Below, piece by piece: positions 1 through 49,458 of a stretch of 49,458 nucleotides of DNA; the stretch's first letter is position 1; the number at the start of each line of letters is the position of its first letter. The translations under genes and the position numbers were made by a program. The notes beneath the pieces are model-generated. The model made no database searches and had not been told where the DNA came from. It was given only the letters and a program-made list of their open reading frames with translations. Source of the stretch: Prochlorococcaceae cyanobacterium ETNP18_MAG_14 (GTDB lineage Bacteria > Cyanobacteriota > Cyanobacteriia > PCC-6307 > Cyanobiaceae); the NCBI GenBank assembly GCA_030741055.1, contig JASLWC010000002.1, forward strand, positions 1 through 49,458. Reading direction: 5' to 3'.

Positions 1-1
1 A

Positions 2-94
2 GTTCCTGTATGGGATGTTATTGGTTTCCGTATTGGCTCTATGGATGCTGGTCCAAAGGTAAAGATCTTAAATCAAAATCTAAGATCTTTATAA
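2..94 (+). CDS. C-terminal fragment of an unrecognised protein
   Basis: A reading frame is open from the left edge and stops with TAA at 92-94, giving 30 residues. The composition looks protein-like (it begins VPVWDVIGFRIGS and ends KVKILNQNLRSL). I do not recognise the family. The last codons lie inside a perfect inverted repeat (60-91). A second frame is also open to position 108, so the assignment rests on residue composition only. Confidence 0.4.
   Translation, partial: VPVWDVIGFRIGSMDAGPKVKILNQNLRSL
60..91 (+). terminator. AT-rich perfect inverted repeat, possible terminator
   Basis: Arms TAAAGATCTTA (60-70) and TAAGATCTTTA (81-91) pair perfectly over 11 bp around a 10-nt loop. They are followed at once by TAATCTTTTT. 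It sits at the 3' end of the partial gene to the left. The stem is AT-rich and overlaps the stop region, so it could be a weak intrinsic terminator or a 3' stabilising hairpin. Confidence 0.4.
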
Positions 95-369
95 TCTTTT
101 TGTGCTGAGTATTGCCTTGTTATTGAAAAACGCCTGGGCTTGTGAGGCTGTAGGGAAATCTCGAGATAATGATTAATTGTTGGTTGATTCCTAACTGCTG
201 CTATTAAGGCCCCCATTACCAGCTGTCAAAGTGAATTGTATTTTTTAAAATGATTTTCTCATCTGACATTCAATAGCTGCTGAGAATTAATAGGTCCCTT
301 AGCGCATATCGCATAGAACTCTGCCGAATGACAGGCAGTGAATTCACGAGACTGCTTTGATTGATTGAA
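95..369. other. AT-rich intergenic stretch
   Basis: This stretch lies between the fragment gene and the tRNA. I see no convincing reading frame, RNA gene or repeat in it beyond the hairpin at its left border. Confidence 0.5.
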
Positions 370-443
370 CGCCCCCTGATGGATTCGAACCATCGACCGA
401 CTGCTTAGAAGGCAGTTGCTCTATCCAGCTGAGCTAAGGGAGC
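370..443 (-). tRNA. tRNA-Arg (anticodon TCT)
   Basis: On the minus strand a complete 74-nt cloverleaf is visible. Acceptor strand GCTCCCT pairs with AGGGGGC (one G-T pair) and is followed by discriminator G. The D arm is AGCTCAGCTGGATAGAGC, the anticodon loop is CTTCTAA with anticodon TCT, and the T loop is GTTCGAATC. The CCA end is not encoded, as is common in cyanobacteria. It reads AGA/AGG-type arginine codons. No variable-arm expansion is present. Confidence 0.95.
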
Positions 444-510
444 ACTAGACCATTTTGGCAGTCATTGCTGCGTTGGCCGCTTATGGTTAGGCGCTGCGAA
501 CTTGCATCTG

Positions 511-1344
511 ATGGCGGCCAGTCGGCTTAGCGATAGCCAGAAACACGAGCTTCTGGAGCGCTACCAAGCTGGTGAAGCCACTGCAAGCCTTGCTGCAGCC
601 TACGGCTGCAGTCCTAATACCGTTATTCGTACTGTTAAAACACTCCTTCCGGCTAAGGCATATGAGGCTTTGAAGGCTTCTCGAGCTGGACGTGGTGCCA
701 TATCAAATGCTGTATCGGTTGTTGAGCAAGCAACCCTAAAGGAGCAATCCGATATTGCTGAGCAGCAACATGAGCCGAATCAACTAGAGCAGAGCACTTC
801 GAAGCGGAATTCTCTTGAAGAGCAAACGGAAGCGGTGCTCGAGGTGGAGGAGTCTGCTGGCCCTCTAGCGCTTGATGATGCCGATGACTTTGGCCACGAT
901 CCTGAAGAGGAGTCTGGTGCCGACACTGATCTCGAGGTGGAGATAGGTGAGGATCTCGTTGTGGAGGTATTCCACGAGGTGGCCCCTTTGACAGCAGGTG
1001 TTGTCATTAATGACCGCCCGACGGTTAATTGTGAGCCTCTTTTGCCTGGCTTGTTACCTGAGAGCGTTTACATGTTGGTGGATAAGACGGTTGAACTTGA
1101 TGTACGCCCGCTTAATGAGTTCCCAGAGTTGGGTTTGCTTGATGAGGCCGATCAACAGAGGCAGGCCCTTTGCTTGTTTGCTAATCCACGTTCTGCCAAG
1201 CGGCAATGTGGCCGTAGTCAAAGGGTTATCAAGGTTCCCGATACAAGCATATTCCAGCTAACTAGTTCCTATTTATTGGCTCGTGGCATCACTCGTTTGG
1301 TGTTGGAGGGTTCGCTTATTGCCCTAGATGCTCAAGCTTCATAA
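511..1344 (+). CDS. Conserved hypothetical protein with N-terminal helix-turn-helix and acidic centre
   Basis: About 277 residues. The first 50 residues resemble a resolvase/transposase-type helix-turn-helix (LSDSQKHELLERYQAGEAT, then SLAAAYGCSPNTVIRTVK), which suggests DNA binding. The middle, roughly residues 70-155, is very rich in Glu/Asp and probably disordered. The C-terminal 100 residues look globular and contain CLFANPRSAKRQCGRSQR, with no motif I can name. I chose ATG 511; a TTG at 502 is in frame. It starts shortly after tRNA-Arg on the opposite strand and converges on the LapA-like gene. A regulatory role is only inferred from the HTH. I know similar proteins only as hypothetical picocyanobacterial proteins. 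Confidence 0.75.
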   Translation: MAASRLSDSQKHELLERYQAGEATASLAAAYGCSPNTVIRTVKTLLPAKAYEALKASRAGRGAISNAVSVVEQATLKEQSDIAEQQHEPNQLEQSTSKRNSLEEQTEAVLEVEESAGPLALDDADDFGHDPEEESGADTDLEVEIGEDLVVEVFHEVAPLTAGVVINDRPTVNCEPLLPGLLPESVYMLVDKTVELDVRPLNEFPELGLLDEADQQRQALCLFANPRSAKRQCGRSQRVIKVPDTSIFQLTSSYLLARGITRLVLEGSLIALDAQAS

Positions 1345-1378
1345 AGCCTTGGTAAAGCTTGATTTGGTTGGGATGAGT

Positions 1379-1606
1379 TCATTCTCTTGAATTGGGCAGC
1401 AGTAGTGCGGCTGTGCTGCCGCCACTGAAAACACCTAATACGATCGATATCCCCACCAGAAAGCCAGAAGGTAGCGCTGCGCTATTAGCAAAACCCAATT
1501 TGAGATTGTGGCGATCATTGAGGTTTTGGGCGCCAAGACAGAGCACTACTAGCAGCAGAATGCTGCTGGCAAGACTGATTGTTAGCACTCGCAGGCGCAG
1601 CAGCAT
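1379..1606 (-). CDS. Small two-helix membrane protein, LapA/DUF1049-like
   Basis: 75 residues with two hydrophobic helices (about 8-25 and 46-68). Between them is a short segment (NLNDRHNLKLGF) resembling the 'NxxPVxLxF' stretch of the LapA domain. LapA proteins are inner-membrane factors linked to LPS assembly in proteobacteria; the cyanobacterial role is not established. It starts 44 nt downstream of rsmI on the same strand and probably shares its transcript. There is no upstream in-frame ATG before a stop, so ATG 1606 is well supported. The assignment rests on topology and weak similarity, so function stays tentative. Confidence 0.65.
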   Translation of the reverse strand: MLLRLRVLTISLASSILLLVVLCLGAQNLNDRHNLKLGFANSAALPSGFLVGISIVLGVFSGGSTAALLLPNSRE

Positions 1607-1650
1607 GGGGTTGTCGTTGAAGGTTTTCTCAGTTTGCCGTTTTCATGAGG

Positions 1651-2544
1651 TTATTGGCTCTCTTCTTCTGCTGATTGGTGTAGCAGTGCATAAAGGGTTC
1701 TTTTTGATAGGCCTGATTTTTGGGCTAGCTGGCGAGCTGCATCACTTGCACTGATGCCCCCGGCGATCAAGGCTTCTAGTTCTGCTATCCAGTGCGCGTC
1801 GCTTTGCTTGGCTGGCACTGCAATCGGAGCACCTCCAAGTACAAGTGTGCATTCTCCAAGTGGTTTTTGCTCGATGAAATGCTGCAGGGCTGTTGCGATG
1901 GTTGGCCCTATTTGTTGTTCATGGCGTTTGGTGAGTTCCCGCGCCACCTGCAAGGGCCGCTTATCCCCGCAAAGTTGAGCCAGCTCTTTCAGAAGTTTTA
2001 CCAGCCGGTGTGGTGCTTCATAAAGAATGGTTGTGCGGGTTTCGCTGGCGATCGCTACTAGTTGCTGCCGTCGTTCTTTGCCTTTGGTTGGTAAAAACCC
2101 TTCGAAACAAAAGCGATTACAGGGCAACCCGCTACTTACTAAGGCTGTTATTGCTGCACAAGGGCCGGGAATACAGATCACCTCGTGCCCTGCTTTGCGG
2201 GCTGCTGCGACTAGCTCTTCGCCGGGATCGCTGATACCCGGCAGTCCAGCATCACTGATTACAGCCAGGCTTTGACCAGTATTTAGTAGCTCCAGTAACT
2301 GGGGTAGGCGGCTCTGGGTGTTGTGTTGGTGGAAGCTGAAGCGATGACCTTGTGCGCCCAGGCTGTTTAGTATCTGGCCGCTATGACGTGTGTCTTCGCA
2401 GGCGATCGCTGAAACCTTGGCAAGCACAGAACGCGCCCTGGGTGATAGGTCCCCTAGGTGACCGATGGGAGTCCCCACTACGTAGAGCACACCGGCTGCT
2501 GGTTCCTGTCGTTGACTCACAATGTTGCTTCTACGCCCATTCAT
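1651..2544 (-). CDS. rsmI: 16S rRNA 2'-O-methyltransferase RsmI
   Basis: 297 residues. RsmI methylates the ribose of C1402 in 16S rRNA, using S-adenosylmethionine, to fine-tune decoding. It is a tetrapyrrole-methylase-fold protein. Family signatures are all visible in order: GVLYVVGTPIGHLGDLSPRA near the N-terminus, ACEDTRHS, SDAGLPGISDPGEELV, IPGPCAAITALVSSGLP, FEGFLP, and ILYEAPHRL. The start is uncertain: ATG 2544 overlaps the head of the divergent cysQ, while GTG 2520 would remove eight residues and the overlap. The last 40 residues (SASDAARQLAQKSGLSKRTL) form the usual small helical C-terminal domain. Highly confident of family. Confidence 0.95.
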   Translation of the reverse strand: MNGRRSNIVSQRQEPAAGVLYVVGTPIGHLGDLSPRARSVLAKVSAIACEDTRHSGQILNSLGAQGHRFSFHQHNTQSRLPQLLELLNTGQSLAVISDAGLPGISDPGEELVAAARKAGHEVICIPGPCAAITALVSSGLPCNRFCFEGFLPTKGKERRQQLVAIASETRTTILYEAPHRLVKLLKELAQLCGDKRPLQVARELTKRHEQQIGPTIATALQHFIEQKPLGECTLVLGGAPIAVPAKQSDAHWIAELEALIAGGISASDAARQLAQKSGLSKRTLYALLHQSAEEESQ

Positions 2545-3460
2545 GATGCCGAGCGCACCTGTTCTTCCTGCTGGTGTGAAGTTGGAGGCCCTATTAGAGC
2601 AATTAAGAAGCCTTAGTTGGGGTGCTGCCGATATCTTGCGGGCCTATGCCCGAGGAGAACAGCCACCTCATGGATTCTCCAGGGCTCTCAGTGTTGATAA
2701 TGGCGGCGAGGGACCGGTTTCTGCAGCAGATCTTGCTGTGAACCGCTGGCTGCTGGATGGACTAGAAGCGAATTTCCCCTCAGCAGATTGGACTTTGTTG
2801 AGTGAGGAGACAGCCAAGGAGCAACTCACTGAAGGAGAGCCGTTGGTGGCGGAATGGCTTTGGATTCTCGATCCATTAGATGGCACCAAGGATTTTTTGC
2901 AGGGCACCGGTGATTACGCAGTGCATTTGGCCTTGGTTCATCGTCAGAGGCCTGTGCTGGGTGTAGTACTGCTACCGGAGGTAGAAGAGCTTTGGTTTGG
3001 ATTGGTTGGCTCAGGCGCTTGGTGTGAGGATCGCCAGGGACAGCAAAGTCCGGTGCGCTTCAGTAAACGCCGGGCGCTTGGTGAGTTGATGCTGGTAGCG
3101 AGCCGTAACCATCGCGATCAGAGGCTTGAGCAGCTGTTGGCTCGTCTGGCACTCGGTGGCACTAAGGCGGTGGGCAGTGTGGGCTGCAAAGTTGCCACGA
3201 TTCTGCGAGGCGAAACAGATCTGTATGTCTCTCTTTCCGGTAGGAGTGCACCCAAGGATTGGGATATGGCAGCTCCAGAAGCAGTGTTGATGGCAGCGGG
3301 TGGCAGCTTCAGCCATGCTGATGGACGTCCGCTTCAATACAACACTGGTGACATTCGTCAGTCAGGATGTCTGATTGCTAGCCATGGGCATAGTCATGGC
3401 GAGCTCTGTGAGCAGTCGGCCCGGGCAATGGAAGATATCGACCCGGGATTTCAGGTTTGA
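2543..3460 (+). CDS. cysQ: 3'(2'),5'-bisphosphate nucleotidase CysQ (inositol-phosphatase family)
   Basis: About 305 residues of the inositol monophosphatase superfamily. The metal-binding motif WILDPLDGTKDFLQG, the upstream LLSEE and the C-terminal DWDMAAPEAVLMAAGG are intact, so a Mg2+-dependent phosphatase is expected. CysQ hydrolyses 3'-phosphoadenosine 5'-phosphate (PAP) from sulfate assimilation to AMP. A role on inositol phosphates or fructose-1,6-bisphosphate cannot be excluded from sequence alone. Start codons at 2522, 2543 and 2546 are possible; 2543 keeps only a 2-nt overlap with the rsmI start. It converges on pnp with a 16-bp gap. Confidence 0.88.
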   Translation: MMPSAPVLPAGVKLEALLEQLRSLSWGAADILRAYARGEQPPHGFSRALSVDNGGEGPVSAADLAVNRWLLDGLEANFPSADWTLLSEETAKEQLTEGEPLVAEWLWILDPLDGTKDFLQGTGDYAVHLALVHRQRPVLGVVLLPEVEELWFGLVGSGAWCEDRQGQQSPVRFSKRRALGELMLVASRNHRDQRLEQLLARLALGGTKAVGSVGCKVATILRGETDLYVSLSGRSAPKDWDMAAPEAVLMAAGGSFSHADGRPLQYNTGDIRQSGCLIASHGHSHGELCEQSARAMEDIDPGFQV

Positions 3461-3471
3461 GTTGGCCAACG

Positions 3472-3491
3472 GCCCCTCAGTTGAGAGGGGC
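3472..3491. terminator. GC-rich hairpin in the cysQ/pnp convergent gap
   Basis: GCCCCTC (3472-3478) and GAGGGGC (3485-3491) form a 7-bp stem with a 6-nt loop. It lies across the pnp stop codon and just after cysQ. Neither strand has a following T-run, so it is a weak terminator candidate at best. Confidence 0.35.
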
Positions 3492-5642
3492 TAAAGGAGT
3501 TGGTGCTGGTTCGGATTGAGCCTCTTCGCCGTTCTGTGGAACGCCTCTGAGTGTGAGGTTGATTCGACCACGATTGTCGATCTCACGTATGCGTACGGTT
3601 ACCTCATCGCCTACTTTTACGACGTCTTCCACCTTCTCCACGCGGGCTTCTGATAGCTGGGAGATGTGGATCATGCCTTCTTTGCCCGGAAGGATCTCTA
3701 CGAAGGCACCGATTGGAATGATCCTGGTGATGGTTCCGTTGAAAACCTCCCCTTCGTTTACTTTGCGGGTTAGCCCTTCAATGATGCGTTGAGCGGCCTC
3801 AGCGGCTGCCCCGTCATGAGAGGCAATCGTGACGATGCCGCCGTCTTCAATGTCGATCTTGGTGTTTGTTCGTTCGGTGATGCCCTTGATCGTTCGACCT
3901 CCTGGGCCAATTACCGTGCCGATTAATTCCGGATCTATTCGGAAGCTCAGCAGGCGTGGGGCATGGGGAGAGAGGTTTTGTCTGGGAGCATCGATTGCTT
4001 CCAGCATCTTTTCAAGGATGTGGATCCTGGCAGGTTGGGCCTGATTTACGGCCTCAGCAATGGTCTCTACCGGTAGGCCGGTGATCTTCATGTCCATCTG
4101 CAGGGCAGTGATGCCATCCTTTGTGCCAGCCACCTTGAAGTCCATATCACCAAGGAAGTCTTCGATGCCTTGGATGTCTGTGAGGATCCGAACCTCATCG
4201 CCTTCCTTGATCAAGCCCATGGCTGCTCCGCTTACCGGGGCCGTGAGTGGAACGCCTGCATCCATGAGCGCCAAGGTGCTGCCGCAAACTGAGCCCATTG
4301 AGGTGGATCCATTTGAGCTGAGCACTTCGCTCACCACCCTGATCACGTAGGGGAATGTGTCCTTAGCAGGCAGCACAGGAATGATGGCGCGTTCCGCTAG
4401 GGCACCATGGCCAACCTCTCGGCGGCCGGGGGAGCGCATTGGACGGGTCTCGCCGACGGAGTAAGGGGGGAAGTTGTAGTGGTGGAGGTAGGTTTTTTCT
4501 GTGTTCGGGTTGAGATCATCCATCTCCTGGGCATCGCTGGGAGTGCCTAGGGTTGCTGTAGAAAGCACTTGGGTCAGTCCACGTTGGAACAGCCCTGATC
4601 CGTGTACTCGCTTAGGTAGTACGTCTACTGCGGCAGTGATCGTACGCACTTGATCAAGCTTGCGACCATCAACGCGTTTACCGCTCTTGATGATTTGCTC
4701 ACGCATTAGCTTTTTAGTGAGTGCCTTGAAGTTATTGCCCAAGGTTTTGCTATTGGCATTCACTGCCTTGCGAACGGCATCGTCTTCTTTGAGACCATCA
4801 ATGGCTTCAGCTGCTTTTGCCTTGATGGCATCAAGCTTGCTGTCGCGTTCGGCTTTGGTTTGCTCAAATTGCTTGAGCACTTCACCGATGGCTTTGCTGC
4901 AATTTTTTTCTAGATAAGTCGGCAGCTTGGTTTCTGCGACTAGGGGTTCTGGATGCACCTGCTCGATACCAAGATCCTTGAGGATGGATTCTTGTGCCTT
5001 AATCAATTCGCAGACGGCTTCATAGCCAAAGTCGATGGCTTCGATTACGTCCTGTTCTGGTAGCTGGCTTGCACCGGCCTCAACCATTACCACCCCATTA
5101 GGGGTGCCAGCTACTACTAGATCTAGATCACCGCGTTCGATTTCTCGATAGCTGGGATTTAGAACGAAATCATCACCTAGAAGCCCAACCCTCACTGCAG
5201 CCATCGGGCCCTGGAAGGGGATGCCGGCTAGCAAGGTAGCCATGGAGGCTCCGGTGACGGCCAGTACATCTGCTGGGACCCGTTCATCGAGGGAAAGGCA
5301 TGTAGCCACGATTTGGAGGTCATCCCTCATCCAGCTAGGGAATAAGGGCCTCATGGGGCGGTCGATAAGGCGGGCGATTAGCGTTGCGCGCTCTGGTGGG
5401 CGTGCTTCGCGACGCATGAAGCTTCCTGGAATGCGGCCAGCGGCATAGAGCCGCTCTTCGTAGTCGCAAATCAGGGGGAGAAAATCGATACCTTCCCGGC
5501 CTGAAGATCGGGTGGCGGTTACCAGGACGGATGTGTCGCCGCATTCCATCATCACGGAACCACCGGCTTGGGGGGCATATCGCCCAGTGGTCAGTCGTAT
5601 CTCCCTTCCATCGAAGGAGACCGACTGTGTCTGACCTTGCAC
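3477..5642 (-). CDS. pnp: Polyribonucleotide nucleotidyltransferase (PNPase)
   Basis: 721 residues, the usual PNPase length. It degrades RNA 3'-to-5' phosphorolytically and can add heteropolymeric tails, and it works as a trimer in the cytoplasm. Visible order: first RNase PH domain ([20 protein letters not shown]), a helical linker, and a second RNase PH domain with [19 protein letters not shown] and the acidic [16 protein letters not shown] domain (about 565-625, [15 protein letters not shown]) and an S1 domain (about 632-699, [17 protein letters not shown]) follow. The start codon is GTG 5642. It is last in the rpmH-to-pnp series on this strand but follows the rpsN terminator, so it probably has its own promoter in 5643-5743. 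Confidence 0.98.
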
Positions 5643-5743
5643 GTGCTCTTATGTTTTTTTGTCAATCACCATACTGACACTTGGCAGCGACAACTAATGC
5701 AGAACCTTGGAATTGATTCCTGTTGGTTTAGTGGCTTTGCAAT

Positions 5744-5772
5744 AAAAAAGAGGGCCTAAGGCCCTCTTTTTT
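5744..5772 (-). terminator. Intrinsic terminator after rpsN
   Basis: GAGGGCC (5750-5756), loop TAA, then GGCCCTC (5760-5766), flanked by six A on the left and six T on the right. On the minus strand it reads as a GC-rich 7-bp stem followed by a U-run, the classic rho-independent form. It is symmetrical and could work both ways, but the only gene upstream on either strand that it would serve is rpsN. Confidence 0.88.
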
Positions 5773-5819
5773 ATTGGTACGAGTCTTCATTACTGCCTTT
5801 GTAGAGGCAGATTGTGTAA

Positions 5820-6122
5820 CTACCAGCTGGACTTGACTACACCTGGCAGTTCTCCCTTGTGAGCACGCTCGCGTAGCTGATTTCTGCAGAGGCCAAAATC
5901 GCGATATACCCCGCGTGGCTTACCTGTGGCCCAGCAACGGTTGCGCATGCGGCTTGGAGCACTATTGCGGGGGAGTCCTTGAATCTTGCGGTGGATCTCA
6001 AGACGCTGCATTGGATCCTTGGCTGCATCGAATGCTGCCATAAGAGCCGCTCTCTTAGCTGCGTAGCGCTCGACAAGCTTCTTGCGCTTTACATCTCGAG
6101 CAATCATTGACTTTTTAGCCAT
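5820..6122 (-). CDS. rpsN: 30S ribosomal protein S14
   Basis: 100 residues of the long, zinc-independent S14 form. It binds 16S rRNA in the head of the small subunit. The diagnostic C-terminal stretch [20 protein letters not shown] followed by [21 protein letters not shown]-type ending is intact, and the N-terminus ([16 protein letters not shown]) is standard. The CxxC pairs of the short zinc form are absent. It stands between rseP and pnp rather than in the main ribosomal protein operon, as I recall for other cyanobacteria. A strong terminator follows. Confidence 0.97.
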
Positions 6123-6231
6123 GCGGCGGTTTTAAAGAGAGCGTTTCGTTGAGCAAGTTTACCTTTCCAGCCTCCGTTGAGTTTGTGATCATGACGAAGG
6201 CTGCAGCTATGGACCCTGCTAGGGGTCTCGA

Positions 6232-7314
6232 TCAGTGACCAATCAGTTGCTGCACCACCGAAAGCTGAGCGGTGTCATGAACGATCAGCACCACACTGAG
6301 CCCTACTAATAGTAAAAAGCCAGATTGCATAAAAGCCAGCTGGATTTTTTCTGGAATTGGTTGGCCTCGCACACCTTCTATCAGCAGTAGTAATAGTTGG
6401 CCGCCATCAAGCAGTGGCAGTGGCAATGCATTCAGCACGGCCAGATTTATAGAAAGCAATGCAGCGAAGAGCACCAGTCCAGAACTCCCCTGGCTGCTTA
6501 GTTGGGCACCCATCTCGACAATTTTTACAGGGCCACTGACTTGTTGAGCGGTTGTCCTGAAATCGGTGACCAGCCCTGCGTAGCCCTTCACGGTGCGAGT
6601 CAGCAGAGACATGAACTGGCTGTCAGCATGGTTGAGAGCCTCTACGGGGCTTTGGGCTGGGCGGGTTCTACCCGTGACGTTGGCCTGTAATTGCGCGCCC
6701 ACCCTGCCATTGCCCTCCTTCTCCTCTGGTGTGAGGGTGAGTTGGCTGCGATTGCCTGCGCGGATTCTGTCCAGTTGAAGTTTGCTTCCTGGCGAGCCTT
6801 TGATTTGATCCACCAGGCTTTGGACGGCTTCTTGGCCTCGCCCCAGCTCATTGCCATTCACGCTGAGGATGTGGTCTCCAGCTGCCAGCCCGGCGGCTGC
6901 GGCAGCTTCCCCTGGTTGAACGGCCATAACAAGTACACCAGGATCGGGCTGACTTGGTAGGCCGATGATGACTGCTTGGCCTATCAGTACCAGCCAAGCA
7001 AGAAGCAGATTGGCTATTACTCCTGCGCAGATAACTAGGGCACGCTGCTTGAGTGGGCGGTTGCGGAGTAGATCTGGATCATCGGCGGGGATTTCACTGT
7101 TTTCGTCGTCATCGGGGAATGAAACGAAGCCACCTAAAGGCAGTGCTCGCAGCGCGTAGGTGATGCCTCTTCGCTGGTGTTTGATCAGTGCTGGTCCAAA
7201 GCCGATCGAAAACCCATCAACTCTGATGCCCTGAGTTGTGGCAGCAAGGAAGTGTCCAGCTTCATGAATGACGATCAGCAGTCCTAGAACTGCCAGCGCC
7301 GCAAGAACGTTCAT
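6232..7314 (-). CDS. rseP: RseP-like site-2 intramembrane zinc metalloprotease with PDZ domain
   Basis: 360 residues. The S2P active site is visible: HEAGH at residues 17-21 in the first membrane helix and LDGG at 302-305 in a late helix. A PDZ domain lies at about 125-200 (DHILSVNGNELGRGQEAV). S2P enzymes cut single-pass membrane proteins such as anti-sigma factors or remnant signal peptides; the substrate here is unknown. There are about four hydrophobic helices, with an acidic cytoplasmic stretch (DDDENSEIPADDPD). It lies 19 nt downstream of serS on the same strand and so probably shares its transcript. Confidence 0.93.
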   Translation of the reverse strand: MNVLAALAVLGLLIVIHEAGHFLAATTQGIRVDGFSIGFGPALIKHQRRGITYALRALPLGGFVSFPDDDENSEIPADDPDLLRNRPLKQRALVICAGVIANLLLAWLVLIGQAVIIGLPSQPDPGVLVMAVQPGEAAAAAGLAAGDHILSVNGNELGRGQEAVQSLVDQIKGSPGSKLQLDRIRAGNRSQLTLTPEEKEGNGRVGAQLQANVTGRTRPAQSPVEALNHADSQFMSLLTRTVKGYAGLVTDFRTTAQQVSGPVKIVEMGAQLSSQGSSGLVLFAALLSINLAVLNALPLPLLDGGQLLLLLIEGVRGQPIPEKIQLAFMQSGFLLLVGLSVVLIVHDTAQLSVVQQLIGH

Positions 7315-7333
7315 TCAGCTTCTAATAGTGGGT

Positions 7334-8617
<1,284 letters not shown>

Positions 8618-8685
8618 TTAAAGGTCGGCGCCGGCAGCCTAGGTGTTGTTGATCCAATGATTGGACGTTCTGTAGTCAAGCCAAG

Positions 8686-10176
8686 TCAGCCTTTGTTACT
8701 GGATGCAATAGAAGAGGCCGCTCGAGCCCTGCCGCTGGCTGCCCATTCCTTGAGGGCATGCAGTTGCTCACGGGCTGTGCGTGAGAGGGGCACTAGTTGG
8801 CTGGCAGCGAGGATTAGGTCGCTTTCTGCTAATTCTCTGCGTTCGGCGAATGCCAAGTGCATGGCTTCAATCACAGTTTGTTCGAGCTCTGCGCCGGAGA
8901 AATCTTCGCTTCGATCTATTACTGCAGTTAGAGGTAGTTTCAAGTTTGGTCTTCTTCGCTGAATATGTAGCTCAAGGATGTTGTGGCGCTCTTCGCTTAT
9001 TGGCAGGTCAAGTAAAAAAATTTCATCGAAACGACCTTTACGTAGAAGCTCGCCTGGTAGTCGTTCTACGCCATTGGCCGTAGCCACTACGAATACCGCT
9101 GAGGTTTTTTCAGCCATCCAGGTGAGCACGTTTGCGAGCACACGCTGGCTGGTGCCGCCATCACTTCGGGCATCACCACCAAAACCTTTGTCGATTTCAT
9201 CGATCCAGAGAACGCAGGGCGCCATGGCTTCTGCCCGCTGGATTGTTTCCCTGGTACGTGCCTCGCTTGCTCCTACAAGCCCAGCGAAAAGGCGACCTAC
9301 ATCCAGGCGAAGCAGTGGCATTGACCAGCTGTGAGCAATGGCCTTAGCGGTAAGCGATTTGCCTGTGCCTTGGGGGCCGATCAGCAGCACGCCACGGGGT
9401 AGTGGCAATCCAAAGTGACGAGCTTCGTCGGAAAAGGCTTGATGGCGTTGCTCCAGCCAGCATTTAAGGCTGTCCAGTCCACCGATATCGGCAAGCGATG
9501 CTTCTGTGACGCAGTATTCGAGGACTTCGCTGCGAGCTACGGCTTGACGCTTTTCCTCAAGTACTTCGATGAGATCTGTGCGGCCAAGTTTGCCTCGTTG
9601 AGCTAGGGCGCGTGCTGCCACCTGACGTACCCTCACTTCGCTTAGGCCGCTGCAGGCATGGGTCAACTCTTCTAGAACTTCTGCTGATAGGGGAGAGCCG
9701 CTTGCTTGGGCAATGTTCTCGAGCAGGGTTCGCAGTTGTGGTTCTTGCGGCAGCGGTAGATCGAGAATGGTCAGGGCATCATCAAGATCGCTCGGTGGAG
9801 TCCATGGGCCGGAGCAGAGCACCACGGTGTGTGGTTGTTGGCGCAGGTGAATCGAAAGGTTGCGCAACATGCGTGCGATACCAGCATCTTCACAGAAGCG
9901 ATAGAAATCTTTAACAAGTAACAGGGTTGGTTTGCTGGCGTCGAGTTGTTGCAGCCATTGCAGGACTGCCATCGGTTGTTGTGATCCAAGGCCATCTTCG
10001 TTAAGTACGCCTTTAAGGCCGCCAATAAAATCCCAGCTGGCAAGGCGGCGGGACTGCAGTCGCTTTGCTGCTTGCTCAAGTAGTACTTCTACGCGCTCTT
10101 CTTCGCTGCTGCGAATCCAGAGAAGAGGTGTTCTGGCTCTGATCAGCAGATCTAGTTGGTCATCCCAGCTCTTCAT
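8686..10176 (-). CDS. Ycf46-like AAA ATPase
   Basis: 496 residues. The N-terminal 220 residues form the domain typical of plastid/cyanobacterial Ycf46 (WDDQLDLLIRARTPLLWIRS). A canonical AAA module follows: Walker A GPQGTGKS at 267-274, Walker B VLWIDEID at 322-329, sensor 1 ATAN and an arginine-finger stretch (LPGELLRKGRFDEIFLLDLP). The family is conserved in cyanobacteria and red-algal plastids and has been tied to photosynthesis and CO2 response, but the substrate is unknown. ATG 10176 overlaps the preceding gene's stop by 4 bp (ATGA), indicating translational coupling. Confidence 0.9.
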   Translation of the reverse strand: MKSWDDQLDLLIRARTPLLWIRSSEEERVEVLLEQAAKRLQSRRLASWDFIGGLKGVLNEDGLGSQQPMAVLQWLQQLDASKPTLLLVKDFYRFCEDAGIARMLRNLSIHLRQQPHTVVLCSGPWTPPSDLDDALTILDLPLPQEPQLRTLLENIAQASGSPLSAEVLEELTHACSGLSEVRVRQVAARALAQRGKLGRTDLIEVLEEKRQAVARSEVLEYCVTEASLADIGGLDSLKCWLEQRHQAFSDEARHFGLPLPRGVLLIGPQGTGKSLTAKAIAHSWSMPLLRLDVGRLFAGLVGASEARTRETIQRAEAMAPCVLWIDEIDKGFGGDARSDGGTSQRVLANVLTWMAEKTSAVFVVATANGVERLPGELLRKGRFDEIFLLDLPISEERHNILELHIQRRRPNLKLPLTAVIDRSEDFSGAELEQTVIEAMHLAFAERRELAESDLILAASQLVPLSRTAREQLHALKEWAASGRARAASSIASSNKG

Positions 10177-10697
10177 GATGAACTGAGCTTTCGCAGTGCA
10201 GCCCAGCGAGGATCGATATCAGGTTGCTGATGCTGAGTGCCAGATTTCTCGGTTGAGGGTTGAGGTGGGCCGGGGCAATCGGCGCCACAGCGCTTTACTA
10301 AAGGCATTTGTAGGCTTAGCTGTTCGAAAATCCAGCGTTCGGGATCAAAGCTGCCATGTGGGTCAAGGCACTCCATCAGGGCATCGATCTGATCGAGTTG
10401 GTTGGAATTATTTGGCTCGGCTGCCTGGCAATCTCTTACCCCCAGCCAGATCTGCTCTTCGGTATTAAGGCTGAGGCTTTGGTTGAATTCACCTAGGCAG
10501 CGATCGCAGCAGTGGGTGACGATGGTGTTGATCTTTCCTTTTACCTCAAGAATGTTGCTTTGATGCTCGGCGCTGATATTGCCTCTCAATGGGGTGAGAG
10601 ATGGAATTTCATCAAGATGTCCCTCGACAGACCAGTGTCGAGGTGCCGCTAAGACCTTCAGCTCAAGTAATGAAATGGCTTGAAGCCCAGGGATCAT
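10173..10697 (-). CDS. YceD/DUF177 family protein
   Basis: 174 residues. It carries the DUF177 pattern: an N-terminal beta-rich region, [10 protein letters not shown] (Cys 63, 64, 67) after a strand, and a second Cys pair further on ([10 protein letters not shown]), which may bind zinc. In E. coli YceD sits with rpmF, and the plant homologue affects 23S rRNA accumulation, so a role in large-subunit biogenesis is plausible. Here it lies between yidC and the ycf46-like gene, overlapping each by 4 bp (ATGA). Substrate and mechanism are unknown. Confidence 0.85.
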
Positions 10698-11827
10698 TTA
10701 CGTTTTTTGGGTTCAAAGGGAAGGCGATCGGATGCGTCTATGCCTGCTGTTGCTAGGGCAGGTTTGGCCTGCTGTTCATTGAGGATTTTTTGTAAGTTCT
10801 CAGGCAGGGCTTCACGGCTCAGTAGAAAAGTTTGCCCTGCTTGAAAGATGTTGGCGATCACCATATACAGCAATACTCCCGCCGGTAGGGGAAAAAATAA
10901 AAACATGCCGGTGATCATTACTGGGGTGATCTTGTTGGCTGTCGACTGTTGAGGATTTGCCGGCAGGCCCCTTCCAGACAGCACTTGCGAAACTAAAAGC
11001 GTCAGGCCGAAACCACCCACCAAGATTGCGATGTCCCAGTTAATAGTTCCATCGACGTAGAAACCAACTTGGCCAAGGGCCTTGATGAACAGAAAGCCAC
11101 TGCGGGCAGCCAGGCCGGGGATCTTGCCTTCAACCGTGGCATCCCCTTCCGCCAAGGCCTGCACGCTGCCATCGGCAGACACCTTGACCAAGCCTTCTCC
11201 TTTGGTGACCTTCCACGTTGGGGTGAACTTGGATCCGCCTTCAACGCCGGAAAGCTTGCTTGTGAAGCTTTCGCCAGTGAGCGTTTGTAGTTTGACTTGA
11301 ACCTTATCTCCCACTCCCAGCTTTGTACCGCTTGGCAGCGAGGCAATTACCGGGAAATGATTGGTTTCGCTAACGAAAATCGAATGTTTGCTACTCGTAA
11401 ATGGCTTTGGTTCTACTGCGGCAATTTGATCGCTAGGCAGCACCTTGATGTTTACCAAGTAAGGCACATCAGCAAACGGTGACCCCCTAAGGGTTGCGAA
11501 CAGTGCGAAGAGGATCGGCATCTGAACCAATAGAGGCAGGCACCCGGAGAGGGGGTTGCCGAACTCCTTCATGATTTTCCCGAGTTCCTCCTGTTGTTTC
11601 TGAGGATCTTTGGCATAGCGGCTCTTGATTTCGTCCTGACGCTTCTTCATTGCAGGCTGGGCGATCCGCATGCGACGTGCGCTTCGAATCGACCCAGCGC
11701 TTAAAGGAAACAGCGCTAAGCGGATGACCACTGTTAGGGCAACGATGGCTAGGCCGTAGCTCGGCACCAATCCGTAGAAGAAATCCAGGATCGGTAGCAG
11801 AATGTTGTCAGAGATGTACCCGATCAC
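10694..11827 (-). CDS. yidC: Membrane protein insertase YidC with Ig-like insertion
   Basis: 377 residues. YidC/Oxa1 inserts and folds membrane proteins, alone or with SecYEG. It shows the Oxa1 core: [21 protein letters not shown] with the conserved Arg36 in the groove, a charged cytoplasmic hairpin (about 50-92), [15 protein letters not shown], and late helices about 262-285 and 300-335. Between helices lies an insert of about 120 residues (130-250). It contains [19 protein letters not shown], which resembles a bacterial Ig-like group 2 (Big_2) fold. GTG 11827 is the start. It follows the rnpA/PH-domain pair, as in the usual rpmH-rnpA-yidC order. Confidence 0.97.
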
Positions 11828-11908
11828 GATCGATTGCTGAGGGTGGAGGGAACTTTGATGCCAGTGTGCATCAGCACCTAGATGGTTGGTCTAAAAGTTG
11901 TGGATTAG

Positions 11909-12316
11909 CTAGGCCGCAAAACCTTTTAAATCTTGGGGTGAACCTTTGGGGCGGCGGGCGCTAATCCGCTCCTTGATGTATTTCTCAGTTTCTCTAAAGC
12001 GAGGTACTGAGCGCATCTCAAGCCGTGAACCATCGTTAAGTACCAGTACCATGTCGCCCCAGGAACCAAGGCCGCGGGGCACGGAGCGCAATTCTTTTAT
12101 TTGGCTATAAATAACTTGGGTTTGATCGCGCCCAAGCCATCCGCCAGTCACTGAAACTCGTCGACTAGTAATCCGAAAGCGCAGCCATAAGGCTCGAATT
12201 ACGGCTCCAACCGTAAAAGGAAGGCCAATAAGCGTCAGGCCCATCAGTAGGTTGATGATCAGATCACTTTTGGCTGGCCCTCCCTCATAGAAGACTTCTT
12301 CTGCGGTGGTGGTCAT
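11909..12316 (-). CDS. Membrane-anchored bacterial PH-domain protein
   Basis: 135 residues. Two close hydrophobic stretches (about 18-45) form a hairpin anchor. A bacterial PH domain (bPH_2) follows: RFRITSRRVSVTGGWLGRDQ, then QIKELRSVPRGLGSWGDMVL and LEMRSVPRFRETEKYI. The function is unknown. It sits where many bacteria carry yidD, between rnpA and yidC, and overlaps the rnpA stop by 4 bp (ATGA). That position suggests a part in membrane-protein insertion, but this is inference. Confidence 0.85.
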   Translation of the reverse strand: MTTTAEEVFYEGGPAKSDLIINLLMGLTLIGLPFTVGAVIRALWLRFRITSRRVSVTGGWLGRDQTQVIYSQIKELRSVPRGLGSWGDMVLVLNDGSRLEMRSVPRFRETEKYIKERISARRPKGSPQDLKGFAA

Positions 12317-12699
12317 GACATCAAACCTGCCTCATGGAGCAATCTGTCGCATTCTTTTAGCAATAGGGAAGATTCTGTCGTGGAACAGACTGGGTTGAGC
12401 TTGATAAGAGCCCAGTAATTGGCATGTTCTGAGGCAACTTCAAGCCTGCGTCTTAGGTGATCGTGCAGTAGTCGACGCAAGCGATTACGGATAACGGCCC
12501 GTTTGCTCACTTTGCTGCTGATTACAACTGCACAGCGACATGCTTGGGATGTTTGGTGCCGATGGGGAGCTTTAAGCAGCTGATGATCTGCTTTTACGAC
12601 ACGTAACACCATTGCTGGTCCTCTAAAAGGACGTCCCGATCTTTGAAGGCGTGCAAAACACCGGTTTCCCCTCAATCTCATTGATGCAGGTAGCACCAT
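12313..12699 (-). CDS. rnpA: Ribonuclease P protein component
   Basis: 128 residues. This small basic protein helps the RNase P RNA cleave 5' leaders from pre-tRNAs. The RNR-type motif is present as SKRAVIRNRLRRLLHDHLRR (about residues 68-87), preceded by CAVVISSKV. The start may be ATG 12699 or ATG 12681 (MRLRGNRCFARLQRSGR), which is closer to the normal family start. It follows rpmH by 62 bp. Confidence 0.94.
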   Translation of the reverse strand: MVLPASMRLRGNRCFARLQRSGRPFRGPAMVLRVVKADHQLLKAPHRHQTSQACRCAVVISSKVSKRAVIRNRLRRLLHDHLRRRLEVASEHANYWALIKLNPVCSTTESSLLLKECDRLLHEAGLMS

Positions 12700-12761
12700 C
12701 AGACTTTGGCTTCAATGGGTAAGGGTAGTAATTAAGTGATTTATTCCCACTGCTATGGGAT

Positions 12762-12899
12762 TCAGACAGCAAGACGACTGCGTCCACGCTTACGGCGACT
12801 GCGTATCACTCTTCTACCTGTATGAGTTCGCATGCGTACTCGGAATCCGGAGACGCGTTTTCGCTTGCGGCTGGTTCCACCAAGGGTTCTTTTTGTCAT
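12762..12899 (-). CDS. rpmH: 50S ribosomal protein L34
   Basis: 45 residues, translated by hand: it begins [20 protein letters not shown] and continues [20 protein letters not shown]. This is the universal L34 pattern (GFRxRMxTxxGRxVIxxRRxKGR), with the expected abundance of Arg and Lys. It is a component of the large subunit near the peptidyl transferase region. It is first in the rpmH-rnpA-PH-yidC series. Confidence 0.97.
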
Positions 12900-12948
12900 T
12901 GAAGTAAAACGGCGTCCAGCTTGAAATTCAGATAGCTAATTTATCAGT

Positions 12949-13539
12949 TCAGTTGATGTCAATCAGCCAACTGCCAAGGTAGCCGCCCATTGGCACATCA
13001 CCAGGAGCCTGTGCGAGGGCATTGAATTGGAACATTCCACGTTTGTTGGGGTTGAAGATTTTCATCACCACTGCATAGGTACCACCTGTAGGTATGGGAG
13101 TTTCAGGGAATACATCAATGTTTGTTTGGTCTTCAGAAACCTCGAAAACTGCAGGGATTTGCTCTTTGCAACGTGTGCGGGAGAGCATGCCGCCTAGATG
13201 CACTAGGCAAAGGCTCAGTCTTTCTGGGGGGATCTTGGCGTTGAAATAATCGGGAACTGTGATGGTCAGCTTGAGGATCGCGGTTTTGCGGTCCTTTGGT
13301 TTCAGCATCAGGAAGTAGTTCGCCCGGTCACGCCTGCGGGTTGAGCTCTGCCAGTAATAGAGCTTTTTGTAATCCTTAGAGTTCTCCCAGCGGAATTCCA
13401 GCAGCGAAGGTGTGCCCTGGGCTTGTGCTTTTGGCGGCTGAATGCCTTCAAGCAGCATGCTGCTACTGATCAGGCCTGCAGTTAGTCCTCCCAGCGCGAG
13501 GGTGCCGGGAATAGAAAATCTGACGAACGGCCGAACCAT
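12949..13539 (-). CDS. DUF2808 family exported protein
   Basis: 196 residues from ATG 13539; an in-frame TTG at 13572 and a GTG at 13566 lie upstream. An N-terminal hydrophobic segment (about 10-30) followed by KAQAQG fits a Sec signal peptide with cleavage after AQA. The mature part has the cyanobacterial DUF2808 pattern: LLEFRWENSKDYKKLYYW, then KLTITVPDYFNAKIPPERL and GTYAVVMKIFNPNKRGMFQF. No catalytic residues are obvious. The protein is probably periplasmic or envelope-bound, and its function is unknown. It lies between aroH and rpmH on the minus strand but is separated from both. Confidence 0.85.
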   Translation of the reverse strand: MVRPFVRFSIPGTLALGGLTAGLISSSMLLEGIQPPKAQAQGTPSLLEFRWENSKDYKKLYYWQSSTRRRDRANYFLMLKPKDRKTAILKLTITVPDYFNAKIPPERLSLCLVHLGGMLSRTRCKEQIPAVFEVSEDQTNIDVFPETPIPTGGTYAVVMKIFNPNKRGMFQFNALAQAPGDVPMGGYLGSWLIDIN

Positions 13540-13630
13540 GGGATCAAAGCGGGTGTTGGTAAGCACCGGCAATCAAAAGTAATCAGATTCTCCTGTGATC
13601 TCATCTATGAATGATGGCTTCTAGGCCGGC

Positions 13631-14035
13631 CTAGGAGTTGTCAGTTTTTGCTGATCTATCTGGTCTAAGTAGTGAGGTTTCCCCCAGATAGGGATGTTGT
13701 GGAGGTTGATCCGAAGGTAGCCAGGCATGAGCAAGGATTCGGATACAGCGTTTTAGATCTCCCTCTACATACATTTGTTGGCAGTCAAGTAGTGCGATGG
13801 ATTCCCATCCGCGTTGACGGCGGGCAATTGCTGCTGGGAAACAAGCGTTCAGGTCAGCCGTTACGGAGAAGGTGATCGAAACGATCTTTTCAGGGGTTAA
13901 CCGGTTGCATTGCACCAGTGTGGTCACGAGCTCGCTTACGGCTGCTTCGATGGCTTCAGTTGTGTTCGCCAAGCTGGTTGTGGCACCCCTGAGCCCGTGC
14001 AGTTGGAGTTCTCCGTTAGGGATGGCCATGGTCAT
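13631..14035 (-). CDS. aroH: Chorismate mutase, AroH type
   Basis: 134 residues. It rearranges chorismate to prephenate for Phe/Tyr synthesis; the AroH class is a trimeric pseudo-barrel. Family signatures: LHGLRGATTSLANT at the N-terminus, KIVSITFSVTADLNACFPA, and LLDCQQMYVEGDLKRCIRIL, which hold the usual Arg, Glu and Cys active-site positions. ATG 14035 overlaps the sppA stop by 4 bp (ATGA), so the two are probably translated together. It is near the family's usual 120-130 residues. Confidence 0.95.
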   Translation of the reverse strand: MTMAIPNGELQLHGLRGATTSLANTTEAIEAAVSELVTTLVQCNRLTPEKIVSITFSVTADLNACFPAAIARRQRGWESIALLDCQQMYVEGDLKRCIRILAHAWLPSDQPPQHPYLGETSLLRPDRSAKTDNS

Positions 14036-14844
14036 GGCAGGAAGAGCCAGAGCACCTGGCCACTATTGCCAAGTTCCAGGTTGAGGAGCTCTGAAAGCTT
14101 GGCAAGAATTTTGCTACCTGGCAGAAATCCCGCTAGTCGTTTTTTGGGGCGTCCCAATGTGACCAGGCGGGTAGTGGTTTCATCTAGGTCGGCGAGTTTG
14201 GCTGCCAGTTTCCGAGCATGTTCTTCATCGCCTAGTTCATCGACTAGTCCTATCTCCTGGGCCTGTGCTCCGCTGAATACACGGCCGTCGGCAAACTTGC
14301 GTACCTCTTCGCAGCTGAGTTGACGGCCTTCTGCCACAGCGTTTACGAATTGGTCAAAGCTGCTGTCAATAAGCGATTGCAGAAGCTGACGCTCCTCCTC
14401 TGTGAGTGAACGGTCTGGAGAGAGAATGTCCTTGTAGGTACCACTTTTTACTGTCTCGAAACGTATCCCGATACGTTCCAGCAATTTGGAGAGGTTGTTG
14501 CCACGCAGTATCACGCCGATTGAGCCGGTGATCGTGCCGGGATTGGCAACAATTTTTTCTGCAGCTACCCCTACATACACACCGCCAGAGGCAGATACAT
14601 TGCCAAAGCTCGCCACAACATGGCAGCCCTTCTCTCTCACTCTGAGCAGGGCAGCGTGGATTTCTTGACTATCACCAACAGTCCCTCCTGGACTGTCAAT
14701 GCGCAGTAGCAGTGCAGGGAATTCCCTCTCTTCAACCTCCTTTAGAGCTTTGAGAATCCGCTCACGTGTTGCACCACTGATCGGCCCGTTAATTGTGATG
14801 TGCGCGATCCGTCGGCGAGATTTGCGACGCCAGGGCCAGCCCAT
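14032..14844 (-). CDS. sppA: Short-form signal peptide peptidase SppA
   Basis: 270 residues, the short Ser/Lys form (S49 family). It degrades signal peptides or other membrane-associated peptides. Expected catalytic residues are Ser86 in GNVSASGGVYV and Lys138 in SGTYKDILSP. LLLRIDSPGGTVGDSQEI and GTITGSIGVI are also family-typical. No clear N-terminal membrane helix is seen; instead there is a basic start (WRRKSRRR), so it may be peripheral or soluble. It is translationally coupled to aroH. Confidence 0.94.
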   Translation of the reverse strand: MGWPWRRKSRRRIAHITINGPISGATRERILKALKEVEEREFPALLLRIDSPGGTVGDSQEIHAALLRVREKGCHVVASFGNVSASGGVYVGVAAEKIVANPGTITGSIGVILRGNNLSKLLERIGIRFETVKSGTYKDILSPDRSLTEEERQLLQSLIDSSFDQFVNAVAEGRQLSCEEVRKFADGRVFSGAQAQEIGLVDELGDEEHARKLAAKLADLDETTTRLVTLGRPKKRLAGFLPGSKILAKLSELLNLELGNSGQVLWLFLP

Positions 14845-14897
14845 TTGATTCCTTCGTAGACCATTGGATCTTAAAAAGGAGCCAGCTGGCGGCCTTC

Positions 14898-15860
14898 ATG
14901 TTCTCAACACGGCATTGGCTGTTGATGGTTCTGCCCTTTGCCCTTTGGGGTACGGCCATGGCTGCGATGGCGCCTTTGGTGATTACTGGCGGACCTCTTG
15001 TAGTTGCTTGTTTTCGTCTTTTCCCAGCAGGAGTTGCAATCCTGCTGGCCTTGCCGTTTCTGGGGCGGCACTGGGGTATCGCCTCAACAGACAGGATTTG
15101 GTTTTTGGTTTTTACGCTTGTCGATGCAAGCCTTTTTCAATTGTTTTTGGCTAAGGGTTTGGCTTATACCGGCGCAGGTATGGGCTCGGTCCTGATTGAT
15201 TCCCAGCCATTGTTGGTAGCTCTTTTGGCTCGTAGCCTTTTCGGAGAGTCAATTAACCCGGTTGGCTGGCTGGGTTTGATGATTGGACTAGTTGGGATTA
15301 TTTGCCTTGGCGCGCCGCCGGATTTATTGCGCCATTGGTGGTTGCTTGGCGAACAGGATTCAATCGCCAATTTGTGGGATCCAGGGGAGGGGTGGATGCT
15401 CGCAGCCGCTGTCGCTATGGCCCTTGGCACTGTCTTGAGTCGATATGCCTGCCGTAGGAGTGACCCTGTTGCAGTGACTGGCTGGCATCTAGTGCTGGGT
15501 AGCCTGCCGTTGCTGATCTGGCACGGCCTTGATCGCAAATGGCCGTTGTGGCCTGATTGGACAAGCTTTGATTGGGGATTGATGGCTTACGCAAGCTTGT
15601 TTGGCAGTGCACTGGCCTATGGATTGTTCTTCTGGTTCGCTAATCGAGAGGAGCTCACAAGCTTTAGTTCTCTAGCTTTCCTTACCCCAGTGTTTGCGCT
15701 TGCTGCTGGTGGTTTTTGGCTGGGAGAACGGCTTCAGCCTTTGCAATGGTTTGGGGTTGGATTGGTGCTGCTTTCGGTGCTTGTTGTGAGTCTGCGGCGT
15801 CGAATATGGGAACCGGCTGAAGTTGATTCGGATTTGTTTTCAGAGGAAAGTGGAGGATGA
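14898..15860 (+). CDS. EamA/DMT-superfamily transporter
   Basis: 320 residues with about ten hydrophobic helices in two EamA repeats. The first starts LLMVLPFALWGTAMAAMAPL; the second is in the C-terminal half (WHLVLGSLPLLIWHG, then WLGERLQPLQWFGVGLVLL). Such proteins export or import small metabolites such as amino acids; the substrate is not predictable. A possible AGGAG site lies about 16 nt upstream of ATG 14898. It is divergent from sppA (53-bp gap) and is followed by the GT39 gene after 115 bp. Confidence 0.9.
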   Translation: MFSTRHWLLMVLPFALWGTAMAAMAPLVITGGPLVVACFRLFPAGVAILLALPFLGRHWGIASTDRIWFLVFTLVDASLFQLFLAKGLAYTGAGMGSVLIDSQPLLVALLARSLFGESINPVGWLGLMIGLVGIICLGAPPDLLRHWWLLGEQDSIANLWDPGEGWMLAAAVAMALGTVLSRYACRRSDPVAVTGWHLVLGSLPLLIWHGLDRKWPLWPDWTSFDWGLMAYASLFGSALAYGLFFWFANREELTSFSSLAFLTPVFALAAGGFWLGERLQPLQWFGVGLVLLSVLVVSLRRRIWEPAEVDSDLFSEESGG

Positions 15861-15975
15861 ATTTCCATCCCTTGCGGTTAGTTGGCGAGAAAATCCTTTG
15901 CTGGGTAAGTCATCTGGCAGTGCATAAGGCATTAGTTCTGCGAAGGTATGGGGCTAGGGATGCCACCATCTCTCC

Positions 15976-17817
15976 ATGGTGATGACGTTTGCTGCAACGG
16001 TTGTGGTGTCTCCTTTACAACGGCGTCGAGGCCTGCTCGTGATCTTGGCGTTGGGTGTGGCTATCTGCCTTTGGCAGTTGGGCGCTTCTGGTTTGGTTGA
16101 TGAAACCTCGCCTCTTTTTGCTGCGGCAGGTCGTGCCATGAGTTCGACAGGGGATTGGCTGACGCCCAGGGTTAATGGCCTGCCTCGCTACGACAAGCCT
16201 CCGCTGGTTTATTGGCTGATGGGTTTGGTTTATGCCTTGCCCGCTCAGCAGCTTTGGGACCCTCTAGGCACCTGGGCTGCACGACTTCCTTCTGCGCTGG
16301 CATCTCTCTTGATGATGCTGGCCCTTGGTGACACTGTGATGTGTTGGCCCCAGAAAGGTGATACTTACCCGCGCCGCACGGGTGTTGCGGTCGCACTTGC
16401 CTTTGCGCTTTCGCCTCTGGTGATTCTCTGGAGTCGGGTTGCAGTTAGCGATGCCTTGTTTTGCACCACCTTGGGTGTGAGTTTGCTTCTCCAGTGGCGT
16501 CGTTTTACTAGCCCTAGTACCCAGCCATGGTGGATCGCCTGGATTGTTTTGGGTTTAGCAGTGCTTACCAAGGGTCCAGTGGCTGTTGTGCTGACCGGCA
16601 TGGTGCTTGTTCTATTTGCACTACTGCAGTGGAATCTGGCCACCCTTTGGCGGCGGCTGCGCCCACTACCCGGTTTGCTGCTCACCGCTCTGATTAGCCT
16701 GCCTTGGTATTTGGTGGAATTGCTTGTCGAGGGACAGCCCTATTGGGACAGCTTCTTTGGATATCACAATCTTCAACGCTTTACAGAGGTAGTAAATAAT
16801 CACGGGGAGCCTTGGTGGTTTTTCGGGCCTGTGTTGGTGGTTGCTTCTCTGCCATTCACTCCCTTGTTGTTGCTTGGTCTGTTGCAGGCCTTTGTTCCAG
16901 TCAGGAGAGGTGGTGCACTTTGCAAGTCAGAGCCTGAGGAGTCTTTGCAGGGCTTTGCGGCCTGCTGGCTTTTGGCTGTATTGCTGTTATTTACTTGTGC
17001 GGCCACCAAATTGCCTAGTTATTGGTTGCCGGCTACACCAGCAGCTGCACTGTTAATTGGCTTGGCTGCAAGTGCCTCTCCTCAACAGCGGCCGGGCCTT
17101 GCTTGGGCATGGGGCGGGTCAGTTGTTTTGGCTGGGTTATTGGCTGCAGGGTTATGGGCTTCACCGCTCTGGATTGAATGGATTGATGCCCCGGAAATGC
17201 CCACCCTCACGACTGATTTGCTCGCAAGTGGTCTTGTGCTTAGAGCAGCGGTTTTTTTTAGTGTCTTGGTTTTGCTTGGGGTCTGGTTGGCGTGGAGGCC
17301 GCGGCCAGGGCGCTTGCTGGCCCTTCAGGTGCCGTTGGTTGCTTTCCAGTTGTTTGCTCTCTTACCGATGTGGGCTTTGGGTGACAAGGTCCGCCAGTTG
17401 CCAGTAAGGCAAGCTGCCCAGCTGCTGCTCGATTCTCAGAAGCCTCTTGAACCATTGGTGATGGTCGGAGTAGAGAAACCTTCTCTTCATTTTTATACCG
17501 ATCAGGTAGTGGTTTATGAGGGCAGCTCTGAGGGGGCACTAGTGAACGTGGCTGATCGTTTGCAAGAAGAAGAACGTCGGGGATGGTCAGGCCGGCCCAT
17601 TGAGGGTCCAACAGGATCGCCAACAGCGCTTGTGGTAATTGATCAGGGCACAACGCAGAAGAGGTATTGGCAGGGTCTTAAACCTGAGCTGCTTGGCAAG
17701 TTTGGGATTTATATGGTTTGGCGTTTGGATCGTCGCAGTTTGGAGATGCGAGCAAATCAGCTAAAGGCAGAAGGTCTTCAAACCGATTGGCGTCAACCAA
17801 GACATGAGCGTTACTGA
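15976..17817 (+). CDS. GT39-family (ArnT/PMT-like) membrane glycosyltransferase
   Basis: 613 residues, with many hydrophobic helices in the first 450. The polyprenyl-phosphate-dependent glycosyltransferase signature is visible near residue 38: GLVDETSPLFAAAGRAM with acidic D/E, then LTPRVNGLPRYDKPPLVYW. This matches the GT-C fold of ArnT-like enzymes. A soluble C-terminal domain follows (VMVGVEKPSLHFYTDQVV). It likely moves a sugar from a lipid carrier to a lipid or protein on the periplasmic side. Donor and acceptor are unknown. Its 3' end converges on the DUF721 gene with a 105-bp gap. Confidence 0.9.
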   Translation: MVMTFAATVVVSPLQRRRGLLVILALGVAICLWQLGASGLVDETSPLFAAAGRAMSSTGDWLTPRVNGLPRYDKPPLVYWLMGLVYALPAQQLWDPLGTWAARLPSALASLLMMLALGDTVMCWPQKGDTYPRRTGVAVALAFALSPLVILWSRVAVSDALFCTTLGVSLLLQWRRFTSPSTQPWWIAWIVLGLAVLTKGPVAVVLTGMVLVLFALLQWNLATLWRRLRPLPGLLLTALISLPWYLVELLVEGQPYWDSFFGYHNLQRFTEVVNNHGEPWWFFGPVLVVASLPFTPLLLLGLLQAFVPVRRGGALCKSEPEESLQGFAACWLLAVLLLFTCAATKLPSYWLPATPAAALLIGLAASASPQQRPGLAWAWGGSVVLAGLLAAGLWASPLWIEWIDAPEMPTLTTDLLASGLVLRAAVFFSVLVLLGVWLAWRPRPGRLLALQVPLVAFQLFALLPMWALGDKVRQLPVRQAAQLLLDSQKPLEPLVMVGVEKPSLHFYTDQVVVYEGSSEGALVNVADRLQEEERRGWSGRPIEGPTGSPTALVVIDQGTTQKRYWQGLKPELLGKFGIYMVWRLDRRSLEMRANQLKAEGLQTDWRQPRHERY

Positions 17818-17922
17818 TCGACTGGTTTTTGCTCGCGAAGAATTTAATTTTCTCCTCGCTATTTCTTGTTTTCAACCTTGTTTGGTTTTGGGTTATTGCA
17901 TCCAGCAAGCAGGGTAATGAAT

Positions 17923-18465
17923 TCAAACGTTTGTCTGGGGTTGAGCTGGTTCCGCAAGCTGTTTACTTCTACAGAAACCACATCGCCCCCAAAGGGCCAT
18001 CTCTCCAGCTGGTGCAGGGCTGCCGCAGTTATTACAGGCGGCCATTCCGTGCACATCAATCCTGCTGGGATGGCGCGCCCAGATACTGGCTTCACTTTCT
18101 GGCTTGGGGGTCTCTTTGGGGTGATGCTGCTGAATACGCAGATCCTTTATTTCATGGCCCGCTGCACGCAGAGCTGCCAAGAGTTGGTGGCGGTTGTAGA
18201 GGAGGGCCTGTCTCCACTGAGGATGACTGGCGCCAATAACCAAAATCCCTTGCCGCATGCTCAGTGGTCGGCAATGGGGGGCAAGCTGAGGGCCTGCTAG
18301 TCGCGGCCATTCTTGCCAGAGACCAGCTATGGATCCTTTTTGTTGCCAGTCGCGCTTGAGGGTGTCAAGGCAGCTGGAGAGAGACGTTGCGGGTGCAGGA
18401 GGGGCTTGTTGCAGTACTTCTCCTCGGCCAAATCTTTTGCGTTGCTGATCGGGAGCTATGGCCAT
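17923..18465 (-). CDS. DciA-like (DUF721) protein with C-terminal zinc-ribbon motif
   Basis: 180 residues. Residues about 30-110 carry the DUF721/DciA pattern (GLWQEWPRLAGPQLAPHCRP, LVIGASHPQWRQALLYNRHQ). DciA is the helicase operator that loads DnaB in bacteria lacking DnaC/DnaI, so a role at replication origins is likely. The C-terminal tail adds four cysteines in two CxxC pairs (144/147 and 162/165, CNNC and CGFC) consistent with a zinc ribbon. Between them the chain is short and probably flexible. It stands alone, between convergent GT39 and divergent pspA. Confidence 0.8.
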   Translation of the reverse strand: MAIAPDQQRKRFGRGEVLQQAPPAPATSLSSCLDTLKRDWQQKGSIAGLWQEWPRLAGPQLAPHCRPLSMRQGILVIGASHPQWRQALLYNRHQLLAALRAAGHEIKDLRIQQHHPKETPKPESEASIWARHPSRIDVHGMAACNNCGSPAPAGEMALWGRCGFCRSKQLAEPAQPQTNV

Positions 18466-18531
18466 CTCAAAAGCTTAATTGGAGTCTCTAGCCAAGCTCG
18501 CTAGCCTCCATTAGGTCTTTTCAATGCCTCC

Positions 18532-19335
18532 ATGGGCTTCTTTGACCGGCTTAGCCGGCTATTGCGTGCCAATCTCAACGATCTTGTAAGTAAGGCTGAG
18601 GATCCCGTCAAGATCCTTGATCAGTCGGTTGCTGATATGCAAGCCGATCTGGTCAAGTTGCGACAGGCCGTTGCTATGGCCATCGCCAGCCAGAAGCGAC
18701 TTCGCAATCAGGCAGCTCAGGCTGAGGGCCAAGTCAAAACTTGGTACGAACGCGCCGAGCTGGCGATGCAGAAGGGCGAGGAGGATTTGGCCAGGGAGGC
18801 ACTTAATCGTCGCAAGAGCTTTCAGGAATCCTCAACTGCGCTCAATACTCAGCTCAATGGACAGGAAGGGCAGGTTGAGACGCTAAAGCGCAGCTTGACG
18901 GCTCTTGAGGGCAAGATTGCGGAGGCCAGAACGAAGAAGGACATGCTCAAGGCTCGAGCCCAGGCGGCTCAGGCCCAGCAGCAGTTGCAGAACGCCGTTG
19001 GCGATCTCGGCACTAATTCCGCGATGGCAGCCTTCGATCGTATGGAAGATAAGGTTCAGGCCCTGGAAGCCAGCAGTCAGGCTGCCGCAGAGCTTGCTGG
19101 TGCTGATCTTGAGAGTCAGTTCGCAGCTCTAGAAGGAGGCGACGATGTAGATGATGAGCTGAATGCTTTGCGTCAGCGACTTGAAGGGGGTCCTCAAGCG
19201 GTGGCTTTACCAGCTGCGGAGACTGCTTCATTGCAGGGCAGCAAGGATGCCATTGGCTCTGAGGTGGAAGCCGTGAAGGTGGCGGAGGTAGATGCAGAGT
19301 TAGAGGAACTAAAGCGCGCTATTGACAAGCTCTGA
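18532..19335 (+). CDS. PspA/IM30 (VIPP1) family membrane-remodelling protein
   Basis: 267 residues, almost entirely predicted coiled-coil. It begins MGFFDRLSRLLRANLNDLVS, the family's amphipathic helix 1, then KAEDPVKILDQSVADMQADL. In cyanobacteria VIPP1 forms ESCRT-III-like rings and rods that maintain thylakoid membranes; PspA has a related stress role. A C-terminal extension (about 240-267) ends EVDAELEELKRAIDKL. The name vipp1 versus pspA cannot be decided here because picocyanobacteria may have one or both. No operon partner is evident. Confidence 0.93.
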   Translation: MGFFDRLSRLLRANLNDLVSKAEDPVKILDQSVADMQADLVKLRQAVAMAIASQKRLRNQAAQAEGQVKTWYERAELAMQKGEEDLAREALNRRKSFQESSTALNTQLNGQEGQVETLKRSLTALEGKIAEARTKKDMLKARAQAAQAQQQLQNAVGDLGTNSAMAAFDRMEDKVQALEASSQAAAELAGADLESQFAALEGGDDVDDELNALRQRLEGGPQAVALPAAETASLQGSKDAIGSEVEAVKVAEVDAELEELKRAIDKL

Positions 19336-19459
19336 TACGGATGAGACTTATCGGCAGGGCATATCGCTTCAATAGGTCTTGCCTCCTTAGTGGAGCCCTC
19401 GCTAATAGGTTTTTTGTTGGCTTGGCTGATTGCCAAAAACCAGTTGCAGGGGTTTGTTA

Positions 19460-20656
19460 ATGGCGACTTCTAGGCGACTGGGGAGATTGGGAAGCGGTGT
19501 TTTTGATCGCAATGATCGCCGCAAGCAGGCTTATCGATTTACCACCGCTGGTACTGATGCTTTGCCGCTGGTGGATTTATCGCTGGGGTCTACAGACCTC
19601 TTGCCTCCTGATGTGGCCCTTAAGGCCATAGAAGTCGCTTTAAGGACTCCTGAGAGTTCTTCTTATTGCTTGCATGCTGCGACGAGACCCTTTCGGGAGG
19701 CGGTCGCTACCTGGAGTCAGAGGCGTTTTGGTGTCAGCGTTGATCCAGACCGGGAAGTGTTGTTATTAGTTGGTTCACAGGAGGGAACGGCGCACTTGCC
19801 TTTGGCAGTTTTGGATCCTGGCGATGCTGCCTTGATCCTCGATCCCGCTTACCCCTCACATCGGGGGGGACTGGTATTGGCTGATGCCCGAATTGAAAGG
19901 TTGCTGTTGCGAGAGGAGCAGGGCTGGCGGCCTGATTTCAAAGCATTGAGTAACAGCCAGTGGGATCAGCTGCGGATGATGGTCTTTGGCTTTCCCCATA
20001 ATCCAACCGCTCAAGTAGGAAAACAGAGTTGGTTGACGGAAGCCATGGATCGGGGTGTCCGTCATCAGCTGGTGGTTGCTCACGACAATCCTTATGTGGA
20101 TTTAGCTCTAGATGGTGATGCACCAGCTCTTTTGCTTTGTCCTGGATGGCGGGAATGGGGTATTGAGTTTTTCTCTTTCTCCAAGGGCTGGTGCTTGGGG
20201 GGATTCCGATTGGCCTTTGCAATTGGCGCTGAACCCCTGATCAAAGCCCTGCGTGAGCTCAAGGGTGTAGTGGATTTCAATCAGTCTTTGGCTTTGCAGC
20301 GAGGTGGCATAGCAGCCCTTTCTGATGCCCCAGATTGGCCGCAACAGATTCTTGGTGTCTACCGGGAGCGTCGAGACAGGACTCTGGCAGCTTTTGAAAC
20401 CATGGGTTGGCATGTTCCTTGTCCCTCGATGGCGCTTTATCTCTGGTTGCCTGTTCCAGCCTGGGCCAGGCAGCAGGGCTTCAGCGACGAGACTCTGGCC
20501 GCCGATCTTTTGGAAAGAACTGGCATTGCTTTGACACCAGGATCAGGCTTTGGCTCTGGTGGTAAAAATTGGCTGCGCCTTGCTTTAGTTCGTCCAGCAG
20601 AAGAGTTGGAGGCGGCTGTCGCCCGAATTGGACCTTGGTGGCATGCACACGTTTGA
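19460..20656 (+). CDS. PLP-dependent class I/II aminotransferase
   Basis: 398 residues from ATG 19460, which has an AGGGG site 7 nt upstream; an in-frame TTG at 19430 was not chosen. The fold-type I pattern is clear: GFPHNPTAQ with Asn181, AHDNPYVDL, and Lys242 in FFSFSKGWCLGGFRLAFAIG for the Schiff base. Arg250 (phosphate contact) and a C-terminal WLRLALVRP follow. It resembles enzymes annotated as aspartate/diaminopimelate-type aminotransferases, but the amino donor and product are not determined. It overlaps birA by 14 bp. Confidence 0.9.
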   Translation: MATSRRLGRLGSGVFDRNDRRKQAYRFTTAGTDALPLVDLSLGSTDLLPPDVALKAIEVALRTPESSSYCLHAATRPFREAVATWSQRRFGVSVDPDREVLLLVGSQEGTAHLPLAVLDPGDAALILDPAYPSHRGGLVLADARIERLLLREEQGWRPDFKALSNSQWDQLRMMVFGFPHNPTAQVGKQSWLTEAMDRGVRHQLVVAHDNPYVDLALDGDAPALLLCPGWREWGIEFFSFSKGWCLGGFRLAFAIGAEPLIKALRELKGVVDFNQSLALQRGGIAALSDAPDWPQQILGVYRERRDRTLAAFETMGWHVPCPSMALYLWLPVPAWARQQGFSDETLAADLLERTGIALTPGSGFGSGGKNWLRLALVRPAEELEAAVARIGPWWHAHV

Positions 20657-21407
20657 GCCATGGACTGGTGCGGCGGCGGTTGCCCGCCTTTGGCGCACGC
20701 AGTCTTGTGGGGCGAATAGGCCATGGCAGTTGCGCTGGCAGCCGGTATGCGCAAGTACGGAGTTAGGGATGTCTGCTTGGCTTCAGCAGCAGCCGTTATC
20801 TGCAAATCAGCCTCGGGCATTATTCGCCGACCGTCAGACCCATGGCAGAGGGCAGCTTGGTCGAATCTGGCAAGCGCCGATAGGGGGGGTTTGGATCAGT
20901 GCTGCCTTCCCTTGGTCTCAGGCCAATCGCTCTGCAGGGATTTTGGGCTTAGCTGTGGCTGTGGCACTGGCTGAACGGCTCGAGCGGCGTGGAGTGCCTG
21001 TAAGCATTAAATGGCCCAACGATTTAATGGTGGGGGAACGCAAACTGGCTGGTCTTTTGCCGAGATTGGTTCATCGTGGTAGCAGCGTCAGGCTGGCGCG
21101 GATTGGTCTTGGCCTGAATGTTTGTAACCGTGTGCCCAGGGAAGGTATTGCTTTGCTCGAGCTGCTTCGGCCAGGCCAGTGCAATCCTTTGAACTGGACA
21201 GCAGAAGTGCTTTGGGCGCTGGATCGTGCCATCGCTCTGGTGGTTCGAGCTGATTGGGTTTGTTCTCAAGCAAAGAGTCGTCTTTGGGCAAGGCAGGTTC
21301 GCGATCCGAACACTGGTGATCTTTGGGAAGTGATCGGATTTGGTCTAGATGGCTCGCTCGAGCTGTGCCAGGGTTCGCAGACCACAACCTGGACCCGCTG
21401 GTCTTAA
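20643..21407 (+). CDS. birA: Biotin--[acetyl-CoA carboxylase] ligase
   Basis: 254 residues from ATG 20643, which begins inside the aminotransferase end; TTG 20628 is an alternative. BirA activates biotin with ATP and attaches it to the biotin carboxyl carrier protein, the first step of fatty-acid synthesis. The signatures are GRGQLGRIWQAPIGGVW (biotinyl-AMP loop) and SIKWPNDLMVGERKLAGLL with catalytic Lys. There is no N-terminal helix-turn-helix, so this is the group I form, without repressor function. A T-rich stretch follows the stop (21420-21439). Confidence 0.94.
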   Translation: MHTFEPWTGAAAVARLWRTQSCGANRPWQLRWQPVCASTELGMSAWLQQQPLSANQPRALFADRQTHGRGQLGRIWQAPIGGVWISAAFPWSQANRSAGILGLAVAVALAERLERRGVPVSIKWPNDLMVGERKLAGLLPRLVHRGSSVRLARIGLGLNVCNRVPREGIALLELLRPGQCNPLNWTAEVLWALDRAIALVVRADWVCSQAKSRLWARQVRDPNTGDLWEVIGFGLDGSLELCQGSQTTTWTRWS

Positions 21408-21454
21408 TTGAATTGGATCTTTTTTTATATTTTTTTGTTTGAGGAGCTGATCGA

Positions 21455-22390
21455 GTGCTGTTTCGCTGGTTCGCTGCTGCATTGCTGCTTTCAGTTCCGG
21501 CGCTTGCTGAGCCGTTAATGCCTTCGCTCGAGGCTTTTAAGGTTGAGACGCCGCTAAGGTTTGATCAATCTCTTGAGGCGTTGGAGCGCAACAAGGTGAT
21601 TACTTCTGCGGAACGCCGACAGCTGGAGGGGCGTGAGGCGGGCTTGAGGATCGATGTACCTCGGATGTTGCAGGCTTGTCGTAGTGGTGCGCTGTCAGCT
21701 CAGGAATGTTCTAGTGGAGTTGCTTTGCGCTCAAGGGCGCGCCGAGGTCGTACCCAGATCTCTTTGAGGAGGCGGGGCCCAGGAGGTCGTCTGTTGCAGC
21801 CTCTTACGGTTCCGGTTTCGGCATTGCTAGCAGGCTCTAGTGGTGACTTCAGCTTGGCCTCAGTGTTTGCAGTAACTCCCAGACCACAGCCCTTGCAGGG
21901 CAATGGAGATAGTCAGCTTCTTTTCCCGATCATCGGAGGTGCCTTGACCAGTAGTGAATTTGGCTTGCGTTTGCATCCTGTGATTGGTAATTGGCTGATG
22001 CATGCGGGCAAGGACCTGGCTGCACCAGAAGGTACGCCTGTCGTGGCGGCATTGACGGGAACCGTGATCAGTAGTGGCCTTGCAGGGGGCTATGGCATAG
22101 CTGTTGAACTTGAACATGACAACCCGCGTAGGCGCACTCTTTATGGACATCTTTCAGAGATTTATTTGAAGCCAGGGCAGCAAGTTCGTCAAGGGGAGGT
22201 GATTGGTCGGGTTGGTAGTACAGGCCTAAGCACTGGTCCTCATCTTCATTTCGAATTGCGGCGCCCTCAAGGTGATGGTTGGGTCGCGATTGATCCAGGT
22301 GAGCTGGATTTTAATCCGTTGGCAGCTTCAGGTTTAGATGCGGTTTCAGTGATGATTGGTCAGTTGATCGGGAGCCTTGAACGGCCTTGA
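21455..22390 (+). CDS. M23-family (LytM-type) peptidoglycan endopeptidase
   Basis: 311 residues from GTG 21455, with GAGGAG a few nt upstream. A signal peptide is present (about 1-18, RWFAAALLLSVPALAEP), so it acts in the periplasm. The C-terminal M23 domain keeps the zinc and catalytic residues: His183 and Asp187 in HAGKDLAAPEG, His232 in TLYGHLS, and His263/His265 in GPHLHFELRR. An N-terminal region (about 30-90) is rich in charged residues with two Cys (75, 85). It likely cuts stem-peptide crosslinks. Partner genes are not obvious; it converges on the response regulator gene. Confidence 0.93.
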   Translation: MLFRWFAAALLLSVPALAEPLMPSLEAFKVETPLRFDQSLEALERNKVITSAERRQLEGREAGLRIDVPRMLQACRSGALSAQECSSGVALRSRARRGRTQISLRRRGPGGRLLQPLTVPVSALLAGSSGDFSLASVFAVTPRPQPLQGNGDSQLLFPIIGGALTSSEFGLRLHPVIGNWLMHAGKDLAAPEGTPVVAALTGTVISSGLAGGYGIAVELEHDNPRRRTLYGHLSEIYLKPGQQVRQGEVIGRVGSTGLSTGPHLHFELRRPQGDGWVAIDPGELDFNPLAASGLDAVSVMIGQLIGSLERP

Positions 22391-22397
22391 TCTATCA

Positions 22398-23123
22398 CTA
22401 TTTATCCTCACGAAGGATAAATCCAACCCCACGAACTGTGTGAATCAAAGTGGCAGCATCTTTTTGCTCAATTTTTTGGCGCAGATAACGAATATATACA
22501 TCTAAAAGATTATCATCTCCAAAGAAGTCTTCTCCCCATACAGCTTTCATGATTGCGTCACGTTCGTGAACCTTTTCTGCTCCAAGTATTAGAAAATGTA
22601 GTAACTCATATTCTTTTACGGAAAGTTGAATCTTGCGATCACCGCGGGTTACATCACGGGTGCTGGTGTTCATCTTTAGGTCTGATATTTGCAGAGTCTC
22701 TGGTATCTCTTCGGCTACAGTTTTCCCTGAGAATTTCCCAGCTCTTCTTTGCATGGCTCGAAGTCTGGCCATGAGCTCTTCAATGGAGAAGGGCTTGGTT
22801 AGATAATCATCAACTCCAGCATCTAGTGCTTTAACTCGATCAGTAACATCATCATGACCTGTGAGCATCAAGATTGGTGTATTGATGCCACTAGAGCGTA
22901 TGCGTTGACATACATCCACACCTGTGAAATCAGGAAGGTTCCAATCAAGAATAATTAGGTTTGGGTATGGTTCACTTCGAGCTTTTATCAGTCCTGAAGC
23001 TCCGTTTTCTGCCACGCTTACCTCATAACCCTCTACATCAAGCTCTAGTTGCAGAAGTTCTGTAAGTCTAGGTTCATCATCCACCAATAGGACCCTGGTT
23101 TTAGGCGGTGATGTGTCAGTCAT
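22398..23123 (-). CDS. OmpR/PhoB-family response regulator (ManR/NblR-like)
   Basis: 241 residues from ATG 23123; an in-frame TTG at 23135 would add four. The receiver domain has VLLVDDEPRL, the phosphoacceptor Asp60 in LIILDWNLPD, and the usual Lys in YLTKPFSIEELMARLR. A winged-helix DNA-binding domain follows (LSVKEYELLHFLI, NLLDVYIRYLRQKIEQ, LIHTVRGVGFILR). It resembles ManR-like regulators of cyanobacteria, but I would not assign a symbol. No sensor kinase is next to it. It is 84 bp upstream of nothing on its strand except the M23 gene it converges on. Confidence 0.92.
   Translation of the reverse strand: MTDTSPPKTRVLLVDDEPRLTELLQLELDVEGYEVSVAENGASGLIKARSEPYPNLIILDWNLPDFTGVDVCQRIRSSGINTPILMLTGHDDVTDRVKALDAGVDDYLTKPFSIEELMARLRAMQRRAGKFSGKTVAEEIPETLQISDLKMNTSTRDVTRGDRKIQLSVKEYELLHFLILGAEKVHERDAIMKAVWGEDFFGDDNLLDVYIRYLRQKIEQKDAATLIHTVRGVGFILREDK
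22400..22422. terminator. AT-rich hairpin in the convergent M23/regulator gap
   Basis: ATTTATCCT (22400-22408) and AGGATAAAT (22414-22422) pair perfectly over 9 bp with a 5-nt loop. It covers the last codons of the response regulator. No T-run follows on either strand, so it is a weak terminator candidate. Confidence 0.35.
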
Positions 23124-23207
23124 TGAGTTAATCAACCTAGTTTCTACTTAAGCAGTTTCTCTGATCCAGGGCTTGTGCTCTCAAGGTTTTATTAGTGAAC
23201 CTTTTGC

Positions 23208-23636
23208 TTAGGATGAGTGTCTACTTAGAAGGGTGGGAAGTCTCTCGAAGAGATCGGGCTTGATTACATAACTTTCAGCACCGGCGTCGAGCACCTGGCG
23301 TTGTTTGCTGGGGTCGCTTAGGGCCGACACCACAACAATACGTGGCAAGCTGTGATGAGCAGATCGCTGTTGCAGTAGCTGCAGGCATTCCAGCCCATCC
23401 ATGCCTGGCATCATTAGATCTAGCAGCACCAAATCAATCTCCTCCATAGGGGCAGTATCAAGGAAACTTTCGGCCGATTCGAAGATCAAGACGCAATGTC
23501 CCTCGTCTTGAATTTCCTCCTTGAGCAATTGGCGAACCCTGGGATCATCATCGACTACTGCCACGGTTAGCTCAGAGGTGATGTGAGAGTTGTTTACAGC
23601 TGATTCCGTGCTATTTGGCTGCATCTTTTGGTTCAT
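23208..23636 (-). CDS. Stand-alone receiver-domain response regulator
   Basis: 142 residues, made up of one CheY-like receiver after a 20-residue tail. Acidic pocket VAVVDDDPRV, phosphoacceptor Asp73 in LVLLDLMMPGMD, a Ser in VVVSALSD and Lys in SYVIKPDLF are present. There is no output domain, so it must act by protein contact or as a phosphate relay. It lies 84 bp upstream of the OmpR-type regulator on the same strand; both could be cotranscribed. The partner kinase is not in the window. Confidence 0.88.
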   Translation of the reverse strand: MNQKMQPNSTESAVNNSHITSELTVAVVDDDPRVRQLLKEEIQDEGHCVLIFESAESFLDTAPMEEIDLVLLDLMMPGMDGLECLQLLQQRSAHHSLPRIVVVSALSDPSKQRQVLDAGAESYVIKPDLFERLPTLLSRHSS

Positions 23637-23692
23637 TCTTGTGTAGAGGTGATATCTCTTGGAAACAGTTCAGCAAATGGCAGTTCAGTGTT

Positions 23693-24415
23693 TCAGCCCC
23701 CAAGAACCCTGCCATCGTTGAACCTGGCGACTCGATCTGCTCTTGCAGAAACATCGTTTTCGTGGGTGACTAGCACCAGAGTGATCCCCTGATGATGCAA
23801 CTCATCAAAGAGGGTTAGAACATCTTCTGTGGTTTGAGAATCGAGGGCGCCTGTGGGTTCATCAGCCAGCAGTAATGCTGGATTGTTGATCACTGCACGG
23901 GCAATTGCGACTCGCTGCTGCTGCCCTCCCGAGAGTTGATTGGGGCGGTTACCCATCTGTTGGGCGAGCCCGACTCTCTCGAGAGCTTGCCTGGCTCGTT
24001 CTCGTCGCTGGGTAGCAGGAACCCCGGCATAGATCATTGGCAGCATCACATTTTCTAGGGCCGTGGCCTCGGGGAGCAGGTGGAATTGCTGAAAAACGAA
24101 GCCAAGTTCCTGATTGCGTAGATCTGCCAGAGCGTCATCATCAAGATCTTCGATAGTTACGCCGTTGAGCTGATAGCTGCCGCTGGTTGGACGATCTAGG
24201 CAACCGAGAATATTCATTGCCGTGCTCTTCCCAGAGCCACTGGCGCCCATTACGGCCAGATAATCGCCCTGATTCACGATCAGATTGAGATGGTCTAGAG
24301 CTTTTACTTTTCCAGCACCATTTCCATAGAGCTTGCTTACATCGCTCAATACGGCGACAGGGTGGCTGTTGCTTCTTACTCGATCAGCCAAGGGATCCTT
24401 TGCTTCCCATTGCAA
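23693..24415 (-). CDS. MacB/LolD-type ABC transporter ATPase
   Basis: About 240 residues. Walker [10 protein letters not shown], a Q-loop ([11 protein letters not shown]), signature [14 protein letters not shown], Walker [14 protein letters not shown] and the H-loop LVTHEND are all present. The pattern ([12 protein letters not shown]) is that of MacB/LolD/DevA ATPases that power tripartite exporters or lipoprotein release. No permease gene is adjacent. No ATG is available: TTG 24415, 24391 or 24349 must be the start, and TTG 24415 overlaps ndhB by 32 bp. It is downstream of ndhB on the same strand. Confidence 0.9.
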
Positions 24416-25955
24416 TTGCTTCTTGAAGAAGCGGCGTACCGGCTACGGCACTGTTGGCCCATTGAAAAAGAGGATTTGAAAGTATGCCGCCAACTGCTGT
24501 AACGACAACGCATCCCAAGAGTGCTACCCGAAGAGGAGGCATGCCAATAGTTGTCCATTGGATCGGCGGATAGGCCTTCACAACATCTGAAGCTTCCTGT
24601 GGTTCTTTGACCACCATCATTTTGATCACCGAGATGTAGTAATAAATCGATACCACAGAGGTCACTAGGCCAACGACAACCAAGAGATATTGATGATCGG
24701 CCCAGCCAGCGAAGAAGAGATAGATCTTGCCAAAGAAGCCAAGCATGGGAGGGATTCCCCCCAAAGAAAGAAGGCAGAGACTTAGACCAAGTGTTATCAA
24801 AGGATCTTTTTGATATAGACCTGCATAGTCAGAGATTCGATCACTTCCTGTACGTATGGAGAAGAGAATGATGCAGGCAAAAGCACCCAGGTTCATGAAT
24901 AGATATGCCGCCATGTAGAGCACCATTGCGGCGAAGCCGTCTTTGGTTCCACACACCAGACCAATCATCACGAATCCTGCCTGGCCGATAGAGCTGTAAG
25001 CCAGCATTCGCTTCATTGATGTCTGTGCCAGAGCCACCACGTTGCCCAGAGTCATGCTCAGCACTGCAAGCACGGTGAAGAGCAACTTCCATTGGCTGTC
25101 GAAAGCCCCAAAACAGCCAACCAATAACCGCAAGGCCAGAGCAAAGCCCGCAGCTTTAGAACCAACAGAGAGGAATGCAACCACAGGTGTTGGCGACCCT
25201 TCATAGACATCAGGGGTCCATTGGTGGAAGGGCACCGCAGCGATCTTGAAGGCCACCGTGGAAAGTACGAAAACCAATGCCAAGGCAGCCAGTGGCGTAG
25301 GGCTGGTTAGTAAAGAAATACCAATTGCTTGCAAGCTTGTGGTGCCGCTGAGGCCGTAGAGAAGGGACGCTCCGTAAAGAAAAACTGCAGCAGCAGCAGA
25401 GCCAATTAGGAGATATTTGAGTGCAGCTTCTGAACTACGGGCATCCCGTTTCATGTAGCCAGCGAGCAGGTAACTGGCAACGGAGAGGGTCTCGAGGGAG
25501 ATGAACACACTCACAAGATCGGTTGAGCCGCAAAGGAGCATCGCTCCAAGGGTTGCGGCCAGAAGGATGGCGGCATATTCCCCGATTGGTGTGCCGCATT
25601 TCTCTGCATATCGCCAGCTGATCAGCAGTGACAACAAGGTAGAGAGAGCAACCACGGCCCTAAAGGCAATGGCCAGGTTGTCGGCTAGGAAGGCCCCAAG
25701 GAAAGAGGGTTCTAAAGGGGCATTCCACTGCTGGGCGAGCAGCAATAGGGCTATGCCAAGGCCGGCATAGCAAATAGGAGGCACCCAGCGCGCTGCGACC
25801 TGCTCGCCGGCGAGATCCACAAGCAGGGTCGCCAGCATTGCTATTAGGACAGCCCCTTCTGGGGCAATAGCACCAGCGTTTAGTGCAAGGTTGAGCAGCT
25901 CATTGGGAGCTGCTGTGGCTTGGGTGGCGATAAGAAATACACCCATGTCGGGCAT
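24384..25955 (-). CDS. ndhB: NAD(P)H-quinone oxidoreductase subunit 2 (NdhB)
   Basis: 523 residues from ATG 25955; an upstream frame to 26033 and ATG 25946 also exist. NdhB is a proton-pumping antiporter-like subunit of the photosynthetic NDH-1 complex in the thylakoid membrane. It serves respiration and cyclic electron flow. There are about 14 hydrophobic helices. The signatures [20 protein letters not shown] and [20 protein letters not shown] contain the conserved acidic and lysine residues of the proton path. Its 3' end overlaps the MacB-type ATPase. It is divergent from topA with a 127-bp gap. Confidence 0.97.
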
Positions 25956-26082
25956 GACGCGAGCACGATCTGACCAGTCCGAGTGACTGTAGCTGCGCTG
26001 CCTTGCTAAAAGTTGTGAAGTACCCCGCACCATGCAGCTTGGCCGCCGGTGCGATAAAGATTGGAGCGGTTACATACCGTCT

Positions 26083-28782
26083 GTGGCGAACACCCTTGTC
26101 ATTGTCGAAAGCCCTACAAAGGCCAGAACCATTCGTGGGTTCTTGCCTAAGGACTTCCGCGTAGAAGCCTCAATGGGGCATGTGCGCGACTTGCCCAACA
26201 ACGCCAGCGAGATCCCTGCAGCCCAGAAGGGGCAGAAGTGGGCCAACCTTGGTGTTAACACCACAGCTGATTTTGAACCTCTTTATGTGGTTCCGAAGGA
26301 CAAGAAGAAGGTGGTCAAGGAGCTCAAGGCTGCCTTAAAGGGAGTTGACCAGCTCTTGTTGGCGACTGACGAAGATCGTGAGGGCGAAAGCATCAGTTGG
26401 CATCTGCTGCAGTTGCTGGCTCCAAAGGTGCCGGTGAAGCGGATGGTGTTTCACGAGATCACTAAGGAGGCCATTGCCAAGGCCCTAGATCAGCCTCGAG
26501 ATCTTGATATGGAGCTTGTTCACGCCCAGGAGACGCGGCGCATTCTTGATCGTCTAGTGGGCTACACCCTTTCACCACTGCTGTGGAAGAAGGTGGCATG
26601 GGGGCTTTCTGCTGGTCGGGTGCAGTCCGTTGCCGTGCGCTTGATTGTGCAGCGTGAACGTGCCCGTAGAGCGTTCTGTAGCGGTAGTTATTGGGACCTC
26701 AAGGCCAAGCTTGATAAAGGGGCAACTTGCTTTGAGGCCAGGCTCACGAAACTTGCTGGAGAGAAGATCGCTACGGGTAGTGACTTTGATGAGGCAACAG
26801 GTGGTCTGAAGGCTGGCAGTAGTGTTCGCCTGCTTAATGAATCAGATGCGCTAAGTCTTACCGAGACCGTTCGTTCCAGTCAGTGGCTGGTGGAAGCGGT
26901 GGAAGAGAAGCCAACGGTGCGTAAGCCTGTGCCTCCTTTCACGACAAGTACTTTGCAGCAGGAGGCCAATCGCAAGCTGCGCTTTTCGGCGCGGGAAACG
27001 ATGCGCTGCGCTCAGGGGCTCTATGAGCGTGGCTTTATTACCTATATGCGCACCGACTCTGTGCATTTATCTGAGCAGGCCATTAAGGCCGCTCGTGGTT
27101 GCGTGGAGTCCCGTTATGGCAACGATTATCTCAGCAAGACACCACGTCAGTTCACTACTAAATCTCGCAATGCTCAGGAGGCTCACGAAGCGATACGACC
27201 CGCTGGTGAAAGCTTTCGTGCTCCAAGTGATTCTGGACTTGAAGGACGCGACCTGGCCCTTTATGAGTTGATTTGGAAGCGAACAGTGGCCAGTCAGATG
27301 GCAGAGGCTCGACTCACCATGCTGGCGGTGGATATTCGCGTTGCTGATGCCAACTTCCGGGCAACGGGTAAGCGCATTGATTTTCCTGGTTTCTTTCGCG
27401 CCTATGTCGAGGGCAGTGATGATCCAGACGCCGCGTTAGAGGGCCAGGAAGTCTTGTTGCCTGATCTAGCAGTTGGAGAATCTCTAAAACCGCAGGATGT
27501 GGAGGCCCTCGGTCATCAGACCCAACCGCCGGCTCGTTATAGCGAGGCCTCGCTGGTGAAGATGCTCGAGAGGGAGGGCATCGGTAGGCCCTCCACCTAC
27601 GCCAGCATCATCGGCACCATCGTTGATCGTGGTTATGCCGCTCTGCAAAACAACTCGCTCACTCCTAGTTTCACTGCTTTTGCTGTAACTGCTCTATTGG
27701 AGGAGCATTTCCCTGATCTGGTAGATACCAGCTTCACGGCTCGGATGGAATTCACTCTGGATGAGATCTCCACAGGCAAGGTTCAGTGGCTGCCCTATCT
27801 CGAAGGCTTCTATAAGGGCGATAAGGGTCTAGAGAGCCAGGTTCAGCAACGTGAAGGTGATATTGATTCCAGCGTGTCTCGCACTGTTGATCTAGAGGGA
27901 CTGCCTTGTGTTGTGCGTATCGGTCGCTTTGGGGCCTATCTAGAAGCCAAGCGAGTGGGAGATGACGGCGAGGAGGAATTAATTAAGGCCACCCTGCCTC
28001 AAGAAATCACGCCTGCTGAGCTTGATGCAGATAAAGCAGAGCTAATTCTCAAACAGAAAGCTGATGGTCCGGAATCCATTGGCGAAGACCCAGAAACCGG
28101 TGATCAGGTTTATCTCCTCTTTGGTCAGTACGGGCCTTATGTGCAACGAGGCCAGGTGAGCGAGGAAAATCCGAAGCCAAAGCGTGCATCCTTGCCTAAG
28201 GGATTGAAGCCGGAAGAGCTCAGTCTTGATGATGCGCTTGGGTTATTGCGTCTACCTCGTTTGCTGGGAGAGCATCCCGACGGCGGAAAAATTCAGGCGG
28301 GATTGGGTCGCTTCGGCCCTTATGTGGTCTGGGATAAGGGCAAGGGGGAGAAGGACTATCGGTCTCTTAAGGCTGAGGATGATGTGCTTTTGGTGGGGCT
28401 TAGCCGTGCCATGGAACTGCTGGCGATGCCCAAGCGGGGTAGGGGTGGCCGCACTGCATTGAAAGACCTTGGCATTCCGGAGGGGAGTGAGGAGAAGGTG
28501 CAGGTTTTTGATGGTCCCTATGGTTTGTATGTAAAGCAGGGGAAGGTGAATGCGTCGCTACCTGAAGGCAAGGGCGCTGATGACATCACTCTTGAGATAG
28601 CGGTAGAGCTATTGGCTGCCAAAGCTTCAACCAAGAAGACGAGTCGGAGCAAAAAGAGCACCTCAACATCTAGTAAAAAACCTGCAGCAAGCAAACCCAA
28701 AGCTCGTAAACCGCCTGCTACTACAAAGACAGGTCGGCTACGAGCCAGCGCTGTTCGGGTCATTAAGCCGGGTGATAGCTGA
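26083..28782 (+). CDS. topA: DNA topoisomerase I (type IA)
   Basis: 899 residues from GTG 26083, giving [20 protein letters not shown], the family start; the frame extends upstream but is not used. TopA relaxes negative supercoils. The Toprim domain starts at the N-terminus ([17 protein letters not shown]), the active-site Tyr321 is in [10 protein letters not shown], and [13 protein letters not shown] is present. Instead of zinc ribbons the C-terminus carries repeated TopA-C motifs ([32 protein letters not shown]). A Lys/Ser/Pro-rich tail (about 820-899) follows. It starts the five-gene overlapping run to 32152. Confidence 0.98.
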
Positions 28783-29234
28783 TGCCCACAGTGAGTTCAA
28801 AGCGTTTACCTGCTGGTTTGCTTGGCATGTGGGTTTCGTTACTTGCTTTGCTGTTGCAGGCCTGCGCCAATACGCCTATTGGCCAAGAGCTGGCAAATAG
28901 TTTTGATACTCCGCCGCAGAAGCCTGCACCTGAGACAGCCGTTGCTAGTAATTCGGATTCGAGTGATTCTTCAGTTAGTTCACGAGCTCCAGCACAGGAA
29001 GCGACTAAGCCCGATGCTGGAATTCGCGAGAGGTTGAACATTTCTCCACCTGTCAAAGCGCAGCCCTATCGCATCACTATCAAGTTGTCTGGCGCCGATC
29101 CGTCGGCGCCAGCTGAAGCCGTCACACAGGCGCTGAGAAGGGCTGGAGTGAACTTTGAGGTTGTGATGATTGAAAGGGTTCAGGCTCAGTCTTCGGGCAC
29201 AGTGGCACCTGCAGGCAGTGGAGCGAAACCGTGA
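28782..29234 (+). CDS. Putative small lipoprotein, unknown function
   Basis: 150 residues. A signal sequence ends in a lipobox-like LLLQAC with Cys28, so it may be a lipid-anchored envelope protein. The middle is rich in Ser/Asp/Pro/Ala (SNSDSSDSSVSS) and likely disordered. The C-terminal 60 residues (PYRITIKLSGADPSAPAEAV, then LRRAGVNFEVVMIERV) look like a small alpha-beta domain. I know no family. The start overlaps the topA stop by 1 bp (TGATG). Its end overlaps the DUF2232 start by 4 bp. Co-transcription is likely. Confidence 0.75.
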   Translation: MPTVSSKRLPAGLLGMWVSLLALLLQACANTPIGQELANSFDTPPQKPAPETAVASNSDSSDSSVSSRAPAQEATKPDAGIRERLNISPPVKAQPYRITIKLSGADPSAPAEAVTQALRRAGVNFEVVMIERVQAQSSGTVAPAGSGAKP

Positions 29235-29917
29235 TTCGGTTTGGGACCCTGCGACAACGACTGAATTCGAGAGTTCCAGAACCCTTAGGCCGCCGCCAGG
29301 CCTTGCGAATGATGGAGACTTCTTACCTTGCGGCTGCTTCAGCGCTGATCTGGGTGGCTCTCTATTACCTCCCTGTGGGCGGCCCATTGTTTCGGATGTC
29401 GTTGCCGTTGCCTCTAGCCCTGTTGCAAGTGCGTCGTGGTCCTAAGGCAGGCCTAGAGGGTGTTTCCCTGGCTGTGCTCCTGCTGGTGGCATTGATGGGT
29501 CCTGTTCGTGGTCCTTTGATGCTCTTTCCCTATGGCCTGCTTGCTTTTTGGCTGGGGTGGAGTTGGCATCGTGGCCTGAGCTGGTGGCTGAGTTGGGGTT
29601 GTGGGGCTTTGCTGGGAACAGCAGGTTTTTTAGTAAGGGTTGTAGCTCTTTCACTTTTGGTGGGTGAGAACCTTTGGGTGGTGATCACCAGAGCAGGAGC
29701 AGGTTTGCTTGATCGACTGGTGGATTGGTTCCACCTGCCCCTGGCTCCAGATCTCAATCATGTGCAGTTGATGGCCCTTGCTTTGGTGGTTTTTCAGGAG
29801 GTGATCTACGTGCTTCTTCTGCATGCACTGGCTTTCTGGATCTTCCCTCGCTTGCAGGGGCCGATTCCAGAGCCCCCCAGGCTTTTGCATGGCCTTGTTG
29901 CCCTCGATCCCCTTTGA
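29231..29917 (+). CDS. DUF2232 family integral membrane protein
   Basis: 228 residues from GTG 29231. There are about five or six hydrophobic helices, starting with TSYLAAASALIWVALYYLP. LPLPLALLQVRRGPKAGLEG is the cyanobacterial DUF2232 signature. The related region is found in the energy-coupling/substrate-uptake fold, so a transport or biogenesis role is possible, but the function is unknown. It overlaps the lipoprotein stop by 4 bp (GTGA) and is overlapped at its end by the UPF0284 gene (29 bp). These overlaps suggest one coupled transcript. Confidence 0.85.
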   Translation: MIRFGTLRQRLNSRVPEPLGRRQALRMMETSYLAAASALIWVALYYLPVGGPLFRMSLPLPLALLQVRRGPKAGLEGVSLAVLLLVALMGPVRGPLMLFPYGLLAFWLGWSWHRGLSWWLSWGCGALLGTAGFLVRVVALSLLVGENLWVVITRAGAGLLDRLVDWFHLPLAPDLNHVQLMALALVVFQEVIYVLLLHALAFWIFPRLQGPIPEPPRLLHGLVALDPL

Positions 29918-31133
29918 TGTTCAGCCGGGCACTCCCAGTAGGGGGCTGCCGCCAGGTTGTAAAGCTTTTGGTGCAAGGGCATCTCCTGCTGCAGTGGAAA
30001 GCTGGCTGAAGCCCTGGCGGGATAGGGGCAGTGACCTTTCCTTGTTGTTGGTGTTAGCGGGCACGCGTACGGCTGAGGTGGAGGGCATATCGGCGGCTGG
30101 TGCCTCATCAGCTTCTCGTCGTTACACAGCCGTGGCTGATGCGGAGTTGCTACTTAAGGGCGTTGATCGGCCAAGGCTGTGGCCACTCCCACCGCTTCCT
30201 GCTGGGATGTCACCGGCCCTAATTAGTTATGTTGCCGCTCGTTGGATTGGTGTGGATCCATTGGTAGCCGCAGTGGGTTTGCCTCTGCCGCCGCCCTTCC
30301 CACATCTGCGTCTAGAGGCGGCTGAGTTAGGTCCGGCTGCTTGCTTGAGCACTGGGGAGGCCATGGATCATTTGCGTGTGCAATCTCTTTGGCAGCGGGG
30401 ATTTTGTCTCGGCCGAGGGCTGCGTCGTCCATTGGTATTGGCTGAGTGTGTTCCTGGTGGAACGACCACGGCCCAGGCTGTGCTTACGGGGCTTGGCTTG
30501 CAGGTGGCTGGTCTGATTAGTGGCAGTGCCCGCCGGCCTGCCATGGTGTTGAAGCAGGAGTTGGTGGATCTTGGCTTACGTCAGGCGGCCTTAGGTTTTA
30601 ATCCTTCACCTCAGCGATTGCTTTCGGCTTTGGGAGATCCTTTTCAACCAATTGCTGTTGGGTTGATACTTGGCGCAAGAGAGGCAGGTCAGCCTGTATT
30701 GCTAGGCGGTGGCAGTCAGATGGTGGCAGTGTTGGCTCTGGCCCTGGCAGCGATAGAACCAGCTCGCCGACAGGATATTGCCGATGGGATTGCCTTGGGT
30801 ACTACCGCTTGGCTGGCGGAGGAGGTAAACCATTCAGACGGCAGGCCAGCTGCCCTGGCCTGTCTAGTCGATCGCGTCGGTGAGTATTTCGGTGTTCGCC
30901 TGCTTGGCTTGTCTACAGGGCTGCGTTTTCATCTCAGCAACCATCAGGCTCTTCAGGATTATGAGCTTGGACACGTCAAGGAAGGAGTTGGTGCTGGAGC
31001 ATTGGCGTTATTGGCTCAGCTTCAAGGGGCTTCTTGTCAGCAGCTTGTTGAGGCTTGTGATCAGTCAATGGATCAGTTGCTGAAGGTTTCTTCTTCTGGA
31101 GACTCTTGCTGCCCCGTAGGGTCTAATCCATGA
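29889..31133 (+). CDS. UPF0284 CobT-like phosphoribosyltransferase-fold protein
   Basis: 414 residues from ATG 29889 (MALLPSIPFDVQPG); an earlier in-frame start at 29823 is inside the DUF2232 gene. It matches the UPF0284/TIGR00303 family, related to nicotinate-nucleotide:dimethylbenzimidazole phosphoribosyltransferase (CobT). Visible signatures: LLLVLAGTRTAEVEGISAAG, VLAECVPGGTTTAQAVL, and PVLLGGGSQMVAVLALALAA. The substrate is unproven. Marine picocyanobacteria are reported to make pseudocobalamin, so a lower-ligand nucleotide step is a plausible but untested job. It overlaps the next gene by 4 bp (ATGA). Confidence 0.88.
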   Translation: MALLPSIPFDVQPGTPSRGLPPGCKAFGARASPAAVESWLKPWRDRGSDLSLLLVLAGTRTAEVEGISAAGASSASRRYTAVADAELLLKGVDRPRLWPLPPLPAGMSPALISYVAARWIGVDPLVAAVGLPLPPPFPHLRLEAAELGPAACLSTGEAMDHLRVQSLWQRGFCLGRGLRRPLVLAECVPGGTTTAQAVLTGLGLQVAGLISGSARRPAMVLKQELVDLGLRQAALGFNPSPQRLLSALGDPFQPIAVGLILGAREAGQPVLLGGGSQMVAVLALALAAIEPARRQDIADGIALGTTAWLAEEVNHSDGRPAALACLVDRVGEYFGVRLLGLSTGLRFHLSNHQALQDYELGHVKEGVGAGALALLAQLQGASCQQLVEACDQSMDQLLKVSSSGDSCCPVGSNP

Positions 31134-32152
31134 GGGGCACCATGCTGGGCGAAAGGGAGATTGGAAGAAGAGAGTTGCTCCGGCTGGGGTTGCTGGTTGG
31201 TTTAGTTGGCTTGACGGGTTGTGCTCGAGGCTCAGCATCTCCTTTGTTGAGAGCAACTCCGGAAACGTTGCCAAAGAAATGGCGGCGCATTTTGCCCAAG
31301 CCTTGGAGCTATAAGCCTCTAGATACAGATTTAGGTAGTCAGCCCTTTGGTTCGGCACTAGAGCAGGGTGCAGACCTGCTGGCGCTGGGCGATGGCTGGT
31401 TGGCCAGTTTGCCTGTAAAAGAACTGCAATCAATAAATGCGGCTGCGCTTCAAGATCGCTTTGATGATGTACAGGCGAGAAGTTTTATGGCGAGCTTGGG
31501 ACCAGCCCTTGGCTCGCGAGTGTTGCCTGTAGGGGTGAGTCCTTGGGTGTTGCTTTTTCGTCAGGGTGATCCCTGGCTATCGCAGGCAAGGTCTAGCTGG
31601 CAGGTTTTGTTGGATCCGGCTCTAAAGGGGCGGGTGGTTTTGCCTCAAAGTCCTCGGCTGGTGATGGCTCTAGCTGAGCGAATGGAGGTTCCTGATGGAT
31701 TGCGATTGCTGCGTACTCAGGCCTACGCCTCTGATGATCGGCAGGCTCTTAACTGGTTAATTCAGGGAAATGCTCGAGTAGCGGTACTGCCGCTCCAGCG
31801 TTGCTTGAACAGCTTGCGTCGTGATCCCAGGCTCAGCGTGGTGCTGCCCAATAGTGGGGCTCCATTGAACTGGACTGTTTTAGTCCGTTCTGCCATGACT
31901 CGGGAGCCAATACCCCAGTCATGGGTAGAGCAATCCTGGCAACAGCCTCTGCTAGGCCAGTTACTTGCTGGCGGTTGGATCCCTCCTTTGCCTCGCGCAG
32001 AATTGCATATTGCTTTAGCAACGATTCCCAAGTCATATCAATCGATTGTGTTGCCATCCCAGGAGGTTTGGTCACGTTGCTGGTCCTTGCCGCCGCTCAC
32101 ATCTGCTCAGCAGGTTGAGCTAGATCAACTTTGGCACCAATCAACCCCATAG
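31130..32152 (+). CDS. Tat-type lipoprotein resembling a periplasmic solute-binding protein
   Basis: 340 residues. The N-terminus has GRRELLRLGLLVGLVGLTGC, a twin-arginine segment, hydrophobic core and LTGC lipobox (a later ATG 31142 is possible). The rest has the type II solute-binding layout of PotD/Fe3+-binding proteins: LLALGDGWLASLP, GVSPWVLLFRQGDPW, then WQVLLDPALKGRVVLPQSPR and VAVLPLQRCLNSL. No ABC permease or ATPase is next to it, so the ligand is unknown. The start is coupled to the UPF0284 gene, and its end overlaps the aldo/keto reductase by 12 bp. Confidence 0.75.
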   Translation: MRGTMLGEREIGRRELLRLGLLVGLVGLTGCARGSASPLLRATPETLPKKWRRILPKPWSYKPLDTDLGSQPFGSALEQGADLLALGDGWLASLPVKELQSINAAALQDRFDDVQARSFMASLGPALGSRVLPVGVSPWVLLFRQGDPWLSQARSSWQVLLDPALKGRVVLPQSPRLVMALAERMEVPDGLRLLRTQAYASDDRQALNWLIQGNARVAVLPLQRCLNSLRRDPRLSVVLPNSGAPLNWTVLVRSAMTREPIPQSWVEQSWQQPLLGQLLAGGWIPPLPRAELHIALATIPKSYQSIVLPSQEVWSRCWSLPPLTSAQQVELDQLWHQSTP

Positions 32153-33277
32153 CCTGCGTCTTGGCGCGGCTGCCAAGCGTCGGTGCGTGTCAGCAAGGAG
32201 GTCAGGGATTGGAAGCTGATGTGGACAATGAGGCAGGCATTTGCCACAGCGTTTACAGGCGTTTCCATCAACGCTTTCCCACCAGTGTCCTGCGCGTCCG
32301 ATCAGGTTGTAGCGCTCCTGGGCAAAGGCTTGCAGGTCATGGCCGATGGCGAGGTTGCGCAGTCGTAATAGATCTGGGATGGGTACAGATTTTGGGCAGG
32401 GTAGGCAAGATCTGCACTGACCACAGCGGTTTTTACCTAGACGGTGCTCACCCTTCTCGCGAAGTTGTTTGAAGGCTCTTTGCTCGCGTTTATTCAGGGG
32501 ATTATTAGCGTTTGCTAACTGCGTTGCAAGTGTCAGATCCTCTGGTTGAGCAGCTCCAATGCTGAGGGTGCTGATCTCTGCGGCTAAAAGGTAGCGGTAG
32601 GCAAGTTCAAGGGGCGAGAATGGGCTGCAGTCTTCAACCAAGGTTGGGCTTGGGGCCTGTAGCCGTCCCCCTTTATCAGCAGGGGAAATTGCCATCACAC
32701 CCATGCCTGCGGCAAGGGCCTTTTGCGCCAGGGGCATGCGTGCGGGGTCGAGCAGGTGTAGATGCAGGCTGCAGAACTGAAAACGACCACTGGTTATGGC
32801 TGCCTCGATCAGGGGATACGCCCCATGGCTACTGAAGCCCACCTGGGTAACAAGATCCTCTTCTACAGCCCATTTTAGTAGCGCTGCCCCTTCTCCTTTT
32901 AGGGTCCATTCGAGGTGCTCAGGAAGATTGACGCCATGCACTGCAAGGTTGTGAAGCTTTCGCAGGCCGAGTCGATTCAATAGGCCATGCAATTGTCTTT
33001 GACCTTCTGCCAGAGTTAGGCCGGGTAAAAGTTTGCTGGTGATGACCCAGCCACCTGTTGGTGCTGCTTGGTTTTGCTGCAACTGTTGCAGAGCAATGCC
33101 AAGAAAACTTTCAGCTGGGCCATAGGCCGGGGCGGTTTCGATGTGGTTGATGCCAGCTGCCTGGGCAGCTTCAACAACTCCATACATTTGCTCTGCAGAG
33201 TCGATTGCCCTCATTGTTCCGAGGGTGAATAGGCTCACTTGCGGTCCCTGACCGAAGCGGCGGCGTACCGCGATCAT
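32141..33277 (-). CDS. Aldo/keto reductase with two C-terminal 4Fe-4S motifs
   Basis: 378 residues. Residues 1-270 form an aldo/keto reductase barrel (GINHIETAPAYGPAESFLGI, WVITSKLLPGLT, VGFSSHGAYPLIEAAI). The C-terminal 96 residues carry two cysteine clusters (285/288/291/294 and 341/344/347/351), the second as CKRCGKCLPHCP. This is the layout of ferredoxin-fused aldo/keto reductases that may take electrons other than from NADPH. The substrate is unknown. Its start is coupled by 4 bp (ATGA) to the DUF151 gene. The stop lies 12 bp inside the end of the convergent lipoprotein gene. Confidence 0.88.
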   Translation of the reverse strand: MIAVRRRFGQGPQVSLFTLGTMRAIDSAEQMYGVVEAAQAAGINHIETAPAYGPAESFLGIALQQLQQNQAAPTGGWVITSKLLPGLTLAEGQRQLHGLLNRLGLRKLHNLAVHGVNLPEHLEWTLKGEGAALLKWAVEEDLVTQVGFSSHGAYPLIEAAITSGRFQFCSLHLHLLDPARMPLAQKALAAGMGVMAISPADKGGRLQAPSPTLVEDCSPFSPLELAYRYLLAAEISTLSIGAAQPEDLTLATQLANANNPLNKREQRAFKQLREKGEHRLGKNRCGQCRSCLPCPKSVPIPDLLRLRNLAIGHDLQAFAQERYNLIGRAGHWWESVDGNACKRCGKCLPHCPHQLPIPDLLADTHRRLAAAPRRRLWG

Positions 33278-33885
33278 TCCTGGTGATCTGGATCTTGATC
33301 TGGTGAATCCAAGGGCTCTTCTGTTGCGGATTCACGGCTCTGGAGGTGGCGTATCAAAGCGGCAGGGCTCACCTCATCGAGAAACCGACGGAATTCACTT
33401 TGATCTTCTTCGTCGGCTTCGGCATCAACGGGAATTGATGCTTCGGCAACCACTTCTTCGAGCATCCAGATGCTGCACCCAGTGCGAACTGCAAGGGCGA
33501 TGGCGTCACTAGGACGAGCATCCATTTCAAGTGGCTGGGCTGATTCCTCGGGAATGTTCTCTACTTGCGGTTCTTCCTCCTGCTCCTGCTCTTGCTCTGG
33601 TGCTCTGAAACGAAGTTTGAGCACAGCTTGGAATGTGCTTTCTTCAATTGCGTGGATGATTACCCGCTCCAAATGAAGATTTCCTGCTTTGAGCAGGGCC
33701 ACCATGAGGTCGTGGCTGAGAGGTCGTGGTGGAGGCGAGTCTTGGATGCCGGCCATGATGTTGTGTGCCTGGGCTTGATCGATCCAGATCGGCACTTGCC
33801 TTCGCCCGGAGGGATCCCTAAGCAGCACGATTGGGCTGCGGCTGGACGCATCTAGGGCGAGACCGGCAACGCTCATCTCGACCAC
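33274..33885 (-). CDS. DUF151/bifunctional nuclease (BFN) domain protein
   Basis: 203 residues from GTG 33885, giving MVEMSVAGLALD, the usual family start, with GGAGG 8 nt upstream. An ATG at 33936 would add 17 residues. The BFN domain is visible: PIVLLRDPSGRRQVPIWIDQ, then NLHLERVIIHAIEESTFQAV and MDARPSDAIALAVRTGC. An acidic insert (EQEQEQEEEPQVENIPEE) interrupts it. Plant relatives have nuclease activity on DNA and RNA, but bacterial ones are uncharacterised. It is divergent from ribE with a 63-bp gap and is coupled to the aldo/keto reductase gene. Confidence 0.88.
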   Translation of the reverse strand: MVEMSVAGLALDASSRSPIVLLRDPSGRRQVPIWIDQAQAHNIMAGIQDSPPPRPLSHDLMVALLKAGNLHLERVIIHAIEESTFQAVLKLRFRAPEQEQEQEEEPQVENIPEESAQPLEMDARPSDAIALAVRTGCSIWMLEEVVAEASIPVDAEADEEDQSEFRRFLDEVSPAALIRHLQSRESATEEPLDSPDQDPDHQE

Positions 33886-33948
33886 CGAACCTTCCTCCCC
33901 CTTTTGTCCGATTATGACCAGTAGATCTTGCCGCATGCGGACGGGGCC

Positions 33949-34611
33949 ATGTTTACGGGGCTAGTTCAGGCGGTTGGAAGGGTGCAGCGTCGCGCTAAGG
34001 GTGTGTTGGTGGAAGGGTGTTCAGCTTTTGCTCCTCTGACAGAGGGAGACAGTGTTGCTGTTGATGGGGTTTGTCTCACGGTGGCGGAACTAATCGCGGA
34101 TGGTTTCCGCGCCGATGTCAGTGAGGAAACACTTAGTCGAACCACCCTTGGGCCTAAGGCGGATCGAGGTGGGGTTGTGAATCTTGAACCAGCGCTTCGT
34201 TTCTCCGACCGGCTTGGAGGGCATCTGGTTAGTGGCCATGTTGATGGTTCTGGTGAGGTGGTGGCATTGGAGGCTCGTTCGAAGTCTTGGCATTTGGAGG
34301 TGATTTGGCAGGATCCTGTTTTTGGACGCTATGTCTGCGAAAAAGCCAGCATTGCCTTGGATGGCATCAGTCTCACTGTGGCTGGATGCGTTGAAGACGG
34401 CAGTCGATTTTGGTTGGCGGTGATACCCCATACCTGGACCAGCACTTCACTACAACAGCTGAAGGTTGGAACTGTGGTGAATTTGGAGGCCGACCTTGTG
34501 GCCAAATACACCGAGCGGCTATTAGCAGGAGCTCCTCAATTTTTATCGTCAGGGAAAAGGGCCACCCCAGAGCTCTCTAAGGAGTGGTTGGCCAGCCAGG
34601 GGTGGAGCTGA
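33949..34611 (+). CDS. ribE: Riboflavin synthase alpha subunit
   Basis: 220 residues from ATG 33949, giving MFTGLVQAVG, the universal family start. It dismutates two 6,7-dimethyl-8-ribityllumazine to riboflavin as a homotrimer. Two lumazine-binding repeats are seen: DSVAVDGVCLTV with GGHLVSGHVDG in the first, and KASIALDGISLTVAGC with VNLEADLVAKYTERLL in the second. Length is normal. Other riboflavin genes are not adjacent. It is divergent from the BFN gene. Confidence 0.96.
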   Translation: MFTGLVQAVGRVQRRAKGVLVEGCSAFAPLTEGDSVAVDGVCLTVAELIADGFRADVSEETLSRTTLGPKADRGGVVNLEPALRFSDRLGGHLVSGHVDGSGEVVALEARSKSWHLEVIWQDPVFGRYVCEKASIALDGISLTVAGCVEDGSRFWLAVIPHTWTSTSLQQLKVGTVVNLEADLVAKYTERLLAGAPQFLSSGKRATPELSKEWLASQGWS

Positions 34612-34759
34612 CTTAATTACTTCCAGCTCAACCCCTCAGGGCAACAAACACCCTCCAGCCCTCGCTTGAAATCGTTAATAAGGTCTGCTGATTATGGCCA
34701 ATCTTCTGAATTCCTCCATCCTCGACATTTGCGAAGCAGAGATCCAGAAGATTGGCGAA

Positions 34760-35122
34760 TTACTTCTTGTCGTCTTCGTTGCTTAGGGGCAGCAACCAGA
34801 TAGCGCCTGACTCGCGATGAATTTCAATACGAAATTCCTGGCCTGGTTCTAGGCCAAGCCTTTTTGTATAGGCATGACCGATAAGCAGATTTCCGTTCCC
34901 GTGAACTCGAGTACGAAACTCTGCTTGACGGCCGCGAGAAGCACTACTTCCTCCATTGCTGGAGGGAAGTTTGTAGCCCTTAGCTTCCACTAGAGCTCGA
35001 TAAAAGCTCTTGCGTAAGACACGACCGCTGGGGCCCACATATCCGCAGCCACGAGCAATCTCATCCTCAGGACGGTTGCTGAGTGACCTGGCTTTGTCTA
35101 GAAGTTCTTTTCCGACAAGCAT
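34760..35122 (-). CDS. cyAbrB-family transcriptional regulator
   Basis: 120 residues from ATG 35122 (MLVGKELLDKARSL, the family start). A TTG at 35173 would add 17. It has the cyanobacterial AbrB pattern: EIARGCGYVGPSGRVLRKSF, FYRALVEAKGYKLP, then FRTRVHGNGNLLIGHAYTKR and LGLEPGQEFRIEI, the AbrB DNA-binding swapped-hairpin region at the C-terminus. cyAbrBs are global regulators of carbon/nitrogen and of heterocyst or stress genes; targets here are not known. It lies downstream of ctaE on the same strand, with a 95-bp gap. Confidence 0.9.
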   Translation of the reverse strand: MLVGKELLDKARSLSNRPEDEIARGCGYVGPSGRVLRKSFYRALVEAKGYKLPSSNGGSSASRGRQAEFRTRVHGNGNLLIGHAYTKRLGLEPGQEFRIEIHRESGAIWLLPLSNEDDKK

Positions 35123-35217
35123 TTTGCCAGTTTTATTCTTTTCGATTCTGACGAATTCCTTTAACTGTGGCAAGTGATTGTCTGAACTTTCTTTGCTTTA
35201 GATCTATTCCCTTTGAT

Positions 35218-35820
35218 TTAGAGAAGGTAGAAGATGATGAATAAGATCACCCAGATGCCGTCTACGAAGTGCCAGTAGAGCTCTGCGGCCTCTAGGGGAA
35301 AGGGGTTCTGGCTCGTGATGCGCCCACCGGATGAACGTGACTGCCACCACACAATCAGAATCATTAGCGCACCAAGGGTGACGTGTAGACCGTGGAAACC
35401 TGTTACGGCATAGAAGGTGCTGGCGTAAAGGTTGTCTGTAAGACCAAAGGGCAAGGTGAAATATTCCACCATCTGGCTTGCTAAAAAGGCCAGCCCAAGG
35501 CCAGCTGTAAGCAGTAACCAGCGCTGACACTGCTCTGCTTGGTCGCGCTTAAGGGCTTGTCCGGCGCGATGGAAGGTGGCGCTACTTACTAGAAGTAAAA
35601 CCGTATTTAGGGTTGGTAGGGGCAGCTCTAATTCATAGACCGCATCTGGAAGCAGGGGGTTGACGGCTCGAAAGGTGAGATAGGCGACAAAAAAACCTGC
35701 AAAGGTCATGCCGTCAGCTACCAGGAAGGTTGCTAGGCCAAATAGTCGGTGATCAGCATGTTCATGGTTTTCTGCAGCATGTTGATCAGAGTCATGGTTG
35801 ACTTTGGTGAGGGTTGTCAT
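35218..35820 (-). CDS. ctaE: Cytochrome c oxidase subunit III
   Basis: 200 residues with about five helices. Subunit III stabilises the catalytic subunit and supports proton uptake. Signatures are RLFGLATFLVADGMTFAGFF with the conserved acidic residue, FYAVTGFHGLHVTLGALMIL, and AAELYWHFVDGIWVILFIIF. The start overlaps the ctaD stop by 4 bp (ATGA), so ctaCDE form one coupled operon. Confidence 0.96.
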   Translation of the reverse strand: MTTLTKVNHDSDQHAAENHEHADHRLFGLATFLVADGMTFAGFFVAYLTFRAVNPLLPDAVYELELPLPTLNTVLLLVSSATFHRAGQALKRDQAEQCQRWLLLTAGLGLAFLASQMVEYFTLPFGLTDNLYASTFYAVTGFHGLHVTLGALMILIVWWQSRSSGGRITSQNPFPLEAAELYWHFVDGIWVILFIIFYLL

Positions 35821-37487
35821 TGGTCGCTGCTCCTGCGATCACTGTTATTGGTTGCGGTTTTTTGGAATTGCTCTTCAGTCACTCCATAGCCATATGGCTC
35901 GGTTACTAGAGGGGCTTCACCAGTCCAGTTTTCTACCGGTGGGGGAGAGCTGGTGAGCCATTCTGGAGTGAGTGCCTTCCAGGGGTTGTCGCCGGCAATC
36001 GGACCGTTTATTGCGCTTTGCACGACATTCCATAGGAAGGGCAAGGTGCTGAGGGCCATTAGTAAGGCTCCAGCGCTGCTGAGTTGATTGATGAAGGTGA
36101 ATTGGGGGTCATATTCAGCCACACGTCGCGGCATGCCATTGAGGCCGAGCCAGTGCTGAGGTGCAAAGCAGAGGTTGAAGCCGATGAAGGTGATTAGAAA
36201 GTGAAACCGCCCTAGATGTTCATTCAGCATGCGCCCGGTGATTTTTGGATACCAGTGATAGATGGCGGCAAAGATCACAAACACCGATCCGCCATAGACG
36301 ACGTAATGGAAATGAGCAACTACAAAGTAGGTGTCATGCACATGAATGTCGAAGGGGACTTGCGCAAGCATTACGCCAGTAATGCCACCGAAAACAAAGT
36401 TGACGATAAATCCACAAGAGAAAAGCACCGCACTATTTAGAGAGATGCGTCCTCCCCAGAGGGTTGCAAGCCAATTGAAGAACTTGATCCCAGTGGGTAC
36501 GGCAATAAATGAAGTAGCGATGGTAAAGAAGAGGCGCATCCATGGAGGTGTTCCACTGGTGAACATGTGGTGTGCCCACACGACTAGGCCGAGAACCACG
36601 ATGGTCATTATTGAGTACACCATTGTGGTGTAGCCAAATAGAGGCTTGCGGCAATGAGCAGGAAGGATTTCGCTTACTAAGCCGAAGGCTGGCAGCACCA
36701 TGATGTACACCGCCGGGTGGGAATAAAACCAGAACAGATGCTGGTAGACGACAGCATTCCCACCCAAGCCAGGATTGAAGAATCCTGTATGAACAACGAT
36801 ATCGAAACTTAAAAGGATCAGGGTTCCAGCCAGTACTGGAGTGGAGAGCACCACCAAAATGCTGGTGCCGAGCATTGCCCAGCAGTACATGGGTAGTTGC
36901 ATGAGCTTTAGGCCTGGTCGCCGCAGCTTGAGGATGGTGGCAATGAAGTTGATGCCACCGAAGATCGAGCTACCGCCGAGAAACAAAACACTCAAAATCC
37001 ATAGAATCTGTCCAGCGGCTGGTGTTGTGATACTTAGCGGTGGGTAGGCCGTCCAGCCGGACTGCGCGGCACCGGTTATGAAGTAGCTGCTGATAAGCAT
37101 CAAACCGGCTGGAGGAATCATCCAGAACGCCACTGCATTGAGCCGAGGGAAGGCCATGTCACGTGCTCCCACATAAAATGGAATCAGATAGTTGCCAAAG
37201 GCACCATTCACCACAGGCACGATCCATAGAAAGATCATCACGGTGCCGTGCAAGGTCAGAACTTGGTTGTAGACATCCCTGGCCATGAAGTCGGACATGG
37301 GGCTTGCCAGTTCGATCCTGATGGCGCCACCAAGTAATCCGCCTATCAAATAGAAGATGAATCCGCAGACCAAGTACTGCAGGCCAATCACCTTGTGGTC
37401 GAGGCTGAAACTGAAGTACCGCAGCCATCCAGTTGGTTGAAGATGGTCTAATTGCTCGTCGCTGGTGGGAGGGATTGCAGCAGTCAT
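35817..37487 (-). CDS. ctaD: Cytochrome c oxidase subunit I (A2-type haem-copper oxidase)
   Basis: 556 residues from ATG 37487, which overlaps the ctaC stop by 4 bp; an upstream frame to 37526 is less likely. Twelve helices hold haem a and the haem a3/CuB site. His80 in TLHGTVMIF is a haem ligand. The CuB/Tyr motif is YSHPAVY (255-261) rather than HPEVY. WAHHMFTSG and HDTYFVVAHFHYVVYGG supply the other ligands. The Tyr-Ser and missing Glu mark an A2-type proton pathway. The enzyme pumps protons while reducing O2. Confidence 0.97.
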   Translation of the reverse strand: MTAAIPPTSDEQLDHLQPTGWLRYFSFSLDHKVIGLQYLVCGFIFYLIGGLLGGAIRIELASPMSDFMARDVYNQVLTLHGTVMIFLWIVPVVNGAFGNYLIPFYVGARDMAFPRLNAVAFWMIPPAGLMLISSYFITGAAQSGWTAYPPLSITTPAAGQILWILSVLFLGGSSIFGGINFIATILKLRRPGLKLMQLPMYCWAMLGTSILVVLSTPVLAGTLILLSFDIVVHTGFFNPGLGGNAVVYQHLFWFYSHPAVYIMVLPAFGLVSEILPAHCRKPLFGYTTMVYSIMTIVVLGLVVWAHHMFTSGTPPWMRLFFTIATSFIAVPTGIKFFNWLATLWGGRISLNSAVLFSCGFIVNFVFGGITGVMLAQVPFDIHVHDTYFVVAHFHYVVYGGSVFVIFAAIYHWYPKITGRMLNEHLGRFHFLITFIGFNLCFAPQHWLGLNGMPRRVAEYDPQFTFINQLSSAGALLMALSTLPFLWNVVQSAINGPIAGDNPWKALTPEWLTSSPPPVENWTGEAPLVTEPYGYGVTEEQFQKTATNNSDRRSSDQ

Positions 37488-38308
37488 GCTTCTGAAACCG
37501 TTGTTTTGGCGTTGTTGCTGAACCAAGTGTTGTAGTCGTCAGCTTCATCGACTACTACTGCTGAACGCATGCTCCCGTGGTATGGGCCACAGAGTTCGGC
37601 ACATACGATTGAATAGCGACCTGTTTTTGTGGCTGTGAAGTTCAGTACGGTGGGTTGGCCAGGAATCACATCTTGTTTGATGCGGAATTCAGGCACCCAG
37701 AAGGCATGGATCACATCTTTTGCTTCCAGTCGCAAGCTCACAAGTTGGCCTTTGGGCACATGTAGTTCGCCTGAAATGATGTCACCTTTGGGATAGTGAA
37801 ATAGGAATGCATATTGCAGGGCAGTGACCTCTACCGGCAGTGCAGCAAGAGCATTATCCGTATTGGATACTTCAACGTTGGCACCGATTCCTCCCCAGAT
37901 GTTTTGTTGCATGTCCATCTGCTGATGGTCATGGGCACCATGGTTTAAAGGCACCATTCCGCCCATGCGATCGTAAATATCGAAGCTATAAAGCCCGATA
38001 AATAAGACCACTACCGCTGGTACGGCTGTCCAAAAAACTTCAAGAGAAAGATTGCCTTCTAGGGCTAGTCCGTCACCTTGTTGGCCAGGCCTACGACGAA
38101 ATTTAATCAGGCTGAACAAAACCAGCCCCAAAATCCCGAGAAAAAGAATCGTGCCGATGCTGAATAGAACTCGGAACAGTTCGTCGTATACAGCTGCATT
38201 CAAACTGGCATCAACTGGGAGCAGATTGACGTTTTGGCCAATCCACAGGCCCCCCAGTACAAGGATGATGCCAAGCAGCAGTATGCGGATTATAGAGGGA
38301 ATCGACAC
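37484..38308 (-). CDS. ctaC: Cytochrome c oxidase subunit II
   Basis: 274 residues. It has two or three N-terminal helices (about 7-25, 48-70, 92-110), then the cupredoxin domain on the lumenal/periplasmic side. The binuclear CuA ligands are complete: His201 in DVIHAFWVPEF, and Cys236, Glu238, Cys240, His244, Met247 in CAELCGPYHGSM. A His/Met-rich loop (HGAHDHQQMDMQQN, about 123-136) precedes it. It accepts electrons from cytochrome c or plastocyanin. First gene of the coupled ctaCDE run. Confidence 0.97.
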   Translation of the reverse strand: MSIPSIIRILLLGIILVLGGLWIGQNVNLLPVDASLNAAVYDELFRVLFSIGTILFLGILGLVLFSLIKFRRRPGQQGDGLALEGNLSLEVFWTAVPAVVVLFIGLYSFDIYDRMGGMVPLNHGAHDHQQMDMQQNIWGGIGANVEVSNTDNALAALPVEVTALQYAFLFHYPKGDIISGELHVPKGQLVSLRLEAKDVIHAFWVPEFRIKQDVIPGQPTVLNFTATKTGRYSIVCAELCGPYHGSMRSAVVVDEADDYNTWFSNNAKTTVSEA

Positions 38309-38613
38309 GAGATCTATTTGGATTATTTAAGGGTATGGAGATCGATAGATAGCAACATGCAGTGATTGTTAAGCCATGGTGAATGCTGTATTGAAGCTTA
38401 GGTTTTGCAAGGGATCTGATGGGATGAGGCAACTTTTGCCTGAATGATTTTGTCAGGGATAGTTGATGGAGCGACCTGTGTTGATGCCGAAGCCGCTTAT
38501 ACAGCGTGTTGAAAGCGAGTGAATCGCTACGTTTTCAGAGAGGGAAGCCTCTCCAGAGGTGCCAGAAGCTGACCTTTGATTTTTTGGCTAATTGATTGTA
38601 GCGTGGTAATGCG
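38309..38613. promoter_or_regulatory. Divergent ctaC/ctaA intergenic region
   Basis: This 305-bp gap separates the divergent oxidase-subunit and haem A operons, so it should hold both promoters. I cannot name a -10/-35 pair with confidence. A GC-rich 6-bp hairpin (GAGAGG 38538-38543, CCTCTC 38548-38553, loop GAAG) and a downstream T-run near 38579 lie in what would be the ctaA leader. No reading frame or other repeat is seen. Confidence 0.5.
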
Positions 38614-39534
38614 ATGATGTATTTATCTCGGGTTCGGCGGCGCCTCGCTCAGCTAGCGGCCCATCTTGTTGTTGCCCTTATTGCACTGGTGGTGATCGGT
38701 GGAGCTACTCGCGTGATGGAGGCAGGGTTGGCTTGTCCGGATTGGCCGCTCTGTTATGGCTCTCTTTTGCCTGGTCGTCAGATGAATGTCCAGGTTTTTC
38801 TTGAGTGGTTTCACCGTCTTGATGCCTTTGTGGTTGGTGTCGCCTTGCTTGTGCAATTGGGGGCGGTTCTTTTCTGGCGCTCTCAATTGCCTGGTTGGCT
38901 CCCGTGGTTCTGTGCTGGTTTGGTAGCGCTAGTTCTGCTGCAGGGCGCCCTTGGTGCCCTAACTGTTCTTCAGCTCTTGCCGTCTGGCGTGGTTACGGCT
39001 CATCTGGCACTTGCCCTCACGCTTGTGGCAGCGCTGAGTGGCTTGTCTCAGCGTTTGCTGTCCTCTTCAGATATGGCGTCGCCTTTGTGGTGGCGCTTGA
39101 TGGGTGGTGCTTCTTTGCTGGCCGTTACTGGTCAGTGTCTACTTGGTGGTCGCATGGCCACCGCTTGGGCAGCCCAGCGTTGCCTTCATGGCGGAGAGGC
39201 TTGTCAATGGCTCCAGTTGCATCGCATTTCTGCTACACCCGTTGCAGTTTGCCTGCTGATATTTGTTTGCACGGCTCTTTTGGTCGGCGGCTGGCCTCGA
39301 CGTCAGTGGCCTTTTTTGATCTCTGTTCTCGCTCTGGTAGTCACACAGATAGGCCTTGGATTCCTGACCTTGCAGCTTGGATTCTCCCAGCCTGTCGTAA
39401 CAGTGGGCCATCAATTGGTAGCAGCTCTGCTTGTGGCCTTGCTTGCTGCTCTTAGCTTCCGCAGTCCGGAAGGTTCAAATTTGTCGTTGTCTGCCGTTGG
39501 CGACGCATCCTCCACGGAGCCCTGTCATGGTTAG
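38614..39534 (+). CDS. ctaA: Haem A synthase (CtaA/COX15)
   Basis: 306 residues with about eight helices. It oxidises the C8 methyl of haem O to a formyl group to give haem A. Signatures: [20 protein letters not shown] with paired Cys, [36 protein letters not shown] and [11 protein letters not shown], which supply the haem-ligand histidines. It overlaps ctaB by 8 bp, so both are coupled. It stands divergent from ctaC. Confidence 0.95.
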
Positions 39535-40528
39535 TTCAACACCAGAGATTCTTCGGGCTGGGTTAACTCGAGAGCAGGTCGTCCCTTCTCGTAAGCGCAT
39601 CAAGCTTCCCGCTTGGTTAGAGGTCACCAAGCCACGCTTGATACCACTGCTTTTAGCTACAACCCTTGGAGGCATGGCCCTCTCTGAAGGTTGGCCTTTG
39701 CCCTCTCCCAGGCTGGTCTGCACCTTGGGAGGAGGGGCTTTGGCCGCTGCTGCTGCTGGTGTTCTTAATTGCCTTTGGGAGCAGGATCTTGATGGGCGCA
39801 TGCAACGCACAAGTGGTCGGGCTTTGCCTTCAGGACGCTTGTCTCCAACAGCGGCATTCATAGGTGCAATTTCTTGCACCTTGGCGGCAGCTGCTCTGAT
39901 GGTGAGTGGTGTGAACTGTCTTGCGGCTGGCCTTTCCTTGCTCGGCCTGTGCAGTTACGTGCTGCTTTACACGGCATTTTTGAAGCCCCGCACGCCTCAG
40001 AATATTGTCATCGGCGGGGTTGCTGGAGCTATTCCTCCTCTCGTTGGTGCGGCAGCGGCCACCGGTCATGTGGGTCTTAGTGGATGGTGGTTGTTTGCCC
40101 TTGTGATGCTTTGGACCCCGGCCCATTTCTGGGCCCTGGCCCTGTTGTTGCGCGATGACTACAGGGCTGTGGGGATCCCGATGCTTCCTGTCGTTAAGGG
40201 GCCTTCGGTAACGGCTAAAGCCATTTCTCGCTATGGCTGGGCCACCGTTTTGCTTAGTGGTTTTGGCATCTGGGCTCTGCCGGAGGGTGGATTGCTCTAT
40301 GGATTGTTGTTGATGCCTTTTAATGCTCGTTTGCTGCAAATGGTGCAACAGCTTGGAGTTGCTCCCGAGAATGTCGACCGCGCTAAAGGCCTATTCCGTT
40401 GGTCGATTTTCTACATGTTTGGCATCTGCCTTTTGCTGGTGGTTAGCCGCTTGCCGATGTCAGCCCATTTTGACCTTCAGGCTTGGGCTTTGCTGCAGCA
40501 GATAGCGACCGGTGGTCAGCTCATCTAA
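39527..40528 (+). CDS. ctaB: Protohaem IX farnesyltransferase (haem O synthase)
   Basis: 333 residues from ATG 39527; the longer frame to 39431 lies within ctaA. It farnesylates haem B to haem O, the step before CtaA. The UbiA-type Asp-rich site is [20 protein letters not shown], followed by [20 protein letters not shown], and [15 protein letters not shown] is present. About eight to nine helices. Its start overlaps the ctaA end by 8 bp. The ABC exporter genes follow after 87 bp on the same strand. Confidence 0.96.
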
Positions 40529-40615
40529 ACAGAAGTCACTACAGATGCTTATTAGTCTCTAGTAGATGTATGAAGCTGCCTAGATTTTCCAAGACTTGTC
40601 GAGGTGACCTCTCGA

Positions 40616-41629
40616 ATGGCGATGATTGAACTGAAGCAGCTTGAGAAGTCCTATGGGACTGTTCAGGCCCTAAAGGGCCTCAGTCTCAATGTGCCTCGGG
40701 GAAGTCTTTATGGCTTGCTTGGCCCTAATGGTGCTGGTAAGACCACTACGCTCAGGATCCTTTGCACCCTGCTGGCCCCTGATTCAGGCACTGTCAGCGT
40801 GGCTGGTCTTGATGCGTTGAGTGATCCCCGTGCTGTTCGGCTCGAATTGGGCTATGTCGCACAGGAGGTCGCTATCGACAAGATCCTTACAGGTAGGGAG
40901 TTATTGCAGTTACAGGGAGATTTGTATCACTTGCGCTCAAGCGATAGGGATGAGCGAATTGCTGAATTAATCGATCGTCTTGGAATGGAGACTTGGATTG
41001 ATCGTCGCTGTGGCACCTACTCGGGGGGCATGCGTCGCCGGATTGACCTGGCTTCAGGTTTGTTGCATCAGCCGCAGTTGCTAGTGCTGGATGAGCCCAC
41101 CGTTGGCTTGGATATTGAGAGTCGTTCTGCTATCTGGCAATTGTTGCGAGAGCTAAGAGCCAATGGCACAACAGTGCTTCTTAGCAGTCATTACCTCGAG
41201 GAGGTAGAGGCGCTTGCAGATCGTATGGCGATCATTGATGACGGGCGAGTTATCGCTGAGGGGACCCCTGATCTGCTTAAACAGCAACTCGGTGGTGACC
41301 GTGTAACCCTGCGCGTGCGGGAATTTAGCGATGCCAGCGAGGCCGAGCAGGTTAGGCAGTTATTGGAAGGAGTGGATGGCGTGTGCCAGGTGGTAGTAAA
41401 CCGGGCCCAGGGGTTTTCTCTAAACCTTGTAGTGGAAAGTGAACAGGTGCTACCTCGTTTGCGTGAGCAGCTTGATGGAGCCCAGCTTCCGGTGTTCGCT
41501 CTCTCTCATAGCCGCCCGAGCTTGGATGATGTTTATTTGCAGGCCACTGGCCAGACCCTGATGGATGCTGAATTGGCTGTCGCTGGCCAACGAGACGCAA
41601 AGCTGGAGCGAAAAAAAGCTATGCGCTGA
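40616..41629 (+). CDS. ABC-2 exporter ATPase (DrrA-like)
   Basis: 337 residues from ATG 40616; GTG 40604 and ATG 40622 are alternatives. Walker A GPNGAGKTT, Q-loop (LGYVAQEVAIDK), signature YSGGMRRRIDLASGL, Walker B LLVLDEPTVGLD and H-loop SSHYLEE are intact, with a C-terminal extension as in DrrA/CcmA-type ATPases. It pairs with the ABC-2 permease after 76 bp. Substrate unknown. Because it follows ctaA-ctaB, it may export something tied to haem or oxidase assembly, but that is only context. Confidence 0.93.
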   Translation: MAMIELKQLEKSYGTVQALKGLSLNVPRGSLYGLLGPNGAGKTTTLRILCTLLAPDSGTVSVAGLDALSDPRAVRLELGYVAQEVAIDKILTGRELLQLQGDLYHLRSSDRDERIAELIDRLGMETWIDRRCGTYSGGMRRRIDLASGLLHQPQLLVLDEPTVGLDIESRSAIWQLLRELRANGTTVLLSSHYLEEVEALADRMAIIDDGRVIAEGTPDLLKQQLGGDRVTLRVREFSDASEAEQVRQLLEGVDGVCQVVVNRAQGFSLNLVVESEQVLPRLREQLDGAQLPVFALSHSRPSLDDVYLQATGQTLMDAELAVAGQRDAKLERKKAMR

Positions 41630-41705
41630 TTCCTTTAAGTTCGTTTTACTTCTTTGGATTTGTCTTAATCCGCCAGTTTGCATTCGTTCTATCAACTGTC
41701 ACTCC

Positions 41706-42566
41706 ATGATCAGCCCTGTTGCCACTGTTACTACCCGTGCTGCAGAGCAGGATCAAGGGCCATTGGCTGATCTTGTGCAGGAAACGATGGCCCTGACCCG
41801 TCGGCTTTTCTTACAGCTGTTGCGACGTCCTTCTACCTTGATTGCTGGCATCCTTCAGCCCCTGATTTGGTTGCTGTTGTTTGGTGCGTTGTTCTCTAAT
41901 GCTCCTGAAAGTTTATTGCCAGGAGGCATGAGCTATGGGCGATTTCTCGGAGCCGGTGTGATTGTGTTTACCGCTTTTAGTGGTGCCCTAAATGCAGGTT
42001 TGCCAGTGATGTTTGATCGCGAATTTGGTTTTCTTAATCGCTTGTTAGTGGCTCCGCTGCGCAGTCGTAATTCGATTGTATTTGCTTCTGTTATTTACAT
42101 CACATCTCTGAGTCTTCTTCAGAGCCTGGCGATTATGGGAACGGCTGCCTTGCTCGGTTATGGCTGGCCAGGTGTGGCAGGTCTGGTGTTGGTGATATTC
42201 ACATTGTTGCTGCTGGTTTTTGCTTTCACTGCTTTGAGTCTTGGTCTCGCCTTTGCACTGCCAGGTCACATCGAACTGATTGCAGTGATTTTTGTGGCCA
42301 ATTTGCCTTTGTTGTTTGCGAGCACGGCTTTAGCTCCTCTTTCTTTTATGCCTGTTTGGCTTGGTTGGCTTGCGGCCTTGAATCCACTTACTTTCGCCAT
42401 TGAGCCCATTCGTGCTGCTTATGGCGGTTCCCTAGATCTTGGGGCCGTCTTGCTTGATGCTCCTTATGGGAGTGTGAGTGGTTATGGATGTTTGACAGTC
42501 TTGTTAGTGGTAACCATTGGGCTATTTCTGATGATTCGTCCTCTATTAAATCGTAAACTTGCTTGA
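41706..42566 (+). CDS. ABC-2 exporter permease (DrrB-like)
   Basis: 286 residues from ATG 41706 (MISPVATVTTR); the frame extends upstream to 41565 but is not protein-like. There are six helices of the ABC-2 type, starting with PSTLIAGILQPLIWLLLFGA and including the late LAALNPLTFAIEPIRAAYGG signature. It forms the channel for the ATPase encoded just before it. Substrate unknown. Confidence 0.93.
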   Translation: MISPVATVTTRAAEQDQGPLADLVQETMALTRRLFLQLLRRPSTLIAGILQPLIWLLLFGALFSNAPESLLPGGMSYGRFLGAGVIVFTAFSGALNAGLPVMFDREFGFLNRLLVAPLRSRNSIVFASVIYITSLSLLQSLAIMGTAALLGYGWPGVAGLVLVIFTLLLLVFAFTALSLGLAFALPGHIELIAVIFVANLPLLFASTALAPLSFMPVWLGWLAALNPLTFAIEPIRAAYGGSLDLGAVLLDAPYGSVSGYGCLTVLLVVTIGLFLMIRPLLNRKLA

Positions 42567-42921
42567 TACCTTATATGTTTTTACCTCTCAAATTTCTAGT
42601 GTTTCTCAGGCTAGGCTTTATTGCCATATCTAGGCAGCACAATAGATTTATGAGATGAGGAATGATTGTTTGCCATATTTCAAGTCTGGTGGGAGTATTA
42701 TTCTAATTATACCAAATTACTGAGCTTTTTATAGATGTAAAGGCTGAGTGATTTACAGGTTTCTGCAAAGGTTGTTGCTCAAGAGTAGGGAATTTCTTTG
42801 CTAGCAATCTCCACCTATCTAGGATTACTTGGTAATGCTGCCTGGGTTCGTTGTTGCGTTGAACTATTCGTCGCGCTGCTTATCAAGGCCTAATCAAGAG
42901 CGTTAAAAGCCATCCTGAAGT
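42567..42921. other. 355-bp intergenic region before nanE
   Basis: AT-rich in its middle. I see no reading frame, repeat, hairpin with T-run or RNA gene I can support. It should contain the nanE promoter, but no clear -10/-35 pair was identified. Confidence 0.5.
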
Positions 42922-43614
42922 ATGTCTTTCCCTTCATTTGAGATTTTGAACCGTGGGTTGATTGTCTCTGTTCAGGCGCCCGAGGGTTCTCCAATGCGTC
43001 ATCCTCAGGTGATTGCAGCTATGGCTGAAGCCAGCCTTCGCAATGGTGCGGTTGGGGTGCGTTTGGAAAGTCCCGAGCATATTGGCGCCGTTCGACGCCG
43101 TTGCCCGGAAGCCTTGATTATTGGGCTATGGAAGCGTTCTTTTGCTGATAGTGCTGTTTATATCACTCCTGGCTGGGCGGAGGTTCAGGCTGTCTGGTCG
43201 GCGGGAGCAGATGTAGTCGCATTGGATGCCACGGCAAGACAGCGGCCTGGAGGGATAACTCTTGAACAGCTTGTGAGTAGGGCTCAGCAAGAGTTAGGTG
43301 CACCTCTGATGGCAGATGTCGACACTGTTGAAAATGGTGTACGAGCAGCAGAGCTGGGCTGCGGTTGGGTGGGGACGACTCTCTATGGCTATACAGAAGC
43401 GACGGCTGTCGAGAGACCTCCTGGTTTGTGTTTACTTGGGCCTTTGCGCCAGCAACTTGGCTCAGGCATCAGGCTGATCTGTGAGGGCGGGCTTAATTCG
43501 CCTCAAGTAGCACTAGAAGCACTTGCTACTGGTGCCGACATGGTGGTAGTCGGCACGGCCATTACCGGTATTGATTTGCAGGTCTATAACTATTGCCAAG
43601 AATTGGCGGCCTAA
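42922..43614 (+). CDS. nanE: Putative N-acylglucosamine-6-phosphate 2-epimerase (NanE-like)
   Basis: 230 residues of the TIM-barrel NanE family. It interconverts N-acetylmannosamine-6-phosphate and N-acetylglucosamine-6-phosphate. Key positions fit: the catalytic Lys71 in IIGLWKRSF and Glu188 in LICEGGLNSP, plus GADVVALDATARQRPGG, APLMADVDTVENGVRAAELG and GADMVVVGTAITGI. No other sialic-acid or amino-sugar genes lie nearby, so the job in this cell is unclear; it may serve cell-envelope amino-sugar supply. Convergent with groL. Confidence 0.9.
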   Translation: MSFPSFEILNRGLIVSVQAPEGSPMRHPQVIAAMAEASLRNGAVGVRLESPEHIGAVRRRCPEALIIGLWKRSFADSAVYITPGWAEVQAVWSAGADVVALDATARQRPGGITLEQLVSRAQQELGAPLMADVDTVENGVRAAELGCGWVGTTLYGYTEATAVERPPGLCLLGPLRQQLGSGIRLICEGGLNSPQVALEALATGADMVVVGTAITGIDLQVYNYCQELAA

Positions 43615-43665
43615 CCAGGAAAGCTTTTGGGCGTAAATCAGCCGGTCGTGTCTTGTGTTTGATGA

Positions 43666-43700
43666 GGCGCAACGCATGAGTTTTATCAATGCGATGCGCC
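43666..43700. terminator. Inverted repeat between nanE and groL
   Basis: GGCGCAACGCAT (43666-43677) and ATGCGATGCGCC (43689-43700) pair over 12 bp with one mismatch, around an 11-nt loop. The position in a convergent gap suits a bidirectional terminator, but no T-run follows on either strand. Confidence 0.4.
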
Positions 43701-43750
43701 ATTGCGCTTGTGCTCCTTGTACTTCCCAGAGGAAAAGTTTCGGGGCTGGA

Positions 43751-45427
<1,677 letters not shown>

Positions 45428-45554
45428 CTAGTGGTACCCGTGAGTCAATTTCCCACAGCAGGTTCACTGCAGGCGAGGGGTATATAAGTGGGGAAAGCCG
45501 AATCCTTGGTGTTTTGGCTGTGCTTTCAAAGGCTTTGCTGGGTATGGTCCAGCC

Positions 45555-45731
45555 ATGGATGACACAGGGGCGCTGTTTTTCGTGATCATGGCCGGCTTGG
45601 CCGGAATGATGGCTTTGGTGTATGTACCGTTGCGGCTCTTGCTCACTGCTACTGCCAGGAGTAGGCGCTTAAGACTGCTTCAGCGCATCCGGCGACTACG
45701 CGATGAACTGGGACAGCCACTGGAATCTTGA
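45555..45731 (+). CDS. 58-residue single-helix membrane protein
   Basis: Translated by hand: it starts MDDTGALFFVIMAGLAGMMA and continues LVYVPLRLLLTATARSRRLR, ending ELGQPLES. It has one hydrophobic helix (about 7-30) followed by a basic, Arg-rich tail (RRLRLLQRIRRLRDE), so the tail probably faces the cytoplasm. No family recognised. It is divergent from groL (130-bp gap) and converges on fabG. The coherent helix-plus-basic-tail pattern supports a real gene. Confidence 0.65.
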   Translation: MDDTGALFFVIMAGLAGMMALVYVPLRLLLTATARSRRLRLLQRIRRLRDELGQPLES

Positions 45732-45757
45732 AAATCTTCTGCGCCAGCCGCAGCTGT

Positions 45758-46510
45758 TTAGCCCATCACCATGCCGCCATCAACTTGCAGCACTTGTCCT
45801 GTGATGTAAGCCGCGGCAGGGTCGGCTGCCAGGAAGCGCACGGTTCCGGCTACTTGTTCAGGGGTACCAAAAGACCCCAAAGGGATAGCGGCAAGAATCG
45901 GCTCTGAATCAAGTTCTTTGGTCATATCAGTCGTAATGAATCCTGGGGCTACAGCATTGACGGTGATTCCGCGACTGGCAAATTCCTTAGCTGTACTTCT
46001 TGTCAGACCAACTACTCCTGCTTTGGCTGCTGCGTAATTAGCTTGCCCTGCATTACCAATCAGGCCCACCACAGAGGTGATGTTGATAATTCTGCCGCTT
46101 TTTTGCTTGAGCATCGTTCGGGCAACTGCCCGGGTGCATAGAAAAACTCCTGTGAGGTTGAGGTTGATTACGGCTTGCCAGTCTTCTGTTTTCAACCGCA
46201 TCAACAAGCCGTCGCGGGTAATGCCGGCATTGTTTACCAGAACATCGAGACGACCACTGCGCTCGAGCACAGTTTTGAACAGCTCGTCGACAGCTGTTTC
46301 TTCGCCAACATTGGCCTGAATCGCATAGGCCTTGCCTCCAGCGGTGTTGATGGTGTTGACCACCTCTTCAGCGGCATCTGGAGAGCTTGAGTAGTTGACC
46401 ACCACTTCTGCGCCTGCTTCTGCGAGGGCTAGGGCTACGGATCGACCGATGCCGCGACTGGCGCCTGTTACCAGGGCGGTCTGACCAGTAAGAGGAGCAG
46501 TTGAGTTCAT
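45758..46510 (-). CDS. fabG: 3-oxoacyl-[ACP] reductase
   Basis: 250 residues from ATG 46510 (MNSTAPLTGQTALVTG); an upstream in-frame codon at 46546 was not used. It is a short-chain dehydrogenase that reduces 3-ketoacyl-ACP with NADPH in fatty-acid elongation. The nucleotide motif is TGASRGIG (15-22), NNAG follows (VLVNNAGITRDGLLM), the Ser is in ITSVVGLIGN, and the YxxxK pair is in ANYAAAKAGVVG. It ends VDGGMVMG. Typical FabG length and features. Confidence 0.95.
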   Translation of the reverse strand: MNSTAPLTGQTALVTGASRGIGRSVALALAEAGAEVVVNYSSSPDAAEEVVNTINTAGGKAYAIQANVGEETAVDELFKTVLERSGRLDVLVNNAGITRDGLLMRLKTEDWQAVINLNLTGVFLCTRAVARTMLKQKSGRIINITSVVGLIGNAGQANYAAAKAGVVGLTRSTAKEFASRGITVNAVAPGFITTDMTKELDSEPILAAIPLGSFGTPEQVAGTVRFLAADPAAAYITGQVLQVDGGMVMG

Positions 46511-46557
46511 GGCGTTATTCGTTCTCGCAGGATCGTACGGACCCATTGCAGATTTGT

Positions 46558-47637
46558 TTAGCCAGCCATGCTTTCGACGGTGTCTAACGCATCGCCTAGG
46601 AGCCCACGCAATTTAGATAGTTGGCTTTTACTGCCTAGTACCACAACCAGTTGCCCTGGGGATAGTTCAACTTCGCCGCCAGGGTTGGCCATTAGCTTCG
46701 AGCCATCTCGGATTGCTAGCACCATTGCTCCACTACGGCGGCCTAGCTGAAGTTCTGACAGGCTGCGCTTGATGAGGTGTCTGAATTGCTGTGGGTCCTG
46801 ACTGAGGCTGAATTCTTCGATTTCAAAATCCGATCCGGCAAGCAGATCCATAAAGTCCACAGCCAGGGGGCGAAGGGCTGTGGCGGCCATGGTGCGGCCT
46901 GCTGCTACATAGGGGCTGACAACAACAGTGGCACCTGCAAGTTTCAGTTTGATGGCAGCTTCTTCACTATCGGCTCTTGATATCAGCCGACATTGGGGTT
47001 GCAGGCTTCGTGCACTGAGTACTACATAGAGATTGGCGGCATTGCTGGGTAAAGCCGCTACCAGACTCTTGCAGTGGTCTAAGCCAGCTTCCAGCAATGT
47101 CTCATCCAAGGTGGCATCTGCTTGTAATACCTTCAGGCCTTGCTCCTCTGCTGCCAACTTGTTTATTGGATCCAACTCAACTACAAGCACTGGAACTTGC
47201 TCGAGCAAAAGCTGCGTGGCGATTTCTCGACCGATGCGGCCATAGCCGCAGAGGATGACGTGATCACGCATACGCCGCAGTATCCGGCGAAACCTCAGTT
47301 CCCGCACCTGGCGGAAGTAGCCGGATTCTGTCAGCCGAAGCACCCGTTGAATCGTTAGTTGAACCACCACCACCCCTCCGGCAATGATCAGCACCGTGAC
47401 TAATCGTCCCGCTTGCGAGAGCGGTTCCACTTCGCTATAACCGATGGTGCTGATGGTGATGAGCACCATCCAGAGGCAATCCCCCCAATCCCATCCCTCG
47501 GTGAGGCGATAGCCCAAGGCGCCTGCCATGATCACAAAGGCAAGGGCCAGGATTGGACCTAGCCAGGGTTTAAACAGAACACGCAGCGGCGGACCTTGAA
47601 AGGGTGATCGTCTCAGTTGGGACAACCAACTTGGCAT
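46558..47637 (-). CDS. Two-helix K+ channel with RCK/TrkA domains
   Basis: 359 residues. Two membrane helices (about 27-45 and 78-98) flank a pore loop with TISTIGYSEV in place of the usual TVGYGD filter. A cytoplasmic RCK-N Rossmann domain follows (VILCGYGRIGREIATQLL, then LQADATLDETLLEAGLDHCK). A TrkA-C domain (about 265-350) is rich in Gly/Ser. It resembles MthK/Kch-type channels that gate by ligand binding to the RCK ring. Its start overlaps the GT9 stop by 1 bp. The altered filter makes ion choice uncertain. Confidence 0.87.
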   Translation of the reverse strand: MPSWLSQLRRSPFQGPPLRVLFKPWLGPILALAFVIMAGALGYRLTEGWDWGDCLWMVLITISTIGYSEVEPLSQAGRLVTVLIIAGGVVVVQLTIQRVLRLTESGYFRQVRELRFRRILRRMRDHVILCGYGRIGREIATQLLLEQVPVLVVELDPINKLAAEEQGLKVLQADATLDETLLEAGLDHCKSLVAALPSNAANLYVVLSARSLQPQCRLISRADSEEAAIKLKLAGATVVVSPYVAAGRTMAATALRPLAVDFMDLLAGSDFEIEEFSLSQDPQQFRHLIKRSLSELQLGRRSGAMVLAIRDGSKLMANPGGEVELSPGQLVVVLGSKSQLSKLRGLLGDALDTVESMAG

Positions 47638-48473
47638 TAGAAGCCCAGAGCGCTGAGCACTTCCTGCTGGCTAAGTGCGTTCAGCTCTGCACTATTAGGA
47701 ATCAGGCAATGAATATTGTTTCGCTTAGGTAAGGCATCGGCTGGAGTTCCTAGGGCTACTAAGGAGACACCTGTATAAACAGCAAGCAGTTGGGTAATTG
47801 GACAACTGCTGAGTACTACGTCAGCGCAGGCCACTTCGGCGACACGGCGGATTAGAGGTGTATCTAAAGGTAGGGATACGCTCCTGAGATTGGGCAGCTG
47901 GTTGCGGATCGTATTTGGCAGCGTTGACCATTGTTGATTGGGCCAATCTTCATTGGTGCCATTTGGTGCCAGCAGTAGTAGGGGACCTTCTCCGGTCGGC
48001 TGCAAATCACGAACCTTCTGGAGGCTGGTTTTGGGTATAGACAACCTGAAGACATCGGCGTCTAGGGAGAGACCAATGGGGTGCAGGTAGCACCCCAATT
48101 GCTGAGCTGACCAACCTTTGCCGCGAATTGCTATTGCTGTGTTGGCAAAGCCTTTCTCGGCAATTCTGATTGGGATGTGGCTCATTAAGAGCATCAGGTT
48201 TAGTGGTTGGCCTTTAGCGAAGTTGAGGCATATCTGAAAATCTTGTTCTCTTACATGGCCAAGCAGATTGTTCCAGTCAGCTAGTGAGGGTGTTGAGTTA
48301 AATGTGAATGGAATCACGTTTTCTATTGCTGGCAACAGATCCCATGCGGCTTTTTGGGCTGGGTCGCAGACCACCTGCAGCTTTGCTTGAAGCTGGACTG
48401 CGGCGGCGGCGAGGGCTGGAAGCCTGTGAAGTTGCTGATTTAAGGAACCCGGACTCAGGGCGAGAACACGCAT
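47637..48473 (-). CDS. GT9-family (ADP-heptose:LPS heptosyltransferase-like) protein
   Basis: 278 residues from ATG 48473 ([20 protein letters not shown]); the frame runs 119 residues further upstream, but that stretch lies opposite ispD and is not protein-like. It shows the GT9 pattern: [39 protein letters not shown], and [22 protein letters not shown]9 enzymes add heptose or other sugars to LPS core. It is weaker than the classic members, so donor and acceptor are unknown. It starts 73 bp from divergent ispD and abuts the K+ channel gene. Confidence 0.8.
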
Positions 48474-48546
48474 TGACCCAGGAGCAAAGGCGGTGCGAGC
48501 TGATTGTATGGAGGAGGTTTCAACCTGCTTGCAGCAGGAGGCACAT

Positions 48547-49239
48547 ATGCATCTGTTGATTGTCGCTGCAGGAAGTGGAAGCCGTATGGGAGCGGACCGC
48601 AATAAGTTGCTTTTGCCTCTGGCGGGACGCCCTGTTCTTGCCTGGACGATCGATGCGGCTATGGAAGCCGAATCGATCACTTGGGTTGGCATCGTTGGGC
48701 AACCCGTGGATCGAGAAATGATCATGGAGTTGCTGGCTGGGGTGGCCAAACCCGTTGTCTGGATTGAGGGTGGCAGCACAAGGCAGGAATCCGTAGAGCA
48801 TGGATTGCAGGCTTTGCCTGCAGCTGCCAAGCATGTTCTTATTCATGATGGGGCCAGATGTTTGGCTGAATCAGCTTTGATCAATCGCTGCGCAGAGGCT
48901 GTGGTTGCTGGGCAGGCTGTGATTGCGGCAACACCGGTCACGGACACTATTAAGCGCGTTGATGGTCAGGGGATCATTACTGGTACGCCAGATCGGGCGG
49001 AACTATGGGCGGCTCAGACCCCGCAGGGGTTTGCTGTGGCGCAGCTCAAGCAAGGTCATGCTGAGGCGCAGGCCAAAGGATGGACGGTTACCGATGATGC
49101 CTCGCTTTATGAACGCCTTGGTTGGCCGGTGGAGGTGCTGGAGGCTGGCCCTGCCAACATCAAGGTGACCACACCCTTTGACCTCACGGTGGCCGAGGCA
49201 GTGCTTGCGCTTAGGGCAAAAGTAAGGATAACCCCCTAG
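48547..49239 (+). CDS. ispD: 2-C-methyl-D-erythritol 4-phosphate cytidylyltransferase
   Basis: 230 residues from ATG 48547, with AGGAGG 5 nt upstream; an earlier in-frame codon at 48493 was not used. IspD makes CDP-methylerythritol from MEP and CTP in the plastid-type isoprenoid pathway. The signature [20 protein letters not shown] binds CTP, and [43 protein letters not shown] and [17 protein letters not shown] are all standard. Length is normal. Confidence 0.97.
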
Positions 49240-49290
49240 CTTTTCTTCAAGTTTTAATAATGAACGAGCATTATTAATTACATAACTAAT
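49240..49290. other. Short AT-rich gap after ispD
   Basis: The stretch contains TTTTAATAATG and ATTATTAATTAC-like runs. No gene or clear terminator hairpin with a T-run is seen. Confidence 0.4.
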
Positions 49291-49458
49291 CTAATAAAGG
49301 CCAGATTGGGTACCATCAATTATTGCTTGAGTAGCATTGAATGGTGATTGGTTGGCAAGACCGCTTGTTCCGTAGCATTGAGACATATTAAGCTCGACCG
49401 CCTGCTTTGCTTGGCTGACATGAGCCTGTATTGAAGACTGGTTTGATTGATTCAACTG
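49291..49458 (-). CDS. C-terminal fragment of a Gln/Ser/Asn-rich protein
   Basis: A frame open from the right edge runs 55 residues to TAG at 49291-49293 on the minus strand. It includes SSIQAHVSQAKQAVELNMSQ and SPFNATQAIIDGTQSGLY. Gln, Ser and Asn are abundant, and it looks coherent. I recognise no family, and the rest of the gene lies beyond the window. It is convergent with ispD (51-bp gap). Confidence 0.5.
   Translation of the reverse strand, partial: QLNQSNQSSIQAHVSQAKQAVELNMSQCYGTSGLANQSPFNATQAIIDGTQSGLY

Follow-up and report, generated by a model that had tools for sequence, protein, structure and literature searches.

The 49,458-nucleotide stretch of Cyanobiaceae DNA analyzed here (the window) encodes a NanE-like protein in which a substrate-binding arginine of the active site is replaced by glycine, and the proteins that carry this glycine form a single cyanobacterial clade. 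We tentatively favor, with confidence somewhat short of even, the reading that these proteins constitute a distinct cyanobacterial NanE-type subfamily with altered recognition of the C3 and C4 positions of the substrate, whose product would be passed to the NagA route for amino-sugar salvage and not for sialate catabolism. This reading draws on the family and fold of the protein, its retained active-site residues, the glycine at position 216, the confinement of that glycine to one clade, the NagA-like, NagB-like, MurQ, and ROK genes present in the same genome, and the purifying selection acting on the gene.

Orphan nanE genes in cyanobacteria are already known. A 2023 metagenome survey, which itself treated nanE as an indicator of sialic-acid catabolism, found the gene to be abundant in Cyanobacteriales with no accompanying nan cluster and called for experiments (PMC10570557). 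The gene is also listed among regulated genes in two cyanobacterial transcriptome papers (PMC9284123, PMC8400943). The new part appears to be the existence of a subfamily with a changed substrate-binding residue; no published report of a Gly variant of NanE was found in the openly licensed literature. A clade of cyanobacteria that lacks both NanA and the substrate-binding arginine would give steady false positives in surveys that use nanE as a marker. The clade would also represent a conserved enzyme of oxygenic phototrophs, for which the textbook name NanE may hide a somewhat different job.

A maintained member of the NanE family

The gene at positions 42922 to 43614 (forward strand, ATG start) encodes a 230-amino-acid 2-epimerase-like protein of the NanE family (PRK01130/PF04131). 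This identity, first proposed from the sequence by the original prediction, is well supported by profile and structural comparisons. The protein scores 265 bits against the NCBIfam model NF002231 (cut-off 189; E 3.8e-79) and 143.6 bits against the Pfam NanE model PF04131 (cut-off 27), and its top sequence matches in the PDB are solved NanE structures. Its AlphaFold model is a TIM barrel (pLDDT 86) for which the best 12 structural matches are all NanE entries (Z 25.3–27.4, rmsd 3.5–4.0 over 217–222 residues), with the next fold at Z 19.8.

No second NanE match exists in the assembly, which comprises 1.54 Mb in 140 contigs (of which the window is contig C63) and is 78.8% complete. The nearest named relatives, as judged by the NanE protein, are Prochlorococcus sp. 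MIT 0701 (87% identity) and AG-412-I05 (85%). The gene is under purifying selection and is maintained, and the ORF is genuine rather than a chance occurrence: dN/dS values relative to three close relatives are 0.09–0.13, although groEL is under tighter constraint, at 0.04–0.05.

Replacement of an active-site arginine

The active site of S. aureus NanE has been described as consisting of Gln11, Arg40, Lys63, Asp124, Glu180, and Arg208 (Currie et al. 2021, PMC8482478). As reported there, Arg208 contacts the C3 and C4 hydroxyls of the substrate, and the alanine variant R208A has 3.7% of the original kcat and a KM of 31 mM compared with 2.9 mM. The same paper gives VG[SG]AxTR as a NanE signature, and Gly203 and Gly204 bind the phosphate; by this numbering, Arg208 is the last residue of the motif. 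A second signature, xPxIGIxK, is followed by a basic residue (PMC8482478).

Five of these six residues are kept in the window protein, as Gln18, Arg47, Lys71, Asp132, and Glu188. The earlier statement that the catalytic residues fit NanE holds for these five, among them Lys71 (codon at 43132 to 43134, forward strand), the equivalent of catalytic Lys63, and Glu188 (codon at 43483 to 43485, forward strand), the equivalent of Glu180 (roles as described in PMC8482478). It does not extend to the sixth residue. The equivalent of Arg208 is Gly216 (codon at 43567 to 43569, forward strand), and the standard active site that had been assumed is therefore not what this protein carries. The corresponding segment reads VGTAITG and departs from the first signature. 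The second signature is not matched either, as the protein has ALIIGLWKR, in which the Pro and the second Ile are replaced and Lys-Arg is kept. Many other members of the cyanobacterial class have PIIGLWK at this site, with the Pro retained.

These observations were placed in context by an alignment of 144 rows, which are partly redundant in that some genomes were entered twice and the locus pairs L067/L133 and L068/L138 are identical. Gln18, Arg47, Lys71 (144 of 144), Asp132, and the acetamide-side Tyr157 are found in every row, and Glu188 in every readable row. At position 216, 126 rows have Gly, 15 have Arg, and one has Asn, and two rows cannot be read there. Gly is invariant among the 126 clade rows that are readable, and Arg occupies the site in 15 of the 16 others. 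Every Gly row is cyanobacterial, comprising the window, 93 other Cyanobiaceae, and 32 other cyanobacteria. Of these last, 28 represent 21 families of the class; together with two Gloeomargarita loci, they were sampled from 89 class matches outside Cyanobiaceae. The rows with Arg or Asn come from Gloeomargarita (three), from phylum members outside the class (ten, termed non-photosynthetic here on the basis of that position), and from E. coli, Lacticaseibacillus, and Microlunatus.

The Gly216 rows make up one side of a single branch (support 100/99) in a tree of 69 rows. The clade is marked by eight residues (P20, H53, P166, C187, G190, T212, G216, and D218), and five of these (C187, G190, T212, G216, and D218) reside in the last two active-site loops, which serve the phosphate and C3/C4. 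A change from EGR to EGG was also considered as a sign of altered phosphate binding, and was set aside as weak given that canonical rows vary there (R, K, or H, with Asn182 in S. aureus; PMC8482478).

The NanE proteins of S. aureus, C. perfringens, Salmonella, and E. coli have in common with the window protein their fold, length, Gln/Arg/Lys/Asp/Glu set, and acetamide-side Tyr, but the window protein differs from them in having Gly216 and VGTAITG, in being encoded outside a nan cluster, and in coming from a family without NanA. The NanE proteins of non-photosynthetic phylum members and Gloeomargarita belong to the same protein family (32–48% identity) and have the same catalytic residues, but they keep the Arg and an SAITR motif that are missing from the Gly clade.

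Possible consequences for substrate recognition

Most likely the chemistry follows that proposed for S. aureus NanE: Lys71 would deprotonate C2 of a 2-acetamido sugar 6-phosphate in its open-chain form, and Glu188 would help return a proton to the opposite face. The altered C3/C4 pocket would lead either to a weaker grip on ManNAc-6-P or to a preference for an amino-sugar phosphate with a difference or a substituent at C3 or C4. The product would most likely enter the NagA route, in which GlcNAc-6-P is converted to GlcN-6-P by an enzyme encoded elsewhere in the genome. The fixation of Gly across many families suggests either that the substrate needs no arginine at this position or that a neighboring residue such as Asp218 compensates for its loss.

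Other readings of the same active site must be weighed. Because the remaining five residues are unchanged, ordinary ManNAc-6-P activity is quite possible judging from the sequence. In that event the protein would be a conventional ManNAc-6-P 2-epimerase in which the loss of Arg208 is compensated, for example by Asp218, and which would operate alongside ROK, NagA, and NagB in recovering ManNAc or GlcNAc from sources such as chitin or the cell's own envelope. We consider this plausible, at well under even probability; the fixation of Gly at a point of substrate contact argues against it. Of similar standing in our estimation is a more radical proposal, that the cyanobacterial "NanE" is an old vertical offshoot that is not a ManNAc-6-P epimerase and that might act on some other 2-acetamido sugar phosphate, one modified at C3 or C4 or bearing a substituent there, in a salvage route specific to oxygenic phototrophs. 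A muramic-acid-type phosphate is a candidate substrate in this case because MurQ is encoded in the genome.

Partner genes elsewhere in the genome

No NanA, NanK, NagA, or NagB gene is located within the 49-kb window, as originally noted, and the matches to nagA, nagB, ROK, and murQ are all on other contigs. Their presence means that the orphan status of nanE does not extend to the genome as a whole. A NagA-like gene on contig C127 scores 201.7 bits (equivalog cut-off 225.65) and a NagB-like gene on contig C129 scores 172 bits (equivalog cut-off 236.9), and the best family matches and best PDB sequence matches of these two proteins are NagA and NagB, respectively. MurQ is encoded on contig C75 (359 bits, cut-off 302). 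Contig C107 carries a ROK sugar kinase, which scores below cut-off against each of the models for glucokinase, GlcNAc kinase, and ManNAc kinase, and contig C60 carries a gene of the UDP-GlcNAc 2-epimerase family (positions 4571–5584). In this assembly, which is 79% complete, there is no match to NanA at E 1e-10, and NeuB is absent. The original prediction had proposed looking through the full genome for nanA, nanK, nagA, nagB, neuB, and UDP-ManNAc genes; this search recovered the NagA-like, NagB-like, ROK, and UDP-GlcNAc 2-epimerase-family genes, but neither nanA nor neuB. Hence, nanE is isolated on the chromosome, yet it is not without metabolic partners.

The ROK kinase and the NagA- and NagB-like genes also favor an ordinary epimerase, whose proposed pathway includes them. 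Several results weigh against routing the product to NagA. The NagA and NagB scores are below their equivalog cut-offs, no amino-sugar genes appear among the 25 commonest families of nanE neighbors outside Cyanobiaceae, and no source of ManNAc was found: across 151 Cyanobiaceae genomes, NanA never exceeds its cut-off, and three carry the GlcNAc 2-epimerase that acts on the free sugar.

Patterns of co-occurrence were examined across these 151 genomes, with nanE counted at E < 1e-30 and the remaining families at E 1e-10 or below. Partial, weak PF04131 matches (about 27–30 bits), although over the Pfam cut-off, were not counted as nanE. On this basis nanE is present in 86 genomes. The ROK family occurs in 84 of these 86 versus 8 of the 65 genomes without nanE, which favors an ordinary epimerase working with a kinase. 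MurQ (78/86 versus 41/65), the UDP-GlcNAc 2-epimerase family (83/86 versus 20/65), and NagB (77/86 versus 25/65) are also more frequent with nanE. NagA is present in 78 of the 86, but because it also occurs in 50 of the 65 genomes without nanE, it is not specific to nanE-bearing genomes. Most of the nanE-lacking genomes are small, so much of this co-occurrence can be accounted for by genes being lost together.

The wider class provides a check on the ROK association, and there no special link is observed: ROK is found in 33 of 34 NanE-bearing genomes (picked from the 89 class matches and including two of Gloeomargarita) versus 36 of 39 class genomes inferred to lack NanE from their absence among the NanE matches listed (Fisher p 0.62). 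Those 39 are the members of the class among 46 genomes so inferred. The notion of a ROK kinase as an obligate NanE partner, strong in Cyanobiaceae, was dropped after this failure, which also counts against the ordinary-epimerase explanation. The Cyanobiaceae association probably reflects gene loss in streamlined genomes.

The physical arrangement of ROK genes adds a further distinction. Canonical NanE has a ROK kinase gene within 500 bp in E. coli and at 7 of the 10 loci from phylum members outside the class, an arrangement in keeping with an ordinary epimerase, and at none of the three Gloeomargarita loci and neither of two others. For the Gly clade, no ROK gene is on any of 28 class loci or on any of 105 further loci, nearly all from Cyanobiaceae. 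We infer that the kinase and the epimerase were ancestrally paired and that this association weakened where the arginine disappeared. The ROK kinases themselves also differ. The Cyanobiaceae protein lacks the zinc-site cysteines, reading CNSGNxGS[LI]E in eight of eight copies read (L089:7318–8307 and seven other loci), and four ROK proteins adjoining canonical NanE retain CNCGQxGC[ILV]E. This loss makes the substrate of the Cyanobiaceae kinase uncertain, which further weakens the argument for ordinary ManNAc salvage.

Possible sialate, envelope, and regulatory roles

The doubt originally expressed about a sialate-related role is upheld by the absence of any above-cut-off NanA among the 151 family genomes and of NeuB from the assembly. 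Matches to the NanA model do occur in 139 Cyanobiaceae genomes, but all are below cut-off (approximately 85–133 bits versus 382), and we read these as DapA. Sialate catabolism via nanE is very unlikely for this reason. That nanE forms part of such a pathway is suggested by the family name, but no nan cluster adjoins the gene in the window or at the synteny loci, and with NanA above cut-off in no genome the idea was rejected as having next to no probability. Synthesis of sialate by a NeuB-type enzyme was likewise discarded, given that NeuB is absent from the assembly and scattered within the family, in 67 of 151 genomes. Another rejected candidate is AGE (PF07221), a GlcNAc 2-epimerase known from other cyanobacteria that acts on the same sugar pair in unphosphorylated form. 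AGE belongs to a different Pfam family from the NanE-like protein, and its occurrence in 3 of the 151 genomes, not including that of the window, makes it a poor source of ManNAc.

It had been suggested instead that the enzyme may feed ManNAc-6-P or GlcNAc-6-P into envelope polysaccharide, and the form of this idea weighed here is a conversion of GlcNAc-6-P to ManNAc-6-P for that purpose. The UDP-GlcNAc 2-epimerase-family gene here and in most nanE-bearing genomes indicates that ManNAc-type sugars may be present in the envelope. However, enzymes of this family make UDP-ManNAc directly, with no ManNAc-6-P step, and the presence of such a gene would therefore weaken any direct need for NanE in envelope supply. 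NeuB, in addition to being absent from the assembly, is rarer with nanE (28/86) than without it (39/65). We judge this role to be improbable.

A regulatory function is less probable still. NanE and PII of E. coli reportedly regulate NagB by binding, and the NanE-like protein might act mainly in this manner, as the enrichment of nagB in nanE-bearing genomes would allow. The strict conservation of catalytic residues speaks against such a role, and genome streamlining acts as a confounder in the co-occurrence data.

Gene neighborhood

Upstream of nanE on the same strand are genes for a DrrA-type ABC transporter ATPase (40604 to 41629; TIGR01188, 318 bits, above cut-off) and a DrrB-like ABC transporter permease (41565 to 42566, a mechanically called ORF whose true start is probably later), the latter separated from nanE by 355 bp. 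Downstream, groEL (43751 to 45424, reverse strand; TIGR02348, 820 bits) is convergent with nanE. This arrangement is part of an order strongly conserved in Cyanobiaceae: coxB/coxA, ctaA, ctaB, ABC ATPase, ABC permease, and nanE, with groEL and fabG on the opposite strand. The permease gene adjoins nanE at 68 of 71 Cyanobiaceae loci, including the window's own copy, and the remaining three are cut by contig ends.

Outside Cyanobiaceae this order is lost. At the 28 Gly-clade class loci sampled there, the 106 flanking ORFs encode mostly signaling and TPR proteins, and an amino-sugar theme is absent from their 25 commonest families. The conserved order around nanE therefore looks like core chromosome order and not an operon of function. 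The UDP-GlcNAc 2-epimerase-family gene, considered as an operon partner, was assigned to the same conserved chromosome order; of 30 genomes checked, 26 have this gene or a relative of it 19–22 kb away from nanE.

Several smaller observations pertain to this region. The DrrAB-type ABC exporter genes that immediately precede nanE (40604 to 42566) are kept across Cyanobiaceae. The groEL product has a GGM-repeat tail, and no adjoining groES ORF is included in the window's ORF listing. Finally, CALPNT020000005.1, a record titled as a Bifidobacterium breve MAG, has the full Cyanobiaceae gene order around nanE, and its title is probably wrong.
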